DNA of 64,000 nt from Mycetocola miduiensis (lineage in GTDB: Bacteria; Actinomycetota; Actinomycetes; Actinomycetales; Microbacteriaceae), in NCBI RefSeq assembly GCF_900115155.1, contig NZ_FOVM01000002.1, positions 250,550 through 314,549 on the forward strand. The letters are read 5' to 3'. The notes beneath the pieces are model-generated. The model ran no database searches. It was not told where the DNA came from and saw nothing but the letters and a program-made list of their open reading frames with translations. Position numbers and translations under genes: made by a program. Below are positions 1 to 64,000 of the stretch, piece by piece (position 1 is the stretch's first letter; the number at the start of each line of letters is the position of its first letter).

Positions 1-883
1 CATCGTCGTTGCGGGCTATGTCATCATGCGGATCGCCATGGTCGCGCAGTGGTTGCGCGCGGCGAGGGACGATCCTGGTCGCCGCAGCGTCGCCCTGGCG
101 TACGCGGGCTTCATCACGGTGGCGCAGATCGGATGGGTCACTCTGGCTGTGCTTGACCTGCCGATCGGGGTGGCCTTCGTCATCGCTCTTCTGCTCTCTC
201 TGTTCGAGCTCGGCGGCCCGGTCGTGGCCGAGCTGCGTTTCGGGAGCACCGGATGGCATGCGCACCACATCGCCGAACGGTACGGGCTGCTCACGATCAT
301 CACGCTGGGCGAAGGCGTGTTCGGAACGGTCGCGTCCGTGGCTGCCGTCGTCGACGAGCAGGGCTGGAGCATGGAAGCCATCCTCATCGTCGTGGCCGGA
401 GTCGGGATCACGTTCGGGCTGTGGTGGAACTACTTCGTGCTGCCGTCAGGCCCGATTCTGGCGCGCTACCGACGGCGCAGCTGGGCGTGGGGATACGGCC
501 ACATCGTCGTGTTCTCCGCGATCGCCGCCACCGGGGCAGGGCTGCACGTCGCCGCCTACGTGGTGGAAGGCGTGGCGCACATCGGGGTGTTCGGGGCAGT
601 GCTCTCCGTCGCGGTTCCCGTGCTTGTCTTCTGCACCGCTCTGTTCGTGCTGTACACCCTGCTCCTCGGACAGGTCGACCCCTTCCACATCGCCCTCTTC
701 GCCGGCACGGTGCTCGCGCTCGTGCTCGCCGTTGTGCTTGCGGGGAGTGGGGTGTCGCTCGGGGTGTGCCTGCTCGTCGTGACCGCTGCACCGGCGGTGA
801 TCGTGGTCGGCTACGAAATCATCGGCCACCGGCACGTGGCAGCCGTGCTGGCTCGCGCGTTGGGTGGACAGCCGTCGGAGTAG
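1..883 (+). CDS. ltrA: Low temperature requirement protein A family membrane protein (3' part)
   Basis: The reading frame is open from the first base of the window and ends at TAG 881-883, so about 294 C-terminal residues are visible and the start lies outside. The product is a polytopic membrane protein with long hydrophobic stretches throughout. LtrA-family hallmarks are visible: an HHIAERYGLLTIITLGE segment near window residue 92, and a WWNYF motif about 45 residues later. LtrA proteins (first linked to growth of Listeria at low temperature) have no settled biochemical role; they are multi-pass inner-membrane proteins. It is followed by a short gap and the yraN operon. The family call is confident; the function in this organism is unknown. 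Confidence 0.8.
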   Translation, partial: IVVAGYVIMRIAMVAQWLRAARDDPGRRSVALAYAGFITVAQIGWVTLAVLDLPIGVAFVIALLLSLFELGGPVVAELRFGSTGWHAHHIAERYGLLTIITLGEGVFGTVASVAAVVDEQGWSMEAILIVVAGVGITFGLWWNYFVLPSGPILARYRRRSWAWGYGHIVVFSAIAATGAGLHVAAYVVEGVAHIGVFGAVLSVAVPVLVFCTALFVLYTLLLGQVDPFHIALFAGTVLALVLAVVLAGSGVSLGVCLLVVTAAPAVIVVGYEIIGHRHVAAVLARALGGQPSE

Positions 884-981
884 CCCTCCACAGCCTGCGC
901 GGCCGGCTACCGGATCCCCAGATCTGCGGGTGATGGATCGCGGCCGTTCACCGTGCTCCACCATCGGTGGTGGAGGCGATC

Positions 982-1338
982 ATGGCAGGCAAGGACGAGC
1001 TCGGGCGGCGGGGAGAGGATCTCGCTGCCCGGTACCTCGAGGATGCCGGCTATCGCGTCGTCGCTCGAAACTGGCGATGCGCCCGCGGTGAGATCGACAT
1101 CATCGCGAGCATGGCCGACACCCTCATCTTCGTCGAAGTGAAGACCCGTTCCGGTCTTGCGTTCGGGCATCCGTTCGAAGCGATCACGGAGGCGAAGCTT
1201 GCCCGGCTCCGCGGACTCGCGGCTCGGTGGTGCGCTGAGCAGCACCCGCAAGCGAAACGGATCCGCCTCGACGCCATCGCGGTCGTCGCACCGAGGAACG
1301 GGCCGCCGTCGGTCGAGCACCTTCTGGGCGTGTTCTGA
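982..1338 (+). CDS. yraN: YraN family (UPF0102) nuclease-fold protein
   Basis: A 118-residue protein of the UPF0102/YraN family, which has a restriction-endonuclease-like fold. The N-terminal GRRGEDLAARYLE, the RGEIDIIA segment and the FVEVKTRS segment carry the conserved E...D...ExK nuclease-like residues. The in vivo substrate of this family is not established. I chose ATG 982 because GGAGG lies 5 bases upstream; a GTG at 967 in the same frame is possible. Its TGA overlaps the ATG of the ComM homologue (TGATG at 1336-1340), so the two are translationally coupled. The order yraN-comM-dprA is common in actinobacteria and suggests a shared link to DNA processing. Confidence 0.88.
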   Translation: MAGKDELGRRGEDLAARYLEDAGYRVVARNWRCARGEIDIIASMADTLIFVEVKTRSGLAFGHPFEAITEAKLARLRGLAARWCAEQHPQAKRIRLDAIAVVAPRNGPPSVEHLLGVF

Positions 1339-2867
1339 TGGCGGTGGGCCGTACGTGGTCGGTTGCGTTACTCGGGCTTGATGGCTCGCTCATCGAAGTC
1401 GAGGCGGACATCTCGTCACAGCTCCCGAAGTTCGTGATCATCGGGCTCGCCGACAAGTCGCTGGGCGAAGCAGAAGGACGCGTGCGGCAGGCAGCCACCA
1501 ACTCGGGATGCCGCCTGTCCGGGCAACGGATCACCGTGAACCTGTCGCCGGCGAGCCTGCCGAAGAACGGGTCAGGCTTCGACCTGGCTATTGCGCTGTC
1601 CTGCCTCGCCGCCGACGCCGTCGTGTCCAATGAATCGATCGACCGCGTCGTCCACCTCGGCGAACTCGGGCTCGACGGGCGCCTTCGGCCCACGCCGGGA
1701 ATCCTGCCCGCCGTCCTCGCCGCAATGCGTGCCGGACGAACAACGGTCATGGTTCCGACCGGGAACGAGGACGAAGCGAAACTCGTGCCAGACATCCGGG
1801 TCGTCGGTGTCGCCTCGCTGCGGGAAGCAGCGATCTGGCACGGCGCAGAGCTCGACCCGATCCCGGTCGAACCGATCCTGCAGGCCGGAACAGGCGCGCC
1901 AGACGAACCTGCCCTCGACCTGGCCGATGTGGTCGGTCAGCACGATGCCGTCCAGGCGATGCTCGTGGCGGCGGCCGGCGGTCACCACCTGATGATGCTC
2001 GGACCGCCCGGGGCAGGCAAGACGATGCTCGCCGCGAGACTGCCGGGCATTCTCCCGGACCTCACCGTTCCGGAGGCGCTCGACGTCACCTCGATTCGTT
2101 CTCTCGGCGGCAGTCCCATCGGAAGGGCACTCGCCTTTCGGCCTCCGTTCGAAAATCCGCATCACACGGCGACGGCCGCGGCGATCCTCGGGGGTGGCAG
2201 CCGAACCATCCGCCCGGGTGCTGCCGCGCGAGCCGCGCACGGTGTTCTCTTCCTGGATGAAGCACCTGAGTTCCAGGCCAGTGTGCTCGATGCGCTTCGC
2301 CAGCCGCTCGAGTCCGGCACGATCAGCATTCATCGCGCCAACGCCGTCGCGCACTTTCCCGGTCGTTTCCAGCTCGTCCTCGCGGCGAACCCGTGCCCGT
2401 GCGGCCAATACGGGGCGAAGGAGAACACCTGTGTCTGTCCACCGAGCGCGATTCGCCGATACCTCGGTCGGGTCTCCGGCCCGCTGATGGACCGGATCGA
2501 CATTCAGCTCCGGGTGCGGCGGATCACGTCTGCCGAACTGGCTCTCTCGGCTGAGGATGAACGGCTCACGAGTGCGTCCGCGCGTTCCGTCGTTGCTCAG
2601 TCCCGTCAGCGCACGGCGACGCGCCTGGCGGGGACGCCCTGGACGACCAACGGCCAGGTGCCGGGCCCGTGGCTCCGGAGCGGGGACCGCCTGCTCTCGC
2701 GCACGGTCACGTCGCCGATCGATCGGGCTCTGGAGCGGGGGGCCATCACCATGCGAGGGTACGACCGCGTGCTCCGGGTCGCGTGGACCCTCTGCGACCT
2801 GGACGGGACCGACCGGCCGGATGCGTCGCAGATCGGTCGTGCCTTGTTTCTGCGGAAGGGGATCTGA
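1338..2867 (+). CDS. comM: YifB/ComM family Mg-chelatase-like AAA+ ATPase
   Basis: A 509-residue AAA+ ATPase of the YifB/ComM family. An N-terminal ChlI-like domain (about residues 20-150) is followed by the Mg-chelatase ATPase core with Walker A GPPGAGKTML near residue 224 and a Walker B segment HGVLFLDEAPEF near 315. A cysteine-containing segment (NPCPCGQYG...CVCPP) comes next, then a C-terminal Mg-chelatase-type domain. In Vibrio and related bacteria ComM is a hexameric helicase that promotes branch migration during integration of incoming DNA. The gene overlaps both neighbours by one base (TGATG), between yraN and dprA, which fits a role in DNA uptake and recombination rather than metal chelation. 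Length is normal for the family. Confidence 0.93.
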   Translation: MAVGRTWSVALLGLDGSLIEVEADISSQLPKFVIIGLADKSLGEAEGRVRQAATNSGCRLSGQRITVNLSPASLPKNGSGFDLAIALSCLAADAVVSNESIDRVVHLGELGLDGRLRPTPGILPAVLAAMRAGRTTVMVPTGNEDEAKLVPDIRVVGVASLREAAIWHGAELDPIPVEPILQAGTGAPDEPALDLADVVGQHDAVQAMLVAAAGGHHLMMLGPPGAGKTMLAARLPGILPDLTVPEALDVTSIRSLGGSPIGRALAFRPPFENPHHTATAAAILGGGSRTIRPGAAARAAHGVLFLDEAPEFQASVLDALRQPLESGTISIHRANAVAHFPGRFQLVLAANPCPCGQYGAKENTCVCPPSAIRRYLGRVSGPLMDRIDIQLRVRRITSAELALSAEDERLTSASARSVVAQSRQRTATRLAGTPWTTNGQVPGPWLRSGDRLLSRTVTSPIDRALERGAITMRGYDRVLRVAWTLCDLDGTDRPDASQIGRALFLRKGI

Positions 2868-4084
2868 TGACGGTGTTCGGACTGAACGGTGACGACGTGC
2901 GTCAGAGCGTTGCGGGCGTCGGCCCCGTCGGCGATGCCGACGGGGCGGCGGAGCGTTTCGCTCGTGCGGCCTGGAGCGGAATCGTGGAGCCGGGGGACAG
3001 CATGGCGGGGTTCCTGGTGTCTGCGGCCGGAGCATCCGCGGCTCTCACCATGCTCGTCGAACACTGGAGCGTCGACCGGATCGTCGCGGTTCTCGGGCCC
3101 GACACGGGGGTCGACGACCTCGGCAGCATGCTCGACCGTGCACTCGCACGCTGGCGGCCGCGGCTCGATTCCCGGGCGACGCTTCGACACCTCCGCCTCG
3201 CGGCACTGTGCCGGACGATCCTCGTCACGCCGGGCGACCCGGGCTGGCCCGACCGCCTCGGCGATCTCGGTCCGCACGAGCCGCTCGCGCTCTGGCTGCG
3301 CGGGCGGACGGATGCCCTCCGCGAGACGTCCCGGTCGTTCGCTGTTGTCGGAGCACGGGCCGCGACTCACTACGGGGAGCACGTGGCGGGGGAGGCAGGC
3401 AGCGGCCTTGCCGGCCGCGGGTTCGTCGTGGTCTCCGGCGCCGCGTACGGGATCGACGGCATGGCACACCGGGCGGCGCTCGCGGTGGACGGCACGACCG
3501 TCGCGTTCCTCGCCGGTGGTGTCGACCGGCCCTACCCGAGCGGCCACGCGTCGCTGATCGGGCGCATCATCGAGACCGGCGCGATCGCCTCGGAGGTGCC
3601 GTGCGGGGGAGCGCCGTCGAAGTGGCGCTTTCTACAGCGGAACCGGCTCATCGCAGCCGTCGCCGACGCCACTGTGGTTCTCGAAGCGGGCTGGCGTTCT
3701 GGCTCCCTCAACACCGCCGGCCACGCGGCCGCCCTCGGCCGGCCCCTGGGAGCGGTCCCCGGCCCGGTCACCAGCCCCGCGTCGGCCGGATGCCATCGGC
3801 TGATTCGTGAGTTCGGCGCTGTTTGCGTCACAACGGTCGACGAAATGGCCGAACTGGTGGGAGAGCCGATCGTCATGACCGAGTCGCGCGCCGGGGAGCG
3901 CAGTTCTGAGGAGACCCGCGTGCTGGACGCCCTCAGCGGACGCTCGCCACGCTCCGCGGCAGATGTCGCCTCCCGGTCGGGGCTGCCGGTGGACACGGTG
4001 CAGTCGGTCCTCGGCTTCCTGGAACTCGAAGACCGCGTGGCCGAACGGTCGGGCGGGTGGGTCTACCTACCGCGGGCGAAATGA
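2867..4084 (+). CDS. dprA: DNA-processing protein DprA
   Basis: A 405-residue DprA (Smf) protein, which loads RecA onto incoming single-stranded DNA during transformation. The start is the ATG in TGATG at 2865-2869, coupled to comM. The Rossmann-like core spans about residues 155-330, with AVVGARAATHYGE, the SGAAYGIDGMAHRAAL signature, LAGGVDRPYP, and the late RNRLIAAVADATVVLEA segment. A C-terminal winged-helix-like domain covers roughly residues 345-405. The N-terminal 150 residues are a helical extension of SAM-like type. It closes the yraN-comM-dprA operon. Whether the organism is naturally competent cannot be judged from this window; dprA and comM occur in many bacteria not known to transform. 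Confidence 0.94.
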   Translation: MTVFGLNGDDVRQSVAGVGPVGDADGAAERFARAAWSGIVEPGDSMAGFLVSAAGASAALTMLVEHWSVDRIVAVLGPDTGVDDLGSMLDRALARWRPRLDSRATLRHLRLAALCRTILVTPGDPGWPDRLGDLGPHEPLALWLRGRTDALRETSRSFAVVGARAATHYGEHVAGEAGSGLAGRGFVVVSGAAYGIDGMAHRAALAVDGTTVAFLAGGVDRPYPSGHASLIGRIIETGAIASEVPCGGAPSKWRFLQRNRLIAAVADATVVLEAGWRSGSLNTAGHAAALGRPLGAVPGPVTSPASAGCHRLIREFGAVCVTTVDEMAELVGEPIVMTESRAGERSSEETRVLDALSGRSPRSAADVASRSGLPVDTVQSVLGFLELEDRVAERSGGWVYLPRAK

Positions 4085-4154
4085 GAGGTCGACGAGGGGT
4101 GTTCAGGCCGTGAGCCCGGGCGCGTGGAGCCGCCTCCCGGCTGGTGGCGGCCCC

Positions 4155-5003
4155 TCAGAGCATTTCGAGGGGTTGGGGGCCGCGGGGCGGCGGGAAGGCC
4201 TGGTCCAGCATGTTCAGATCCTGCTCGGTCAGGCGCAGGTCGACGGCGGCCCGGTTCTCCCGAACGTGCTCGGGCGTGCCGGCACGGGGGATCACGTTCA
4301 CGCCCTCCCGGTTCATCAGCCAGGCGAGCGCGACCTGCGCCGGGGTGGCCTCGTGCCGGTTCGCGACTTCGACGGTCATGGGATGGACCAGCAGGCGGCC
4401 CTGCTCGATCGGTGAGTAGGCCATTACCGGGATTCCCTGCCCTTGCAATGTCGACAGCAGGTCGTACTCGATGCCCCGCCGGGTCAGGTTGTAGAGCACT
4501 TGGTCGGTCTGGACCGCGTCCCCGCCCGGGAGGCTCAGCAGCTCCGCCATGTCCCGGATGTCGAAGTTGCTGACGCCCCAATAGCGGATCATGCCCAGCC
4601 GGACCAGCTCCTCGAAGGCGCGCAACGTCTGCTCAAGCGGCACCCGGCCGCGCCAGTGCAGCAGGTACAGGTCGAGCCGCTCGGTGCCGAGCCGCCTCAG
4701 GCTCTGGCGACACGCCTCGATCGTGTCCGCGTACGTCGCATGTGACGGCAGCACCTTGCTGACCAGGAACACCTCGTCCCGGCGCCCGGCGATCGCCTCG
4801 CCGACCAGCACCTCGGCCGCGCCGCTGCCGTACATCTCAGCGGTGTCGATCAACGTGAGCCCGAGGTCGATGCCTAAGCGCAGGGCGGCGAGCTCCGACG
4901 CTCGTCGGGCAGGAGTCTCGCCCAGGTACCAGGTGCCCAGACCCATCACGGGGATGGAATCCCCCGCGGGCAAGCGGACCGTCGGGATGGTCTGAATCGA
5001 CAT
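4155..5003 (-). CDS. Aldo/keto reductase (short, 2,5-DKG reductase-like)
   Basis: A 282-residue NAD(P)H-dependent aldo/keto reductase. The catalytic tetrad is visible: Asp and Tyr in DTAEMYGSG, Lys in LVSKVLPSH, and His in YLLHWRGR. The NADPH-binding end of the barrel shows NVIPRAGTPEHVREN. I chose the ATG at 5003, with GGAGC about 9 bases upstream; the frame stays open further upstream but that stretch lacks family similarity. The substrate cannot be told from sequence; this subgroup reduces small aldehydes and keto-sugars. The gene faces the end of dprA and is divergent from the SCP2-like and debranching genes, separating dprA from xerC, which are usually close neighbours in this group. Confidence 0.85.
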   Translation of the reverse strand: MSIQTIPTVRLPAGDSIPVMGLGTWYLGETPARRASELAALRLGIDLGLTLIDTAEMYGSGAAEVLVGEAIAGRRDEVFLVSKVLPSHATYADTIEACRQSLRRLGTERLDLYLLHWRGRVPLEQTLRAFEELVRLGMIRYWGVSNFDIRDMAELLSLPGGDAVQTDQVLYNLTRRGIEYDLLSTLQGQGIPVMAYSPIEQGRLLVHPMTVEVANRHEATPAQVALAWLMNREGVNVIPRAGTPEHVRENRAAVDLRLTEQDLNMLDQAFPPPRGPQPLEML

Positions 5004-5232
5004 CAGGGTGCTCCGTCGCTCTCGGGGTGGGGGGGGTCGCGAGACCACCACGTTCGCACCTCGCGCGGGACCGCGGCATCCCGTATCCATGGGATCCGCG
5101 CGTCGCCCCTGCTGCCCGGTGCGCTGATGGCGACCACCTCCAGCGTCGCCTCGCGGCCGCGCCCAGGCCGGGTCCGGTTCCGGACCAAAATTGCCCGGTG
5201 TGGATGCGCTGGAGGCGGCGTACGCTGGTGAC

Positions 5233-5271
5233 GTCGGGGAGCTGTCGACTGAGTCGGGAGCTGTCGACTGA
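5233..5271 (+). repeat. Tandem direct repeat (about 20 bp x2) upstream of the SCP2-like gene
   Basis: Bases 5233-5252 and 5253-5271 are nearly identical (one extra G in the first copy). Each ends in AGCTGTCGACTGA and contains the palindrome GTCGAC. The pair sits directly before the ribosome-binding region of the start at 5284, so it could be a doubled operator or simply a slippage duplication. Confidence 0.6.
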
Positions 5272-5283
5272 AAGGGACTCTCG

Positions 5284-5664
5284 ATGATGGACGCGACCGC
5301 TGAATTCTTCGACGAAATAAGCCAGCGAGGGCACGAACCGATGCTGAAAAGGCTCAGTGCGACGCTGCGCTGGGACATCATCGACGGCGATACGACCGAG
5401 CATCGGCTGGTCAGAATCGACCACGGCGACCTCAGAGTGACCATGAGCGAGGAGCCCGCCGAATGCGTGATCATCGTCGATCGCGCGGTGTGCAACGACG
5501 TCATCAGCGGCCGAACGAGCGCACTGGCGGCGCTGCTGCGCGGCGCGGCCACCGTCGAGGGGGACACAGAGCTGATGGTTCTGGCGCAACGACTATTTCC
5601 CCGCCGGCGGGGTGTCTCGGCCGGCCGAAGCTACGTTGCCGGGGGAGGCGCTCTCGATGGCTGA
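5284..5664 (+). CDS. SCP2 sterol-binding-domain-like protein
   Basis: A 126-residue soluble protein resembling the SCP2 sterol/lipid-binding fold. It has an N-terminal helix, a RLSATLRWDIIDGD strand pair, HRLVRIDHGDLRVTMSEEPAECVIIVDR strands, then a helix with LAALLRGAATVEGD leading to the end. SCP2-like domains bind hydrophobic ligands in a tunnel; bacterial stand-alone members mostly lack known ligands. AAAGGGA lies about 8 bases before ATGATG at 5284; either ATG could be used. The 3' end overlaps the start of the debranching-enzyme gene by 8 bases (5657-5664), so the two are almost certainly co-expressed. The link between an SCP2-like protein and glucan breakdown is not explained by known biochemistry. 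Confidence 0.65.
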   Translation: MMDATAEFFDEISQRGHEPMLKRLSATLRWDIIDGDTTEHRLVRIDHGDLRVTMSEEPAECVIIVDRAVCNDVISGRTSALAALLRGAATVEGDTELMVLAQRLFPRRRGVSAGRSYVAGGGALDG

Positions 5665-7756
5665 GGACCAGGTCCAGATCCTCCACGGCAACACCTTCGT
5701 GGTCAGCGACGCGCAGGGGGACATCGAAGCCTCCGCCACCGACCCGTCCGGGCTGTTCTCGCTCGACACGAGGTTTTTGTCGCGATGGGTGCTCACGGTG
5801 AACGGTGACCGGCTGACCGCGCTGTCCACCGATGACCTGCACTATTTCGAGAGCCGGTTCTTCCTGGTGCCTGGGTCTGGCACCGTGTACGTCGATGCGA
5901 AGACCACCGTCATTCGTCAGCGCGCGGTCACCGAGGGCTTCCGGGAGCAGCTCACCGTCCTTAACCACGACGTGAAACCGGTGGAGCTGACGATACGGCT
6001 CGACGCCGCAGCCGACTTCGCGGACCTGTTCGAGGTCAAGGACGCCCTTGAGAAGAAGGGCACGCGCTCCATCCTCACAGCAGGCGGCCAGTTGGTGATG
6101 ACCTATGAGCGCGAGAGCTTCCGCCGCGCCACCACCGTCTCCTCGACCGAACCGGCCGAGGTCGACGACGGTGGCCTGCAGTTCTCCATCCTGATCGAGC
6201 CGCACGGATCCTGGAGCACCGAGCTCGACGTCCGCGTGGCGAGCCTCGGTCCCGGCGGGCGCCCGCTCACGGCCCAGACGCCTCCCGCCGACGAAGCGCG
6301 ACGGGAGGCGCTGGCCGACCTTGAGCAGTGGGTCGCCAACGCACCGCGGCTGACCTGTGACTGGGACTCGCTGATCACGACCTACCAGCGCAGCCTCGTC
6401 GACCTTGCGGCACTGCGGTTTTCGCCGCTCATCGCGCGCGCCGACAGCCTTCCCGCGGCGGGCCTGCCCTGGTTCATGACGATCTTCGGCCGCGACAGCA
6501 TCTTCACCAGCCTGCAGGCGCTGCCGTTCACCTCCGAACCGGCGAGGACGACACTAAGGGTGCTGGGCGACTGGCAGGGGAACCGGGTGGACGACTTCCG
6601 CGACGAAGACCCCGGCCGCATCCTGCACGAGGTGCGCTACGGGGAGCTGACCGCGTTCCAGGAGCGACCCCACTCGCCGTACTACGGCAGCGTCGACGCC
6701 ACACCTCTGTATGTGGTCCTGATGGACGAATACGAACGATGGACGGGCGACGCCCAACTGGTGCGCGACCTCGAGATGGAGGCGCGAGCCGCCCTGCGCT
6801 GGATCGACGACTACGCCGACCTGCAGGGCAATGGCTACATCGCTTACCAACGACGCAACGAGGAGACCGGCCTGGAGAACCAGTGCTGGAAGGACTCCTG
6901 GGACTCGATCTGCTACCGCGACGGCCGGCTGCCCGGCTTCCCGCGGGCCACCTGTGAGGTGCAAGGCTACGCCTATGACGCGAAGATGCGCGGCGCTCGC
7001 CTCGCTCGGCTCTTCTGGAACGACGCCACCTACGCCGACGAGCTCGAGCGGCAGGCCGCCGACCTCAAGGCCCGATTCAATCGTGACTTCTGGGTCGAGG
7101 ACGGGCAGTACTACGCGCTGGCCCTCGACGCCGACGGAACCCAGGTGGACGCCCTCACCTCCAACATCGGCCACCTGCTGTGGAGCGGGATCGTCGACGC
7201 CGACAGAGCGTCCGCGATCGCCGGACACCTGCTCGGCCCACGACTCTTTTCCGGCTGGGGAATACGTACGCTGGCCGAGGGTGAGGCCAGGTACAACCCG
7301 ATCGGCTACCACGTGGGCACCGTCTGGCCCTTTGACAACTCGTTCATCGCCTGGGGGCTGCGCCGCTACGGCTTCAAGGCCGAGGCCGCGCGTGTCGCAG
7401 CGGGCAACCTGGATGCGGCGGACTTCTACCACGGTCGGCTGCCCGAGGCATTCGGCGGCTATGAACGCGCGCTGACGAGGTACCCGGTCCAGTACCCAAC
7501 GGCGTGCAGTCCGCAGGCGTGGTCCACCGGTGCGCCACTGCTCCTTCTGCGTACGATGCTGGGGCTGGAGCCGGTGGGCGATCACTTGATCGTCGACCCG
7601 GCGCTGCCGGTTGGCATCGGCCGCATCGAACTGCTCGACATCCCCGGTCGCTGGGGCCGCATCGATGCCTTCGGGCGTGGCCTGGTCGAGGTCAACCGCG
7701 GGCCGAAGTTGCGTAACCAGCTCGGCGATCCCACCCGCCCTCACCACCTCGGTTAG
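5657..7756 (+). CDS. Amylo-alpha-1,6-glucosidase / glycogen debranching-type enzyme
   Basis: A 699-residue protein. The first 200 residues match the N-terminal beta-rich domain of bacterial glycogen-debranching enzymes (GDE_N_bis type: ILHGNTFVVSDAQGDIE, FSLDTRFLSRW). The rest is an (alpha/alpha)6-barrel glucosidase domain with WFMTIFGRDSIFTSLQALPF, NQCWKDSWDSICYRDG and HVGTVWPFDNSFIAWGLRRYGF. The family hydrolyses alpha-1,6 branches. The ATG at 5657 has GGGGGAGG 8 bases upstream. It has no obvious paralogue relationship to GlgX in this window, which is a GH13 enzyme with a different fold, so the organism carries two unrelated debranching-type enzymes. The AKR, SCP2 and this gene together look like a lineage-specific insertion between dprA and xerC. 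Exact substrate is inferred only from family. Confidence 0.85.
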   Translation: MAEDQVQILHGNTFVVSDAQGDIEASATDPSGLFSLDTRFLSRWVLTVNGDRLTALSTDDLHYFESRFFLVPGSGTVYVDAKTTVIRQRAVTEGFREQLTVLNHDVKPVELTIRLDAAADFADLFEVKDALEKKGTRSILTAGGQLVMTYERESFRRATTVSSTEPAEVDDGGLQFSILIEPHGSWSTELDVRVASLGPGGRPLTAQTPPADEARREALADLEQWVANAPRLTCDWDSLITTYQRSLVDLAALRFSPLIARADSLPAAGLPWFMTIFGRDSIFTSLQALPFTSEPARTTLRVLGDWQGNRVDDFRDEDPGRILHEVRYGELTAFQERPHSPYYGSVDATPLYVVLMDEYERWTGDAQLVRDLEMEARAALRWIDDYADLQGNGYIAYQRRNEETGLENQCWKDSWDSICYRDGRLPGFPRATCEVQGYAYDAKMRGARLARLFWNDATYADELERQAADLKARFNRDFWVEDGQYYALALDADGTQVDALTSNIGHLLWSGIVDADRASAIAGHLLGPRLFSGWGIRTLAEGEARYNPIGYHVGTVWPFDNSFIAWGLRRYGFKAEAARVAAGNLDAADFYHGRLPEAFGGYERALTRYPVQYPTACSPQAWSTGAPLLLLRTMLGLEPVGDHLIVDPALPVGIGRIELLDIPGRWGRIDAFGRGLVEVNRGPKLRNQLGDPTRPHHLG

Positions 7757-7901
7757 GAAAGGCTATAGACCACCGACTCGTCGTAGCCGCGCATGCAGTT
7801 TCCGCTGATTTTGGGTCGTTTTGTGCCCGATCAAACGCCCGGATGCCCGGCGTTGGGTGAGTCTGCCGCCTCCAGCGGTGAGAGTAGGCGAGTCTGGGGA
7901 G

Positions 7902-8813
7902 GTGAAGATTTCCTCGGCCGTCGCGCGCTACGTCGACCACGTGTCCGTCGAGCGCCAGTACTCGGTGGCGACCAGCCGCGCCTACGAGTCCGACCTTGCC
8001 GCGTTCACCGCTTTCGCGGCCGACCGCGGCATCGACGCCGTGACCGAGGTAGACCTCGAACTGCTCCGGGACTGGCTGTGGCAATCGTCCCAGTCGGGCC
8101 TCGGCCATGCCACCATCGCCAGGCGGTCCGCTTCCGTACGCGGCTGGTCAGCGTGGCTCGCCCGTAACGGGCACATCCCCGTCGACACGGCCGCGCGGCT
8201 GCGCTCCCCGAAGACCGGCCGTTCCCTGCCTCACGTCGTTCAGCGCGCGCAGATGGATGCCCTCCTCGACGGACTGAGCGAGAAGGCCGGCACCGGCGAC
8301 CCGGTCGCCCTCCGGGACTCGGCGCTCATCGAACTCCTTTACGCGAGCGGCCTGCGCGTCTCAGAGCTGTGCGGCCTCGACGTTGATGACGTCGACCTCG
8401 ACCGGCTCACCGTGCGGGTGCTCGGTAAAGGGTCGAAGGAGAGGGTCGTCCCGTTTGGTGTGCCTGCCCACTCGGCGCTCGTCGATTACCTCCGCCAGGC
8501 CCGGCCGGCGCTGCTGGCCACAAGCACGACCCCATCGCACGCCGTCTTCCTCGGCGCACGCGGCGGGCGCCTGAACCCACGCAGCGTCTACAACACCGTC
8601 AGCCGGCTCCTCGCCGGCATCCCCGGCGGAACGAGCGGTGGACCGCACACCCTGCGCCACACGGCGGCAACCCATTTGCTCGACGGCGGCGCCGACCTCC
8701 GGACGGTGCAGGAACTTCTCGGCCACGCGTCGCTCGGCACGACCCAGATCTACACCCACGTGTCAATGGAACGGCTGAAAGAGAGCTACCGCACGGCGCA
8801 CCCCCGCGCCTGA
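7902..8813 (+). CDS. xerC: Tyrosine recombinase XerC
   Basis: A tyrosine recombinase of 303 residues from the GTG at 7902. It has an N-terminal SAM-like DNA-binding domain (about 1-95) and a C-terminal catalytic domain. The catalytic set is complete: Arg in YASGLRVSELCG, Lys in GKGSKERVVP, His/Arg in HTLRHTAATHLL, His in LLGHASLGTTQ, and the nucleophile Tyr in IYTHV. Length and motifs fit the housekeeping Xer recombinase that resolves chromosome dimers at dif, and the position just before rpsB is the usual actinobacterial location, so it is not taken as a mobile-element integrase. The start is uncertain: GGGGAG directly abuts the GTG, and an upstream GTG at 7878 is in frame. Confidence 0.88.
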   Translation: MKISSAVARYVDHVSVERQYSVATSRAYESDLAAFTAFAADRGIDAVTEVDLELLRDWLWQSSQSGLGHATIARRSASVRGWSAWLARNGHIPVDTAARLRSPKTGRSLPHVVQRAQMDALLDGLSEKAGTGDPVALRDSALIELLYASGLRVSELCGLDVDDVDLDRLTVRVLGKGSKERVVPFGVPAHSALVDYLRQARPALLATSTTPSHAVFLGARGGRLNPRSVYNTVSRLLAGIPGGTSGGPHTLRHTAATHLLDGGADLRTVQELLGHASLGTTQIYTHVSMERLKESYRTAHPRA

Positions 8814-8819
8814 ATCCGC

Positions 8820-9401
8820 TCACCGGCCAAGCGGCAACAGCACGGCACGTTCGAGGGTGCCGACGAGGGCCAGCGGGTTGACATACTCGCCATAGAGCCG
8901 CACGCCGAAATGCACGCACCGGCCGTCACAGTGACCTCCGGATGCGACGACGCCGATCGCGTCGCCCGAGTGCACTTCAGCGCCCGCGGACACTGCGGCG
9001 AGTACGGGTTCGACACTCGAGACGATCCCGTCGCCGTGCCGCACCGACACGACGGGACGGTCCACGACGACGCCGGCGAAACTGACGACTCCGTCGGCAG
9101 CCGCCAGGACGGGTCGGCCCTGGGCCGCCGTTACGTCGATGCCGCGGTGTCCGGCGGCGAACGGCGTGGGTGGGGCTTCGAACGGGCGTTGAAGCTGGTG
9201 CGGAGGCGAGACGGGCCAGCCCCACACCTGGTCGAGCGCCGCGGACACGGCGGGGGAGCGCGCCGCGAAAACGTCGGGGGACGCAGGCAGTGTCACCGCC
9301 GTGCCCGCGGAAGAACTTGCCGGTCCGACCAACACCAGGGCCGCCACGACGACGAGAAGAATCGCAGCGGCAACCCGCCCCCGACGCAACAACGCGGTCA
9401 T
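8820..9401 (-). CDS. Secreted M23 family peptidase (LytM domain)
   Basis: A 193-residue protein with an N-terminal signal/anchor (basic MTALLRRGR followed by a long AAAILLVVVAALVLV core) and a C-terminal LytM/M23 fold. The zinc ligands expected for M23 are visible as GHRGIDV (His and Asp) and CVHFGV (His); a GGHCDGRC segment precedes the last ligand. M23 enzymes cut peptide cross-links in peptidoglycan or act as inactive activators. The gene is convergent with xerC with only six bases between stops, and divergent from rpsB, the usual actinobacterial arrangement. The paired cysteines around the active site (GHCDGRC) may form a disulfide outside the cell. Confidence 0.86.
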   Translation of the reverse strand: MTALLRRGRVAAAILLVVVAALVLVGPASSSAGTAVTLPASPDVFAARSPAVSAALDQVWGWPVSPPHQLQRPFEAPPTPFAAGHRGIDVTAAQGRPVLAAADGVVSFAGVVVDRPVVSVRHGDGIVSSVEPVLAAVSAGAEVHSGDAIGVVASGGHCDGRCVHFGVRLYGEYVNPLALVGTLERAVLLPLGR

Positions 9402-9705
9402 ACCGGGACAGCCTGCCGCCCACCGAGACGTTGCGCGACCGCCGGCGAGGGACAGTGGATAATTGGTGACGCCGAGCCGGCGGTGGAGGACCCCGGGAAC
9501 GCTCCCGATCCTGTTATGCTGAAGGAAGCGTCCCGCGTGTCGGGATGACTACGCGTGCCCATTCGGCCAACACATCCATTCGGTCCTTGCTTCTTCGGAA
9601 CAGGGCGGACGTGCGCCGGGCACCAGGAAGAGCGGCCACTCGGCCGCTTTGAACAACCGATCGACGCCTGCCCGGAAAGGGCGCGTCAGAACAGGAGAAC
9701 GGCTC
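9402..9705 (+). promoter_or_regulatory. Divergent intergenic region and rpsB leader
   Basis: No gene is supported in these 304 bases between the M23 gene and rpsB. They should hold the divergent promoters. A TATGCT hexamer at 9515-9520 is a possible -10 for rpsB-tsf. A small perfect hairpin (5-base arms 9531-9535 and 9541-9545) follows and lies in the predicted 5' leader, which would be long (about 180 bases). Long leaders before ribosomal-protein genes are often autoregulatory; here that is inference only. Confidence 0.4.
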
Positions 9706-10662
9706 ATGGCCGTCGTAACCATCCGCCAGCTGCTCGACAGCGGCGTGCACTTCGGGCACCAGACCCGCCGTTGGAACCCGAAGATGAAGCGTTTCATCTT
9801 CACGGAGCGTTCCGGCATCTACATCATCGACCTCCAGCAGTCGCTTGGGTTCATCGACAAGGCATACGACTTCGTCAAGGAGACGGTCGCCCACGGCGGA
9901 ACCGTTCTCTTCGTCGGAACGAAGAAGCAGGCTCAGGAAGCAATCGCCGAGCAGGCGACCCGCGTCGGCCAGCCGTACGTGAACCAGCGCTGGCTCGGTG
10001 GCCTCCTCACCAACTTCCAGACGGTGTCGAAGCGACTCGCCCGCATGAAGGAGCTCGAGGAGCTCGACTACGAGGACACCTCGAAGTCAGGCTTCACCAA
10101 GAAGGAACTCCTCATCAAGAAGCGCGAGCTCGACAAGCTTCACAAGTCACTCGGCGGAATCCGCAACCTCACCAAGACGCCGTCGGCGCTGTGGGTTGTC
10201 GACACCAAGAAGGAGCACCTCGCGATCGACGAGGCACGCAAGCTTGGTATCCCCGTCATCGGCATCCTCGACACCAACTGCGACCCGGACGAAGTCACCT
10301 ACCCGATCCCGGGTAACGACGACGCTATCCGCTCGGTCGGCCTGCTTACCCGCATCATCGCGGACGCTGCTGCCGAGGGCCTGATCCAGCGCCACCAGAA
10401 GCCAGAAGAGGGTTCCGCTCCGGTTGAGCCGCTCGCTGCCTGGGAAGCTGAACTGCTCGGCGCCGAAGCTGAGAAGACCGAAGCTGCTGACGCACCCGTC
10501 GAGCAGAACGACGCCGACGCTGAGGTTGCCGAGAAAAACGCGGCCAAGAGCGAAGAGGCACCCGTCGAGGTCGTCACCGTTGAGAGCGACGAGAAGACCG
10601 AGGAACGCCTCGAAGCCGAAGCGACCGACGCTGAGAAGCAGCCGGCCGCCGACAACAACTAA
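9706..10662 (+). CDS. rpsB: 30S ribosomal protein S2
   Basis: Ribosomal protein S2, 318 residues from the ATG at 9706, with AGGAG 9 bases upstream. Conserved S2 segments are clear: [46 protein letters not shown] and [23 protein letters not shown]2 binds the 30S head-body junction late in assembly. The protein is about 60 residues longer than E. coli S2 because of a strongly acidic, Ala/Glu-rich C-terminal tail (from about residue 255), a feature seen in actinobacterial S2 proteins. It is followed after 24 bases by tsf, the usual operon partner, and both are closed by the terminator at 11525. Confidence 0.97.
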
Positions 10663-10686
10663 TCCGAACGAGGAGTGCAATAACTT

Positions 10687-11514
10687 ATGGCAAATTTCAA
10701 TCTTGCTGATGTCAAGGCTCTTCGTGAGCAGCTCGGCACGGGAATGGTCGACACCAAGAACGCCCTCGTCGAAGCCGAAGGCGACCTGGAGAAGGCCACC
10801 GAGATCCTGCGCCTCAAGGGTGCGAAGGGCAACGCGAAGCGTGCCGACCGCTCCACGAGCGAAGGCCTCATCGCCGCGAAGGACAACGGCTCCAGCACCA
10901 CGCTGATCGAACTCGCCTGCGAGACCGACTTCGTGGCAAAGAACGACAAGTTCGTCGCCCTCGCCGACAAGGTGCTCGAGGCTGTCGCAGCTTCAGGCGC
11001 CGCATCGCTCGAGGACGCACTCGCTGCTCCCGCCGGCGACAAGACCGTTGCTCAGCTGATCGACGACGAGGCAGCGATCCTCGGCGAGAAGGTTGAACTC
11101 CGCCGCGTTGCGTTGGTTTCGGGCGAGAAGTTCGCCACGTACCTGCACAAGACGTCGAAGGACCTGCCCCCGCAGATCGGTGTTGTCGTCAGCTACAGCG
11201 GAGATGACGCCGAGACCGCACGGGCCATAGCCCAGCACATCGCGATGTTCGACCCGCAGTACCTCACCCGTGAGGACGTGCCGGCTGACATCGTGGATAA
11301 GGAGCGCGAAATCGTCACGGAGATCTCGAAGAACGAGGGCAAGCCTGAGGCTGCACTGCCCAAGATCGTCGAAGGTCGCCTGACCGGGTTCTTCAAGCAG
11401 GTCGCCCTGCTCGAGCAGGACTACGCTCGCGACAGCAAGGTTCAGGTCAAGAAGGTTCTGGCAGACGCCAAGCTCGACGTGACGGGCTTCGCCCGCTTCA
11501 AGGTCGGCGCGTAG
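10687..11514 (+). CDS. tsf: Elongation factor Ts
   Basis: Elongation factor Ts, 275 residues, the nucleotide exchange factor that regenerates EF-Tu-GTP. The N-terminal UBA-like domain shows VKALREQLGTGMVDTKNAL, followed by the conserved ACETDFVAKN motif and, in the core, IAQHIAMFDPQYL. The C-terminal dimerisation-type subdomain is of the short bacterial form. It follows rpsB in the same transcript with 24 bases between genes. The gene is closed by a strong stem-loop with a T run, so pyrH downstream needs its own promoter. Confidence 0.97.
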   Translation: MANFNLADVKALREQLGTGMVDTKNALVEAEGDLEKATEILRLKGAKGNAKRADRSTSEGLIAAKDNGSSTTLIELACETDFVAKNDKFVALADKVLEAVAASGAASLEDALAAPAGDKTVAQLIDDEAAILGEKVELRRVALVSGEKFATYLHKTSKDLPPQIGVVVSYSGDDAETARAIAQHIAMFDPQYLTREDVPADIVDKEREIVTEISKNEGKPEAALPKIVEGRLTGFFKQVALLEQDYARDSKVQVKKVLADAKLDVTGFARFKVGA

Positions 11515-11524
11515 GTCTGCCATG

Positions 11525-11560
11525 GGAGTCCGGATCACATCGTGATCCGGACTCCTTTTT
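11525..11560 (+). terminator. Rho-independent terminator of rpsB-tsf
   Basis: A perfect 14-base-pair stem (11525-11538 paired with 11542-11555) with a three-base loop, immediately followed by five T residues (11556-11560), starting 11 bases after the tsf stop. Confidence 0.95.
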
Positions 11561-11620
11561 CATGCGCGACCTCGGTCGGCACACAGTAGCTTTGTCAGGA
11601 TTCACGAAAGGACGACACGG

Positions 11621-12337
11621 ATGTCAACAGCCACGAAGAAGCGCAGGGTCCTGCTCAAGCTGAGCGGAGAGTCCTTCGGGGCAGGGTCGCTTGGAGTGAA
11701 CCCGGATGTCGTCAGCCAGATCGCGCGCGAGATCGCGGAGGCCGCGGCGACGGTTGAGATCGCCATTGTCGTCGGTGGAGGCAACTTCTTCCGCGGTGCC
11801 GAACTGTCCCTCCGCGGAATGGACCGCGGCCGGGCCGACTACATGGGCATGCTGGGAACCGTGATGAACGCCCTCGCGCTTCAGGACTTCCTCGAGCAGG
11901 CCGGTGCTGAGACCCGCGTCCAGTCCGCCATCTCGATGACCCAGGTCGCCGAGCCGTACATTCCCCGTCGCGCCGAGCGCCACCTGGAGAAGGGCCGCGT
12001 CGTCATCTTCGGCGCCGGCGCCGGTCTGCCCTACTTCTCCACAGACACCGTCGCCGCGCAGCGCGCGCTCGAGATCGACGCAGACATCGTGCTCCTCGCC
12101 AAGAACGGCGTTGACGGCGTCTACACGGCTGACCCGAAGCTCGACTCCAGCGCCACCCGGATCGACTCGATCACCTACCAGGAGGCGCTGCAGACCGGCC
12201 TGAAGGTCGTCGACTCCACAGCCTTCAGCCTGTGCATGGACAACTCGATGCCGATGCAGGTTTTCGGCATGGCGCCGGCGGGAAATGTGACCAATGCGAT
12301 CCTCGGAGCGCGCATCGGCACACTCGTCAGCAACTGA
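11621..12337 (+). CDS. pyrH: UMP kinase
   Basis: Hexameric bacterial UMP kinase, 238 residues, converting UMP to UDP in pyrimidine nucleotide synthesis. It belongs to the amino-acid-kinase superfamily: [10 protein letters not shown] at the phosphate-binding N-terminus, [10 protein letters not shown], the ATP/UMP segment [17 protein letters not shown], and [22 protein letters not shown] precedes the ATG at 11621 by about 9 bases. A TAGCTT hexamer at 11587-11592 is a plausible -10 after the upstream terminator. The order tsf-pyrH-frr-cdsA is widely conserved. Confidence 0.97.
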
Positions 12338-12408
12338 ACCGACACGAGTTCACCGCACCGCCCCCTCTAGAATGGGTGCGATACAACACGCAATAAAAAG
12401 GAGTCGCT

Positions 12409-12963
12409 GTGATCGCGGATGTTTTGACTGACGCTGGAACCCGGATGGACAAGGCCGTCGAGGTGGCCAAGGATGACTTCGCCACCGTGCGTACCGGTCG
12501 CGCCAACCCTCAGATGTTCCAGAAGATCCTGGTGAACTACTACGGAACGCCCACGCCCCTTGAACAGCTTGCTTCTCTGCAGAACACCGAAGCCCGCACG
12601 ATTATCGTGAGCCCGTACGACAAGAGCGCCCTCAAAGACATCGAACAGGCGATCCGCGACACGCCAAACCTCGGGGCAAACCCCACGAACGACGGCACGA
12701 TCGTGCGGGTCACCCTGCCGGAGCTCACCGCTGAGCGCCGCAAGGAATACGTCAAGATCGTCCGTAACAAGGGGGAGGACGCCAAAGTGAGCGTCCGCAA
12801 CATCCGCCGCAAGGCCAAGGATGACCTCGACGCCCTCAAGAGCGAGGTCGGAGACGACGACGTCGCTCGGGGTGAAAAAGAGCTGGAGCAGGTCACCAAG
12901 ACGCACATCGACGCGATCGACGACGCGCTGAAACGTAAAGAAGCCGAGCTTCTCGAGATTTAG
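12409..12963 (+). CDS. frr: Ribosome recycling factor
   Basis: Ribosome recycling factor, 184 residues, which with EF-G splits post-termination ribosomes. The three-helix-bundle domain and the inserted beta domain show family landmarks: [26 protein letters not shown], and the C-terminal [12 protein letters not shown] segment. The GTG at 12409 has AAGGAG 7 bases upstream. A good -10-like TAGAAT at 12368-12373 sits before the gene, so frr-cdsA may also be transcribed separately from pyrH. It lies 36 bases before cdsA. Confidence 0.97.
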
Positions 12964-12999
12964 GACCGATCGCTGTGATCCGAAGGAACCGGTGCACCA

Positions 13000-14001
13000 G
13001 TGCCTGACGCAGATGACGGCAGCGCTCCGCGTCGGCCAAGGTCGAAGCGTGGCTCCCGCGACGATATCTCCGCGCAGCTGAGGTCGCGTCGCGCTGACAT
13101 CGAGCGCCAGGTGCGGGCGACCCGCGCGCAGATCGATGAAGCGAATACCCGGATGGAAGCCCGCGCCGGGCGCAACCTCATTCTCGCAACACTCATCGGG
13201 CTTGGTCTTGGCCTCGCCATGCTGTTCAGCCTGATCGTCGTCAAGGAACTGTTCGTCCTCTTCGGCGCCGCCATCGTTGCGTTCACCGTGTTCGAACTCG
13301 CCAAGGCGTTCCGACGTGCCGGTCGCGCCATCGATGTCTGGCCGGCGGTCGTCGGTGGCGTCGCCATCGTGGTCTCCGGGTACTTCTTCGACCCGGCCTC
13401 CCGCTGGGCGATGCTCGTCGGGACGATCGTGTTCATTCTCGTCTGGCGACTCGTCGCCCAGATGGCGCACCCCACCCCCCGCCGCACGCTCGAGATCCTC
13501 CGTGACCTCGTCGCCGCCGTGTTCGTTCAGGTCTATGTGTCGTTCCTCGGCAGTTTCGCTGTCATCCTGGTGCGCCAGCCCGAGGGACAATGGTGGACCC
13601 TCGCCTTCCTGATTATCGTCATCGCAGTCGACATCGGCGCCTATGTGAGCGGGCTCAACTTCGGCAAGCACCCGATGGCCCCGTTGATCAGTCCGAAGAA
13701 GACCTGGGAAGGACTCGGGGGAGCCGCTGTCGCCGCCGTGATCGCTGGCATCCTGCTCGCGATCTTCATGCTGCACAGCCCCTGGTGGGTCGGCCTCATC
13801 CTTGGGCTCGCTCTCCTCGGGACGGCGACGATGGGCGATCTCACCGAGTCGCTCATCAAACGCGATCTCGGAATCAAGGACATGAGCTCGTGGCTGCCAG
13901 GCCACGGCGGGTTCCTTGACCGCCTCGACTCCATCCTCCCGTCCGCGCCGATCGCGTTCACGCTGTACCTCCTGTTCAGCAACGCCCCCGTTGTCGGATA
14001 A
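13000..14001 (+). CDS. cdsA: Phosphatidate cytidylyltransferase (CDP-diglyceride synthase)
   Basis: A 333-residue integral membrane enzyme that makes CDP-diacylglycerol from CTP and phosphatidate, the branch point of phospholipid synthesis. The C-terminal half carries the CTP_transf_1 signature region from SPKKTWEGLGG through GDLTESLIKRDLGIKDM to PGHGGFLDRLDS. About eight hydrophobic segments follow an unusual hydrophilic N-terminus (residues 1-60, Arg/Asp/Glu-rich, with a heptad-like RRADIERQVRATRAQIDEA stretch) that is probably a short cytoplasmic coiled coil; such extensions are typical of actinobacterial CdsA. The start GTG at 13000 has GAAGGA 11 bases upstream. It is the last classical gene of the pyrH-frr-cdsA block. 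Confidence 0.94.
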   Translation: MPDADDGSAPRRPRSKRGSRDDISAQLRSRRADIERQVRATRAQIDEANTRMEARAGRNLILATLIGLGLGLAMLFSLIVVKELFVLFGAAIVAFTVFELAKAFRRAGRAIDVWPAVVGGVAIVVSGYFFDPASRWAMLVGTIVFILVWRLVAQMAHPTPRRTLEILRDLVAAVFVQVYVSFLGSFAVILVRQPEGQWWTLAFLIIVIAVDIGAYVSGLNFGKHPMAPLISPKKTWEGLGGAAVAAVIAGILLAIFMLHSPWWVGLILGLALLGTATMGDLTESLIKRDLGIKDMSSWLPGHGGFLDRLDSILPSAPIAFTLYLLFSNAPVVG

Positions 14002-14041
14002 GTCCGCCGCGCCGGGGCAGCGAAGCTGAAAGGATGAACAG

Positions 14042-14593
14042 GTGACGAACACATTCCCCACCGCTCGGAAGGGAACTCGCGGGTACTCACGGAACCAGGT
14101 GGATGCCTTCCTCCGGGCTGCCCGGGAAGCGTACGACGTCGATGACAGTGTGACGCCGACGATGACATCGGCTGACATCAGGAGGACGTCCTTCGCGCTC
14201 ACCCGCGGCGGTTACGCCACCGGCTCGGTCGACGCCGCGCTCGAACGGCTCGAGGACGCTTTCGCGTTGCGGGAACGCGACCGGGCATTGGGCGACGCCG
14301 GCAAGCGAGAATGGCTGACATCCGCCAGGGAGACCGCCCAGGTCATCCTCAACCGCCTGGCGCGGCCGACCGGGCACAAATTCTCGCGCACCGGCTTTCT
14401 CGCCCAGGGGTATCGCACCGAAGATGTCGACGCTTTTTCCGAGCAGATCGTCGCCTACTTCGAGAAGGGAACACCTCTCAGCGCCGACTCCGTGAGAACC
14501 GCGATATTCCGGCCTCAACGCGGCGGATACGTCGAGTCCCAGGTCGACCTTCTGCTCGACGCCGTGACCGAGGTCATGCTCGCCGTTCGGTGA
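14042..14593 (+). CDS. DivIVA-repeat domain protein
   Basis: A 183-residue soluble protein built from four DivIVA-type short repeats: RGYSRNQVDAFL (near residue 18), RGGYATGSVDAALERLEDAF (near 59), QGYRTEDVDAFSEQI (near 122) and RGGYVESQVDLLLDAV (near 159). Each has the G-Y/F-x4-VD-x-hydrophobic pattern seen at the membrane-binding N-terminus of DivIVA/Wag31, but the long coiled coil of DivIVA is missing. This matches the DivIVA-domain repeat family of actinobacteria, whose role is unknown; a link to the cell pole or septum is an inference. GAAAGGA lies 7 bases before the GTG at 14042. It follows cdsA by 40 bases and is probably in the same transcript. Confidence 0.75.
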   Translation: MTNTFPTARKGTRGYSRNQVDAFLRAAREAYDVDDSVTPTMTSADIRRTSFALTRGGYATGSVDAALERLEDAFALRERDRALGDAGKREWLTSARETAQVILNRLARPTGHKFSRTGFLAQGYRTEDVDAFSEQIVAYFEKGTPLSADSVRTAIFRPQRGGYVESQVDLLLDAVTEVMLAVR

Positions 14594-14648
14594 CGCGCCC
14601 GGAAAAACACTCGCATCTGTCCCCGTTCTGGGCTAAAGTCGGGGAATC

Positions 14649-15362
14649 GTGGGTAGACATATAGCGCAAATCGAGTCCTCTGTACCAGCTCCGAAGGTCA
14701 GAAGGGCTTTTGAGAGACCCCGATCGCGCAGCCCGTTCACTCTCTTCATCTTCGCCTTCACCGCTGCCGTCGGCTTCGTCGCCGTGAACGTCGTCGACCC
14801 ATACTCCGGCGCGACGGCATCCCCGTACTTCCAGGTCGCTGAGCGCTACGACGGCAAGGCCACGCAGAAGCTTGCCGTGGCCGGGGCGTACGACACCAGC
14901 TTCACGCGCGACGGGTACACCGTTATCGCGCCGCCGCCTCCGCCGCCACCCGTCGTGGTCGAGCCGGTCGTCAAGGACGACAAAAAGGCGACCGAGGCCA
15001 AGAAGGCGACCGAGGTCAAGAAGGCGACGAGCGCCCCGCTGCCCGTGGTGAAGGCCGACCCTGGTTCCGCCCAGGCGATCGCCCACGACATGGTTCTCGC
15101 ACGTGGATGGGGCGAAGACCAGTTCTCCTGCCTTGTTTCGCTATGGAACAAGGAATCCGGCTGGCGCGTCAACGCGTCCAACAAGTCGAGCGGCGCATAC
15201 GGCATCCCGCAGGCGCTCCCCGGCAGCAAGATGGGCAGCGCAGGCAGCGACTGGGCCACGAACCCCGCCACGCAGATCACCTGGGGTCTTGGCTACATCA
15301 GTGGCCGGTACGGGACCCCCTGCGGCGCATGGAGCCACTCGCAGGCCAAAGGCTGGTACTAA
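14649..15362 (+). CDS. Secreted lytic transglycosylase-like protein
   Basis: A 237-residue exported protein. Residues 28-50 form a hydrophobic signal or anchor. A run of eight prolines near residue 96 is followed by three KKAT-type repeats (KKATEA, KKATEV, KKATSA) as a cell-wall linker. The C-terminal 85 residues form a lysozyme-like domain: WGEDQFSCLVSLWNKESGW contains the expected catalytic Glu, and GAYGIPQALPGSKM matches the transglycosylase/Rpf-like fold. Such proteins cut glycan strands of peptidoglycan. The start is GTG 14649; a TAAAGT hexamer at 14634-14639 could be a -10 giving a very short leader. The exact enzyme class (transglycosylase or Rpf-like muramidase) is not resolved. Confidence 0.78.
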   Translation: MGRHIAQIESSVPAPKVRRAFERPRSRSPFTLFIFAFTAAVGFVAVNVVDPYSGATASPYFQVAERYDGKATQKLAVAGAYDTSFTRDGYTVIAPPPPPPPVVVEPVVKDDKKATEAKKATEVKKATSAPLPVVKADPGSAQAIAHDMVLARGWGEDQFSCLVSLWNKESGWRVNASNKSSGAYGIPQALPGSKMGSAGSDWATNPATQITWGLGYISGRYGTPCGAWSHSQAKGWY

Positions 15363-15437
15363 GCGGAGAAATCGGCCGTCCGTCTGATGGCGGGCACGTC
15401 GACTTTCGCGGATGCCGGTTCACCCGTGTCCACTGCC

Positions 15438-15443
15438 TAGGAT
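15438..15443 (+). promoter_or_regulatory. -10 hexamer of a predicted leaderless promoter
   Basis: TAGGAT ends 6 bases before the ATG at 15450, so transcription should begin at or next to the start codon and no Shine-Dalgarno fits. Confidence 0.6.
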
Positions 15444-15449
15444 GAAAGC

Positions 15450-15749
15450 ATGCCTCGAAGCAACCGTCCGCGCGGCGCCAAGCCGGCTCGGAACGACGAC
15501 GACGGTGACGATCTGTCGCGCCTGATGAACGGCTGGAAGCGGACCGAGACGCGGCGCGGCGCCGAATGGAACGTACAGCCCGTGAGCGCCGGACAAGCGG
15601 TCAAGGACTACCTCTGCCCGGCCTGCTCGCTTACGGTCAGCCGCGGCACCGCTCACCTCGTTGTCTGGCGCGCGGACGGCGTTCTCGGTGACGCCGCCGA
15701 CCTTGCAGCACGCAGGCACTGGCATACCCACTGCTGGCGAATCGGTTAG
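15450..15749 (+). CDS. Small conserved Cys/His-rich hypothetical protein
   Basis: A 99-residue protein of unknown function. The first 25 residues are basic and Asp-rich (PRGAKPARNDDDGDD). The body has CPAC followed 33 residues later by HWHTHCW, a C-x2-C...H-x-x-H-C arrangement that could bind a zinc ion. A conserved-looking hydrophobic strand (AHLVVWRAD) lies between. It starts at ATG 15450 directly after a TAGGAT hexamer, implying a leaderless message, and ends 10 bases before the alpha/beta hydrolase gene, with which it is likely co-transcribed. The zinc ligand idea is inference from spacing only. Confidence 0.7.
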   Translation: MPRSNRPRGAKPARNDDDGDDLSRLMNGWKRTETRRGAEWNVQPVSAGQAVKDYLCPACSLTVSRGTAHLVVWRADGVLGDAADLAARRHWHTHCWRIG

Positions 15750-15759
15750 GAAGGATGCG

Positions 15760-16482
15760 ATGACCCTGGAAATCCGTGGCGGTGTCGAACTGCCCGCAAC
15801 GCGCGAAAACATCGAACTCGTCACCGCGGACGGGCTCACCCTCGTCGGCGAACTCGCCACCCCGCAGGGCCGGGAACCCGTCGCGACGCTGGTGACGCTG
15901 CATCCGCTGCCGACCGCAGGCGGTTTCATGGACTCGCACATCCTTCGCAAGGCCGCCGGCCGACTTCCCGCACTCGCGGACATCGCCGTCCTGCGGTTCA
16001 ACACCCGCGGTACTTCCTCTCCGCGCGGCACGAGCGACGGCGCTTTCGGCGAGGGGATCACCGAAGAACACGACCTCGACGCCGCCATGGCGTTCGTCGC
16101 CGAGCGCGGCCTGCCAAAGCCCTGGCTCGTCGGCTGGTCGTTCGGGACCGAACTGGTTCTGAAGTACGGACGGTCACATCCGATCGCGGGTGCGATTTTG
16201 CTTTCGCCGCCGTTGCACCGTGCACAACCGGACGAGGTCGCGTCGTGGCACGACGATGACCGCCCGTTGATCGCGCTGATCCCCGAGTTCGACGACTACC
16301 TGCGCCCGGAGGAGGCCGCAGAGCGGTTCTCCAGCGTGCCCGGCATGACACTTATCCCAGTCGACGGTGGCAAACACCTCTGGGTCGGTGAGAACCAGAC
16401 TCGCCGCGTTCTCGAAGAGATCGTGCGAGCGGTCAACCCCGCGGCCCTCCCACTGCAGACCGAGTGGCCGACCGACGACTAG
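15760..16482 (+). CDS. Alpha/beta hydrolase
   Basis: A 240-residue alpha/beta hydrolase of the short cytoplasmic type. The nucleophile elbow is GWSFGTE (Ser near residue 127); the acid is probably in IPEFDDYL and the catalytic His in GGKHLWVG near the C-terminus. An LVTLHPLPTAGG segment forms the oxyanion strand, and FNTRGTSSPRG is typical of the alpha/beta-hydrolase/dienelactone-like group. No lid or signal peptide is seen. The ATG at 15760 has AAGGA 5 bases upstream. It follows the small Cys/His protein and is convergent with the AI-2E permease gene, whose stop is 8 bases away. Substrate unknown. Confidence 0.82.
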   Translation: MTLEIRGGVELPATRENIELVTADGLTLVGELATPQGREPVATLVTLHPLPTAGGFMDSHILRKAAGRLPALADIAVLRFNTRGTSSPRGTSDGAFGEGITEEHDLDAAMAFVAERGLPKPWLVGWSFGTELVLKYGRSHPIAGAILLSPPLHRAQPDEVASWHDDDRPLIALIPEFDDYLRPEEAAERFSSVPGMTLIPVDGGKHLWVGENQTRRVLEEIVRAVNPAALPLQTEWPTDD

Positions 16483-16490
16483 ATCGTCAG

Positions 16491-17537
16491 TCAGAGCTCG
16501 TTCGCGCGGGGAATCACAACCTGCTTGATGATCAACAGCACCGCGGCAGCGGTCGGGATCGCGACGAGCGCTCCGAGCAGGCCCAACAGCGAACCGCCGG
16601 CAAGCGCCGCGATGACGACGAGCGCACCAGGGACGGCCACAGCGCGCCGCATCACGTTCGGGCTGATCACATACGCCTCGATCTGCATGTAGATGAGGTA
16701 GTAGATACCAGCGAACAGTGCGGTGACGGGGGAGCCGAGTCCCGGGATGAGACAAACCAGGGTGATGATGATCGACCCGATGAGTGTTCCGACCAGCGGG
16801 ATCATCGAGAAGAAGAACGCGATGGTTGCAAGCACCGGCGGAAACGGCGCGTCGATGATCGACAGGAAGATGAAGGACAGGATGCCGTTGCAGGCGGCCG
16901 TGCCGACCTGGCCGATCACATACCGGCCAACGGAGTCGGTGATCTGCTCGGCGAGGTCAGCGAAACGTTCCCGCTTCGTCGCTGGCACCAGCTGGTACAG
17001 GCCACGCTTGATCGAGCCGAGCGACGCGGTGAAGTAAATAGTGAGGATAAGGATGATCAGGGCGCCGAAGAGCGCCGAGCCGATGGCGAACGCCACCTGG
17101 ATCGCGCCGGATCCGATGTCGGTGATGTTGTCGGTCAGGAACTTTCCGGCGTCCGCGATGATCGCGCGGACATCGAGGCCCGGGAACTGGTCCGAGAGGA
17201 CCTCGACCAGTGGGTACTCCTGGAACTGTGCCTGCAGGCCGGGGATAAGAGCGATCAACTCGGAGACCTGGTCGATGATGATCGGAACAACCATCCAGAC
17301 CAGTCCGGCAAACAAGGTCAGCAGGCCGACAATCACCACGATGAGCGCCGCCCAGCGCGGGAACTGCTTCTTTTCCAGCCACGAAACCAGTGGGTCAAGG
17401 CCAAGGGAGATGAAGATCGCGGCCCCGATATAGGTGAGTATCGTCTGGAGTGTGACAACGGAGAGGATGATCAAAAGACCGAGTCCGACGCCGAGCGTGC
17501 CGATGAGTCCGACACGGAACGGGTTTGAAATCTTCAC
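16491..17537 (-). CDS. AI-2E family transporter (permease)
   Basis: A 348-residue polytopic membrane protein of the AI-2E/PerM family. About eight hydrophobic segments are separated by a large loop (near residues 105-160, QVSELIALIPGLQAQ to DITDIGSG), and it carries the late family signature FFFSMIPLVGTLIGSI and a PTAAAVLLIIKQ C-terminus. Members range from AI-2 exporters to Na+/H+ antiporters, so the substrate is not predictable. I chose GTG 17537 because GGAGGG sits 6 bases upstream and the next residues (VKISNPFRVGLIG) begin the hydrophobic N-terminus; the longer frame adds an unlikely Cys-rich hydrophilic stretch. Convergent with the hydrolase gene. Confidence 0.88.
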   Translation of the reverse strand: MKISNPFRVGLIGTLGVGLGLLIILSVVTLQTILTYIGAAIFISLGLDPLVSWLEKKQFPRWAALIVVIVGLLTLFAGLVWMVVPIIIDQVSELIALIPGLQAQFQEYPLVEVLSDQFPGLDVRAIIADAGKFLTDNITDIGSGAIQVAFAIGSALFGALIILILTIYFTASLGSIKRGLYQLVPATKRERFADLAEQITDSVGRYVIGQVGTAACNGILSFIFLSIIDAPFPPVLATIAFFFSMIPLVGTLIGSIIITLVCLIPGLGSPVTALFAGIYYLIYMQIEAYVISPNVMRRAVAVPGALVVIAALAGGSLLGLLGALVAIPTAAAVLLIIKQVVIPRANEL

Positions 17538-17729
17538 TGCTGTCCCTCCATCGGCGCACGTCAGATCATCGTACTGTCCGGTGCGAGAGACGCCGCATCG
17601 GGCGGCATCCGCTAGCGTATTAAGCGCCCTCTCAGGCATTTCGACTACTGTGAAACGTCTGTCCTGTTGCTACCGGCCCGGATTTCCGAGCAAATTCGCC
17701 CTGCGGTCGCAACCTGTGAAGGAGATGTA

Positions 17730-19598
17730 GTGCGCTTCGTTCTCGCGATTTTGGCGTTTGTGGTCGCCGCGGCCATGATCGTGCTGGGTATCGCCCAACA
17801 CACGATCTTTCTCGGCCCCTCGACATACGCCGTCAACACCACGGTCAAAGGTGACCTGCCGTACACCGTGATCAGCGGTGAGGAACTCACCCAGCAGCCC
17901 GGCCAGCAATCGCTGACCGTATCAGGTTCGGACCAAGTCTTCCTCGCCTACGGGCGCACGGCCGACGTCCAGGCGTGGCTCGGGGAATCCCCGTACAACG
18001 CGCTGACGGTGGACTCCGAGAACCACAGGCTGAAGTCATCCGTCGTCACCCCGAAGGCGGTACAGACCGACGACGTCGCGGAGGAGCCGACCGAGGGCGG
18101 CGCCGCGGCGCCGGAGGACGCTGCGCCGACCGCGGAAGAACAGGCAGCGCTCGACGCTCAGGCCAACCCCGCAGGTTCTGACCTGTGGCTCGCGGAGTAC
18201 TCGGAGGAAGGAGCCCTCGTCCAGACGATCAGCGTGCCAGACGATGTCAGCGTCATTCTTGCTTCGAACGGCACGGATGCCGCGCCTGACCGCGTCGAGG
18301 TGTCATGGCCCCTCGACAACGCGACTCCGTGGGCCGGTCCGCTGATCGTGGGAGGCATCCTGCTGCTGATCGTCGGACTCGTCCTCTATCTGCTCGGTAT
18401 CCAGCACATGCGCCGGTCGCGCGGCCCACGCCGCAAGGGTGTCACCGCCGGCCCCGGAATGGAAAAGATGCCGAAGGTGCCCAAGCCGTCCCGCTACAAG
18501 TCCGATAAGCAGCACGGCAGTGCGCCGAAGCGTAAGCGATCGATTCGCAAGTCGATGGTCGCGATCGTTCCGATCGCCTTGGTCTCCGCTCTCGCGCTCA
18601 CGGGATGTTCCGCCAGTTCCTGGCCCGACTTCTCCGGCACCGGGCAAGTAACGCCGACACCGACCCCGACCGATCTTCTCCCCGTCGAAGACCAGCCGTA
18701 CCCAGCCGTGACCGGCCCTCAGCTGAAACGGATCGTGTCGCAGATCTCCGGAGTGGCGCTCGAAGCGGATGCCGCGCGCGACGCAACACTCGCCGCCACC
18801 CGATTCTCGGGACCGGCGCTCGAGGAACGAACCGCGAACTACGCGATTCGGGCGAAGCTCCCGGACTACGCGTTGCCGACTCCGATCCCGGCAACGGCGG
18901 GCGGACTGACACTCCCTGAGGCCACCGAAACCTGGCCACGGACCGTGCTGACCGTCGTCCACGACGACACCGATCCGTCCCTCGCGCCGACCGCGGTCGT
19001 CCTCGTGCAGGAGAGCCCCCGCGAGAACTACCTGGTGCAATCCGCCGTCCGGCTCGAGCCTGACGCCCAGATCCCGGATGTCGCCCCGGCCACCATCGGA
19101 ACGGCGCGGCTCCCACCGGAGTCCACGTTCCAGATCCTCCAGCCCAACCAGCTGGCGGCAGCGTACGCAGACGTCATCACCAACGGTGACCAAAGCGAGT
19201 ACTTCGACCTGTTCGAGGCGGAAGGCGATTCCCTGCGGACGGCGATCGCCGCCGACCGGCAGGCCAAGAAAGACGGCTTGCCCTCGACAGCGACCATTGA
19301 GTTCTCAGCGGCAGCGGGAACGGCGACCCCTGTTGCACTGGCGACCAATGAGTCCGGTGCTATCGTCGCGGTGGACATCGTCGAGACTGAGGTCGTCAAA
19401 CCGGTCGACACCGGAGCGAAAATCAAGCTCGCACCCGACTCCGCGACTTCGGCGCTGAGCGGGCTGACAGAAACGGAGACGGGCGTGCAGGCCACCTACA
19501 CAGACCAGTTGTTGTTCTACGTTCCACCAGCAGGCAGCACGGAGTCGATCCGCCTGCTCGGCTTCAGCCAGGCACTGAACAAGGCGGCTGGACTCTGA
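17730..19598 (+). CDS. Large membrane protein with an internal lipobox-like motif
   Basis: A 622-residue protein I do not recognise. GTG 17730 has AAGGAG 5 bases upstream. Layout: a hydrophobic helix at residues 2-25; an outside domain of about 165 residues; a second helix near residues 196-218; a basic cytoplasmic linker (RRSRGPRRKG, then KRKRSIRK); a third hydrophobic segment at 276-293 that ends in ALTGCSAS, a textbook lipoprotein lipobox; then a Thr/Pro-rich linker and about 320 residues of extracellular domain. It looks like a membrane protein fused to a lipoprotein. The stop overlaps the start of the next gene (TGATG at 19596-19600), so the two are coupled. Internal cleavage is possible but unproven. 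Confidence 0.75.
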   Translation: MRFVLAILAFVVAAAMIVLGIAQHTIFLGPSTYAVNTTVKGDLPYTVISGEELTQQPGQQSLTVSGSDQVFLAYGRTADVQAWLGESPYNALTVDSENHRLKSSVVTPKAVQTDDVAEEPTEGGAAAPEDAAPTAEEQAALDAQANPAGSDLWLAEYSEEGALVQTISVPDDVSVILASNGTDAAPDRVEVSWPLDNATPWAGPLIVGGILLLIVGLVLYLLGIQHMRRSRGPRRKGVTAGPGMEKMPKVPKPSRYKSDKQHGSAPKRKRSIRKSMVAIVPIALVSALALTGCSASSWPDFSGTGQVTPTPTPTDLLPVEDQPYPAVTGPQLKRIVSQISGVALEADAARDATLAATRFSGPALEERTANYAIRAKLPDYALPTPIPATAGGLTLPEATETWPRTVLTVVHDDTDPSLAPTAVVLVQESPRENYLVQSAVRLEPDAQIPDVAPATIGTARLPPESTFQILQPNQLAAAYADVITNGDQSEYFDLFEAEGDSLRTAIAADRQAKKDGLPSTATIEFSAAAGTATPVALATNESGAIVAVDIVETEVVKPVDTGAKIKLAPDSATSALSGLTETETGVQATYTDQLLFYVPPAGSTESIRLLGFSQALNKAAGL

Positions 19599-20554
19599 TG
19601 AGCGGCATGCAGCCCGCCGCGGAGCACCTCCGAGGCGCCATCGACCTGTCCAGCCTGGTAAACCGGGGGACCGCCCCTGGCGGCCCAGCAACGCCGGCCG
19701 CAACCAGTGCCCCCGGCGCTGCAGCGTCTTCAGGCGGTGCGGTCATCGACGTGCCCAGCCTCGTGCTGGAGGGGTCTGACGCGAACTTCAGCCAGTTCCT
19801 CGACCTGTCGATGCAGGTGCCGGTCCTGGTCGACCTCTACGCCGGTGCCCCGACGCCCGGACTCAGCCAGATCGTCGAGAGCTACGGCGGGCGCCTTCTG
19901 CTCGTCACCGTGGATGTCACCACGAGCGTGCAGTTGCGCCAGGCCTTCCAGGTGCAGTCTGTGCCCGCTGCTGTTGCGCTCATCGGCGGTCGTCCGCTCC
20001 AGCTGTTCGCCGGGGCTCTGCCTGAAGACCAGGTCCGCCAGGTCCTCGAACAGGTCCTGCAGGCCGCAGCGCAGAGCGGCGTGACCGGCACAGCATCAGC
20101 TACGGCCCCTGCCGACGACACCGAGCCGGTCGAACCGCCGTTGCCTCCGCTGCACGCCGAGGCTTACGACGCGATCGAACAGGGCGACTACCCGCGGGCG
20201 ATCACGGCGTACCAGACGGCCATCGCTCAAAACCCAACCGACAAGATGGCTGTCGCAGGGCTTGCCCAGGTCAGCCTGCTGCACCGGCTTCAGGGCAAGA
20301 CGATCGATGAGATCCGCGCCGCTGCCGCCGCTGGGCCCACCGAACTGGACGCCCAGCTCGACGTCGCCGACCTCGACCTCTCGGGCGGACACGTCGAGGA
20401 CGCCTTCGACCGCCTGCTGACGTTGTTCGAAACCGCGGATGCCGACGACCGCAACACGATCCGAACCCGGCTCCTCGAGCTGTTCGAGGTCGCAGGCCTC
20501 GACGACCCGCGCGTCGTGCGTGCCCGGGCGCGGCTGACCAACCTGCTGTTCTAG
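19598..20554 (+). CDS. Thioredoxin-fold and TPR protein (YbbN/CnoX-like), lacking the CXXC
   Basis: A 318-residue cytoplasmic protein. After an Ala/Gly/Pro-rich N-terminus, residues 48-165 form a thioredoxin fold (PVLVDLYAGAPTPG, LLLVTVDVTTSVQLRQAFQVQSVPAAVALIGGRPL, with the cis-Pro in SVPA). The C-terminal 130 residues hold tetratricopeptide-like helices (YDAIEQGDYPRAITAYQTAI). This is the YbbN/CnoX co-chaperone architecture. The redox CXXC is replaced by APTPG, so it cannot catalyse thiol exchange; a chaperone or scaffold role fits better. It overlaps the preceding membrane-protein gene by one base and is closed by the terminator at 20574. Confidence 0.8.
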   Translation: MSGMQPAAEHLRGAIDLSSLVNRGTAPGGPATPAATSAPGAAASSGGAVIDVPSLVLEGSDANFSQFLDLSMQVPVLVDLYAGAPTPGLSQIVESYGGRLLLVTVDVTTSVQLRQAFQVQSVPAAVALIGGRPLQLFAGALPEDQVRQVLEQVLQAAAQSGVTGTASATAPADDTEPVEPPLPPLHAEAYDAIEQGDYPRAITAYQTAIAQNPTDKMAVAGLAQVSLLHRLQGKTIDEIRAAAAAGPTELDAQLDVADLDLSGGHVEDAFDRLLTLFETADADDRNTIRTRLLELFEVAGLDDPRVVRARARLTNLLF

Positions 20555-20573
20555 GGCGCCGGTACCGACGAAG

Positions 20574-20634
20574 ACACCCGTCCCGGTCAGATCCACCTGT
20601 TCTCGCAGGTGTTTCCGTCCGGGACGGGTGTTTT
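20574..20634 (+). terminator. Large hairpin terminator between convergent genes
   Basis: A 13-base perfect outer stem (20574-20586 with 20619-20631) encloses a second 6-base hairpin (20594-20599 with 20606-20611) and is followed by TTTT. It lies between the convergent ends of the thioredoxin-fold gene and glgB and terminates the plus-strand transcript; it may also act on glgB. Confidence 0.85.
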
Positions 20635-20653
20635 CGAGTGAGGCCCTCCCGTC

Positions 20654-23026
20654 TTACGAGCGGCGGCGCAGCCAGAGAGCGCCGAGCGGGGGCAACGTGA
20701 GCTCGGCGGATGCCGGGCGGCCGGCCCACGGCTGGTCGACGGCGACGACAGTTCCGAAGTTGCCGACACCGGACCCGCCGAACTCGGCGGCATCCGTGTT
20801 GAGGATCTCTTCCCAATCCCCGGATGCCGGAAGACCGACACGGTACGGCCCGACCGGTACGCCCGAGAAATTGAAGAGCGCGACGATCTCGTTGCCGTCG
20901 TGGTCGCGGCGGAGGAAGGAGAGGACGCTGTGCGCCGCGTCACCGCCGTCGATCAGCTCGAACCCGCCCTGGTCGTTGTCGCGGGCCCAGAGCGCAGGGT
21001 TCTCGCTGTACAGGCCGTTGAGCTGCCCGACGAGGCTGAACAGCCCCTGGTGGCTGGGCTGGTCGAGGATCCACCAGTCGAGGCCCCGTGCTTCCGACCA
21101 TTCTGACGGCTGGCCGAACTCGGTCCCCATGAACAGCAGCTGCTTGCCGGGGTGAGCCCACATGAAGGCCAGGAAGACGCGCATGTTCGCGAGCTTCTGC
21201 CAGTGGTCGCCTGGCATCCGCGCGAGCAGTGAACCCTTGCCGTGCACGACTTCGTCGTGACTGATCGGAAGCAAGAAGTTCTCGCTGAACGCGTAGACGA
21301 AGCTGAAGGTCAGTTCGCCGTGGTGGTAGGAGCGGTACATCGGGTCGTGCTTGATGTACTGCAACGAGTCGTGCATCCAGCCCATGTTCCACTTGAGCCC
21401 GAAGCCGAGCCCGCCACTGGAGGTCGGTGCGGTGACGCCGGGCCAGCTGGTGGACTCCTCGGCGATCATCACGACGCCGGGGTTGCGCTTGTAAGCGGTC
21501 GCGTTGGCTTCCTGCAGCAGGCTGATCGCTTCGAGGTTCTCGCGTCCGCCGTGCACGTTCGGGTACCACTCGCCCTCCTCACGGGAGTAGTCGAGGTACA
21601 GCATGGAGGCGACGGCGTCGACCCGGAGCCCGTCGACGTGGAACTCTTCGAGCCAGTACAGGGCATTCGCCACGAGGAAGTTGCGGACCTGGCTGTTTCC
21701 GAAGTCGAAAATGTACGTGCCCCAGTCCTTGTGCTCACCGCGCCGGGGGTCGGGGTGCTCATAGAGCGCCTGCCCGTCGAACCGGGCGAGCGCCCACTCG
21801 TCGGTGGCGAAGTGGCCGGGGACCCAGTCCATGAGCACACCGATGCCGGCCTGGTGCAGGCGGTCAATGAGGTACTTGAGGTCGTCGGGGTGACCGAAGC
21901 GGCTGGTCGGCGCGAAGTAGCCGGTGATCTGGTATCCCCACGAGCCGCCGTACGGATGCTCCGCGAGCGGCATGAATTCCACGTGCGTGAATTTGAGGGC
22001 ACGGAGGTATTCGATCAGCGGGTCGGCGATGTCCCGGTAGCCGAGCCCCGGCCGCCACGACCCGAGGTGCATCTCGTAGATGCTCATCGGTGCGTCGTGC
22101 GGGTTGGTCGCTGCGCGGTGTTCCATCCACGCGGCATCCGCCCACTCGTAACGGGATTCGCCAACGACGGATGCCGTCGCCGGTGGAATTTCGGTGAATC
22201 GCGCCATCGGGTCGGCACGGGTCACCCAGTTGCCATTCGCACCGAGCAGCTCGAATTTGTAGAGCGCCCCGGCCTCAAGGCCTGGCACGAACAGTTCCCA
22301 GACCCCGGTCGGACCCATGTTGCGCAGCGAGTGCAGGCGGCCGTCCCAGCCGTTGAACTCACCGAGCACCCGAACGGCCTGGGCGTGCGGCGCCCACACC
22401 GTGAAAGCTGTGCCGGAGACCCCGGAGTGCTCGACCAGATGGGCGCCCAGGGCGTCCCAGAGCCGCTCGTGCCGGCCTTCGCCGACGAGGTGGAGGTCGA
22501 GTTCACCGATGGTCGGGCTGAACCGGTACGGGTCCTCCGTGCGCCACACGACTCCGTCGCCGTAGTCGCTCTCGACGGTGTAGTCGGGGAACCCCGCAGA
22601 GTGTTCGCCCTCCCAGATACCGTTGTACAGGTGGCTGAGCTCCAACCGTTCACCGCCGCCGAGAACCGCGGTGACGCTTGCGGCGTGCGGCCGCAGCGTC
22701 CGCAGCACGGTTTTGTCACCCGACGGGTGCTGCCCGAGCACGGAGTGCGGGTCGTAGTAGGACCCGGTGGAGACGGCCCCGAGGACATGCTCGGACGGTG
22801 CCGATGCGTTCCGGGATGCTGTCGCGGGCGTCGCGGGCGTCGCGGGCGTCGCTGGCGTGGTTGGCTCCGGCGGCTCCGGCGGCGTTACCGGAGTCGGCGG
22901 CGTAGCCCGGGTTGCGGAGCGGGCCGGTTTCGACGGCTTCGAAGTCGACGGTGAAGCCGACGGTTTTGATGAAGCCGGCGGTGTTGACGATGCCGGGGTC
23001 GATGCGGGCTTGATGGGATCGGTCAC
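20654..23026 (-). CDS. glgB: 1,4-alpha-glucan branching enzyme
   Basis: A 790-residue GH13 branching enzyme that moves alpha-1,4 chains to alpha-1,6 positions. The core (from about residue 75) has the N-terminal CBM48-like domains and the catalytic barrel, with nucleophile Asp in [18 protein letters not shown], acid/base Glu in [11 protein letters not shown] and the third Asp in [12 protein letters not shown]. The GTG at 23026 overlaps the glgE stop (GTGA) and has AGGAGG 8 bases upstream. Residues 1-75 are an odd low-complexity Pro/Ala/Thr/Ser/Lys linker including a [13 protein letters not shown] run, absent from typical GlgB. The gene is second in the glgE-glgB operon, so GlgE builds linear chains and GlgB branches them. 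Confidence 0.95.
22821..22856 (-). repeat. 9-bp microsatellite inside glgB
   Basis: Four tandem 9-bp units (GTCGCGGGC three times, then GTCGCTGGC) encode the Thr-Pro-Ala repeats of the GlgB N-terminal linker. Unit number could vary by slippage without changing frame. Confidence 0.8.
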
Positions 23027-25089
23027 GAGGTGGCCTCCTGGACGTGGAAGATGTGGACCGGCTCGGTGAAGGCGTCGAGGCGAACAAAGTTGTGCTCGCC
23101 CCACTGCCACGTGGCGCCGGTGATGAGATCGGTGACCTGGTACGGCATGCCTGGTGCGATTCCGAACGCAGAACTGTCGATGTGCACCGTCGTCTCCCGG
23201 ACGGAGTGCGGGTCGACGTTCGCGACCACAAGGATGGTGTCGGATACCCCGGTGCCGGTGAACTCCGGCGCGAGGTGTTTGCTGTATACGAGGATCGAGT
23301 CATCGTCGCTGGAGTGCAGGCGCAGGTTCCGCAGTTGTTGCAGCGCGGGATGCGCCCGACGGATTTTGTTGAGCATGCCGAGATAGACGGAAAGCGACTT
23401 GCCCGCGGCCTCCGCGGCAGCGAAGTCGCGCGGCTTGTACTCGAACTTCTCGTTGTCGATGTTCTCTTCCGCGCCCGGTCTGGCGACATTCTCGAACAGT
23501 TCGAATCCGGAGTAGACACCCCACACCGGTGCTGCGGTCGCGGCGAGGGCTGCACGGATGGTGAACGCCGCCGGCCCCCCGAACTGCAGGTACTGGGTGA
23601 GGATGTCCGGCGTGTTGACGAAGAGGTTCGGGCGCAGGAAATCAGCGGTCTCGGTGCTGATGCTCGTGAAGAACTCCTCGAGCTCGGTCTTCGAGTTGCG
23701 CCAGGTGAAGTAGGTGTAGCTCTGCTGGAAGCCGACCTTTGCGAGCGCCTGCATCATCGCCGGCCGGGTGAACGCTTCGGCGAGGAAGATGACGTCGGGG
23801 TCCTCGGCGTTGACCGTTCCGATCAGCCACTCCCAGAACTCGACGGTCTTCGTGTGCGGATTGTCGACGCGGAAGATCTTCACACCGAGGGAGACCCAGT
23901 ACCGGACGATCCTGAGGACTTCGGCACGGATGCCCTCAGGGTCGTTGTCGAAGTTGATCGGGTAGATGTCCTGGTACTTCTTGGGCGGGTTCTCCGCATA
24001 CGCGATGGTGCCGTCGGGCAGGGTGGTGAAGAACTCGGGGTGCTCGGTGACCCAGGGGTGGTCGGGCGACGCCTGCAGTGCGAGGTCAAGAGCGATCTCG
24101 ATGTTGTTCCTGGCGGCCTCGTCGAGGAAGAAGCGGAAGTCGTCGACCGTACCGAGGTCTGGGTGAATGGCGTCGTGACCGCCGTCCGCTGACCCGATGG
24201 CCCATGGCGAACCGGGGTCGTGCGGGCCGGGGGTGAGCGTGTTGTTCGGCCCCTTGCGGAAGGTCGTTCCGATCGGGTGGATGGGAGGCAGGTAGACAAC
24301 GTCGAAGCCCATGGCTGCGACCGGAGCGAGCCGTTTCGCCGCCGTCCGGAATGTCCCGGACGTCCAGGAGCCGTCGGCGTTCTGTTTCGCCCCTTCGGAC
24401 CGGGGAAAGAACTCGTACCAGGAACCGACGCCGGCACGGGTCCGCTCCACGCGGATGACGGCCTCCTCCGACTCACTCGCCAGGCTCGACATCGGGTTCT
24501 GCCTCGCGATCTCGTGAAGTCTCGCGTCGTCGAGGACCGCCATGCGCTGCTCGAGAGGAGCATCCGTCGCAGCCAGCTCAGCGGCCTTCGCTGCCAGGTA
24601 GCTGCGCTCAGCGGCGGGGCGGGACTTTTCGGCTGACGAACGCCGCAGGAGCTGGGCGCCGATCGTGAACATCAGCTCGACGTCGATTCCCGCAGGAATT
24701 TTGATCGCGGCATTGTGATGCCAGGTCTCGAAATCGTCGGCGTATGCGCGCACACGGAATCGCCAGGTGCCCTGTGCCGTCAGCTGGGCGAGGGCCTCGT
24801 AGTCGTCGAGGCCGACGGTGACCAGGCGCATCGGATGCCGCGCGGTGGCACCGGACGGATCGGTGAGCAGAAGCTCAACCCCGATCGCGTCGTGGCCTTC
24901 ACGGAACGCCGTGGCCCGGAACGGAACCACTTCACCGACGAACGCGCGTGCGGGCCAGCGGCCGCAGGAGACGACCGGTGAGAGGCCGAGTACAGGAATT
25001 CTGCCAATGCCGGGTTTTGTGCTGGAGTCGGACTGCGCCGCGACGGCCTTCGAGGGCCTGGACGTTGCGCTGGATGCTTTCTTCGCCAC
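23023..25089 (-). CDS. glgE: Alpha-1,4-glucan:maltose-1-phosphate maltosyltransferase GlgE
   Basis: GlgE, 688 residues, extends alpha-1,4-glucan by transferring maltosyl units from maltose 1-phosphate. The N-terminal signature [20 protein letters not shown] is followed by the GH13_3 catalytic barrel with [20 protein letters not shown], nucleophile Asp in [10 protein letters not shown], Glu in FLAEAFTRP and the TPDI segment. I set the start at GTG 25089 because a TACGGT -10 hexamer ends 7 bases upstream, predicting a leaderless mRNA; longer frames upstream overlap glgP and lack similarity. It shares a GTGA overlap with glgB and is divergent from glgP, with 115 bases between. The enzymes supplying maltose 1-phosphate are not in the window. 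Confidence 0.94.
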
Positions 25090-25096
25090 AAACCCG

Positions 25097-25102
25097 ACCG
25101 TA
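25097..25102 (-). promoter_or_regulatory. -10 hexamer of glgE (leaderless)
   Basis: TACGGT on the minus strand ends 7 bases before the GTG at 25089. It lies about 90 bases from the opposing glgP -10, so both promoters share one short region. Confidence 0.6.
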
Positions 25103-25191
25103 CCGCGAATCCTTCCCGTTCGCCGGTGCCTTGCGAAAACGCCGTCGGGCCAATAAAGGGCTCTCACCACAGCAAACGGCCCCACGCGCCC

Positions 25192-25197
25192 TAGGCT
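25192..25197 (+). promoter_or_regulatory. -10 hexamer of glgP (leaderless)
   Basis: TAGGCT ends 7 bases before the GTG at 25205; no Shine-Dalgarno is present between them. Confidence 0.6.
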
Positions 25198-25204
25198 GAA
25201 CCCC

Positions 25205-27766
25205 GTGAAGGCGATTAGACGATTTACTGTGCGCCCTGCTCTCCCCGAGCGGCTGAGCGCCCTCGAGCACCTGGCCGGGAACCTGAGATGGTCCTGGCAC
25301 GGGCCCACACAGGAGCTGTTCTCTGAGATCGCACCGAATGCGTGGCGCGATTTCCAGCACGACCCGATCAGCCTGTTCGGGCAGATCAGCCAGGACCGGA
25401 TCGACGCCCTGGCCTCTGACGACAGTTTCGTGCACCGCGCGAACGCGCTGAGGGAAGATCTCAACCGGTACCTCACCGAGCCGCGCTGGTACCAGGGCCT
25501 CGAGGGCGACAAGCCCGAACTGATCGCGTACTTCTCGCCCGAGTTCGGTATCGCTGCGGCGCTTCCGCAGTACTCGGGTGGTCTGGGCATCCTCGCCGGC
25601 GATCACCTGAAGAGCGCGTCGGACCTCGGTGTTCCCCTCGTCGCCGTCGGCCTGTTCTACCGCGCCGGCTATTTCAGCCAGGCACTGTCGCCGGACGGCT
25701 GGCAGCAGGAGACATATCCTGTGCTCGACCCGGATGGGCTCCCATTGCGGGTGCTGCGCCAGCCAGACGGCAGCCCGGTCATCGTCACACTCATGCTCCC
25801 CGACGACCAGGTGCTCAGCGCCAGGATCTGGCTGGGTCGGGTGGGCCGGGTCACCCTGTTGCTGCTCGACTCCGACATTCCGGAGAACAGCGAAGAACTC
25901 TGCCATGTCACCGACCGTCTCTACGGAGGGGCCGAAGAACACCGGCTGCGCCAGGAGCTCCTGCTCGGAATCGGCGGTGTGCGCGCGATCGGCGCGTGGG
26001 CTGAACGCTCAGGGGTACGACCGCCCCAGGTCTTCCACACCAATGAAGGCCACGCCGGGTTCCTCGGCGTTGAGCGGATCCGCGACCTGATCCGCGGCGG
26101 GCTGAACTTCAACGAGGCTCTCCAGGTTGTCCGGGCAGGCACCGTCTTCACGACCCACACTCCGGTCCCGGCGGGAATCGACCGCTTCGACTCGGCGTTG
26201 ATCCGACGCTACTTCACGACCGACCTGCTGCCGGGTGTGTCGGCCGAGGATGTGCTCGCGCTCGGACGTGAGCCCGGAGCGGGCATGGATGGCGCCTTCA
26301 ACATGGCGGTGATGGGCCTCCGCCTTGGACAGCGGGCCAACGGCGTCTCGCAGCTGCACGGTGAAGTGAGCAGGCGGATGTTCAGCGACCTGTGGCCGGG
26401 ATTCGACACCGAAGACGTTCCGATCGGCTCGGTGACGAACGGTGTTCACCCGGCCAGCTGGACGGCCCCGCAGCTGACCGAGCTCGCGATTCGCACCCTG
26501 GGAACGTCCGACACCGCGAACGCGGACTGGGCGTCACCGTCGGTGACAGACGCCGACCTTTGGGGTGTCCGTAACCAGATGCGGCAGGAGCTCGTGTCGG
26601 ATGCGCGCAGGCGGCTGAAGCGAGCATGGCTCGCCCAGAACCCTGGCGGCATCGCACCGGACTGGATGGACACCGTGCTCGACCCTCGCGTGCTGACGAT
26701 TGGTTTCGCCCGACGCGTTCCCACGTACAAACGGCTCACCCTGATGCTTCACGACACCGAGCGGCTGCGCCGCCTTTTGCTGCATCCGGGACGGCCGGTG
26801 CAGATTGTTATCGCCGGCAAGGCTCATCCGGCCGACATCGAGGGTAAGCGGCTGATCCAGAAGGTCGTCGAGTTCGCCCAGGACCCGGCGGTGCGTGAAC
26901 GGATCGTCTTCCTGCCCAACTACGACATCTCGATGGCGCAGAAGCTCTACCCGGGAACGGATGTCTGGCTCAACAACCCGCTCCGACCGCTCGAAGCGTG
27001 CGGCACATCCGGCATGAAAGCTGCGCTGAACGGCGTGCTCAACCTGTCGATCCTCGACGGCTGGTGGAACGAGTTCTTCGACGGTGAAAATGGCTGGGCG
27101 ATCCCGTCCGCGGTCACCGAAGACGCCGAGGAACGGGACCGCCGCGAGGCGGAGTCGATGTACGACCTCATCGAACACCAGATCGCGCCCCGGTTCTACG
27201 AGCGCGACACGGACGACGTCCCGACGAACTGGCTGGGAAACATCCGTCACACCCTCTCCACCCTGTCGCCGGAGCTGAGCGCCGACCGGATGGTCAGAGA
27301 GTACGTCAACGCCCTCTACCGCCCTGCGTTCAACAGCACCTCGGTGCTGCGTCACGACGGATTCCGCGCCGCGCGCAGCCTCGCCGAGTGGAAGGCGCGG
27401 GTGAGGGATGCCTGGTCTGGCGTCTCGATCACGCACGTGGAGTCGGGTGGACTGGATGTTGCTCCACAGGTCGGTGACGAGCTGCACCTGCGAGCGACGG
27501 TGCGGCTCGGCGCCCTGACACCGAACGACGTCTCGGTGCAGGTCGTCTACGGCCGGAGCACGGTGAACGGCGATGACCTGAAGGACGTGCAGACGGCGGA
27601 ACTTGTACCTGCCGACGATGCTGAAGCGTCTGAATCGGGGGAGTGGCTGTTCGCCGGCACTGTCAGCCTTCGACGCCCGGGCGGATTCGGGTACAGCGTC
27701 CGGGTCGTACCGTGCCACCCGCTTCTGGACAACCCTGCGGAACTGGGCCTGATCGCGATCGCCTGA
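25205..27766 (+). CDS. glgP: Alpha-glucan phosphorylase
   Basis: An 853-residue phosphorylase that releases glucose 1-phosphate from alpha-glucan ends. It is the actinobacterial/archaeal form with an N-terminal DUF3417-like region (VRPALPERLSALEHLAGNL). Landmarks include FSPEFGIAAALPQYSGGLGILAGDHLKSASDL, FHTNEGHAGF, TTHTPVPAG, NGVHPASW, and the pyridoxal-phosphate site EACGTSGMKAALNGVLNLS with the Schiff-base Lys. The GTG at 25205 directly follows a TAGGCT hexamer, so a leaderless message is likely. It is divergent from glgE-glgB and convergent with ybaK. A promoter pair this close lets synthesis and breakdown genes be regulated together. Confidence 0.94.
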   Translation: MKAIRRFTVRPALPERLSALEHLAGNLRWSWHGPTQELFSEIAPNAWRDFQHDPISLFGQISQDRIDALASDDSFVHRANALREDLNRYLTEPRWYQGLEGDKPELIAYFSPEFGIAAALPQYSGGLGILAGDHLKSASDLGVPLVAVGLFYRAGYFSQALSPDGWQQETYPVLDPDGLPLRVLRQPDGSPVIVTLMLPDDQVLSARIWLGRVGRVTLLLLDSDIPENSEELCHVTDRLYGGAEEHRLRQELLLGIGGVRAIGAWAERSGVRPPQVFHTNEGHAGFLGVERIRDLIRGGLNFNEALQVVRAGTVFTTHTPVPAGIDRFDSALIRRYFTTDLLPGVSAEDVLALGREPGAGMDGAFNMAVMGLRLGQRANGVSQLHGEVSRRMFSDLWPGFDTEDVPIGSVTNGVHPASWTAPQLTELAIRTLGTSDTANADWASPSVTDADLWGVRNQMRQELVSDARRRLKRAWLAQNPGGIAPDWMDTVLDPRVLTIGFARRVPTYKRLTLMLHDTERLRRLLLHPGRPVQIVIAGKAHPADIEGKRLIQKVVEFAQDPAVRERIVFLPNYDISMAQKLYPGTDVWLNNPLRPLEACGTSGMKAALNGVLNLSILDGWWNEFFDGENGWAIPSAVTEDAEERDRREAESMYDLIEHQIAPRFYERDTDDVPTNWLGNIRHTLSTLSPELSADRMVREYVNALYRPAFNSTSVLRHDGFRAARSLAEWKARVRDAWSGVSITHVESGGLDVAPQVGDELHLRATVRLGALTPNDVSVQVVYGRSTVNGDDLKDVQTAELVPADDAEASESGEWLFAGTVSLRRPGGFGYSVRVVPCHPLLDNPAELGLIAIA

Positions 27767-27776
27767 GCGGTCGTGA

Positions 27777-28265
27777 TCAGCGGCGGCTGATGGCGGCGAG
27801 CGACCCACCGGTCACCGAGAGGAGGTCGGCGGGGTCGAGCTCGATGTCAAAACCGCGGCGTCCGCCTGAGACAAAGACGGTGGCGAACTCCCCGGCGGAT
27901 GCGTCGATGATCGTGCGGAGCCGGGTCCTCTGGCCGATGGGGCTGATTCCGCCGACGACGTAGCCGGTCTTGCGTTCAGCGAGCGCCGGGTCGGCCATGC
28001 CAGCGCGCTTGGCACCGACAGCGGAGGCGAGGGCCTTGAGATCGAGAACGCCTGTGACCGGAACGATCGCGACAACGAGCATCCCGTCAGCATCGGCGAG
28101 CAGGGTCTTGAAGACCTGGTTGCCGTCGACGGCGAGCGCTTCGGCGGCTTCGCGTCCGTACCCGGCGGTGCCTGGCTGGTGCTCATACGAGTGCGGCGTG
28201 AACGCAATACCAAGCGACGCCAGCGCGGCCGTTGCGGGGGTTCCCGCCGAGTTCTTTTTCGCCAC
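27777..28265 (-). CDS. ybaK: Cys-tRNA(Pro) deacylase YbaK/EbsC family
   Basis: A 162-residue trans-editing protein of the YbaK/EbsC subfamily (INS-like domain), which hydrolyses Cys mischarged on tRNA-Pro. Conserved features: the YEHQPG segment near residue 26, QVFKTLLAD with the catalytic Lys near residue 53, a KTGYVVGGISPIGQRTRL run, and FVSGGRRGFDIELDPADLL. The GTG at 28265 has AAGGA 8 bases upstream. It lies 33 bases after glgX on the same strand and may be co-transcribed with it, although the functions are unrelated. Confidence 0.9.
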   Translation of the reverse strand: MAKKNSAGTPATAALASLGIAFTPHSYEHQPGTAGYGREAAEALAVDGNQVFKTLLADADGMLVVAIVPVTGVLDLKALASAVGAKRAGMADPALAERKTGYVVGGISPIGQRTRLRTIIDASAGEFATVFVSGGRRGFDIELDPADLLSVTGGSLAAISRR

Positions 28266-28298
28266 AATGCGGTCCTTCTCAGTAGCTCTTAGTCCTGC

Positions 28299-30353
28299 TT
28301 AGTCGTCGGAGAACGCCTGGAACAGCAGCATGGAGGTCGGCGAGATGTCGATCGTCTCGCCCGGGGCGAACGACCTGATCTCCGTCAGCGGCGTCTCGTC
28401 CTCGCTGCGCCAGAGCAGGTCGTAGCGCACCACCCCGTCGTGGCGGGGTAGCGTGACAGTGACCCCTGCTTCGACGCCGTGCACAATGAGCAGGATCCGG
28501 TTGAACTCCTCGACCTCCGGGGTGCTCGCCGCCACGTACTGGAGCGTGCGGTTGCGGGCGCTTGTCCAGTCGTCGTCGCTCATGGTGTTGCCGGACTGGT
28601 CGTACCAGTCCATGTGGCTCGAACTCGGCACCGTCTCGCCGGGGCGGCCGAACCGTACCGGGCGCAGCGCCGGGTTCTCGCGGCGCAGTTCGATGAGCCG
28701 CCGAGTGTGGGCGTGGAGGTTGTGCTGCCACTTGTCGACGGGGAAGCTCAGCCAGGTCAGTTCGGAGTCGTGGCAGTAGGCGTTGTTATTGCCGCGTTGG
28801 GTGCGGCCGTACTCGTCGCCGGCGGTGATCATCGGAACTCCGGCAGACATCAGCAAGGTGCCGAGCAGGTTGCGCATCGCCTTGCGCCGGGTGGCGAGGA
28901 TGGCCTCGTCGTTGGTCGGGCCTTCAGCGCCGTGGTTGAACGAGCGGTTGTTGTCGGTTCCGTCCCGGTTGGATTCGCCGTTGCCGACGTTGTGCTTGAC
29001 GTCGTAGGAGACGAGGTCGGCGAGGGTGAAGCCGTCGTGGGCTGTGACGAGGTTGATCGATGCCAGTGGGCCGCGTTCGGTGGAGAAGGTGTTGGCCGAC
29101 CCGGCGAGCCGTGTCGCGAACCCGCCGATCCCGACAGGAGCCGTGCTCGCCCGTCTCGCGTAGTCGACGTCGGACAGCCAGAAGTTACGTGCCCGGTCAC
29201 GGTAACGGTCGTTCCAGTCGATCCATCCCGTCGCAAAGTTACCGGTCTGCCATCCGCCCATGCCGACATCCCACGGCTCGGAAATCATCTTCACCCCGGC
29301 GAGCGCCGGGTTCGAGATGATGTCGGTGAGCAACGGGTGGTCGGGGGCGTACTCGTGCTTGCCGTCGCGACCGAGCGTTACCGCGAGGTCGAACCGGAAC
29401 CCGTCGACCTGCACCTCGTTCGCCCAATACCGCAATGAGTCCATCACCAGGCGGTGCGCTGTCGGGTGCGACGTGTCGAGGCTGTTGCCGCATCCGGTGA
29501 CGTCGATGTACTCCCCGGTGTCGCTTTGGCGGTAGTACGCAGCGTTGTCGAGGCCCCTGAGGCTTGTCGTCGGTCCACCCCTGCCCTCTTCGGCCGTGTG
29601 GTTGTAGACGACGTCGAGGATGACCTCGAGTCCCGCCTCGTGGAGAAGGCGGACCATGCCCTTGAACTCCCGGAGGATCGCCCCAGGGCCCTCCGCCTGG
29701 GCGGCCTTCGACGCGTACGGTGCGTGCGGGGTGAAAAAGTTGAGGGTGTTGTACCCCCAGTAGTTGGTGAGTCCCTGGCGGAGGAGACGCTGCTCGGAGA
29801 CGAAAGCGTGGACGGGGAGCAGTTCCACCGCCGTGACGCCGAGATCCTTGAGGTAGCGAATCGACGATTCGTGGGCGATTCCGGCGTAGCTGCCGCGCAG
29901 GTGCTCCGGCACATGCCGGTTCAGCTTGGACATGCCCTTCGCGTGGGCTTCGTAGATCACCGTGTGGTCGAGGGGAGTGGCTGGCTTGGCAACTCCTCCC
30001 CAGTCGAACGTGGTGTCGACGACAACCGACCGGTACTGCCCGGCGCTTACCCGGACGAGGCCGCGGGCGTACGGGTCGATCAGCAACTGCGCCGGGTTGA
30101 ACGCCGATGTGGGCGATGACGGGCCTGACGCGCGGATCGCGTAGCGCGTCCCCACCCGGAGGGTGCGGGACCGGCCCACCCACACGGAGTCCGGTCCCTT
30201 GTGCATCGGGACGGTCTTGGTCATCCAGTTCGGGTCGGTGTCGTCGAAGATCACCAGTTCCATCGAACCGGCGCCCGACGACCAGACCCGCAGTTCACCG
30301 CCGTGTGACGTGATCCGAACGCCGAGATCGTGCAGGGGATCGGCTGGTGTCAT
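28299..30353 (-). CDS. glgX: Glycogen debranching enzyme GlgX (isoamylase-type)
   Basis: A 684-residue GH13_11 debranching enzyme that removes alpha-1,6 side chains, mainly those trimmed by GlgP. It has an N-terminal CBM48-like domain (RITSHGGELRVWSSGAGSMEL) and a catalytic barrel with DVVYNHTAE, nucleophile Asp in DGFRFDLAVTLGRD, Glu in ISEPWDVG and the third acid in TAHDGFTL. I start it at ATG 30353; the frame continues upstream but overlaps the desulfurase gene and lacks similarity, and a TACTCT hexamer ends 7 bases before this ATG. It is divergent from the cysteine desulfurase gene across 56 bases. Confidence 0.93.
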   Translation of the reverse strand: MTPADPLHDLGVRITSHGGELRVWSSGAGSMELVIFDDTDPNWMTKTVPMHKGPDSVWVGRSRTLRVGTRYAIRASGPSSPTSAFNPAQLLIDPYARGLVRVSAGQYRSVVVDTTFDWGGVAKPATPLDHTVIYEAHAKGMSKLNRHVPEHLRGSYAGIAHESSIRYLKDLGVTAVELLPVHAFVSEQRLLRQGLTNYWGYNTLNFFTPHAPYASKAAQAEGPGAILREFKGMVRLLHEAGLEVILDVVYNHTAEEGRGGPTTSLRGLDNAAYYRQSDTGEYIDVTGCGNSLDTSHPTAHRLVMDSLRYWANEVQVDGFRFDLAVTLGRDGKHEYAPDHPLLTDIISNPALAGVKMISEPWDVGMGGWQTGNFATGWIDWNDRYRDRARNFWLSDVDYARRASTAPVGIGGFATRLAGSANTFSTERGPLASINLVTAHDGFTLADLVSYDVKHNVGNGESNRDGTDNNRSFNHGAEGPTNDEAILATRRKAMRNLLGTLLMSAGVPMITAGDEYGRTQRGNNNAYCHDSELTWLSFPVDKWQHNLHAHTRRLIELRRENPALRPVRFGRPGETVPSSSHMDWYDQSGNTMSDDDWTSARNRTLQYVAASTPEVEEFNRILLIVHGVEAGVTVTLPRHDGVVRYDLLWRSEDETPLTEIRSFAPGETIDISPTSMLLFQAFSDD

Positions 30354-30360
30354 GCGTTCT

Positions 30361-30366
30361 AGAGTA
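30361..30366 (-). promoter_or_regulatory. -10 hexamer of glgX (leaderless)
   Basis: TACTCT on the minus strand ends 7 bases before the ATG at 30353, inside the 56-base divergent gap to the desulfurase gene. Confidence 0.55.
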
Positions 30367-30409
30367 GTTTGTGCGCACACCGTGCGCGTACCGGCGGAAA
30401 GGGAGTGGG

Positions 30410-31630
30410 ATGGTCGTCTATCTCGATCATGCGGCGACGACACCGATGCTCCCCGACGCCATCCTCGCTTATGCTGACGCGCTCGGTGTCGTGGGGAACC
30501 CGGCATCCATCCACTCACAGGGCCAGGCGGCGAAGCGGATGCTCGAAGAGGCCCGGGAGAAGATCGCCGCGACCCTCGGCTGCGACCCGATCGAAGTCGT
30601 CCTCACCTCAGGGGGAACCGAAGCCGTCAATCTGGCAATCAAGGGCATCTGGTGGTCGCGGAACCGCGGCGCCCCCAAGCCGGTGATCCTCGCCCCCGGC
30701 GGCGAGCACCACGCCACGATCGACACCCTCGAATGGCTCGAACAGCATGAAGGCGCCGAGATCGGCTGGCTGCCGCTCGACGACGACGGTCTCGTCCGCC
30801 CCGACGAAGTGAAGGCTGCACTTGAGCGCTACGGAGATCGGGTCGCGCTCGTCACCCTGCTGTGGGCGAACAACGAGGTCGGAACGATCCAACCGGTGAC
30901 CGAGATCGCGGCGCTCGCCGCAACATCCGGGGTGCCGGTCCACGTCGACGCGGTCGCCGCCTACGGCTACCTCGACATCGATTTCCGGGCCGTCCGCGAC
31001 GCATCCGGCAGTTCAGGCGGTGCCGGGCTCGTCGCGATGAGCGTCTCGGCGCACAAGATCGGCGGCCCTGTCGGCGTCGGTGCGCTCGTCCTGTCCCGGT
31101 CGGCCAGCATCGAGCCGCTGTTGCACGGTGGCGGGCAGCAGCGGCGGGTGCGTTCGGGAACCCAGGATGTCGCCGGCGCCGTGTCTTTCGCGGTGGCCGC
31201 AGCTTTCACCACCGGCCATCGTGCCGATGAGGCTGTGCGGCTCGCCGCCCTGCGCGATCGCCTGATCGACGGCATCCTCACCGCCGTTCCGTCGGCGCGG
31301 CTGAACGGCCCAGCCGGGGGCGGCAGGCTCCCCGGTAACGTTCACGTCGCTTTCGCCGGCTGTGAGGGAGATTCGCTGTTGTTCCTGCTGGACATGGCCG
31401 GGGTGTCCGTCTCCACCGGCTCCGCCTGCCAGGCCGGCATCCCCGAACCGTCCCATGTGCTCCGTGCGATGGGTCGGACGGAACTCGAGGCGCGAGGTGC
31501 CCTCCGCGTGACGCTTGGGCACACCACCAGCGACAGCGACATCGACGCGCTGCTCGCAGCCCTGCCCGGGGCGTATGCGCAAGCATCCCGGGCGGGACTC
31601 TCCGACCGTACGACAAAGCTCGGAGCCTGA
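30410..31630 (+). CDS. Cysteine desulfurase (NifS/IscS family)
   Basis: A 406-residue PLP-dependent cysteine desulfurase. The N-terminal [11 protein letters not shown], the [12 protein letters not shown] region, HVDAVAAYG, the PLP Lys in [15 protein letters not shown], and the active-site Cys in STGSACQAG are all present. The Cys loop is of the short class I/II boundary type seen in actinobacterial IscS-like enzymes. GGGAG lies 4 bases before ATG 30410. The stop is 42 bases before mnmA, which needs persulfide sulfur for tRNA 2-thiolation, so this desulfurase is the likely donor; it may also serve Fe-S assembly elsewhere. Confidence 0.92.
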
Positions 31631-31659
31631 CCCGCAGTTCGCGTCCAGCAAACGGCGCG

Positions 31660-31665
31660 TACACT
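31660..31665 (+). promoter_or_regulatory. -10 hexamer of mnmA (leaderless)
   Basis: TACACT ends 6 bases before the GTG at 31672. mnmA may therefore have its own promoter in addition to read-through from the desulfurase gene. Confidence 0.6.
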
Positions 31666-31671
31666 TCTCGG

Positions 31672-32799
31672 GTGAAGGTTTTAGCAGCAATGTCCGGCGG
31701 AGTCGACTCCGCAGTCGCCGCCGCGCGCGCCGTGGAGGCTGGCCACGACGTCGTCGGTGTCCATCTCGCGCTCAGCAGGATGCCAGGTACCCTGCGCACG
31801 GGTAGCCGCGGTTGCTGCACCATCGAGGACTCGATGGACGCGCAGCGCGCCGCCAACATCATCGGCATCCCGTATTACGTCTGGGATTTCTCTGAGCGAT
31901 TCAAGCTCGACGTCGTCGACGATTTCATCGCCGAGTACGCGGCAGGGCGCACACCGAACCCGTGCATGCGCTGCAACGAGAAGATCAAGTTCGCCGCGCT
32001 GCTTGAAAAGGCGATCGACCTCGGCTTCGACGCGGTGTGCACCGGCCACTACGCGACGATCGTGACGGATGACGTCGGCAACCGCGAACTGCACCGTGCG
32101 AGCGCGTGGGCCAAGGACCAGAGCTATGTACTCGGCGTGCTCACCGCTGAGCAGATCGCGCACTCGATGTTCCCGCTCGGTGCAACGCCGTCGAAGGCGG
32201 AGGTGCGCGCCGAAGCGGCGGCCCGCGGGTTCAGCGTCGCCAACAAGCCCGACAGTCACGACATCTGCTTCATCCCCGACGGAGACACCCGCGGCTGGCT
32301 CGCCGAACGCGTCGGCGCCGAGAAGGGTGAGATCCTCGACCGGAACGGCTCGGTCGTCGGTTCCCACGAGGGCGCTGCCGCGTTCACCGTCGGGCAGCGA
32401 CGCGGGCTCAACCTCGGTGTCCCCGACCCCGACGGTCGTCCCCGGTTCGTCCTCGAGGTGCGTCCGAAGACCAACGAGGTCGTCGTCGGTCCGAAGGAAG
32501 CACTCGCCATCGCCGAGATCGCCGGCTCCCGGTTCACCTGGGCTGGCGCCGCGCCGGAGCATCCCGAGGTCGCGTTCGACTGCGACGTGCAGATCCGCGC
32601 CCACGCCGATCCCGTTCCCGCAGTCGCTGTCGTGCAGGCTCATGCCGAGACCGGCGAACCCGAGCTGATGGTGCGACCGGGAACACCCCTCGACGGTGTC
32701 GCCCCCGGGCAGACCGCCGTCGTCTACGTCGGCACACGAGTGCTCGGCCAATGCACGATCGACCGCACGGTCAGCGCTGTTCCCACCCCGGTTTCCTGA
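31672..32799 (+). CDS. mnmA: tRNA-specific 2-thiouridylase MnmA
   Basis: MnmA, 375 residues, forms 2-thiouridine at U34 of Lys, Glu and Gln tRNAs. The PP-loop [12 protein letters not shown] is at the N-terminus. The catalytic Cys pair is visible in [12 protein letters not shown] (near residue 105) and [11 protein letters not shown] (near residue 200), with TGHYA between. The C-terminal beta-barrel shows GQRRGLNLG. The GTG start at 31672 is preceded by a TACACT hexamer at leaderless spacing. It follows a cysteine desulfurase gene, the expected sulfur source, and precedes ligA by 81 bases. Sequence between PP-loop and Cys has the [16 protein letters not shown] segment typical of actinobacterial MnmA. 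Confidence 0.95.
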
Positions 32800-32868
32800 C
32801 GCGACACCGCGCCTCGAACGCGGTCGGTGTGCCCCGCGCTACCCCTCTCCGGTGTCTGCGGCTGTCTC

Positions 32869-35220
<2,352 letters not shown>

Positions 35221-35401
35221 GCTGAGCGGATTCCGGGCGCGTGTCTACCCAAGGTGGATCCGCGATGCTGCCTTGGCCGCGGTCGCGGCCGCGCGCGTTC
35301 GAGCGGATGGATTCGCTGGGCGTCGGCGTGTCGGGTGTCTCGCCGCGGCGTTTCGCCAAAATCTCCGCTCGAGGCTCCGCCGACGGGTCGGCGGCCGAGG
35401 G

Positions 35402-37117
35402 TCAGCGCAGGATGTCGCCCTGACGGCCGGTCTCCTTCTGCAGCAGCATCTCCCGCACCTGCTTACGGAGGACCTTGCCGATGAGGGATGTCGGCAGCTC
35501 ATCGATGGCGACAATGCGGCGAGGAACCTTGTACGGGGTGAGGTTCTCCCGTGCGAACTGGCGGATCGACTCGCGGTCCAGCTTCTCGCCCGGCCGCACG
35601 ACGATCGCAGCGACGACGTCCTCGCCGGAATGCGCACTGGGCATTCCCACGACGGCGACGTCCTGGACCGCGGGGTGCAGGCGCAGGGCGTTCTCGACCT
35701 CCGTCGGCGCGACGTTGAAGCCGCCGGTGATGATCAGCTCCTTGAGCCGGTCCACCACGCTCACGAAACCGTCGGCATCCATCGTCACGATGTCGCCGGT
35801 GCGGAACCAGTCCCCGTCGACGAAAACAGCACTGGTTTCCTCGGGCTTACGGTAGTACCCCGAGAACACTTGAGGACCACGGACGATCAGCTCGCCGGGC
35901 GTCCCGGGCTCCACATCGACGGTCGGGTCGTCCGGGTCAACGACACGGATTTCGGTCCCCGGGATGGGCAGGCCCACCGTGCCGGGTTTGCGCCGGTCCG
36001 AAACGGGGTTCGCCATCAGAACGGGGGAGCACTCGCTGAGGCCGTAACCCTCGATGAGGTAACCGCCGGTGGCCTCCTCAAACGGAACGACCAGTTCGTG
36101 CGGCAGGGCCATGGCGCCGGTGATCCCGATCTCCAGGCCGCGCAACGAGACGCCCATCTCCTTCGCCCGCGCCAGCAGCTTCTCCGCGATCGGCGGAACG
36201 GCCGGCAGGAAGGTGGGCGGATGCTTCGCGGCCGCCTTGAGAACGAGGTCCGCGTCGAACTTCGGGAACAGCACCAGGCGGGCGCCGAGGCTCATCGCGA
36301 AAGTCAGGCACAGGGTGAGCCCGTACGCGTGGAACATCGGCAGGACGGCGTAGATCGTGCAGCCGGCGTGGGTAATGGTCGGGGTCCATGCCCTGGCCTG
36401 GACGGCGTTCGACAGAAGGTTAGCGTGGGTGAGCACCGCCCCCTTCGGCATGCCTGTGGTCCCGGACGTGTACTGGAGAATCGCGACATCCGTCGCCTCA
36501 GGGCGAGGATGCGATGGGTCGATCGTGCGCGAAGAGCTCAGCGTGGCCCACGAGATCGTGTCCTTGGTCTTCGCGGTGAGCGTCGCCCGCGACTCGCGGG
36601 CCTTGGCGACCGGCAGCCGAAGAGCCAGCCGCATCGACAGGGGCATGGACCGGGTGATGTCGACCGAGACGAGCGAGCTCACGGCGATGTCATCGGGGAA
36701 CTCCTGGACCCTCGCAACGACCTTGTTCCAGACGATGGCCACCTTCGCTCCGTGGTCCTCGAACTGGTGCCGCAGTTCCCGGGGCGTGTAGAGCGGGTTG
36801 TGTTCCACCACGATCGCGCCGAGGCGCAGGATCGCGTAGAAGGCGACGATGTGCTCCGGGCAGTTCGGCAGGACCAGCGCGACCGGGTCTCCCTTCTTCA
36901 CGCCGAGCGCCTTCAGGCCCTCAGCGACCCGGGCAATGGCGTGCTGCAGCTGACGGTACGTCGTCGTCGCTCCGAAGAACTCGAGGGCAACCTGTGTCGG
37001 GTACGAGGCAGCGGATGCGTCGACAAGGTCGCCGAGGCATCCGTTCTGTTCCGGGATGTCGTGGGGAACATCCGGTGCGTAGTTGGCCAGCCATGGACGC
37101 AGGGAGGTATCGCTCAC
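35402..37117 (-). CDS. Long-chain fatty acid-CoA ligase (AMP-forming)
   Basis: A 571-residue ANL-superfamily acyl-CoA synthetase. The AMP-binding motif is YTSGTTGMPKGAVLTHANL (near residue 205), followed by the conserved YGLSECSPV and the DWFRTGDIVTMDADGF hinge region; the catalytic Lys is in TSLIGKVLRKQ near the C-terminus. The long-chain preference is inferred from similarity to FadD-like enzymes. I chose GTG 37117 because TAGAGT ends 7 bases upstream (leaderless spacing); a longer frame to 37177 would run through the promoter of gatC. It is convergent with ligA across 181 bases that contain no supported gene. Confidence 0.9.
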   Translation of the reverse strand: MSDTSLRPWLANYAPDVPHDIPEQNGCLGDLVDASAASYPTQVALEFFGATTTYRQLQHAIARVAEGLKALGVKKGDPVALVLPNCPEHIVAFYAILRLGAIVVEHNPLYTPRELRHQFEDHGAKVAIVWNKVVARVQEFPDDIAVSSLVSVDITRSMPLSMRLALRLPVAKARESRATLTAKTKDTISWATLSSSRTIDPSHPRPEATDVAILQYTSGTTGMPKGAVLTHANLLSNAVQARAWTPTITHAGCTIYAVLPMFHAYGLTLCLTFAMSLGARLVLFPKFDADLVLKAAAKHPPTFLPAVPPIAEKLLARAKEMGVSLRGLEIGITGAMALPHELVVPFEEATGGYLIEGYGLSECSPVLMANPVSDRRKPGTVGLPIPGTEIRVVDPDDPTVDVEPGTPGELIVRGPQVFSGYYRKPEETSAVFVDGDWFRTGDIVTMDADGFVSVVDRLKELIITGGFNVAPTEVENALRLHPAVQDVAVVGMPSAHSGEDVVAAIVVRPGEKLDRESIRQFARENLTPYKVPRRIVAIDELPTSLIGKVLRKQVREMLLQKETGRQGDILR

Positions 37118-37124
37118 TCGTCCA

Positions 37125-37130
37125 ACTCTA
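37125..37130 (-). promoter_or_regulatory. -10 hexamer of the acyl-CoA ligase gene (leaderless)
   Basis: TAGAGT on the minus strand ends 7 bases before GTG 37117. The divergent gatC -10 candidate TAGAAT lies at 37164-37169. Confidence 0.6.
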
Positions 37131-37203
37131 GCGGCGGGCGAGTGGGGCGTTACGAGGGCCCAATAGAATGGATGCACACCCCAGTACTTACCGACGGAGT
37201 CCC

Positions 37204-37503
37204 ATGTCTGAAATTTCTGAGGAGCAGGTGGCGCATCTGGCGAACCTCGCCCGCATTGCCCTCACTCCCCAAGAGATCTCGAGTCTCACGACCGAACTCG
37301 ACCAGATCGTCGACAGCATCGCGAAGGTGCAGCAGGTTGCGACCCCGGATGTTCCGGCAACGAGCCACCCCGTTCCCCTGTCGAACGTCTTCCGCCCAGA
37401 CGTGATCGGTGAGACGCTCACCATCGAGCAGGCGTTGCGGAACGCACCGGAGCACGATGACAACCGATTCAGGGTCTCCGCGATCCTGGGGGAGGAACAG
37501 TAG
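37204..37503 (+). CDS. gatC: Asp/Glu-tRNA amidotransferase subunit GatC
   Basis: GatC, 99 residues, the small stabilising subunit of the GatCAB amidotransferase. [20 protein letters not shown] and [14 protein letters not shown] are the typical helical N-terminus; [14 protein letters not shown] is the conserved linker. The ATG at 37204 follows GGAG at 37196-37199. TAGAAT at 37164-37169 is a good -10 with an ordinary leader. Its TAG overlaps the GTG of gatA by one base (37503). Confidence 0.95.
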
Positions 37504-39014
37504 TGAGCGACATCATCCGCCTGACGGCCGCAGGCCTGGCCGAGAAGCTGCAGAACCGCGAGATCAGCGCCGTCGAAGCCACCCAGGCACACCTTGACCG
37601 GATCCATGCCGTCGACTCCGATGTGCACGCCTTCCTCCACGTCTCCGACTCCGCTCTCGACGCGGCTCGTCGGATCGACGAACGACGCACCGCTGGTGAG
37701 GAACTCGGGCCGCTGGCCGGCGTCCCGCTCGCCGTGAAGGACGTTCTCGTCACCACGGACATGCCGTCCACCTCAGGCAGCCGGATCCTCGAGGGCTACA
37801 TGTCCCCGTTCGACGCGACCGTGGTGAAGAAGGCACGCGAAGCCGGCCTCATCCCGATCGGCAAGACCAACATGGACGAGTTCGCCATGGGGTCGTCGAC
37901 CGAGCACTCGGCATACGGGCCGACCCGCAACCCGTGGGACCTCGGCCGGATCCCCGGCGGATCCGGCGGAGGATCAGCGGCGGCGGTCGCCGCCTTCGAA
38001 GCGCCGCTCGCGCTCGGCAGCGACACCGGCGGATCGATCCGACAGCCCGCCCACGTCACCGGCACCGTTGGTGTCAAACCCACCTACGGAGCGGTCAGCC
38101 GGTACGGCGCGATCGCGCTCGCGTCGAGCCTCGACCAGGTCGGACCGGTCACGCGCACCGTCCTCGATGCCGGTCTGCTGCAGGATGTCATCGGCGGACA
38201 TGACCCGTTCGATTCGACCTCCCTCACGGATGCCTGGCCGTCCATGGCCGCCGCCGCACGGGAAGGCGCCAGGGGCGATGTACTCAAGGGATTGAAGGTC
38301 GGCGTGGTCAAGGAACTCTCAGGCGAGGGCTTCCAGGCCGGCGTTCAAACCCGTTTCGACGAAACCGTCGCCCTTCTGCAGAAGCAGGGCGCCGAAGTCG
38401 TCGAGGTCAGCGCACCGCACTTCGAGTACGCCGTGTCCGCCTACTACCTGATCCTGCCCGCCGAGGCCTCGTCGAACCTCGCCAAGTTCGATTCGGTCCG
38501 ATTCGGGATGCGGGTGCAGCCCGACGGTGGCGGCACCGTTGAGCAGGTCATGGCCGCGACCCGTGAGTTCGGCTTCGGCCCTGAGGTCAAGCGACGCATC
38601 ATCCTCGGCACCTACGCCCTCAGCGCCGGCTACTACGACGCGTACTATGGCAGCGCACAGAAGGTGCGGACGCTCATCCAGCGTGACTTCGACGCCGCAT
38701 TCGCGCAGGTCGATGTGCTCGTCAGCCCGAGCGCCCCGACCACGGCGTTCAAGTTCGGCGAGAAACTCGAAGACCCGATGGCGATGTACCTCAACGACGT
38801 CGCGACCATCCCGGCGAACCTCGCCGGCGTTCCTGGCATCAGCGTCCCGATCGGGCTCGCCCCCGAAGACGGCCTGCCGGTCGGAATTCAGATCATGGCA
38901 CCGGTGCGCGAAGACGCCCGGCTGTACCGCGTCGGCGCGGCAATCGAAGCTCTGCTCGAAGCACAGTGGGGTCACACACTGATCTCCAAGGCTCCGGCAC
39001 TGGGAGGCAAATAA
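37503..39014 (+). CDS. gatA: Asp/Glu-tRNA amidotransferase subunit GatA
   Basis: GatA, 503 residues, the glutaminase subunit that frees ammonia from glutamine. It is an amidase-signature enzyme: catalytic Lys in PLAVKDVL, cis-Ser in [13 protein letters not shown] and nucleophile Ser in [32 protein letters not shown] is the characteristic GatA segment. It is coupled to gatC by a one-base stop/start overlap and to gatB by TAATG (39012-39016). GatCAB converts Glu-tRNA(Gln) and, where needed, Asp-tRNA(Asn) to the amides, so this organism probably lacks a direct GlnRS. Confidence 0.97.
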
Positions 39015-40528
39015 TGGCAAAAGACGCCCTGATGGACTACGACAAGGCCCTCGAACTGTTCGAGCCGGTGCTCGGCTTCGAGGTGCACGTCGAACTCAAC
39101 ACCAAGACCAAGATGTTCTCGCATGCGCCGAACGACTTCGGGTCGGATGCCAACACCAACGTCACGCCGGTGTGCCTCGGCCTGCCCGGTGCGCTGCCCG
39201 TCGTCAACGAACAGGCGGTGCGGTACTCGATCAGCCTCGGCCTCGCCCTCGGCTGCTCGATCGCGCCGTCGTCGCGATTCGCACGCAAGAACTACTTCTA
39301 CCCGGACCTGGCGAAGAACTACCAGATCTCGCAATACGACGAGCCGATCGCCTTCGGCGGATCCGTTGACGTTGAACTGCCCAACGGCCGGCAGGTGACG
39401 GTGCCCATCGAGCGCGCGCACATGGAAGAAGATGCAGGCAAGCTCACCCACGTCGGCGGTTCCACCGGCCGGATCCAGGGCGCCGAGTACTCGCTCGTCG
39501 ACTACAACCGCGCCGGGGTTCCGCTCGTCGAGATCGTCACCGACATCATCTACGGCGCCGAATCGGATGCCCCGGAACTCGCAAAAGCGTACGTCGCCAC
39601 GATCCGCGACATCGTCGTCAGCCTCGGCATCTCGGATGCCAGGATGGAGCGCGGCAACCTGCGCTGTGACGCGAACATTTCGCTCCGGCCGCGCACTCCT
39701 GAAGGCCAGCCGTCCGCGCCCCTCGGAACTCGCACTGAGACGAAGAACGTGAACTCGCTGCGCTCCGTCGAGCGCGCCATCCGTTACGAGATCCAGCGCC
39801 AGGCTGCGATTCTCGCCGACGGCGGAACCATCACCCAGGAGACGCGTCACTGGCACGAAGACACCGGGCGCACAAGCGCCGGGCGACCCAAGAGCGACGC
39901 CGACGACTACCGGTACTTCCCGGAACCCGACCTGCTGCCCGTGCAGCCGAGCGCCGAACTCATCGAGGAATTGCGCGCTGCCCTCCCGGAACCGCCCGCT
40001 GAACGTCGTCGCCGCCTGAAGGCGGAGTGGGGTTTCACCGACCTCGAGTTCCAGGACGTCGTCAACGGCGGGCTCCTGGTTGAGATCACCGAGACGGTCG
40101 CCGCAGGGGCGACACCGGCCGCTGCCCGCAAGTGGTGGACTGGTGAGATCAGTCGTATCGCGAACGTGAACGGGGTGGAGGCATCTTCCCTCGTCTCTCC
40201 TGAGAACGTCGCCGCGGTCGCCGCGCTCGTCGAGGCCGGAAGCCTCAACGACAAGCTCGCGCGCCAGGTGCTCGAAGGCGTTATCGCCGGCGAGGGCACG
40301 CCCCAGGAAGTCGTCGACGCGCGCGGGCTCGCGGTCGTGTCTGATGACGGCGCGCTCATCGCCGCCATCGACGAAGCACTCGCGTCACAGCCCGACGTGC
40401 TCGCGAAGATCCGCGACGGCAAGGTGCAGGCAGCCGGTGCCGTGATCGGAGCGGTCATGAAGGCGATGCGGGGCCAGGCAGACGCCGCGCGCGTGCGCGA
40501 ACTGGTGTTGGAACGCGCCGCCGGCTAA
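39014..40528 (+). CDS. gatB: Asp/Glu-tRNA amidotransferase subunit GatB
   Basis: GatB, 504 residues, the tRNA-binding kinase-like subunit that phosphorylates the misacylated Glu or Asp and accepts ammonia. Landmarks: [27 protein letters not shown], the [21 protein letters not shown] signature region, MEEDAGKL and [10 protein letters not shown]. The C-terminal YqeY-like helical domain covers about the last 150 residues. ATG 39014 overlaps the gatA stop. It ends the gatCAB operon; a separate gene with its own promoter follows. Confidence 0.97.
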
Positions 40529-40610
40529 CAATTCCATCGGGGCGGTTCGCGACATCCGTGCCGCGAATCGGCCCGCTGTTTTCTCGGAGGAGGCTGCCAG
40601 TTTGCGGCCT

Positions 40611-40638
40611 TTGCCGCCGATTTTTTCGGAGGTACGAT
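40611..40638 (+). promoter_or_regulatory. Promoter of the 40645 gene (leaderless)
   Basis: TTGCCG at 40611-40616, a 16-base spacer and TACGAT at 40633-40638, which ends 6 bases before the ATG at 40645. Confidence 0.65.
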
Positions 40639-40644
40639 GCTGGC

Positions 40645-41238
40645 ATGCTGGTCGAGGGCTCGATTCGCTGGCAGATCACTGAGGACTGTCCGAGAGATCT
40701 GTTGCTTGCGCTTGCCTTGCGGGAACTCGGCGGCCTGAGCGACATCTGTGAAGAGCAGATTCCGCCGGCAGACCCCATGCTTGAACCTGTCGACCGGGGT
40801 GGCATCGATACCGACGCCCTGGCAGCTCAGTGGCGCGGCTGGTGGGCGGGCATCGTCCGCCGGGCCACCCGCCCGTTCATCAGCCAGGTTCGGCCACCGC
40901 ACTTCGAGGTCTTCGACCGCGCCCTTGAGCTCCAGGAGCTCGTCTACAACTGCTACGACACCGCGATGGCCTGGGTCGAGGACCGCCACGCGGAATACCT
41001 GCGTGCTGTCGCGGCGCGGGAGCATCCGCTCGCCGACGCCTATGAACTCGTTCAACGGCGGCAGTTCGAACTGCGCAGGCAGAGCGGCTCGTTCCGGCTG
41101 GACCTCGAGGTGCTCCCCGTGCGCGGTGTAGGGGCGTGGGTCGTTGCCCCCGACACGGTGATCATCAGCCAGACGCTGCGGTACGACCCTGTTGCGTTCC
41201 GGGAGTGGCTGAAGCCGGTCGTGATCGCTCTCGTCTGA
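40645..41238 (+). CDS. Conserved hypothetical protein, 197 aa
   Basis: A 197-residue soluble protein of unknown function with no recognised domain. It is mixed in character, with Trp-rich stretches (RWQ, QWRGWWAGIVRRA), a helical VFDRALELQELVYNCYDTAMAWVEDRHAEYLRA region, and a beta-like C-terminus (LDLEVLPVRGVGAWVVAPDTVIIS). The promoter hexamer TACGAT ends 6 bases before ATG 40645, fixing the start at this Met instead of the upstream one at 40558. It stands alone between gatB and a palindrome-rich intergenic region. Confidence 0.7.
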   Translation: MLVEGSIRWQITEDCPRDLLLALALRELGGLSDICEEQIPPADPMLEPVDRGGIDTDALAAQWRGWWAGIVRRATRPFISQVRPPHFEVFDRALELQELVYNCYDTAMAWVEDRHAEYLRAVAAREHPLADAYELVQRRQFELRRQSGSFRLDLEVLPVRGVGAWVVAPDTVIISQTLRYDPVAFREWLKPVVIALV

Positions 41239-41510
41239 GGTCTCCGGTGAGCCGGCCTCGCTGGCACCACCGAACCGGCCGGCCGCCGGGCGGTCGTCGT
41301 GGTTTCGCAGACGCTCGATGAGACGCCGACCGGGGGAGATCCGATTTCGGCTGCCCGACGGCTCGGTGGCATCGTCGACTCGGCAAATGTCGTGGCATCA
41401 CGGGAGTGTGCGTGTTCCGTCTTGTTCGACCATACCTTCGAGGTCGTGCAGTCCGGCCCGATTCTGTGACCGGCGGTCGTCGTGGGCGGAGGAGTTCGTT
41501 CCTGCGCCGA

Positions 41511-41570
41511 TTCACTCGCTGCGGTCGGATTCACGCGGCGCGCCGGGTGAATCCGACCGCAGCGGGTGAA
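41511..41570. repeat. 60-bp palindromic element, copy 1
   Basis: Arms 41511-41534 and 41547-41570 are inverted repeats with one mismatch around a 12-base centre holding GGCGCGCC; AAAGACGC follows. A related element lies at 41874-41933. This one sits in a 368-base gap (41239-41606) with no supported gene; the rest of that gap shows only degenerate GC-rich sequence and the promoter of the next gene. REP-like in size and form. Confidence 0.8.
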
Positions 41571-41594
41571 AAGACGCCTGCGGGGGTCCCCAGC

Positions 41595-41600
41595 TAGGCT
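41595..41600 (+). promoter_or_regulatory. -10 hexamer of the 41607 gene (leaderless)
   Basis: TAGGCT ends 6 bases before the ATG at 41607, 24 bases after the first palindrome. Confidence 0.6.
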
Positions 41601-41606
41601 GCGCGT

Positions 41607-41843
41607 ATGACTCATCGCGCGGCATCCGGGCTGCCCACTCCACTGGTGTGGGGGCTCGCAGCGGGCTACTCGGCGCTCGTGCTCGGTGCGGGCGTGTGGG
41701 TCAGCCTCGCCACGGGCAATTGGTTCGCCGTCCTTTTCGCCATCGGGCTCACCGCCCCTGTCGAAGTCCTGCTTCTGAGCCGGCACCGGCGTCGCAAGGC
41801 AGCGGTTGCCACGGTTTCGGCACCGGCAGTCCGCTCCGAGTGA
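41607..41843 (+). CDS. Small membrane protein with two helices
   Basis: A 78-residue protein with two hydrophobic segments (about residues 12-34 and 38-57), then a basic LSRHRRRK end that should stay in the cytoplasm. Function unknown. ATG 41607 is at leaderless spacing from TAGGCT. The gene is bracketed by two related 60-bp palindromes (41511-41570 and 41874-41933), an arrangement not seen elsewhere in the window. It is located between a hypothetical gene and dinB. I cannot link it to a named family. Confidence 0.65.
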   Translation: MTHRAASGLPTPLVWGLAAGYSALVLGAGVWVSLATGNWFAVLFAIGLTAPVEVLLLSRHRRRKAAVATVSAPAVRSE

Positions 41844-41873
41844 ACGCCAGCAGCGGAGACTGCTGACCGCCAC

Positions 41874-41933
41874 TTCACCCGTTCCGGACCGAAACACCCG
41901 GCGCGCCGCGTGAAACCGACCGGAACGCGTGAA
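41874..41933. repeat. 60-bp palindromic element, copy 2
   Basis: Same 24-12-24 layout as copy 1: it begins TTCACCCG, has the GGCGCGCC centre, ends GTGAA and continues with AAGACGC. Arms 41874-41897 and 41910-41933 pair well at the outer half but have several inner mismatches, so it is more decayed. Lies 30 bases after the small membrane gene. Confidence 0.75.
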
Positions 41934-42027
41934 AAGACGCGGGGAAAGCGGCGAAATCGGATGTCGGCGGCAGGCCCACTCTCGAACACACGTTCGCATC
42001 TTCTCTGCGCTGTGGGACAATTGGCGT

Positions 42028-43275
42028 ATGAGCAAACAGGACGGCAGCGCCAGGCAGGTATCTGCCGTCAATGATGAAGGCGCTCACATCCTGCACATCG
42101 ACATGGACGCTTTCTTCGCCTCCGTCGAACTGCTCGACTATCCCGAACTCCGCGGCAAACCCGTGATCATCGGGCATGCCGAAGGTCGCTCGGTGGTCAC
42201 GAGCGCCACCTACGAAGCCCGCCGGTTCGGTGTGTCGGCAGCGATGCCGGTGTCGAAGGCCATGCGGTTGTGCCCGCAGGCCGTCGTCCTGCCCCCGCAT
42301 CACGAGCGATACTCGCACTATTCACGCCAGGTTCTCGGAATCTTCCGGGATGCCACGCCGCTGGTCGAGGCGCTGAGCATCGACGAGGCGTTCCTGGATG
42401 TGTCAGGTGCGCGGCGACTGATCGGCTCTCCCGCCCAGGTGGGACAGCTGATCCGTGAGCGGGTGCACCGCGAAACGGGCCTCACCTGCTCCGTCGGCGC
42501 AGCGGCGACGAAATTCGTCGCGAAGGTGGCATCCGGTCGGGCCAAACCTGACGGTCTGCTGGTCATTCCACCTGCAGAAACCCTCGCGTTTCTCCACCCT
42601 CTTCCGATCCGCGCGCTCTGGGGGGTCGGGGCGAAGACAGAGGAGTCCCTGCTGCGAATCGGGCTGCACACCGTCGGTGACGTCGCAGACACTCCGCTCG
42701 CCACCCTGAGGAAAGCGGTGGGCGACGCGACGGGCATCAAGTTGCACGATCTCGCACACGGGCGCGATCCACGATCGGTCGTCACCGCGGCGACCGAGAA
42801 GAGCATCGGTCACGAAGTGACTTTTCACACCGACATCACGGACGCCGCCCGATTGCGCCTAGAGCTGCTCCGGCTCGCCGACCAGGTCGCCGTCCGGTTG
42901 CGGAAGGCCGGGTACCTGGCCCGGACAATCGCCATCAAGGTTCGCTTTGATGACTTCACCACGCTGACCCGGTCGCACACGCTCGCCGAGCCATCCAACG
43001 TCGGTCGTCGCCTCTACGAAGAAGCCAACGACCTCTTCACTGCGCTCCAGGTCGACGGGCGACCGGTGCGCCTCGTGGGTGTCCGCGCCGAGCACCTCGT
43101 CGACGGGGACGATCAGATGGCCGCCCTGTGGGACCCGGATGAGGAATGGCGCGACGCCGAGACGACGATCGACTCCCTGCGCGCACGATTTGGGGGAGCG
43201 GCCGTCCGTCGCGCATCCATGCTCACGCGGCCGAGCGGTGAGACAGCGGGCGGCACCCGCGCTCCGCGGGAGTGA
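42028..43275 (+). CDS. dinB: DNA polymerase IV (Y family)
   Basis: A 415-residue Y-family polymerase, DinB type, for translesion synthesis. The palm residues are intact: HIDMDAFFASVE (near residue 26) and the ALSIDEAFLDV motif (near 118). YEARRFGVSAAMP is the fingers segment, the thumb follows (ALWGVGAKTEESLLRIG), and the little-finger domain is in the C-terminal third. No C-terminal beta-clamp QL-type peptide is obvious in the Ser/Thr/Gly/Arg-rich tail. ATG 42028 is 6 bases after GACAAT, which deviates from TANNNT at the first base, so its promoter is less certain. No LexA box was recognised nearby. Confidence 0.93.
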   Translation: MSKQDGSARQVSAVNDEGAHILHIDMDAFFASVELLDYPELRGKPVIIGHAEGRSVVTSATYEARRFGVSAAMPVSKAMRLCPQAVVLPPHHERYSHYSRQVLGIFRDATPLVEALSIDEAFLDVSGARRLIGSPAQVGQLIRERVHRETGLTCSVGAAATKFVAKVASGRAKPDGLLVIPPAETLAFLHPLPIRALWGVGAKTEESLLRIGLHTVGDVADTPLATLRKAVGDATGIKLHDLAHGRDPRSVVTAATEKSIGHEVTFHTDITDAARLRLELLRLADQVAVRLRKAGYLARTIAIKVRFDDFTTLTRSHTLAEPSNVGRRLYEEANDLFTALQVDGRPVRLVGVRAEHLVDGDDQMAALWDPDEEWRDAETTIDSLRARFGGAAVRRASMLTRPSGETAGGTRAPRE

Positions 43276-43291
43276 GATCCGGCGCAACCCC

Positions 43292-43320
43292 TTGGTTCGC
43301 CCGCTGCATCCCGCTAGCGT
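43292..43320 (+). promoter_or_regulatory. Promoter of the GerW-family gene (leaderless)
   Basis: TTGGTT at 43292-43297, a 17-base spacer and TAGCGT at 43315-43320, ending 6 bases before ATG 43327. The best -35/-10 pair seen in the window. Confidence 0.7.
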
Positions 43321-43326
43321 GACGGT

Positions 43327-43686
43327 ATGACAAAACTACCGCTCGACCTGGCCGACAAATTCAAGTCTGTCGGAGTGACCACCGTGTACGGCGACCCCGT
43401 AGACGTCGACGGCGAAAAGCTCGTTCCCGTCGCCCTTGCCTGGTATGGATTCGGTGCCGGTGAGGCCGAAGGCGAAGGCGACGCCTCGTCTGCAACGATG
43501 CACGGAAACGGTGCCGGGTCCGGCGGCGGCGGCGGAGGCTTCGCGCTCCCGATCGGCGCATACCTGAAGAGCCGCGAAGGACTGCGATTCGAACCGAACA
43601 TCGTCTCGCTGGTCGCTGTCGGCATCCCCTTCGTCTGGGTGGTCGGCAGAGCACTCGCGCTCGTCATCCGCGCGCTGAAGAAGTAG
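43327..43686 (+). CDS. GerW/YtfJ family protein
   Basis: A 119-residue protein matching the GerW (YtfJ) family: VYGDPVDVDGEKLVPVA at the N-terminus, a Gly-rich centre with six consecutive glycines, and a hydrophobic C-terminal segment (VSLVAVGIPFVWVVGRAL) that could anchor it. In Bacillus, YtfJ is a spore protein linked to germination; here there are no spore genes in view and the family is also found in non-sporing actinobacteria, so the role is unknown. It is transcribed from a well-formed leaderless promoter and is followed by the TPP riboswitch of the ykoE operon, which starts 45 bases later. Confidence 0.78.
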   Translation: MTKLPLDLADKFKSVGVTTVYGDPVDVDGEKLVPVALAWYGFGAGEAEGEGDASSATMHGNGAGSGGGGGGFALPIGAYLKSREGLRFEPNIVSLVAVGIPFVWVVGRALALVIRALKK

Positions 43687-43730
43687 GAATCGCCCCCGTC
43701 CGGCGGAACCAACTAGACTGACGGTAGTAA

Positions 43731-43817
43731 ACACGGGAGTCCGGTGAACCGGGCTGAGAGGAAGATTCCATAATCTTCGACCGTCGAACCTGATCTGGGT
43801 CATGCCAGCGCAGGGAG
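43731..43817 (+). promoter_or_regulatory. TPP riboswitch (thi box)
   Basis: A classical thiamine pyrophosphate aptamer: CTGAGAGG at 43754-43761 pairs in the pyrimidine-sensing arm, and the conserved CTGATCTGGGTCATGCCAGC segment plus AGGGAG closes the structure at 43789-43817. It lies about 42 bases before the GTG of the YkoE-like gene, a distance typical of translational control in actinobacteria, by hiding the AAGGG ribosome-binding site when TPP is bound. The whole ECF operon is therefore predicted to be repressed by thiamine. Confidence 0.95.
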
Positions 43818-43859
43818 GCAAACTATCTCACTACCCGTGCCCACAGAAGGGCGCGTATC

Positions 43860-44510
43860 GTGCATTCAACTATTCAGGCAACTCCGTCACTCTCCGGTGA
43901 AATCAGGCCGAAACGGAATCTTCGCTGGCGGGTCGTCGACATCGTCGTCGCCAGCGTTCTCGGCGTCGCAGCTGGTGTGATCTTCTGGGCCTGGGGTCTG
44001 GCCTGGGGACCGCTCAGCGCGGCACTGGCGTTCACTCCCGGCCTCGGCGGCCTGCTTGCCGGCGGCTGGCTCTTCGCCGGGGTGCTCGGAGGCCTCGTCA
44101 TCCGAAAGCCCGGCGCTGCGCTCTATACCGAGCTCGTGGCTGCAGCCGTCTCTGCCTTGATCGGAACCGTCTGGGGCTTCGAAACCCTCATTTGGGGACT
44201 TGTCCAGGGCATCGGGGCGGAGATCGTGTTCGCTGCATTCTTCTACGCGAACTGGCGGATCGGGGTCGCCCTGCTCGCGGGTGCTACCACCGGCCTCGCC
44301 GTCGGGCTGCTGGACACCACCTTCACCAGCTACGCGGCGCTCGATGTTGCGGCGAAAACCACCTACGTGGTGAGTGCGATCGTCTCAGGCGTGCTCATCG
44401 CCGGGCTTCTCTCCTGGTTCGCGGTCCGGGGTCTCGCAGCGACGGGGGCGCTCAGCCGTTTCGCCTCCGGAAGGCAAGCCAGAACCGTCACGGGCACCAG
44501 CGGTCAATGA
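43860..44510 (+). CDS. ykoE: ECF transporter S component, YkoE type
   Basis: A 216-residue membrane protein with about five or six hydrophobic helices, the substrate-binding S component of an energy-coupling-factor transporter of YkoE type. LRWRVVDIVVASVLGVAAGVIFW opens the protein and PGLGGLLAGGWLFAGVLGGLVIRKPGAALYTELVAA is the family-like centre. YkoE-type S components carry thiamine or its pyrimidine precursor. The upstream TPP riboswitch supports that. GTG 43860 is preceded by AAGGG at about 10 bases. The stop overlaps the ATPase gene by four bases (ATGA). Confidence 0.88.
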   Translation: MHSTIQATPSLSGEIRPKRNLRWRVVDIVVASVLGVAAGVIFWAWGLAWGPLSAALAFTPGLGGLLAGGWLFAGVLGGLVIRKPGAALYTELVAAAVSALIGTVWGFETLIWGLVQGIGAEIVFAAFFYANWRIGVALLAGATTGLAVGLLDTTFTSYAALDVAAKTTYVVSAIVSGVLIAGLLSWFAVRGLAATGALSRFASGRQARTVTGTSGQ

Positions 44511-46009
44511 CCGCTGCCTTCTCGGCCCGTCCCGTCCCTGGCGCGCAGATTCGCGCCAGGGATTGGGGCTGGCGGCACGCCGGCCGCGGTACCCCGGCCG
44601 TTTCTGCGCTCGACCTCGACATCGAAGCAGGGGAGCGGGTGCTGCTCCTTGGAGCCTCAGGTGCGGGCAAATCGACGTTGCTTCAGGCGATGGCCGGGGT
44701 GCTCGGCGGCGAAGAGGAAGGCGACGAGTTCGGGTCCATACTGCTCGACGGGCGACGACCTGCGGATGCCCGGGGCCGGGCTGGACTCGTCCTCCAGGAC
44801 CCAGACTCACAGATCGTTCTGGCACGGATCGGGGATGACGTCGCGTTCTCCGCGGAGAACCTCGGGGTTCCGCGGGACGAAATCTGGAAGCGGGTTCGCT
44901 GGGCGCTCGACGCGGTCGGACTTGACCTCCCGCTCAGTTCCTCGTCATCGAACCTCTCCGGTGGGCAGAAACAGCGCCTCGCGCTGGCCGGCGTCCTCGC
45001 GATGCGGCCGGGCCTTCTGCTCCTTGACGAACCCACGGCGAACCTCGACCCGGCAGGCGTGCGGGAGATCCGAGACGTCGTCGACCGCGTTGTCGCCGAT
45101 ACCGCCGCAACACTGGTCGTCGTCGAACACCGGGTCGCCGTCTGGCGGGATGTCGTCGATCGCGTGATCGTGCTGAACCCCGCAGGCGGGATCCTCGCAG
45201 ATGGGCATCCCGATGCCGTCCTCGAACGGGAGGGACCACGCCTCGCCGCCGCCGGAGTGTGGGTCCCAGGCATCCCGCCGCGGGTGGCACCTCGCCCACA
45301 CCGGGTATCACCGGGGCTCGACCTGCTGCAGGCCGCCGACCTCTCGGTCGGCAGGACGCCGTTCGGCTCGAAGGTGCCTTCTGTCGCGGCATCCGGTCTC
45401 GATCTCACCCTTGCCGAGGGCACCGGCACGGCGGTGACGGGAGCGAACGGAACCGGCAAGTCCACCCTGGCCCTGACCCTTGCCGGGCTGCTGGAGCCGG
45501 CCGGAGGAGTTCTGCGTGCCACGCCCACCCTGGCCCGTGGCTTGCCTCCCGCACCGATCCGGTGGAAGTCGCGTTCGCTCCTCACCCGGCTCGGCACCGT
45601 CTTCCAGGAACCGGAGCACCAGTTCCTTGCGCAGAGCGTGCACCGTGAGCTCGCTATCGGTCCGACGGCGCTGAAGCTGGGCCAGGACGAGATCTCCTCG
45701 CGCGTCGATGACCTGCTCCAGCGGTTGCGGTTGGGGCATCTCGCCGACGCGAACCCGTTCACCCTCTCCGGAGGCGAGAAACGCCGGCTTTCCGTTGCGA
45801 CCGTGCTGGCAACGCGGCCGCAGGTTCTGCTGCTCGACGAGCCCACCTTCGGGCAGGATGCGGTGACCTGGGGCGAGCTCGTCTCGCTGCTCGGTGAACT
45901 GGTCGACGGCGGCAGCTCTGTCGTCACCGTGACGCATGACCTCGCGCTTGTCGCCGCGTTCGCTGACCACGAGCTCGTCCTCGGCTCGGCCACCGAGGTA
46001 CGGGCATGA
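44507..46009 (+). CDS. ykoD: ECF transporter double ATPase, YkoD type
   Basis: A 500-residue protein with two fused ABC ATPase domains. Domain 1 (about 10-235) has Walker A LGASGAGKSTLL, signature LSGGQKQRLALAG and Walker B LLLLDEPTANLD. Domain 2 (about 270-500) has TGANGTGKSTLALT, LSGGEKRRLSVATV and VLLLDEPTFGQD. The tandem form corresponds to fused EcfA/EcfA', as in YkoD. It powers transport by the S and T components encoded on either side. Start ATG 44507 overlaps the ykoE stop, and its stop overlaps the start of ykoC; all three are translationally coupled. Confidence 0.92.
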   Translation: MTAAFSARPVPGAQIRARDWGWRHAGRGTPAVSALDLDIEAGERVLLLGASGAGKSTLLQAMAGVLGGEEEGDEFGSILLDGRRPADARGRAGLVLQDPDSQIVLARIGDDVAFSAENLGVPRDEIWKRVRWALDAVGLDLPLSSSSSNLSGGQKQRLALAGVLAMRPGLLLLDEPTANLDPAGVREIRDVVDRVVADTAATLVVVEHRVAVWRDVVDRVIVLNPAGGILADGHPDAVLEREGPRLAAAGVWVPGIPPRVAPRPHRVSPGLDLLQAADLSVGRTPFGSKVPSVAASGLDLTLAEGTGTAVTGANGTGKSTLALTLAGLLEPAGGVLRATPTLARGLPPAPIRWKSRSLLTRLGTVFQEPEHQFLAQSVHRELAIGPTALKLGQDEISSRVDDLLQRLRLGHLADANPFTLSGGEKRRLSVATVLATRPQVLLLDEPTFGQDAVTWGELVSLLGELVDGGSSVVTVTHDLALVAAFADHELVLGSATEVRA

Positions 46010-46794
46010 GCGCACTCCTGCCCGAGATTCAGGATTCCGCTATCGCGCGCGTCAACCCGGTCGCGAAGCTCGCTGTTGCTGTCTTCCTCAGCGTCACGCT
46101 TCTCCTCTCGATCGACGTCGTGTCGGCATCCGTCGCGCTGCTGCTCGTCGGCATCCTCCTTTTCTGGTCAGGACTCGATGCACGCCAGTTCTGGATGCGC
46201 ACGGCGCCTCTGTGGCTCGCGGCGCCGTTCGCCGGGCTGACGACGGTGCTGTACGGCGAGGACAGCGGCGCGGTCTTGTTCGAATGGGGACTGATCTCGG
46301 TCACGGAAGGCTCGCTCACCCTCGGCCTGTCGATCACGCTCAGGGTTCTGGCGATCGGGCTGCCGAGCATCGTTCTGTTTGCCACCACCGATCCCACAGA
46401 CCTCGCCGACGGCCTCGCGCAAGTGTTGCGGTTGCCCGCTCGATTCGTTCTCGGCGGCCTGGCGGGGGTGCGGATGATCGGACTGTTTCTCGACGACTGG
46501 CGTGCTCTCGGCCAGGCCCGCCGTGCGCGGGGTGTCGGCGACTCCCATGCGCTCGTGCGCCTCGGTACGCAGGCGTTCGCCCTGCTCGTCCTTGCCATCC
46601 GGCGAGGCAGCAAACTCGCGACGGCGATGGAGGCGAAGGGATTCGGATCCGACATCGCGAGGACCTGGGCGCGGCCGTCCCGCTTCGGCGTCGCTGAGGT
46701 GGTGCTCATCGGAATCGGAATCGGCATCGCCGGAGTGTCTGTTGCCGCGGCGGTGTATGCAGGAACCTGGAGCTTCATCCTTGACCGGTCGTGA
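46006..46794 (+). CDS. ykoC: ECF transporter T component, YkoC type
   Basis: A 262-residue membrane protein, the transmembrane T component that couples the ATPases to the S component. VNPVAKLAVAVFLSVTLLL is a typical EcfT N-terminus. The two cytoplasmic A-R-G-type coupling motifs are visible as QARRARGVGD (near residue 168) and AMEAKGFGSD (near residue 208). It overlaps ykoD by four bases (ATGA). Substrate inferred from the riboswitch to be thiamine or hydroxymethylpyrimidine. Confidence 0.9.
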   Translation: MSALLPEIQDSAIARVNPVAKLAVAVFLSVTLLLSIDVVSASVALLLVGILLFWSGLDARQFWMRTAPLWLAAPFAGLTTVLYGEDSGAVLFEWGLISVTEGSLTLGLSITLRVLAIGLPSIVLFATTDPTDLADGLAQVLRLPARFVLGGLAGVRMIGLFLDDWRALGQARRARGVGDSHALVRLGTQAFALLVLAIRRGSKLATAMEAKGFGSDIARTWARPSRFGVAEVVLIGIGIGIAGVSVAAAVYAGTWSFILDRS

Positions 46795-46804
46795 CTCTGC
46801 ACGG

Positions 46805-47359
46805 GTGGGGGCACCGGTCGTCGTGAGCGTCGACGAGGCGGTGACCCGGATTCTTGCGCTCCGCTCCCTGCCCGTTGAGACGGTTCTGCTCGACGGTCCG
46901 AGTGGAGCCGGCAAGTCGACCCTCGCAGACGCACTGGCCTCCGCGTGGGCGGGAGCGGTCGGCCTCGTGCGGATGGACGACATCTATCCAGGCTGGGGCG
47001 GGCTCTCCGCCGCGAGCGGGCACGTGCATGACAGCCTGCTTGAGCCTCGGCGTCGCGGCGTCGAGGCCCGCTGGCGGCGGCACGACTGGGGAACGGGGCA
47101 ATCCGCGGAGTGGCACAGGGTGCCTGGCGACCATTCGCTGATTCTCGAGGGATGCGGTGCGCTGTCGCGCCGCAACGCCTCACTGGCGACGATTCGGATC
47201 TGGCTCGACGCCGACGACGAGGTGCGCAAGCAGCGGGCGCTCGCGCGGGACCAGGGCGGCTTCGACGCCCACTGGGACGGCTGGCAACACCAGTTCGGCG
47301 TGTTCCTTGCGCAGGAGGCGCCGGTCGACGCGGCTGACCTGGTTCTCCGCATGCCGTGA
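46805..47359 (+). CDS. P-loop kinase (uridine kinase-like)
   Basis: A protein of about 184 residues with a P-loop VLLDGPSGAGKSTLADAL near residue 22 and the downstream segments RMDDIYPGWGGL, LLEGCGALS and IRIWLDADDEVRKQRALARD. These fit the uridine kinase/phosphoribulokinase-like group of nucleoside kinases. The start is uncertain: GTG 46805 or GTG 46823, neither with a good ribosome-binding site; translational coupling to ykoC, whose stop is 10 bases upstream, is likely. Placement behind a TPP-riboswitch ECF operon raises the possibility that it phosphorylates an imported thiamine precursor, but this is inference; the sequence itself only supports a small-molecule kinase. Confidence 0.72.
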   Translation: MGAPVVVSVDEAVTRILALRSLPVETVLLDGPSGAGKSTLADALASAWAGAVGLVRMDDIYPGWGGLSAASGHVHDSLLEPRRRGVEARWRRHDWGTGQSAEWHRVPGDHSLILEGCGALSRRNASLATIRIWLDADDEVRKQRALARDQGGFDAHWDGWQHQFGVFLAQEAPVDAADLVLRMP

Positions 47360-47374
47360 CACGACCGTGTCGGC

Positions 47375-48607
47375 TCAGAACGAGTCGATCCATGCGTCGA
47401 TGACGATGGCCGGGTGACCCAGCCGCCAGAAAAAGTCCGGGTCGTAAACCGCGGAATCGATTTTGAGCGGAACGGTGCGCTCGGTGCCGGAGCCGTCATC
47501 CACGAGGATGCTGCCGATCGTGGCTCCCGCCCCTGCCGTCGTCACCGGGTCGGTGTCCACGGTGATCGACGGTGTCGTTCGTATCCACCGGAGTGTGTCC
47601 GGTGACAGTCCGGCGACGCCGCGTGCTGTGTCGCCCCATGCTGTGGTGAGTGTCACCACCGGGGTGCCTTCCGCAATCGCAGGCCGGGCTGAGACTCCTG
47701 CTTTGGCGCTCTCCACGAGCGCCAGCATTCCGGCGTCGAGGGTGTCCCAGTCCGGCTGGCCGAGAAACGCGCCGTATACCCTGAGCGGTCCTTCGACGCC
47801 CTCGACCTTCACGTCGAGTCCGAACTGGAGGCAGATGCCGGCGGCATCCGTGTAGCTGCGGGAAATGCCGATGACACCGTTCTCAGGCATATATGTCGTG
47901 GTGTTGTCCACGCCGCGGCGGCTGGGCAGGCCAGTCACCGGCTCTGACAGGAGCGAAGCGATCGCCGGGGTCTCAAGGGCCAGCGCTGACAAGCGGGCCA
48001 GGTCGGCTGCCGTGCCGACGCTCCGGTCGCTCAGCCCGGTTGCGTCGACGACGACGGTGTCGGCGAGGTCGTTCTCGGCGAGCCAGGAATTCGCGGCGAC
48101 GACGTATTCATCGACGGATCCGAACGCCCACCGCGCGAGAGTGTCGGCGTGGTTGTTGCTCGAGGAGAGCAGCATGGCCTGGAGCATGTCGCGCTCGGTC
48201 CAGGCATCGGCGGTGTACACCGTGACGGTGCGGGTGCCCGAATCACGGTAGTCGATGTAGGACAGGTAGTCGTCGCTCGTGATCGGAACGGTCGGCCCCG
48301 GCTCGTTCTCGTTGAGCGGGTGCCGATCGAGGACCACCAGTGCGGTGATCGCTTTGGTGATGCTTGCCATCGGCATGGGCTCAGTGTTCCCGGCTGCGGC
48401 GAACGGCGCGTCGATCGCGTTGAGCGTGATGGCGCTGGCCCCTGATGCCGGGAGGACCGGCGGGGTGGCGGGTTCGGGGTCGTCGAGTGCGATCCGGGAG
48501 ACGGATGCTGCCGGCAGCGGGCCGAGAAGCGTCGCCGGCCCGTAGAGCCCTGCCCCGAGGATCACCACGGTGCCCGCGAGGATGCCGATTCCGCGTGCTA
48601 CGCCCAC
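47375..48607 (-). CDS. D-alanyl-D-alanine carboxypeptidase family (S11) with altered third motif
   Basis: A 410-residue exported protein of the S11 penicillin-binding group. It has an N-terminal signal/anchor (VARGIGILAGTVVILGAGLY) and the S-x-x-K motif as MASITKAITALV, with the active Ser near residue 82. The S-x-N motif is in AMLLSSSNNHAD. The third motif, normally KTG in a GIKTGYT context, reads ISRSYTDAAG at residues 248-257, so Lys-Thr-Gly is Ser-Arg-Ser (249-251). This Lys normally holds the substrate carboxylate. The enzyme may be inactive or have another role. Start GTG 48607. The gene is convergent with the P-loop kinase. Confidence 0.8.
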   Translation of the reverse strand: MGVARGIGILAGTVVILGAGLYGPATLLGPLPAASVSRIALDDPEPATPPVLPASGASAITLNAIDAPFAAAGNTEPMPMASITKAITALVVLDRHPLNENEPGPTVPITSDDYLSYIDYRDSGTRTVTVYTADAWTERDMLQAMLLSSSNNHADTLARWAFGSVDEYVVAANSWLAENDLADTVVVDATGLSDRSVGTAADLARLSALALETPAIASLLSEPVTGLPSRRGVDNTTTYMPENGVIGISRSYTDAAGICLQFGLDVKVEGVEGPLRVYGAFLGQPDWDTLDAGMLALVESAKAGVSARPAIAEGTPVVTLTTAWGDTARGVAGLSPDTLRWIRTTPSITVDTDPVTTAGAGATIGSILVDDGSGTERTVPLKIDSAVYDPDFFWRLGHPAIVIDAWIDSF

Positions 48608-48665
48608 GGGAGAAACCTTGAAACTGTCACGGCCTCAGGCTAACCCGGCGAGGAAGAATCGCCCG

Positions 48666-49025
48666 TCAGCCCCACCCGAGGGCGTGCAATTCGTCGTCGT
48701 CGATTCCGTAGAAGTGAGCGATTTCGTGCACGAGGGTGATGCGCACCTGCTCACGGAGCTCAGTGGCATCAGTGACGATGTGCAGCAGTGGCTCCCGGTA
48801 GATGCTGATCATGTCGGGGAGTTCACCGAAGCCGTACTGGCCTCGGTGGTCGAGAGAGACGCCGTGGTACAGGCCGAGCAGGTTGAGGGAGCCGTCCTCC
48901 GGGCGATCTTCGATCACGATGGCCACGTTGTCGAGACCGTTGACCATGTCGTCGGGGAGGCTGTCGAACACGTCGCCGACGAGGGCTTCGAAGGTGTCTG
49001 CATCCATGTCGACCATGTGCGTCAC
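48666..49025 (-). CDS. Zinicin-like metallopeptidase family protein
   Basis: A protein of about 119 residues of the small zinicin-like (DUF1025) family. The metal motif is VHEIAHFYGIDDDELHALGWG, with HExxH and a downstream Asp, near the C-terminus. The rest (FEALVGDVFDSLPDDMVNGLDNVAI and LLGLYHGVSL) is the conserved N-terminal part. No substrate is known for the family. The start is unclear among GTG 49025, ATG 49016 and ATG 49010; the ATG at 49010 gives the more usual length. It is downstream of tRNA-His on the same strand. Confidence 0.82.
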   Translation of the reverse strand: MTHMVDMDADTFEALVGDVFDSLPDDMVNGLDNVAIVIEDRPEDGSLNLLGLYHGVSLDHRGQYGFGELPDMISIYREPLLHIVTDATELREQVRITLVHEIAHFYGIDDDELHALGWG

Positions 49026-49066
49026 CGTTCTGGGCTGCTACCGCATTGCGCCTGGCGCTTGCTACT

Positions 49067-49129
49067 TGGGGTGAGTAACGGGGCTTGAACCCGCGACCTC
49101 GCTTTGGTGCTGAACCACAACCAGGCGCT
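49067..49129 (-). pseudogene. Decayed partial tandem copy of tRNA-His
   Basis: Bases 49054-49100 are identical over 47 bases to 49124-49170, an offset of 70. On the minus strand the copy holds the TTGTGGT anticodon loop, the T arm, the 3' acceptor strand and CCA, but lacks the 5' acceptor strand and D arm. It has a nine-base expansion in the anticodon 3' stem, so it cannot fold as a tRNA. Confidence 0.85.
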
Positions 49130-49136
49130 TGCTACT

Positions 49137-49213
49137 TGGGGTGAGTAACGGGGCTTGAACCCGCGACCTCCTGGACCACAACCAGGCGCTCTACCAACTG
49201 AGCTATACCCACC
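49137..49213 (-). tRNA. tRNA-His (GTG)
   Basis: A complete cloverleaf on the minus strand. The acceptor stem GTGGGTA pairs with TACTCAC, the anticodon arm is CCTGG-TTGTGGT-CCAGG with anticodon GTG, and the T loop is TTCAAGC. The extra G at -1 (from C49213) faces C73, the histidine identity pair, and CCA is encoded. Confidence 0.96.
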
Positions 49214-49261
49214 ATGCGCAACTCACGGCCGGGACCGTTCGATTGCAACTATGGAAGTCTA

Positions 49262-49882
49262 TTACACAATTCGGGTGTAGTTGTTCACTACGGTCGCTGC
49301 GACGGATTTGGCTTCGTCCGATGTCGGCCCTGGCAGAGGAACGAAGGCTGCCTCGCGGTAATACGCGAGTTCGCGGATCGATTCAAGGATGTCGGCGAGG
49401 GCGCGGTGGCCGCCGTCCTTCGCGGGCGCGTTGAAGTAGATCCGTGGGTACCAGCGACGGGCCAGTTCCTTGATGGAGGACACGTCGACGTTGCGGTAGT
49501 GCAGGTGCGAGTCGAGGCGAGGCATGAATTTCGCGAGGAATGCGCGGTCGGTGCCGATCGAGTTGCCGGCAAGTGGAGCCTTCTGCTCGTCGGGGACATG
49601 ACTGAGGATGTACTCGAGGGCCTGGAATTCGGCATCCGCGAGGCTGACGCCGTGGGGGATCTCCTCCAGGAGCCCGGATGACCGGTGCATGTTCGTCACG
49701 AACTCGCCCATGTTCTCAAGCGCGGAGGCGTCGGGCTTGATGACGATGCTGATTCCGTCGTCGATCGGTTTGAGGTCGAAATCGGTGATCACCACCGCGA
49801 TCTCCACCAGTTCATCGACAGCGAGGTCGAGCCCGGTCATTTCGCAGTCGATCCATACCAGGCGGTCGCTCACATTACTCAT
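49262..49882 (-). CDS. orn: Oligoribonuclease
   Basis: A 206-residue DEDDh 3'-5' exonuclease that degrades 2-5-nt RNA fragments to mononucleotides and clears pGpG. The four acidic residues and His are seen: WIDCEMTGLD (D and E) at the N-terminus, SIGTDRAFLAKFMP (D) in the middle, and DGGHRALADI (H and D) near the C-terminus. ATG 49882 is 6 bases after TAGCAT, so leaderless. The length is slightly above the usual 180 because of a C-terminal tail. Confidence 0.95.
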   Translation of the reverse strand: MSNVSDRLVWIDCEMTGLDLAVDELVEIAVVITDFDLKPIDDGISIVIKPDASALENMGEFVTNMHRSSGLLEEIPHGVSLADAEFQALEYILSHVPDEQKAPLAGNSIGTDRAFLAKFMPRLDSHLHYRNVDVSSIKELARRWYPRIYFNAPAKDGGHRALADILESIRELAYYREAAFVPLPGPTSDEAKSVAATVVNNYTRIV

Positions 49883-49888
49883 GCCCTA

Positions 49889-49894
49889 ATGCTA
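49889..49894 (-). promoter_or_regulatory. -10 hexamer of orn (leaderless)
   Basis: TAGCAT on the minus strand ends 6 bases before ATG 49882. Confidence 0.65.
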
Positions 49895-49987
49895 CTTGCG
49901 ACCTGCGACCTTCCCCGCCGACACCGGGGTTGGCCGGGTGACGCTGCGGCAACGGCACTGGTCGCTGCGGTATTCTGGGTTCTGCCC

Positions 49988-50060
49988 GCCTCCGTAGCTC
50001 AGGGGATAGAGCAGGAGCCTTCTAATCTCTTGGTCGCAGGTTCGAATCCTGCCGGGGGCA
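49988..50060 (+). tRNA. tRNA-Arg (TCT)
   Basis: A 73-base tRNA: acceptor GCCTCCG with CGGGGGC (one U-G pair), D arm GCTC...GAGC, anticodon loop CTTCTAA giving TCT (Arg, AGA codons), and T loop TTCGAAT, discriminator A. CCA is not encoded. The anticodon stem has one C-U mismatch next to the loop. Confidence 0.93.
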
Positions 50061-50183
50061 CTTTCAAAAACGCTTCGTCCCGTTCGTCTGACGCAGATGC
50101 AGGGTTTTCGGGATGCTAATCGACATGTGCGTCAGACGAACCACTTTCGGCGGATCTCCAGCAGCCTCGGTCACGATCGTCCA

Positions 50184-50699
50184 ATGAACCCATCGCTGCG
50201 TTTACGCCGGCCCGTTCCACTGCCCGCGGGTCGTGGGCAGGAGTCCGTGTGGGACTACCCGCGGCCACCACGCGTTGAGGCAAGTTCGGAACATGTGGCG
50301 ATCCGTCTCGGTGGCCGCGTGATCGCAGAAACGATGCGTGCGCTGAGGGTCCTCGAGACGAGTCATCCGCCCGTCTACTACCTGCCGAAAGATGCCTTCG
50401 CCGACGGAGTGCTAACGCCCACTGGTGGGTCGACGTGGTGCGAGTTCAAAGGCAAAGCGGAGTATTTCGACCTATCGGCGGGGGATGCCACGGTCCACCG
50501 CGGCGCCTGGCACTACCCGGCACCGAGGCGGGCTTTCGAACAACTCGTCGGCCTGGTGGCCGTCTACCCGGGCCTGATGGACTCGTGCGAAGTCGACGGC
50601 GAGATCGTTCGGCCCCAGGAAGGCGGCTTTTACGGCGGTTGGGTGACCTCGCGGATCGTCGGACCGTTCAAGGGGACGCCGGGGACGACGGGCTGGTAG
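50184..50699 (+). CDS. DUF427 domain protein
   Basis: A 171-residue protein of the DUF427 family, small all-beta proteins of unknown function. Family segments are [51 protein letters not shown] and the C-terminal [18 protein letters not shown]. Start ATG 50184; no strong ribosome-binding site is visible, and the frame extends upstream to 50097 through sequence lacking similarity. It follows tRNA-Arg by 124 bases and precedes nadE by 56 bases on the same strand. Confidence 0.8.
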
Positions 50700-50742
50700 C
50701 CGCCGGGCGGCGTCTGGATACATGCCCGTAACCCGACGGCGG

Positions 50743-50748
50743 TACGTT
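50743..50748 (+). promoter_or_regulatory. -10 hexamer of nadE (leaderless)
   Basis: TACGTT ends 6 bases before ATG 50755, which selects this Met over the upstream in-frame ATG at 50722. Confidence 0.65.
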
Positions 50749-50754
50749 AACAGA

Positions 50755-51579
50755 ATGCGAGCGCTACAGGCACAGATCATTGCAGAGCTGGATGTCAAGC
50801 CCACCATCGACCCAGCCACCGAAGTGAGCAGGAGAGTCGACTTCCTGATCGACTACCTGCGGGCGACATCCGCCAAGGGTCTTGTCCTTGGCATCAGCGG
50901 CGGGCAGGATTCGAGCCTCGCCGGCCGGCTGTGCCAGTTGGCGGTCGAGAAGATGTCCGCCGACGGGACCCCTGCGACTTTCATCGCCGTGAGGTTGCCG
51001 TATGCCGTCCAGCACGATGAAGACGACGCCCAGCTGGCGCTGGAGTTCATTCGCCCGGCCCGCACCATCACGTTCAACGTGCGCAGCGCCGTGGATGCCG
51101 TCGAGGATGAATACGAGGCCGTCGCCGGCAAGCCACTCACCGACTTCCACAAGGGCAACGTCAAAGCTCGTACACGGATGATCGCGCAGTATGCGATCGC
51201 AGGCGAAGAAGGATGCCTCGTCGTCGGAACCGACCATGCCGCGGAAGCCGTTACGGGCTTCTACACGAAGTTCGGCGACGGAGGTGCCGACCTGCTGCCG
51301 CTGAGCGGCCTGTCGAAGCGGCAGGGTCGAGACCTCCTCGTATACCTCGGGGCACCGGACCGGTTGCACCAGAAACCGCCGACGGCAGACCTTCTGGACC
51401 GCAAGCCCGGACAGACCGACGAAGCGGACCTGGGGCTGGAGTACGAAGACATCGACGACTACCTCGAGGGCAAGACGGTTCCGGACGAGATCGCCGCCTC
51501 CATCGAGGCCCGCTTCCTCGCCACCCGGCACAAGCGCGCCACACCGGTCACCCCTGTCGACACCTGGTGGCGTTCCTGA
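50755..51579 (+). CDS. nadE: Ammonia-dependent NAD+ synthetase
   Basis: A 274-residue NAD synthetase, the last step from nicotinate adenine dinucleotide to NAD+. The PP-loop [14 protein letters not shown] is near residue 46, [13 protein letters not shown] follows at about 132, and [27 protein letters not shown] is the signature stretch. It lacks the N-terminal glutaminase domain, so it uses free ammonia, like E. coli NadE (275 residues). ATG 50755 is at leaderless spacing from TACGTT. It is closed by the hairpin at 51601. Confidence 0.95.
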
Positions 51580-51600
51580 GTCAGGGCCTTCGCGCTTAAC

Positions 51601-51640
51601 GACAGAGGCGGTCCCGCAATCATGCGGTACCGCCTCTGTC
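51601..51640. terminator. Hairpin between convergent genes
   Basis: An 18-base stem (51601-51618 with 51623-51640, one mismatch) and a 4-base loop, between the convergent ends of nadE and the 51654 gene. There is no T run, so it is a shared transcription-stop or mRNA-stabilising hairpin, not a canonical terminator. Confidence 0.7.
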
Positions 51641-51653
51641 GTCCGGGAACCTG

Positions 51654-52364
51654 TCAGGCGAGTTTCTTCTCAGCCTCGGGGTCGGCAGCCGCGCGCTTGA
51701 CGTCCATCGCGGCGACGTCGTCCATCAGTTTCTGTGTGGTGGTGTCTGCGCTCGGGTAGGTTGCCGGCGTTACCGTCGGCTCGCCGGAATCAGTCGGTGT
51801 GAACTTCTCCCGCTTTTCACGAGCGGTCCACGCGTCCTGCTCGGCCGCAAGCGTCTTCTCGGATGCGGTGGCTTCAAACTTCCAGCGCTCGAGGTCGCTT
51901 TCGAAGACGCGACGGGTGCGTGAGGGGCGGGCCTGCCATTCGAGAAGGCGGTCGCGGAACTCGGCCCGGACGGCGGCGAGCTCGAAACCGAACGTTGCGG
52001 AATCGCGCTTCATCTCGGCCAGCTGGTGCGCGGCCCAGTTTGCGGCAACCGCAGCGCCCTTGACCGGCAGAAGTCGGAGCTGGATGTCAGCCTGTCCGGC
52101 CGCACGGTCGGCGATGAGCTGTTCCTGTGGGCTCAGCGAGTTCCACGAAGCAGCCTCGGTCGATGCGTCGATCAGGGCTGCGATAGCGGATGCCTTGAGG
52201 TCACGGTCACGCTGGTCGACCAGACGTCGCACAGCGGCTTTCGTGACGGCCGCGGCGAGAAGCGCCGAGACGAGTATTGCGAGAGCGACGACCGCGGCCA
52301 TGAACAGCACAGGTCGGGTGTCGGGTGCGGTCAGCCAGGCTACGAATTCATTCCACCATTCCAT
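51654..52364 (-). CDS. Membrane-anchored hypothetical protein, Ala/Glu-rich
   Basis: A 236-residue protein with one hydrophobic helix near the N-terminus (RPVLFMAAVVALAILVSALLAAAV, residues 17-40), then a mostly helical charged region (LVDQRDRDLKASAIAALIDAST and EMKRDSATFGFELAAVRAEFRDRLLEWQ) and an Ala/Asp-rich tail. Coiled-coil character is likely in the middle. ATG 52364 begins MEWWNEF; the longer frame upstream lacks credible sequence. Function unknown. It is convergent with nadE and lies 82 bases after the next gene on its strand, so co-transcription is possible. Confidence 0.65.
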   Translation of the reverse strand: MEWWNEFVAWLTAPDTRPVLFMAAVVALAILVSALLAAAVTKAAVRRLVDQRDRDLKASAIAALIDASTEAASWNSLSPQEQLIADRAAGQADIQLRLLPVKGAAVAANWAAHQLAEMKRDSATFGFELAAVRAEFRDRLLEWQARPSRTRRVFESDLERWKFEATASEKTLAAEQDAWTAREKREKFTPTDSGEPTVTPATYPSADTTTQKLMDDVAAMDVKRAAADPEAEKKLA

Positions 52365-52446
52365 GTGCCGAACGTTACCGCGCAACCCGCCCAGACCCGC
52401 GGCATTCGGGCCGTGTCGCGAATTGTCGGCTGCGACGTTGGAACGG

Positions 52447-52737
52447 TCACAGTGAGTGGAGGCAGTCCATCGCGTCGTCGATTCGCCAGAACTCGCCAAG
52501 CGTGTGGAACCGTGCGGACTGAGGTGCAAGGCGTTTGGCGATGAACATCGTGCCGTCGGCGTCGTTCCGGCGCTCGATGTGACCGAGAATGCGGCCGTCT
52601 GCCACGGTCGCACGCCAGAGGTCTTCCTTCACGCGGACGAGGTTGAGCCCGGTTCGGTGGCGGGCCACGTCTGGGCCGTTCGCCGTCGCGTCGAAGGGGG
52701 CTGCGACGGTCGGATGTGTCAGCGTCGTGAGTGTCAT
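52447..52737 (-). CDS. Small hypothetical protein, 96 aa
   Basis: A 96-residue soluble protein of unknown family. The C-terminal 55 residues have a compact pattern (LWRATVADGRILGHIERRNDADG, FIAKRLAP, FHTLGEFWRIDDAMDCL), suggesting a small alpha/beta domain. ATG 52737 has a strong AAGGAGG 6 bases upstream, a clear sign of a real gene. A TAGCGT hexamer at 52784-52789 on the minus strand is a possible -10 giving a leader of about 40 bases. Confidence 0.65.
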   Translation of the reverse strand: MTLTTLTHPTVAAPFDATANGPDVARHRTGLNLVRVKEDLWRATVADGRILGHIERRNDADGTMFIAKRLAPQSARFHTLGEFWRIDDAMDCLHSL

Positions 52738-53060
52738 TCTTCCTCCTTGCCTGCGGCCGGCCCCGGATTGATCTCGTGTTCCCACGCTAAACACCACCAC
52801 CGACATCCACTCGGTCACCCGGAGTGGGCGCACATAACTCCGCCAATCCGTGCGGGCTGTCGGCGTGCCGCGGGGTCCCGGTCCGGAACTACGCCGCCGA
52901 CCCTCGGCATCGCCGCCGTTCAGGCTGAGTTGTGACCACCGCGGCCGTGCGCAGAAGCTGAATATCGTCCCAGAGTGGCCGCTCACCAATCCTCCGGTAA
53001 CGCAAAGTCCCCGAATAGAAAGCTATTCGGGGACCTGGCGGCACTGGAACGGCTGCGAAC
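52738..53060. other. Intergenic gap (323 bases)
   Basis: No gene is supported here. It holds the probable promoter of the 52447 gene (TAGCGT at 52784-52789, minus strand) and the terminator at 53007-53034. I see nothing else. Confidence 0.6.
53007..53034 (-). terminator. Terminator of the downstream aldo/keto reductase gene
   Basis: A perfect 12-base stem (53007-53018 with 53023-53034) and 4-base loop, 27 bases after the minus-strand stop at 53061; on that strand it is followed by TTT. Confidence 0.8.
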
Positions 53061-54068
53061 CTAGTTCAGGCCTGTGCCGTCGACGGCAAACGGCTCGATG
53101 GCCTGCAGTTCCGCGTCGGTCAGTGGCGGCGCTTCGAGCGCGCCGACGTTCTGCTCCAGCTGCTTCACTGAACTCGCGCCGATGAGCGCCGACGTGACCT
53201 GCGGATGCCGCAACACCCAGGTGAGGGCAAGCTGGGCGAGGGTCTGGCCCCGGTCCCGCGCGATGCCGTCCAGCGCCCTGGCGCGCTCGAGGTAAGTTTC
53301 GTTCAGGTTCTCTGGCGACAGGAAGCGGCTGGTTGCTGCGCGGGAATCTGCCGGGACGTCTCCGCCGAGGTAACGGTCGGTGAGCAGCCCCTGGGCGAGC
53401 GGGGAGAACACGATCGCCCCCGCACCGACCTCGTCGAGGACGTCGAGCAGTCCGTTCTCGACGTGGCGGTTGAACATCGAGTAGCTGGGCTGGTGGATGA
53501 GCAACGGGATCCGGTGTTCAGCCAGCGCTGCCGCAGCCTTCCTGGTCTGCTCGGGGGAGTAGTTGGAGATTCCGGCGTACAGTGCACGCCCTGAGTTCAC
53601 CGCTGTGGCGAGTGCTCCCATCGTCTCTTCGATCGGGGTGTCCGGGTCGGGGCGGTGGGAGTAGAAGATGTCGACGTAGTCGAGACCGAGCCGCCCGAGG
53701 CTCTGGTCGAGCGAGGACAGCAGCGTCTTGCGGGAACCCCACTCGCCGTACGGGCCCGGCGCCATGTTGTAGCCGGCTTTGGTCGACACGATGATCTCGT
53801 CGCGGTGTGGTGCCAGGTCGGTGGCGAGGATGCGGCCGAAATTCTGCTCGGCTGAGCCGGGAGGCGGACCGTAGTTGTTTGCCAGGTCGAAGTGGGTGAT
53901 CCCGAGGTCGAAGGCCCGTCGGACGATGGCGCGCTGGGTCTCCCACGCGCGGGCATCGCCGAAGTTGTGCCAGAAGCCGAGGCTCACTCGGGGAAGGAGC
54001 AGACCGCTCCTCCCCGTCCTGGCGTACTGCATCGAGTCATAACGGTTTTCGGCGGCAACGTAGCTCAT
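53061..54068 (-). CDS. Aldo/keto reductase, YghZ/Kv-beta type
   Basis: A 335-residue aldo/keto reductase of the large YghZ-like group, some members of which reduce L-glyceraldehyde 3-phosphate and methylglyoxal. Tetrad residues: Asp and Tyr in FDLANNYGPPPG, Lys in VSTKAGYNM, and His in IFYSHRPD; the cofactor-binding end is SALIGASSVKQLEQNV. PGPYGEWGSRKTLLSSLDQSL is a YghZ-type segment. ATG 54068 is 6 bases after TAGCAT (leaderless). It is unrelated in subgroup to the shorter reductase at 4155. A terminator closes it at 53007. Confidence 0.9.
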   Translation of the reverse strand: MSYVAAENRYDSMQYARTGRSGLLLPRVSLGFWHNFGDARAWETQRAIVRRAFDLGITHFDLANNYGPPPGSAEQNFGRILATDLAPHRDEIIVSTKAGYNMAPGPYGEWGSRKTLLSSLDQSLGRLGLDYVDIFYSHRPDPDTPIEETMGALATAVNSGRALYAGISNYSPEQTRKAAAALAEHRIPLLIHQPSYSMFNRHVENGLLDVLDEVGAGAIVFSPLAQGLLTDRYLGGDVPADSRAATSRFLSPENLNETYLERARALDGIARDRGQTLAQLALTWVLRHPQVTSALIGASSVKQLEQNVGALEAPPLTDAELQAIEPFAVDGTGLN

Positions 54069-54074
54069 GACGCA

Positions 54075-54080
54075 ATGCTA
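54075..54080 (-). promoter_or_regulatory. -10 hexamer of the 54068 reductase gene (leaderless)
   Basis: TAGCAT on the minus strand ends 6 bases before ATG 54068. Confidence 0.6.
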
Positions 54081-54198
54081 GTGAGTTCGGCCGCTCGGCT
54101 GCCTGCTCAGGCGTCCTCCACGACGGATGCATGTGCGCCGCTTCTCCACGGATCCCGCGCAACGCCGTTCCCGGGCACGCCCCTCGAGCACACTCGAC

Positions 54199-54250
54199 AT
54201 GTGGTTCCCGAGCCGGCGATCCGGCACGAGGGTCGGCCCGGGAACCACAT
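54199..54250. repeat. Inverted repeat upstream of the SSB paralogue
   Basis: Perfect 12-base arms (54199-54210 and 54239-54250, ATGTGGTTCCCG and its complement) enclose a 28-base spacer that has its own small GCCGG/CCGGC hairpin (54212-54216 with 54221-54225). It ends 46 bases before the ATG at 54297 and could be a leader structure or an operator. Confidence 0.7.
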
Positions 54251-54296
54251 CCACGCCGGAGATCCCGGGCGTGCGTTGTCGAGGACGGAGCATCCA

Positions 54297-54845
54297 ATGA
54301 CCGACACCATCACCCTGACGGGGCTCGTCGCAACTGTTCCTTCCGTGGTGAACCAGGACGACAAGGTCCCATTCATCAGTTTCCGGTTGGCGTCGAACCA
54401 GCGGTACTTCGATCGCCGCACCTCCCAATGGGTCGCCGGAGACACGAACTGGTACACGGTGAGCGCGTTCCGGGCGCTCGCGGTGAACGCCGCGGCATCC
54501 GTGCACAAGGGTGACCGTGTGCTCGTCACGGGGAGGCTGAAGGTTCGGCGTTGGGAGGCCGGCGAGAAGAACGGGCTCTCGGTCGACGTCGAGGCGGACA
54601 GCATCGGGCATGACCTCATGTGGGGCACAGCCCGGTTCGAGCGGACCACACAGCGCGACCCAGCACCGCCGCCCGACATCCAGCCCGCGACCGTGTCGCC
54701 GTCGACGGATGGCGGCACACCCGTTCCGGACCTACCGACGACGTCTTCACAGGGCGGCCAGGAAGCGTGGGGCGTCACGGTCCCGGGGCGGCAGACGGAC
54801 GACCTCGTGGGCGCCTCCGCCGAGACGATCGATGTCCCGTTCTGA
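54297..54845 (+). CDS. Single-stranded DNA-binding protein (SSB paralogue)
   Basis: A 182-residue OB-fold protein like SSB. The OB fold fills residues 1-110 (ITLTGLVATVPSVVNQDD, ISFRLASNQRYFDR, WVAGDTNWYTVSAFRALAVNAAASVHKGDRVLVTGRLKVRRW), followed by a Pro/Thr/Ser-rich disordered tail ending ETIDVPF. The tail is not the classic acidic DDDIPF but ends in the similar hydrophobic VPF. Since the housekeeping ssb is usually next to rpsF/rplI, this is probably a second copy. GGAG lies 8 bases before ATG 54297. Confidence 0.85.
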   Translation: MTDTITLTGLVATVPSVVNQDDKVPFISFRLASNQRYFDRRTSQWVAGDTNWYTVSAFRALAVNAAASVHKGDRVLVTGRLKVRRWEAGEKNGLSVDVEADSIGHDLMWGTARFERTTQRDPAPPPDIQPATVSPSTDGGTPVPDLPTTSSQGGQEAWGVTVPGRQTDDLVGASAETIDVPF

Positions 54846-54864
54846 CCCGGGTGCGCTGCCTGCT

Positions 54865-54954
54865 TACGGGGCCGTGCCCGTCTACGGTGCCGTGCCCGTC
54901 TGCGGTGCCGTGCCCGCCAACGATGCCGTGCCCGCCTACGATGCCGTGCCCGCC
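54865..54954. repeat. 18-bp tandem repeat, five units
   Basis: Five units of 18 bp (54865-54882, 54883-54900, 54901-54918, 54919-54936, 54937-54954), sharing GATGCCGTGCCCG or GGTGCCGTGCCCG cores, with part of a sixth. They lie between the SSB-like gene and the lipoprotein gene, in no supported coding frame. The 18-bp period means one frame stays open through the array, but no start or ribosome-binding site supports translation. Confidence 0.85.
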
Positions 54955-55007
54955 TACGATGAAGGAGGCGCGGAACCTGCGCCGAAACCAGGCGGAAGGT
55001 CACAGGC

Positions 55008-55487
55008 ATGCGCAGCACCACAGGCACGGCCATCCGCCTCTTTCCCGCGGCCGTGGGGCTGGCTGTTGTGCTCACCGGATGCACCGCTCCGGCGGAATCG
55101 GATCCCGTGCGGCCGGGCTCCTCCTCATCGGCCACCACGGCTCCGACGTCGGCACCGACGTTCGACCCGAACGCGTCGGCTGAGGAGGCCATGGCGGTCT
55201 TCGACACCGTCAACACGGTCACCCTCGCGACGGATGCCGACGCAAACGGCCGCGCCTTCATCGACGGCCTCGCCGAGGCCGGTTTCGACAAGGCGACGAT
55301 GGAGCTCACCGCCGACGAGACGACGATCGGCAACGCCGCTGATTCGATCCAATTCTCCGTTCGCTGGGGTGAGTCCTGCCTGATCGGCCAGAACGGCTCG
55401 GCGGTCGGCGGCTACCACTCCACACTCGCCCCTGTGCTCGGGTCCGGTCGATGTCTCATCGGCAGTACACGGCCGATAGACTGGTAG
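55008..55487 (+). CDS. Small lipoprotein
   Basis: A 159-residue protein with a lipoprotein signal: basic MRSTTGTAIR, hydrophobic LFPAAVGLAVV and lipobox LTGC with Cys near residue 25. A Ser/Thr/Ala-rich linker precedes an 85-residue folded domain (FDTVNTVTLATDADANGRAFIDGLAEAGFDKATMELTADETTIG) with three cysteines counting the lipobox one. Function unknown; other short actinobacterial lipoproteins have this layout. GGAAGG precedes ATG 55008. Its last codons overlap the likely -10 TAGACT (55477-55482) of ettA. Confidence 0.78.
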   Translation: MRSTTGTAIRLFPAAVGLAVVLTGCTAPAESDPVRPGSSSSATTAPTSAPTFDPNASAEEAMAVFDTVNTVTLATDADANGRAFIDGLAEAGFDKATMELTADETTIGNAADSIQFSVRWGESCLIGQNGSAVGGYHSTLAPVLGSGRCLIGSTRPIDW

Positions 55488-55491
55488 CAAT

Positions 55492-57174
55492 ATGGCTGAA
55501 TATATTTACTCCATGGTGCGCGCCCGCAAGGCGGTCGGAGACAAGATCATCCTCGACGACGTCACGATGTCGTTCTTCCCCGGTGCCAAGATCGGCGTTG
55601 TTGGGCCCAACGGCGCCGGAAAGTCCACCATCCTGAAGATCATGGCCGGACTGGACACCCCGAGCAACGGTGAAGCCAAACTGACCCCCGGCTACACCGT
55701 CGGCATCCTGATGCAGGAACCGGAACTCGACGAGAGCAAGACGGTACTCGAGAACGTTCAGGAGGGCGTCGGTCCGATCAAGGCCAAGGTTGACCGGTTC
55801 AACGAGATCTCCGCGGCGATGGCCGAGCCAGACGCAGACTTCGACGCGCTCCTCGCTGAGATGGGCACGCTCCAGGAAGAGATCGACCACGCCGACGCGT
55901 GGGACCTCGACTCGCAGCTCGAGCAGGCCATGGACGCACTCCGAACCCCGCCGGGCGACCTGCCCGTTTCGAACCTCTCCGGTGGTGAGAAGCGCCGCGT
56001 CGCGTTGTGCAAGCTCCTGCTGCAGAAGCCGGACCTGCTGCTCCTCGACGAGCCCACTAACCACCTCGACGCCGAGAGCGTCCTCTGGCTTGAGCAGCAC
56101 CTCGCCAAGTACCCCGGCGCCGTCCTCGCCGTCACCCACGACCGGTACTTTCTCGACCATGTCGCCGAGTGGATCGCTGAAGTAGACCGCGGTCACCTGT
56201 ACCCCTACGAGGGCAACTACTCGACCTACCTCGAGAAGAAGCAGGAGCGACTGCAGATCCAGGGCAAGAAGGACCAGAAGCTCTCCAAGCGCCTCGCCGA
56301 AGAACTCGAGTGGGTCCGCTCCAACGCCAAGGGCCGCCAGGCCAAGTCGAAGGCCCGTCTCGCCCGCTACGAGGAGATGGTGACCGAAGCCGAGCGCACC
56401 CGCAAACTCGACTTCGAAGAAATCGTCATTCCCGTCGGCCCGCGTCTCGGCGCCCAGGTCATCGACGCCAATAAGCTGCAGAAGGGCTTCGGCGAACGCA
56501 TCCTCATCGAGGACCTCAGCTTCACCCTGCCCCGCAACGGCATCGTCGGAATCATCGGCCCGAACGGCGTCGGAAAGACGACCCTGTTCAAGACCATCGT
56601 CGGCCTCGAGCCGCTTGACGCCGGTGACCTCAAGATCGGTGAAACCGTCGACATCTCCTACGTCGACCAGAGCCGTGGGGGAATCGACCCGAACAAGAAC
56701 CTGTGGGAAGTCGTCTCAGACGGCCAGGACTACATCCAGGTCGGAAAGACCGAGATCCCGTCGCGGGCCTATGTTTCGCAGTTCGGATTCAAAGGACCCG
56801 ACCAGCAGAAGAAGGCTGGTGTTCTCTCCGGTGGTGAGCGGAACCGCCTCAACCTGGCACTCACGCTCAAGCAGGGTGGAAACCTTCTGCTCCTCGACGA
56901 GCCGACCAACGACCTCGACGTCGAAACGCTCGGAAGCCTCGAGAACGCGCTCCTCGAGTTCCCCGGTTGTGCCGTGGTCATCACTCACGACCGGTGGTTC
57001 CTCGACCGCACGGCCACCCACATCCTCGCCTACGAGGGCACCCAGGACGATCCCGCCAACTGGTACTGGTTTGAAGGCAACTTTGAGTCGTACGAGCAGA
57101 ACAAGATCGAACGCCTCGGCCCGGATGCCGCGAAGCCTCACCGTTCCGCGTACCGCAAGCTCACGCGCGACTGA
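55492..57174 (+). CDS. ettA: Energy-dependent translational throttle protein EttA (ABC-F)
   Basis: A 560-residue ABC-F protein with two ATP-binding domains and no membrane segments. Walker A motifs GPNGAGKSTILK and GPNGVGKTTLFK, signatures LSGGEKRRVAL and LSGGERNRLNL, and Walker B LLLLDEPTNHLD and LLLLDEPTNDLD are all present. The linker is the EttA-type one (KKDQKLSKRLAEELEWVRSN). EttA binds the ribosomal E site and couples initiation to ATP level. TAGACT at 55477-55482 lies 9 bases before ATG 55492, so the message is nearly leaderless. Its stop overlaps the next gene by one base (TGATG). Confidence 0.96.
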   Translation: MAEYIYSMVRARKAVGDKIILDDVTMSFFPGAKIGVVGPNGAGKSTILKIMAGLDTPSNGEAKLTPGYTVGILMQEPELDESKTVLENVQEGVGPIKAKVDRFNEISAAMAEPDADFDALLAEMGTLQEEIDHADAWDLDSQLEQAMDALRTPPGDLPVSNLSGGEKRRVALCKLLLQKPDLLLLDEPTNHLDAESVLWLEQHLAKYPGAVLAVTHDRYFLDHVAEWIAEVDRGHLYPYEGNYSTYLEKKQERLQIQGKKDQKLSKRLAEELEWVRSNAKGRQAKSKARLARYEEMVTEAERTRKLDFEEIVIPVGPRLGAQVIDANKLQKGFGERILIEDLSFTLPRNGIVGIIGPNGVGKTTLFKTIVGLEPLDAGDLKIGETVDISYVDQSRGGIDPNKNLWEVVSDGQDYIQVGKTEIPSRAYVSQFGFKGPDQQKKAGVLSGGERNRLNLALTLKQGGNLLLLDEPTNDLDVETLGSLENALLEFPGCAVVITHDRWFLDRTATHILAYEGTQDDPANWYWFEGNFESYEQNKIERLGPDAAKPHRSAYRKLTRD

Positions 57175-57647
57175 TGCGGGTCCACGTCCCGATCCATCTT
57201 CGTTGGGGCGACCTCGACGCCTATAACCACGTCAACAACGTCGAGCTCATGCGCCTCCTCGAGGAGGCGCGCGTGCGCGTGTTCTGGCGTGACGACAGCG
57301 AAGGCGGTGACATCGATTCGGGCATGGCCCTGATCGAGGCGGAAGCGGGCTCGGACACCATCACGCTCATCGCTCGTCACGAGGTCGAGTACGTGATGCC
57401 GATTCCGTACCAGCGCCAGCCCCTCGATGTGCAGGTGTGGATCGGGAACCTCGGCGGTGCGAGCCTCGAAGTGGGCTACGAGGTGTACGGACCGTCCGGG
57501 CCCGACCAGCCGCTGTACGCGCGAGCGTCCAGCACCATCGTGCTCGTCGACGCGAAAACGTCACGCCCCCGCCGGATCACCGACGAGGAGCGCACGGCCT
57601 GGACCCGGTACCTCGAAGACCCGGTCGCGTTCACCAAACGGCGTTAG
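57174..57647 (+). CDS. Acyl-CoA thioesterase, hot-dog fold (4HBT)
   Basis: A 157-residue thioesterase of the 4-hydroxybenzoyl-CoA type. LRWGDLDAYNHVNNVELMRLLEEARV carries the conserved Asp and hot-dog helix, followed by a beta-rich half (RHEVEYVMPIPYQRQPLDVQVWIGNLGGASLEVGYEV). It is coupled to ettA by a one-base overlap and is convergent with tesB, whose stop overlaps its own by three bases (57644-57647). Substrate unknown; likely medium or long acyl-CoA. Confidence 0.88.
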   Translation: MRVHVPIHLRWGDLDAYNHVNNVELMRLLEEARVRVFWRDDSEGGDIDSGMALIEAEAGSDTITLIARHEVEYVMPIPYQRQPLDVQVWIGNLGGASLEVGYEVYGPSGPDQPLYARASSTIVLVDAKTSRPRRITDEERTAWTRYLEDPVAFTKRR

Positions 57648-58534
57648 CCGACTCCGCCTTCGGACAGCGCAGGCGGAACCCGCACCATTCCCTCCTGGGC
57701 GACGCTCGCGACCAGCTGGCCGTCCCGTGAGTAGAACCGGCCCTGGGCGAGCCCGCGCCCGCCGGATGCGCTCGGCGATTCCTGCACGTAGAGCAGCCAC
57801 TCATCGACCCGGACCGGACGGTGCCACCACATTGCGTGGTCGAGGCTCGCCACCTTGAGGTCGCGGGTCATCCACGGGAGCCCGTGGCGGCGAAGAATCG
57901 ATTCGAGCATCGAATAGTCGCTCGCGTACGCCAGGGCGGCGCGGTGAAGACCGTCGTTGTCGGGAAGATCACCGATCGCTTTGATCCAGACCGCGTTGGT
58001 CGCCGTACGCTCGCCCTCCACCGACAGGTAGATCGGTGAGGGAACATGACGGATGTCGAACGGCCGGTCGTCGGCCCAGGCCTGCGCAACAGGGTGGTCG
58101 ATGTGGCCGAGGACGTCCGCTGTGGTCGGCAGGTCTTCAGGCTCCGGGTAGCCCTCCGGCATCGGGGCGTGGTGGTCGAGACCCTCGTCGGGGTCCTGGA
58201 ACGACGCGATCATCGACAGGATCGGGAGTCCGTTCTGGTAGGCCTGCGTCCTCCGAGTGGAGAACGAGCGACCATCGTGGATCCGGTCAACGCTGAAAGT
58301 GATCGGCTGGTTGACGTCGCCCGGGCGCAGGAAATAGCCGTGCATCGAGTGGATGACCCGGTGCTCCTCGGTCGTCCTCGACGCCGCCGTCACCGACTGG
58401 GCGAGCACTTGACCGCCGTAAACCCGGCCCCCCGGCATCCACTGCGATGGCCCCGTGAAGATGTCCTCACTCGTCCTCGCACCTGTGTCAGACAGGTCGA
58501 GGGCGTGAAGCAGCGAATCGAGGGGGTCGGTCAT
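57644..58534 (-). CDS. tesB: Acyl-CoA thioesterase II (TesB-like)
   Basis: A 296-residue double hot-dog thioesterase. The N-terminal half shows MPGGRVYGGQVLAQSVTAA and HSMHGYFLRPGDVNQPI; the C-terminal half has SLDHAMWWHRPVRVDEWLLY with the expected Asp and QEGMVRV end. TesB hydrolyses a broad range of acyl-CoA. ATG 58534 has GGAG about 6 bases upstream. Its TAA overlaps the TAG of the convergent 4HBT gene, so two unrelated thioesterases face each other end to end. Confidence 0.92.
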   Translation of the reverse strand: MTDPLDSLLHALDLSDTGARTSEDIFTGPSQWMPGGRVYGGQVLAQSVTAASRTTEEHRVIHSMHGYFLRPGDVNQPITFSVDRIHDGRSFSTRRTQAYQNGLPILSMIASFQDPDEGLDHHAPMPEGYPEPEDLPTTADVLGHIDHPVAQAWADDRPFDIRHVPSPIYLSVEGERTATNAVWIKAIGDLPDNDGLHRAALAYASDYSMLESILRRHGLPWMTRDLKVASLDHAMWWHRPVRVDEWLLYVQESPSASGGRGLAQGRFYSRDGQLVASVAQEGMVRVPPALSEGGVG

Positions 58535-58597
58535 GGTTCTCCGATCGATGGCGGGGCGGTCGGGCGAATCGGCCCTGTTAGGTAGTTTAGACAGCAG

Positions 58598-59254
58598 ATG
58601 ACGAACACATTTTTGCTTCAGGATGCCCACGCCGCCGCCGATCTTCGGACCTACCTCGCACGGGTTCGGGTTGTCGACGATACCGCGGTGCGGTTGGTCG
58701 CGGGCGGGGGAGTGCTCGCCGTCTATTCCGCCGTCCTGTACCCGCGTGGTCTCCTCGATTCCAGCCCGACGATCCTGGGCCTGCGGACGTTCGCAGAGAC
58801 CTCCGGTGCCGGTTTCGACCGCGTCGTGCCGCCTGCCGCGATCTCTGACCGGCTGGCCGCGCTCGACGCATCCGTCGATTCGCCGGCGGTTCCACTGCCC
58901 GACAGCGACGTCCGAACCAGTTGGTCCGGCATCGCCCCACCCCGCGGCGGCTGGGAGCGGACCGGGTCGGTCAGTTCCGTTGCGCTCGAACTGACGGCCC
59001 GCGACGGTGCGGGAGAGGTTGCCCGTGCGGTCCCGGAGAACACCGGTGACCTCCGCGTGCAGCGGGTTCGCTCCGAGGTCTGGTCCCGCCCCCTCGACGG
59101 GTACCCGGAGGTGCCGTCCGGGATCGCGTTCGCTGCCGCGAGCCTCGGTTTTCTCGTCGGCGAGGAGGAGGTCCCGCTCTACAGTTCGGGGCAGTGGCTC
59201 CGTGCCAGCCCCGTGCGCGGGCACGTTCTCGTCCGGACCGGTCGCGCCGCCTGA
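58598..59254 (+). CDS. Conserved hypothetical protein, 218 aa
   Basis: A 218-residue protein with no recognised domain. It is rich in Ala, Val, Arg and Ser and lacks a signal peptide. It has two similar-sized halves around a QTG-like GGWERTGSV segment near residue 115, possibly an alpha/beta fold. A TAGTTT hexamer at 58583-58588 lies 9 bases before ATG 58598, so the leader is very short. The gene is divergent from tesB and convergent with the EF-G-like gene, with three bases between stops. Function unknown. Confidence 0.7.
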   Translation: MTNTFLLQDAHAAADLRTYLARVRVVDDTAVRLVAGGGVLAVYSAVLYPRGLLDSSPTILGLRTFAETSGAGFDRVVPPAAISDRLAALDASVDSPAVPLPDSDVRTSWSGIAPPRGGWERTGSVSSVALELTARDGAGEVARAVPENTGDLRVQRVRSEVWSRPLDGYPEVPSGIAFAAASLGFLVGEEEVPLYSSGQWLRASPVRGHVLVRTGRAA

Positions 59255-59257
59255 CAC

Positions 59258-61420
59258 TCAGGCGTTCACGGGCGCCTTTGACGGCACAGGTTCGTGGCGC
59301 AGGTAGGTGCGGCGGAAGACACCGGTGCCTGCGGTCAGCGCACGCAACTCGATCGCGTAACGCAGCAGTTCGGCATCCGGGATCTCGGCACTGATTTCGG
59401 TGAGGTCGCCGCCAGCCGAAGAGGTCCCGGTCATGTGGCCGCGCCGAGACGACAGATCGGTCATGACCGCGCCGACATGGGTGTCCGGCACGCTGATCGT
59501 GACGGCGGAGACCGGTTCGAGCAGCTGGATGCGCGACGCGGATGCCGCCTCACGCAGCGCGAGCGCCCCAGCCGCCTGGAACGCGGCATCCGACGAATCG
59601 ACGCTGTGCGCCTTCCCGCCGACAAGCCTCACCCGGATATCGACCACAGGAAAACCGGCCGACACCCCTTTCTGCATCTGCTCCCGGACGCCCTTCTCCA
59701 CCGACCCGATGTAGTGGCCCGGGACCACGCCACCGACCACGTTGTTGACGAATTCGAATCCGGCGCCGCGTTCGAGCGGTTCGACCTCGATCTCGCAGAT
59801 GGCGTACTGGCCGTGTCCGCCTGACTGCTTCACGTAGCGACCGCGGGCGGATGCCGGCGCGGCGAAGGTCTCGCGCAGTGGGGTGATGACGTCCATGGTC
59901 TGCAGTTTCACGCCCTGGCTGCGGAGGCGGTCGAGGACGACCTCGGCGTGGGCTTCACCCATGCACCAGAGGATGAGCTGGTGGGTTTCCGGGTTACGTT
60001 CGACGCGGAGCGTCGGGTCGACGGCCGCAACCTTCCCCATGCTTCGAGCCAGCGTGTCGTCGTCGGCTCGGGATGCCCCCTGCACGGCCACGGGCATCAA
60101 CGGCTCCGGCATGTCCCATTCCTGCACGAGCAGCGGCTGTTCCTTGTCGGAGATGGTGTCACCGGTCTCGACGCTGCTCAGTTTGGTGAGCGCGCAGATG
60201 TCCCCGGCGATGCAGGACGGCACCGGACGCAGGGTGGAACCGAGCGGAGACTGCAGGTGCGTGACCCGTTCGTCGCTGTCGTGGTCCTGGTGGCCCCGGT
60301 CGGCGAGCCCGTGCCCGGCGACATGGATGTTCGAGTTCTCGCGCAACGTGCCCGAGAAGATCCGCACCAGGCAGACCCTGCCGAGGAACGAGTCGATGGT
60401 CGTTCGGACTACCTCGCCGACAAGAGGCCCCGCCGGGTCGCAGCTCAGCCGACCTACCGATCTGCCACCGAGGTCGGTCACTGGCGGGACCGGCCGCTCC
60501 AGAGGAGACGGGAACGCCCCGGTCATCAGCTCGAGCAGCTCAGCGGTGCCGACGCCGGTTTCGGCGGATGTCGGCAGCACCGGAAAGAACGACCCGCCCG
60601 CCACCGCGGTTTCCAGGTCAGCGATCAGGGTGCCGAGCTCGATCTCCTCGCCGCTGAGGTAGCGGTCCATGAGCGTCTCGTCCTCGCTCTCGGCGATGAT
60701 GCCTTCGATCAGTGTGCCGCGGGAGGCTTCGGCGTCGGCGAGTTCGTCGGCGGTGGCTGGCCGGTAGACCGGGGTCCTGCCTGTGCCGTAGTCGGACACC
60801 GTGCCCGACAGCAACCCGCGCAGGCCGCTGATCGCCCCCGACGTTCGGACGGGTAGGTAGAGGGGCAGCACCGAGTTGCCGAATGCCTGCTGGCAGGCCG
60901 CCAGGACGGCGTCGTAGTTGGCTCGCGGATGATCGATCCGGCTGATCACGACGGCACGCGGCATCCCGACCCGGTCGCATTCGGACCACAGGGCGGTCGT
61001 GGCAGCGTCGACACCGTCGACCGCAGACACGACGAAGAGGGCGGCATCCGCTGCTCGCAGACCGGCGCGCAGGTCACCGACGAAGTCCGGGTAGCCCGGT
61101 GTGTCGAGCAGGTTCACTTTGATGTCATCAACGGCGATCGGCAGCACGGACAGGGCGACGGACCGTTGCTGGTGGATCTCTGACGGGTCGGAGTCGCTCA
61201 CCGTCGTGCCGTCGACGATCGAGCCGATGCGCGTGAGGACGCCGGTCGCGGCAAGCAAGGCCTCGGTGAGCATCGTCTTGCCAGACCCCGACCGGCCGAC
61301 CAGCGCGACGTTGCGGATGTTCTCCGGGCGTCCGGCCCACACGCCGGGCGAGGCGTCCGCACGCTCAGTGGTGCTCCGCCCCGGAGCCTTCACAGAGCCA
61401 TTCGTACCCTTAGCCGACAT
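59258..61420 (-). CDS. Elongation factor G-like GTPase (EF-G2)
   Basis: A 720-residue EF-G-like protein of the actinobacterial FusA2 type. The N-terminal GTPase domain has G1 GRSGSGKT, G3 DTPGYPDF, and at the G4 site SRID in place of NKxD. Domains II-V follow (GMG-type LILWCMGEAHAEVVLDRL and the QSGGHGQYAICEIEVEPL and GYIGSVE-like elements). An N-terminal extension of about 33 residues precedes it. The mycobacterial FusA2 paralogue reportedly lacks normal translocation activity, so the role here is unknown. ATG 61420 has AGGGAG about 7 bases upstream. The 315-base gap beyond holds its promoter. Confidence 0.9.
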   Translation of the reverse strand: MSAKGTNGSVKAPGRSTTERADASPGVWAGRPENIRNVALVGRSGSGKTMLTEALLAATGVLTRIGSIVDGTTVSDSDPSEIHQQRSVALSVLPIAVDDIKVNLLDTPGYPDFVGDLRAGLRAADAALFVVSAVDGVDAATTALWSECDRVGMPRAVVISRIDHPRANYDAVLAACQQAFGNSVLPLYLPVRTSGAISGLRGLLSGTVSDYGTGRTPVYRPATADELADAEASRGTLIEGIIAESEDETLMDRYLSGEEIELGTLIADLETAVAGGSFFPVLPTSAETGVGTAELLELMTGAFPSPLERPVPPVTDLGGRSVGRLSCDPAGPLVGEVVRTTIDSFLGRVCLVRIFSGTLRENSNIHVAGHGLADRGHQDHDSDERVTHLQSPLGSTLRPVPSCIAGDICALTKLSSVETGDTISDKEQPLLVQEWDMPEPLMPVAVQGASRADDDTLARSMGKVAAVDPTLRVERNPETHQLILWCMGEAHAEVVLDRLRSQGVKLQTMDVITPLRETFAAPASARGRYVKQSGGHGQYAICEIEVEPLERGAGFEFVNNVVGGVVPGHYIGSVEKGVREQMQKGVSAGFPVVDIRVRLVGGKAHSVDSSDAAFQAAGALALREAASASRIQLLEPVSAVTISVPDTHVGAVMTDLSSRRGHMTGTSSAGGDLTEISAEIPDAELLRYAIELRALTAGTGVFRRTYLRHEPVPSKAPVNA

Positions 61421-61735
61421 GAAAAACTCCCTACTTCACCGGTCGCTCGCACGATATGACACGATTCGACACCCTGGAGCCGCCCGACGGCAAGGGCTTC
61501 GACCGAGATGACGACAGGGGTCAGCGCAGCTGGGCGGCGATCGACCGGCCGACCGTGCGACCCGTCAAAAGGCAACCGCCTTGCCGGTGAGGTCCGGGTT
61601 CTGTTCACTGCCGGAGAGCGCGAACTCTTCTCGATGATTCGTTGGGTCAGGACGAACCAGCTGTGGTGGCCGGCTTGCTCATCGGAGGAGATCCGGGTCC
61701 GCTGTCGGGTTACCTGCCCGGGTCACCCGTGGGGG
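61421..61735. other. Intergenic gap (315 bases)
   Basis: No gene is supported in this stretch between the EF-G-like gene and the haemoglobin gene, both on the minus strand. A TATCGT hexamer (61454-61459, minus strand) may be the -10 of the EF-G-like gene. I see no repeat or RNA here. Confidence 0.5.
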
Positions 61736-62128
61736 TTATTCGTCGAAGGTGTTGACCATCGCCTGCGCGGCGCGCTCGAGGTAATCCCAGAGCGTCGCCT
61801 CGTGCAGGGGCGACAGCCCGAGGGTGTCGACCGCGGCGCGCATGTGGAGGAGCCAGCGGTCACGGGCGTCCGGGTTGACCTTGAACGGCATGTGCCGCAT
61901 CCGCAGCCGGGGGTGACCACGCTGCTCGCTGTACGTCGATGGCCCGCCCCAGTACTGCTCAAGGAACATCGTGAGTCGTTCGGCTGCCGGACCGAGGTCC
62001 TCTTCCGGGTACATCGGCTTGAGTACCGGGTCGTCGGCGACGCCCTTGTAGAACTCTACGCAGAGCTTTTCGAAGGTGGGGCGGCCGCCGACTTCGGCGT
62101 AGAACGAGCTGGAGAGAAGATTGCTCAT
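61736..62128 (-). CDS. Group II truncated haemoglobin (HbO-like)
   Basis: A 130-residue 2/2 haemoglobin. Segments FYAEVGGRPTFEKLCVEFYKGVADDPVLKPMYPEEDLGPAAERLTMFLEQYWGGP, RHMPFKV and DRWLLHM give the fold; Trp in DRWLLHM matches the group II TrpG8 and the proximal His is in RMRHMPF. Group II members bind O2 tightly and may handle peroxide or NO. ATG 62128 overlaps the stop of the MscS gene (TGA in TCATGA on the plus strand), so they are translationally coupled. Confidence 0.93.
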   Translation of the reverse strand: MSNLLSSSFYAEVGGRPTFEKLCVEFYKGVADDPVLKPMYPEEDLGPAAERLTMFLEQYWGGPSTYSEQRGHPRLRMRHMPFKVNPDARDRWLLHMRAAVDTLGLSPLHEATLWDYLERAAQAMVNTFDE

Positions 62129-63141
62129 GACTTCCGTGGTGCCTTTCTCGGCGACTTCCGCCCGACGTGCGGTGCTTCGTTGACGACCGAGAGCGCTTTC
62201 GTCCGCGGCGGGCGAGCGCCGGTGACGGAAGAAGCACCGTCGAAGCCCTCGAGGACGACGCTCTTCAGCGAAGGAAGCTGAATGCCCATGGCGTCGGTGG
62301 CGGCCTTGAGCCTGGCGCGAAGTTCGCGGGCGACATCGTCCTTGGCCGGCGGACGGGTCTTCACGACGAGACGAATGACGAGAGCTTCCTCAGAGATGGA
62401 CTCGATGCCCCACAGCTCAGGGCGCTCAAGAATTCTGCTGCGCCACTTCGGATCCTGGGCCAGCGATGACGCGGCTTCCATCATCCGGTCCTGCACGGCC
62501 TCGACGTCGGCGTCATACGGGACGGCCAGGTCGATGATGACCCGCGCCCAGCCCTGCGACATGTTGCCGACACGGAGGATCTCGCCGTTCCGCACGAACC
62601 AGAGGGTTCCGTTGACGTCACGGACCTGGGTGATCCGGATGCCGACGCGTTCGACGACACCGGTGGCCGGGCCGAGGTCGACGACGTCGCCGACACCGAG
62701 CTGGTCCTCCATCACCATGAACAGGCCGTTCAGTACGTCCTTGACGATGTTCTGGGCACCGAAACCAAGGCCGGCACCGAGCGCGGCGGTGAGGAGCGCG
62801 AGCGACCCGATGATGTTCTGGTCGATCTGGTTGACAATGAGCACGATCGTGATGATGACCACGGTGACGTTGACAATGTTGCCAAGCACTGTGCCGAGCG
62901 TGCGGGTGCGCTGAACAAGCCGCACGGCGGCAAGGGGCGAGACGTTGAGGGCCTGGGTGTCTTCGGCGCCCTGGTTTTTCTTCACTCCGGAGACGATCTG
63001 GTTGACGATCCGCCGGATGACGAAGTGGAGGAGCCAGGCCGCGACCAACGCGCCGACGATGATGCTCGCGATGGCGACGAGGCGGCCGAGCGGGGTGAGG
63101 AAGAACGCGTCGACGCTCGCCCAGAAGTCAGTCATATTCAT
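62125..63141 (-). CDS. MscS-family mechanosensitive channel
   Basis: A 338-residue small-conductance mechanosensitive channel-type protein. Three or so membrane helices occupy residues 15-125 (GRLVAIASIIVGALVAAWLLHF, VNVTVVIITIVLIVNQI), and the pore-lining TM3 is the Gly/Ala-rich SLALLTAALGAGLGFGAQNIVKDVLNG. The beta and cytoplasmic domains follow (DVVDLGPATGVVERVGIRITQVRDVNGTLWFVRNGEI). It protects against osmotic downshock. ATG 63141 is 7 bases after TAGACT, so leaderless. It overlaps the haemoglobin gene at its stop. Confidence 0.92.
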   Translation of the reverse strand: MNMTDFWASVDAFFLTPLGRLVAIASIIVGALVAAWLLHFVIRRIVNQIVSGVKKNQGAEDTQALNVSPLAAVRLVQRTRTLGTVLGNIVNVTVVIITIVLIVNQIDQNIIGSLALLTAALGAGLGFGAQNIVKDVLNGLFMVMEDQLGVGDVVDLGPATGVVERVGIRITQVRDVNGTLWFVRNGEILRVGNMSQGWARVIIDLAVPYDADVEAVQDRMMEAASSLAQDPKWRSRILERPELWGIESISEEALVIRLVVKTRPPAKDDVARELRARLKAATDAMGIQLPSLKSVVLEGFDGASSVTGARPPRTKALSVVNEAPHVGRKSPRKAPRKS

Positions 63142-63148
63142 TGCTTCA

Positions 63149-63154
63149 AGTCTA
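63149..63154 (-). promoter_or_regulatory. -10 hexamer of the MscS gene (leaderless)
   Basis: TAGACT on the minus strand ends 7 bases before ATG 63141. Confidence 0.65.
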
Positions 63155-63193
63155 CCGGGTGGCCTCTGAACGGATGCTGGAGGCGCTGGTTAA

Positions 63194-63255
63194 CGCGAGT
63201 TGCCCGGTTTACCGGGTTCGGACGGGCCGGAACCCCGAAAACCGGGCAACTCGCG
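63194..63255. repeat. 62-bp nested palindrome between pepN and mscS
   Basis: Perfect 17-base arms (63194-63210 and 63239-63255) enclose a second 6-base stem (63214-63219 with 63230-63235). It begins six bases after the pepN stop on the minus strand, with no T run. It may act as a terminator or mRNA-end stabiliser, or be a REP-like element; its sequence is unrelated to the 60-bp pair near 41.5 kb. Confidence 0.8.
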
Positions 63256-63260
63256 GAAGG

Positions 63261-64000
63261 TTACGCCTGTGCGTCCCGCTCCTGTGCCTTGAGCGCACGC
63301 TCGGCGCCGGCGAGGCTCTCGACGACGATCCGGCGAAGCGCTGGCGGCTCCGGGTTCGTTTCAAGCCATGCGAGAGTGGCGTCGCGGAGTTCCTCGTTCG
63401 CGAGAGGCGCCGGGTACAGCCCCATCACCAGGTATTCGGCGATCTTGTAGCTGCGCGACTCCCAGACGTGCTGGAGCATCCCGAAGTAGTCCGGAATGAA
63501 CGATGCGAGCACATCCTTGTCACGAGCCCGCTGGAAGCCGATCCCGGTCCACTGCACGATCGCGTTAGGGGCCGTGTCGGTGTCGACGACGGATGCCCAC
63601 GCGGCGCGTTTCGCCTCGAGCGTCGGGATCGCTGCACGGGCGAGCGCTGCCGCCTTGGCCCCGTTTGCGGTGTTGTCGTCGGCCAGGGCGGTGTCGACCT
63701 CCTCGTTCCCGGCGGCGCCGCCGGCAGTGAGCGCCGTGAGCAGCTCCCAGTCGAGGTCGGTGTCGACCGTCAGGCCGTCAAGGACAAGCTCCCCTGAGCG
63801 CAGGCCGCGCAGGATGTCGACGTGCACATCGGTCGACGCGACGCCGGCGAAGAACTTCACGAACTGGAACTGGGCGTCCGAACCCGGCTCCGCGCCCTCT
63901 GCCAACTGCCACAGTGTGTCGCCGACCTCGACGAGCACGTCTTCACGAGCCTCGGGGGCGACGTACTGGGTCGCGGCGAGCAGGAGCTGGGTGAGGGTTG
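63261..64000 (-). CDS. pepN: Aminopeptidase N (3' part)
   Basis: The last 245 codons of a minus-strand gene that runs past the right end of the window. The segments FQFVKFFAGVAS, GLTVDTDLDWELLTALTAGG and MLQHVWESRSYKIAEYLVMGLYP match the C-terminal ERAP1-like helical domain of actinobacterial M1 aminopeptidase N. The zinc site (HExxH) lies outside the window, so the activity is inferred from the tail alone. The end is followed by the nested palindrome at 63194-63255. Confidence 0.85.
   Translation of the reverse strand, partial: TLTQLLLAATQYVAPEAREDVLVEVGDTLWQLAEGAEPGSDAQFQFVKFFAGVASTDVHVDILRGLRSGELVLDGLTVDTDLDWELLTALTAGGAAGNEEVDTALADDNTANGAKAAALARAAIPTLEAKRAAWASVVDTDTAPNAIVQWTGIGFQRARDKDVLASFIPDYFGMLQHVWESRSYKIAEYLVMGLYPAPLANEELRDATLAWLETNPEPPALRRIVVESLAGAERALKAQERDAQA

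Follow-up and report, generated by a model that had tools for sequence, protein, structure and literature searches.

How does a tRNA gene come to be followed by a second copy of its own back half? The question is raised by an intact tRNA-His gene of Mycetocola miduiensis (Microbacteriaceae; 3.3 Mb genome, labelled G000), which lies in the window analysed here – the whole stretch of 64,000 nucleotides at positions 250,550 to 314,549 of contig NZ_FOVM01000002.1. A second tRNA 3′ end is often taken as the footprint of a mobile element, a reading that fails at this tRNA-His gene. Comparison with hundreds of related genomes suggests that the copy belongs to a type of repeat that recurs among them: 3′ parts of a tRNA are stacked behind the parent gene, and their anticodon arm is changed or missing. 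Repeats of this class lie behind ordinary tRNA genes and are skipped by tRNA callers.

Organization of the tRNA-His locus

The features of the locus are listed in Table 1. The initial annotation described 47 identical bases at 49054-49100 and 49124-49170 (offset 70) and a 16-base stretch common to 49114-49129 and 49175-49190 (offset 61), and both are present; the 47-base identity is far above chance expectation, and a repeat search lengthens the two matches to 50 nt (98%) and 20 nt (95%). Its account of a duplicated tRNA-His 3′ half, without the 5′ half and with a 9-base expansion, beside the intact gene is likewise exact in its coordinates. By exact search, the last 31 nt up to the CCA are identical (49067-49097 and 49137-49167) and the 13-nt spacer is present twice (49054-49066 and 49124-49136), and the variable segment measures 14 nt against 5 in tRNA-His, a gain of 9. 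The same annotation called the half copy decayed, which is not what we see: not a base differs in the T arm, acceptor 3′ strand and CCA, and it is the anticodon arm that is changed, with its loop retained.

Table 1. Features of the M. miduiensis tRNA-His locus, in window positions
Feature	Position	Strand	Evidence
Intact tRNA-His, anticodon GTG, CCA encoded	49137..49212	-	ARAGORN; Rfam RF00005, 66.1 bits
70-bp repeat unit: 7-nt spacer AGTAGCA + tRNA-His 3′ half	49067..49136	-	Repeat search, exact coordinates
tRNA-His 3′ half copy, 63 nt, from D-arm 3′ strand (AGCGCC) to CCA	49067..49129	-	Exact search; no tRNA call
Altered anticodon arm, 29 nt, able to pair as an extended hairpin (10/12 positions)	49097..49125	-	Pairing analysis
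Variable segment with 9-nt expansion; tRNA position C39 replaced by T	49100..49113	-	Exact search, His copy alignment
Variable-loop end + T arm + acceptor 3′ strand + CCA, same as parent tRNA	49067..49097	-	Exact search
Second copy of 13-nt AGTAGCAAGCGCC, opening a truncated next unit	49054..49066	-	Exact search
Upstream neighbour: exonuclease, Pfam RNase_T	49262..49882	-	ORF; PF00929, 91.3 bits
Downstream neighbour: zincin-like metallopeptidase	48666..49025	-	ORF; PF06262, 99.5 bits
tRNA-Arg (TCT), commonest array carrier in relatives	49988..50061	+	tRNA call

Neither ARAGORN nor Rfam calls a tRNA at 49067-49129, the intact gene being the only tRNA-His called, and the half copy does not make up the cloverleaf of a tRNA gene (5′ acceptor strand, D, anticodon and T arms). 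An assembly error is unlikely, because the independent assembly of a congener (G001) has two extra copies and similar arrays occur in single-contig assemblies (G132, G140). The RNase_T exonuclease gene, which we take to be that of oligoribonuclease (orn), adjoins tRNA-His in relatives as well. No half copy was found beside the tRNA-Arg (TCT) gene of the window; a decayed Arg half copy with a C37 loop lies downstream of tRNA-Arg in congener G001 (L034), with none in M. miduiensis.

tRNA-His half copies in Mycetocola and other genera

The six genomes of the genus Mycetocola have zero, one or two extra units in an unchanged gene context. Congener G001 has two, of 73 bp each and mutually identical (the same array is present on NZ_RCUV01000007.1 of Mycetocola manganoxydans), G003 has a remnant of the altered anticodon arm only, and no extra tRNA-His unit is present in G002, G004 or G005. 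The initial annotation proposed searching relatives for either a single-copy state or an element between the CCA-containing repeats; the former is found in the genus, and the junction of tRNA-His and unit holds no element, whether in M. miduiensis or in G001. These two genomes share the 9-10-nt expansion, which makes the unit appear older than the species.

In a collection of species genomes, 33 stretches matched a His-specific pattern, 12 with half copies (metagenome bins among them being L128, L129, L132, L145 and L150) and 21 that are complete adjacent tRNA genes as judged by eye. Half copies of the Mycetocola type account for eight stretches, carried by Leifsonia poae (also G333), another Leifsonia, Glaciibacter flavus, three Agromyces, Mycetocola manganoxydans and a Jatrophihabitans bin, the last of a different order from Mycetocola. 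The tRNA-His 3′ copies of four actinobacterial bins (L129, L132, L145 and L150) are of another type, starting at a different point of the tRNA, and do not enter the His counts.

In each of the nine His copies compared, C39 has been replaced and 9-10 nt have been gained. The distance from the anticodon arm to the T stem is 33-34 nt, versus 24 in the tRNA, and reaches 49 nt in the A. humatus copy owing to a 16-nt internal duplication. Because copies from Mycetocola, Leifsonia, Glaciibacter, Agromyces and Jatrophihabitans all have the +9/+10 insertion, a single old origin or a specific function seems a better account of it than neutral turnover.

A wider class of repeats behind tRNA genes

A neutral search pattern – two T arms 55-75 bases apart, tighter than is usual for complete adjacent tRNAs – matched 59 of 398 family genomes, and its reversed control none. 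Of the 54 family genomes examined, 42 have, by script, a called parent tRNA with a half copy behind it (hence at least 42 of 398). Three of the other 12 do hold half arrays by eye, giving 45: G146, whose parent contains an N run, G271, whose parent is interrupted by a phage-like element, and G177, at a contig end. On inspection by eye, the matches in G295, G109, G060, G363 and G213, which lie outside the 54, were attributed to complete tRNAs standing side by side or to coding sequence. The pattern permits zero mismatches, so these counts are lower bounds, with decayed units under-sampled.

Within the family, arrays stand behind eight tRNA species: Arg-TCT in 22 genomes, Ser-GGA in 9, Lys in 4, His in 3, Val-GAC in 3, Leu-TAA in 2, Leu-CAA in 1 and Thr in 1, with three genomes carrying arrays behind two tRNA species. 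Units are mostly 57-75 bp and are present in 1-8 copies; one genome has eight identical 70-bp units in a row, which is what tandem amplification predicts. Several arrays reach or approach contig ends (L166, L173, L183), so that counts of units taken from draft genomes may be too low.

Outside the Microbacteriaceae the units look rarer. The pattern matched 27 of 296 phylum genomes, with half copies confirmed in G511 (Trp), G472 (Val-TAC), G510 (Arg-CCT), G488 (Leu-CAA) and G594 (Arg-TCT), a set that leaves out the script matches L099 and L109; it also matched 71 of 248 order genomes, where four more were confirmed in a single family: G711, G806, G726 (Thr) and G845 (Arg). The script covered 30 phylum loci and four order loci, and most matches beyond the family look by eye like complete adjacent tRNAs or coding sequence.

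Changes in the anticodon arm

Copies of ANN-decoding tRNAs have A37 – presumably the site of t6A modification – replaced by C in 63 of 65 aligned copies as scored by script; in the remaining two (L264) a one-base insertion puts the alignment out of register, and they read TGTCAT, so that they too have C at 37. This count skips one misaligned Arg-CCT copy and copies holding N, and in one of the 65 the masked parent has N at position 37. At any single position from 33 to 75 other than 37, at most 13 of the 65 copies are changed; the T-arm-pair search pattern leaves position 37 untouched. The replacement spans 33 loci, four isoacceptors and four families: Arg-TCT at 22 loci in Microbacteriaceae (seven genera by genus labels) and in G845 and G594 of two other families, Lys-TTT at four loci, Thr-TGT in two families (one and three loci), and Arg-CCT at one locus in a fourth family. 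By eye, the change in Val-TAC copies is at A35, A37 has been lost from Trp copies, and the anticodon arm of the parent is missing from copies of Ser, Leu and Val-GAC; no intact anticodon arm is present among the units read. Ile, Asn, Met and Ser(GCT) tRNAs are not represented in these units.

The replacement of A37 by C over four isoacceptors and four families is a sharp and testable regularity, and it raises the question of why tRNA fragments should retain almost everything but a modifiable anticodon loop. One answer, which we hold to be possible though doubtful, is a convergent actinobacterial class of repeats in which the T-arm end stays host-like and the anticodon loop is never readable or modifiable, either to supply a functional RNA that depends on its loop being unmodified or to guard against integrases that use the anticodon loop. 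In the one case at hand, a phage-like element of G271 has a 15-bp core that includes A37, and it sits in the real tRNA and not in the C37 copies.

At L265 (G594:C59), an anticodon-arm fragment with C37 is found upstream of an intact tRNA-Arg gene as well as downstream.

Correspondence between copies and host tRNAs

The 24-nt 3′ block of an Arg-TCT copy matches that of its own tRNA exactly in 37 of 39 cases, over five tRNA variants, and none of the 39 is closer to a foreign variant. Over all tRNA species 50 of 89 copies are exact, with 2 of 24 for Ser-GGA and 0 of 4 for Val-GAC. Five of the species have two or more tRNA variants, and none of their copies resembles another variant more closely. 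The Arg tracking is explained by exchange between repeat and parent or by recent amplification, and the Ser and Val results are weaker.

Proposed origin of the repeats

We think it probable that these are tRNA-linked tandem repeats that arose through short-range duplication, exchange sequence with the parent gene, and pass a filter against a working anticodon arm. A tandem duplication at the 3′ edge of the gene, by slippage or unequal exchange, would copy the 3′ part of the tRNA together with the downstream spacer. The native flank CCAAGTAG of several congeners has GTAG in common with the D loop (GGTAGAG), a possible starting microhomology; four or five bases can match by chance. Repeat and parent, 60-75 bp apart, would then keep exchanging sequence over tens of identical bases, and such continued exchange would hold the T-arm and acceptor end parent-like as well as gain and drop units. 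Only units with a disabled anticodon arm would persist – by A37 to C in the ANN-decoding set, a rebuilt longer arm in His, and no arm in Ser and others – because the unit would be transcribed in the tRNA 3′ trailer, where a working, modifiable anticodon arm may disturb decoding or modification. Duplication, exchange and turnover of units agree with the structure, distribution, copy-number variation and Arg tracking that are observed.

Several observations count against this origin. Simple slippage as the usual source should give fresh copies with an intact arm, which the units read do not include; the +9/+10 insertion common to His copies of five genera suggests something other than neutral turnover; the uniform change of A37 to C is more specific than a filter would require; copies follow the parent exactly and strongly in Arg, and not everywhere; and no terminator-like site was found in the stretch.

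Structure of the units and a possible RNA function

The half copy could alternatively be a selected non-coding RNA, cut from the pre-tRNA trailer and serving as a small RNA or as a protein decoy, in which the rebuilt hairpin and the unmodifiable loop would be the working parts. A uniform C37 across four isoacceptors and a nearly fixed length of the His insertion would fit such an RNA, and rRNA-linked repeats of E. coli yield RNAs that bind Hfq and CsrA, according to the accessible part of PMC8144298. The variable segment of the His copies is also complementary to the arm beyond expectation: eight copies (that of A. humatus left out of the pairing tests) can form 71 of 96 pairs against 56.3 in shuffles, with 10 of 20000 shuffles reaching 71, and without the two strongest copies there are 50 of 72 pairs against 41.7 (297 of 20000). 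Some His copies are likely to have an extended arm.

Other results speak against an RNA function, which we regard as unlikely. Swapping variable segments among the His copies still gives a mean of 69 of 96 pairs, with 914 of 20000 swaps reaching the observed value, and since swapping keeps most of the pairing the covariation is weak. By energy, two of the eight His arms are exceptional and two are less stable than their shuffles, and the combined Fisher value of 0.0016 is carried by two arms; the M. miduiensis arm alone is not significant (p 0.09 by pairs, 0.25 by energy). When the T arm was fixed and the upstream part shuffled in 50 units (L164 and L086 skipped, their T loop not being found), z was below -1 in 11 and above 0 in 25. 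Median z was +0.75 for Arg-TCT (18 loci), -1.73 for His (9 loci, Fisher 5e-5) and -4.0 for Val-GAC (3 loci, Fisher 4e-4). General selected RNA structure is rejected for Arg by these values and is weak for His by the pairing and energy tests. The arrays are, moreover, patchy and decaying.

Slippage, reverse transcription and coding capacity

A recent slippage duplication private to the species, with nothing more to it, would account for the doubling of unit and spacer together and for copy numbers that differ among congeners. We nevertheless judge it improbable: the derived changes (C39 replaced, +9/+10 nt) are common to four further genera, one of them of another order, and a congener retains an arm remnant, so that the copy looks older than the species. 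The initial annotation had offered simple slippage as its alternative; tandem slippage survives as such, and a recent private event is not a full account, since the same arm changes recur in other genera.

A reverse-transcribed tRNA copy was considered because position 37 is, as we assume, a modified base and His copies start near the D loop; it was rejected, as the spacer is included and no CCA has been added where the gene encodes none (e.g. L084, L162). An open reading frame through the array was dropped by eye, there being stop triplets in some units and many lengths that are not multiples of three.

Relationship to known systems

The closest known kind of repeat is the tRNA-linked repeat (TLR) of E. 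coli, including the tyrT repeats (rtT RNA), which have a spacing of 178 bp. The Rfam model of RtT RNA, which we take to be RF00391, has no match at E up to 1 in 48800-50300. As described in the accessible part of PMC8144298, TLRs lie directly behind a tRNA or rRNA gene, copy the gene's own 3′ end, have 18-19 bp in common with it, and number 1-5 units per locus, with a unit spacing of 150 bp in the rRNA case; they were first described in 1978 and were without known function until the rRNA-linked ones were studied. The Mycetocola unit resembles them in being immediately downstream of a tRNA gene in the same orientation, in a 3′ end identical to that of the upstream gene (31 nt to the CCA), and in number, with one unit in M. 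miduiensis and two in G001 falling within one to five; relatives have 1-8, some thus above five.

There are also differences. TLRs share 18-19 bp with the gene, whereas the actinobacterial units hold 24 to about 60 nt of tRNA and are shorter, mostly 57-75 bp; the hosts differ, E. coli for the TLRs as described and Actinomycetota for the present units; and a change of A37 is absent from the TLR account in the accessible part of PMC8144298. On our reading of that text, the rest of a TLR unit is non-tRNA, whereas the Mycetocola unit is mostly tRNA-derived and is therefore a variant of the TLR kind, not a member. The regularity at A37 bears on the TLRs of E. coli. Large-scale tandem duplications giving a new tRNA gene in Pseudomonas fluorescens, as summarised in the accessible part of PMC7661048, are alike in being tandem events at a tRNA locus and differ in copying a whole gene, as opposed to 3′ halves only. 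No such Actinomycetota arrays were recognised in the literature covered, which was judged mostly from titles and the beginnings of abstracts, with subscription papers mostly outside it.

Integrative elements at tRNA-His and tRNA-Arg

Genomic islands of Burkholderia and Frankia are flanked by tRNA 3′-end repeats, and partial tRNA genes in an archaeal set have been attributed to integration or CRISPR activity (PMC2612704, PMC4117964 and PMC9897764, in their accessible parts); integration as the source of a partial tRNA does not fit the tRNA-His half copy. The corresponding explanation, put forward in the initial annotation, is an attachment-site scar: an element entered tRNA-His, restored the gene, left the old 3′ end behind and was later lost. 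tRNA-His does serve as an attachment site in the family. Of 249 family genomes, 72 contain its exact 24-nt 3′ end, four of them in more than one place; in M. miduiensis and G001 the additional ends are those of the half copies. In G139 the repeats are 6,490 bp apart, running from the T stem to 14 bases beyond the CCA, and an open frame between them matches Pfam Phage_integrase (50 bits). In G094, probably a second instance, repeats of 25 nt from the T-loop edge are 1,066 bp apart, and no integrase was identified in the element.

The same elements show how the half copy departs from a scar. Their repeats begin only at the T arm, which is 37-39 nt into the span of the half copy, and their second tRNA-His ends have no tRNA-like sequence upstream. 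The half copy, for its part, reaches back into the D arm and takes in the spacer; the relatives searched gave only T-arm-type repeats around elements. The half copy and such attachment-site repeats are alike in placing a second 3′ end near a tRNA, with tRNA-His itself the target in relatives, and differ in start point, spacer, tandem arrays and the lack of an adjoining integrase or element. Neither in M. miduiensis nor in G001 does an element or integrase adjoin the half copies, the nearest Pfam integrase matches being 40 kb and 39 kb from the array. Integrase genes are present in 25 of 25 genomes checked (24 of them array carriers), and in the 18 genomes with array and Pfam integrase match on one contig the nearest is 39-322 kb away. 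Arrays of up to eight identical units are impossible as scars of separate elements. A 20-base signature of the altered His arm matches in 4 of 398 family genomes, beside tRNA-His in M. miduiensis, G001 and G333 and, in a chance-like match, in G382, with no tRNA in its 3-kb locus; viral contigs have no exact match to the His or Arg signatures. An element in G271, also with a Pfam integrase match, entered tRNA-Arg(TCT) from the last anticodon base, and the anticodon loop region is carried by Arg and Lys half copies too, which would favour a scar. On balance we consider a scar very improbable.

Searches with the unit gave one match among plasmid records, a tRNA-His gene in a 26-tRNA cluster of Pseudarthrobacter plasmid pPA-B-2242 (L230), and one among phage records, at the end of an unannotated record with an unaltered tRNA-His part.

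The G271 element (L225; contig C1, about 1006700-1024065) is phage-like, extends over ~17 kb inside tRNA-Arg(TCT), and encodes an integrase (Pfam, 48.4 bits). Its 15-bp core, TAATCTCTTGGTCGC, starts at the last anticodon base. The host tRNA-Arg(TCT) is left split, the element brings its own complete tRNA-Arg(TCT), and the half-copy array lies downstream of the far end of the element.
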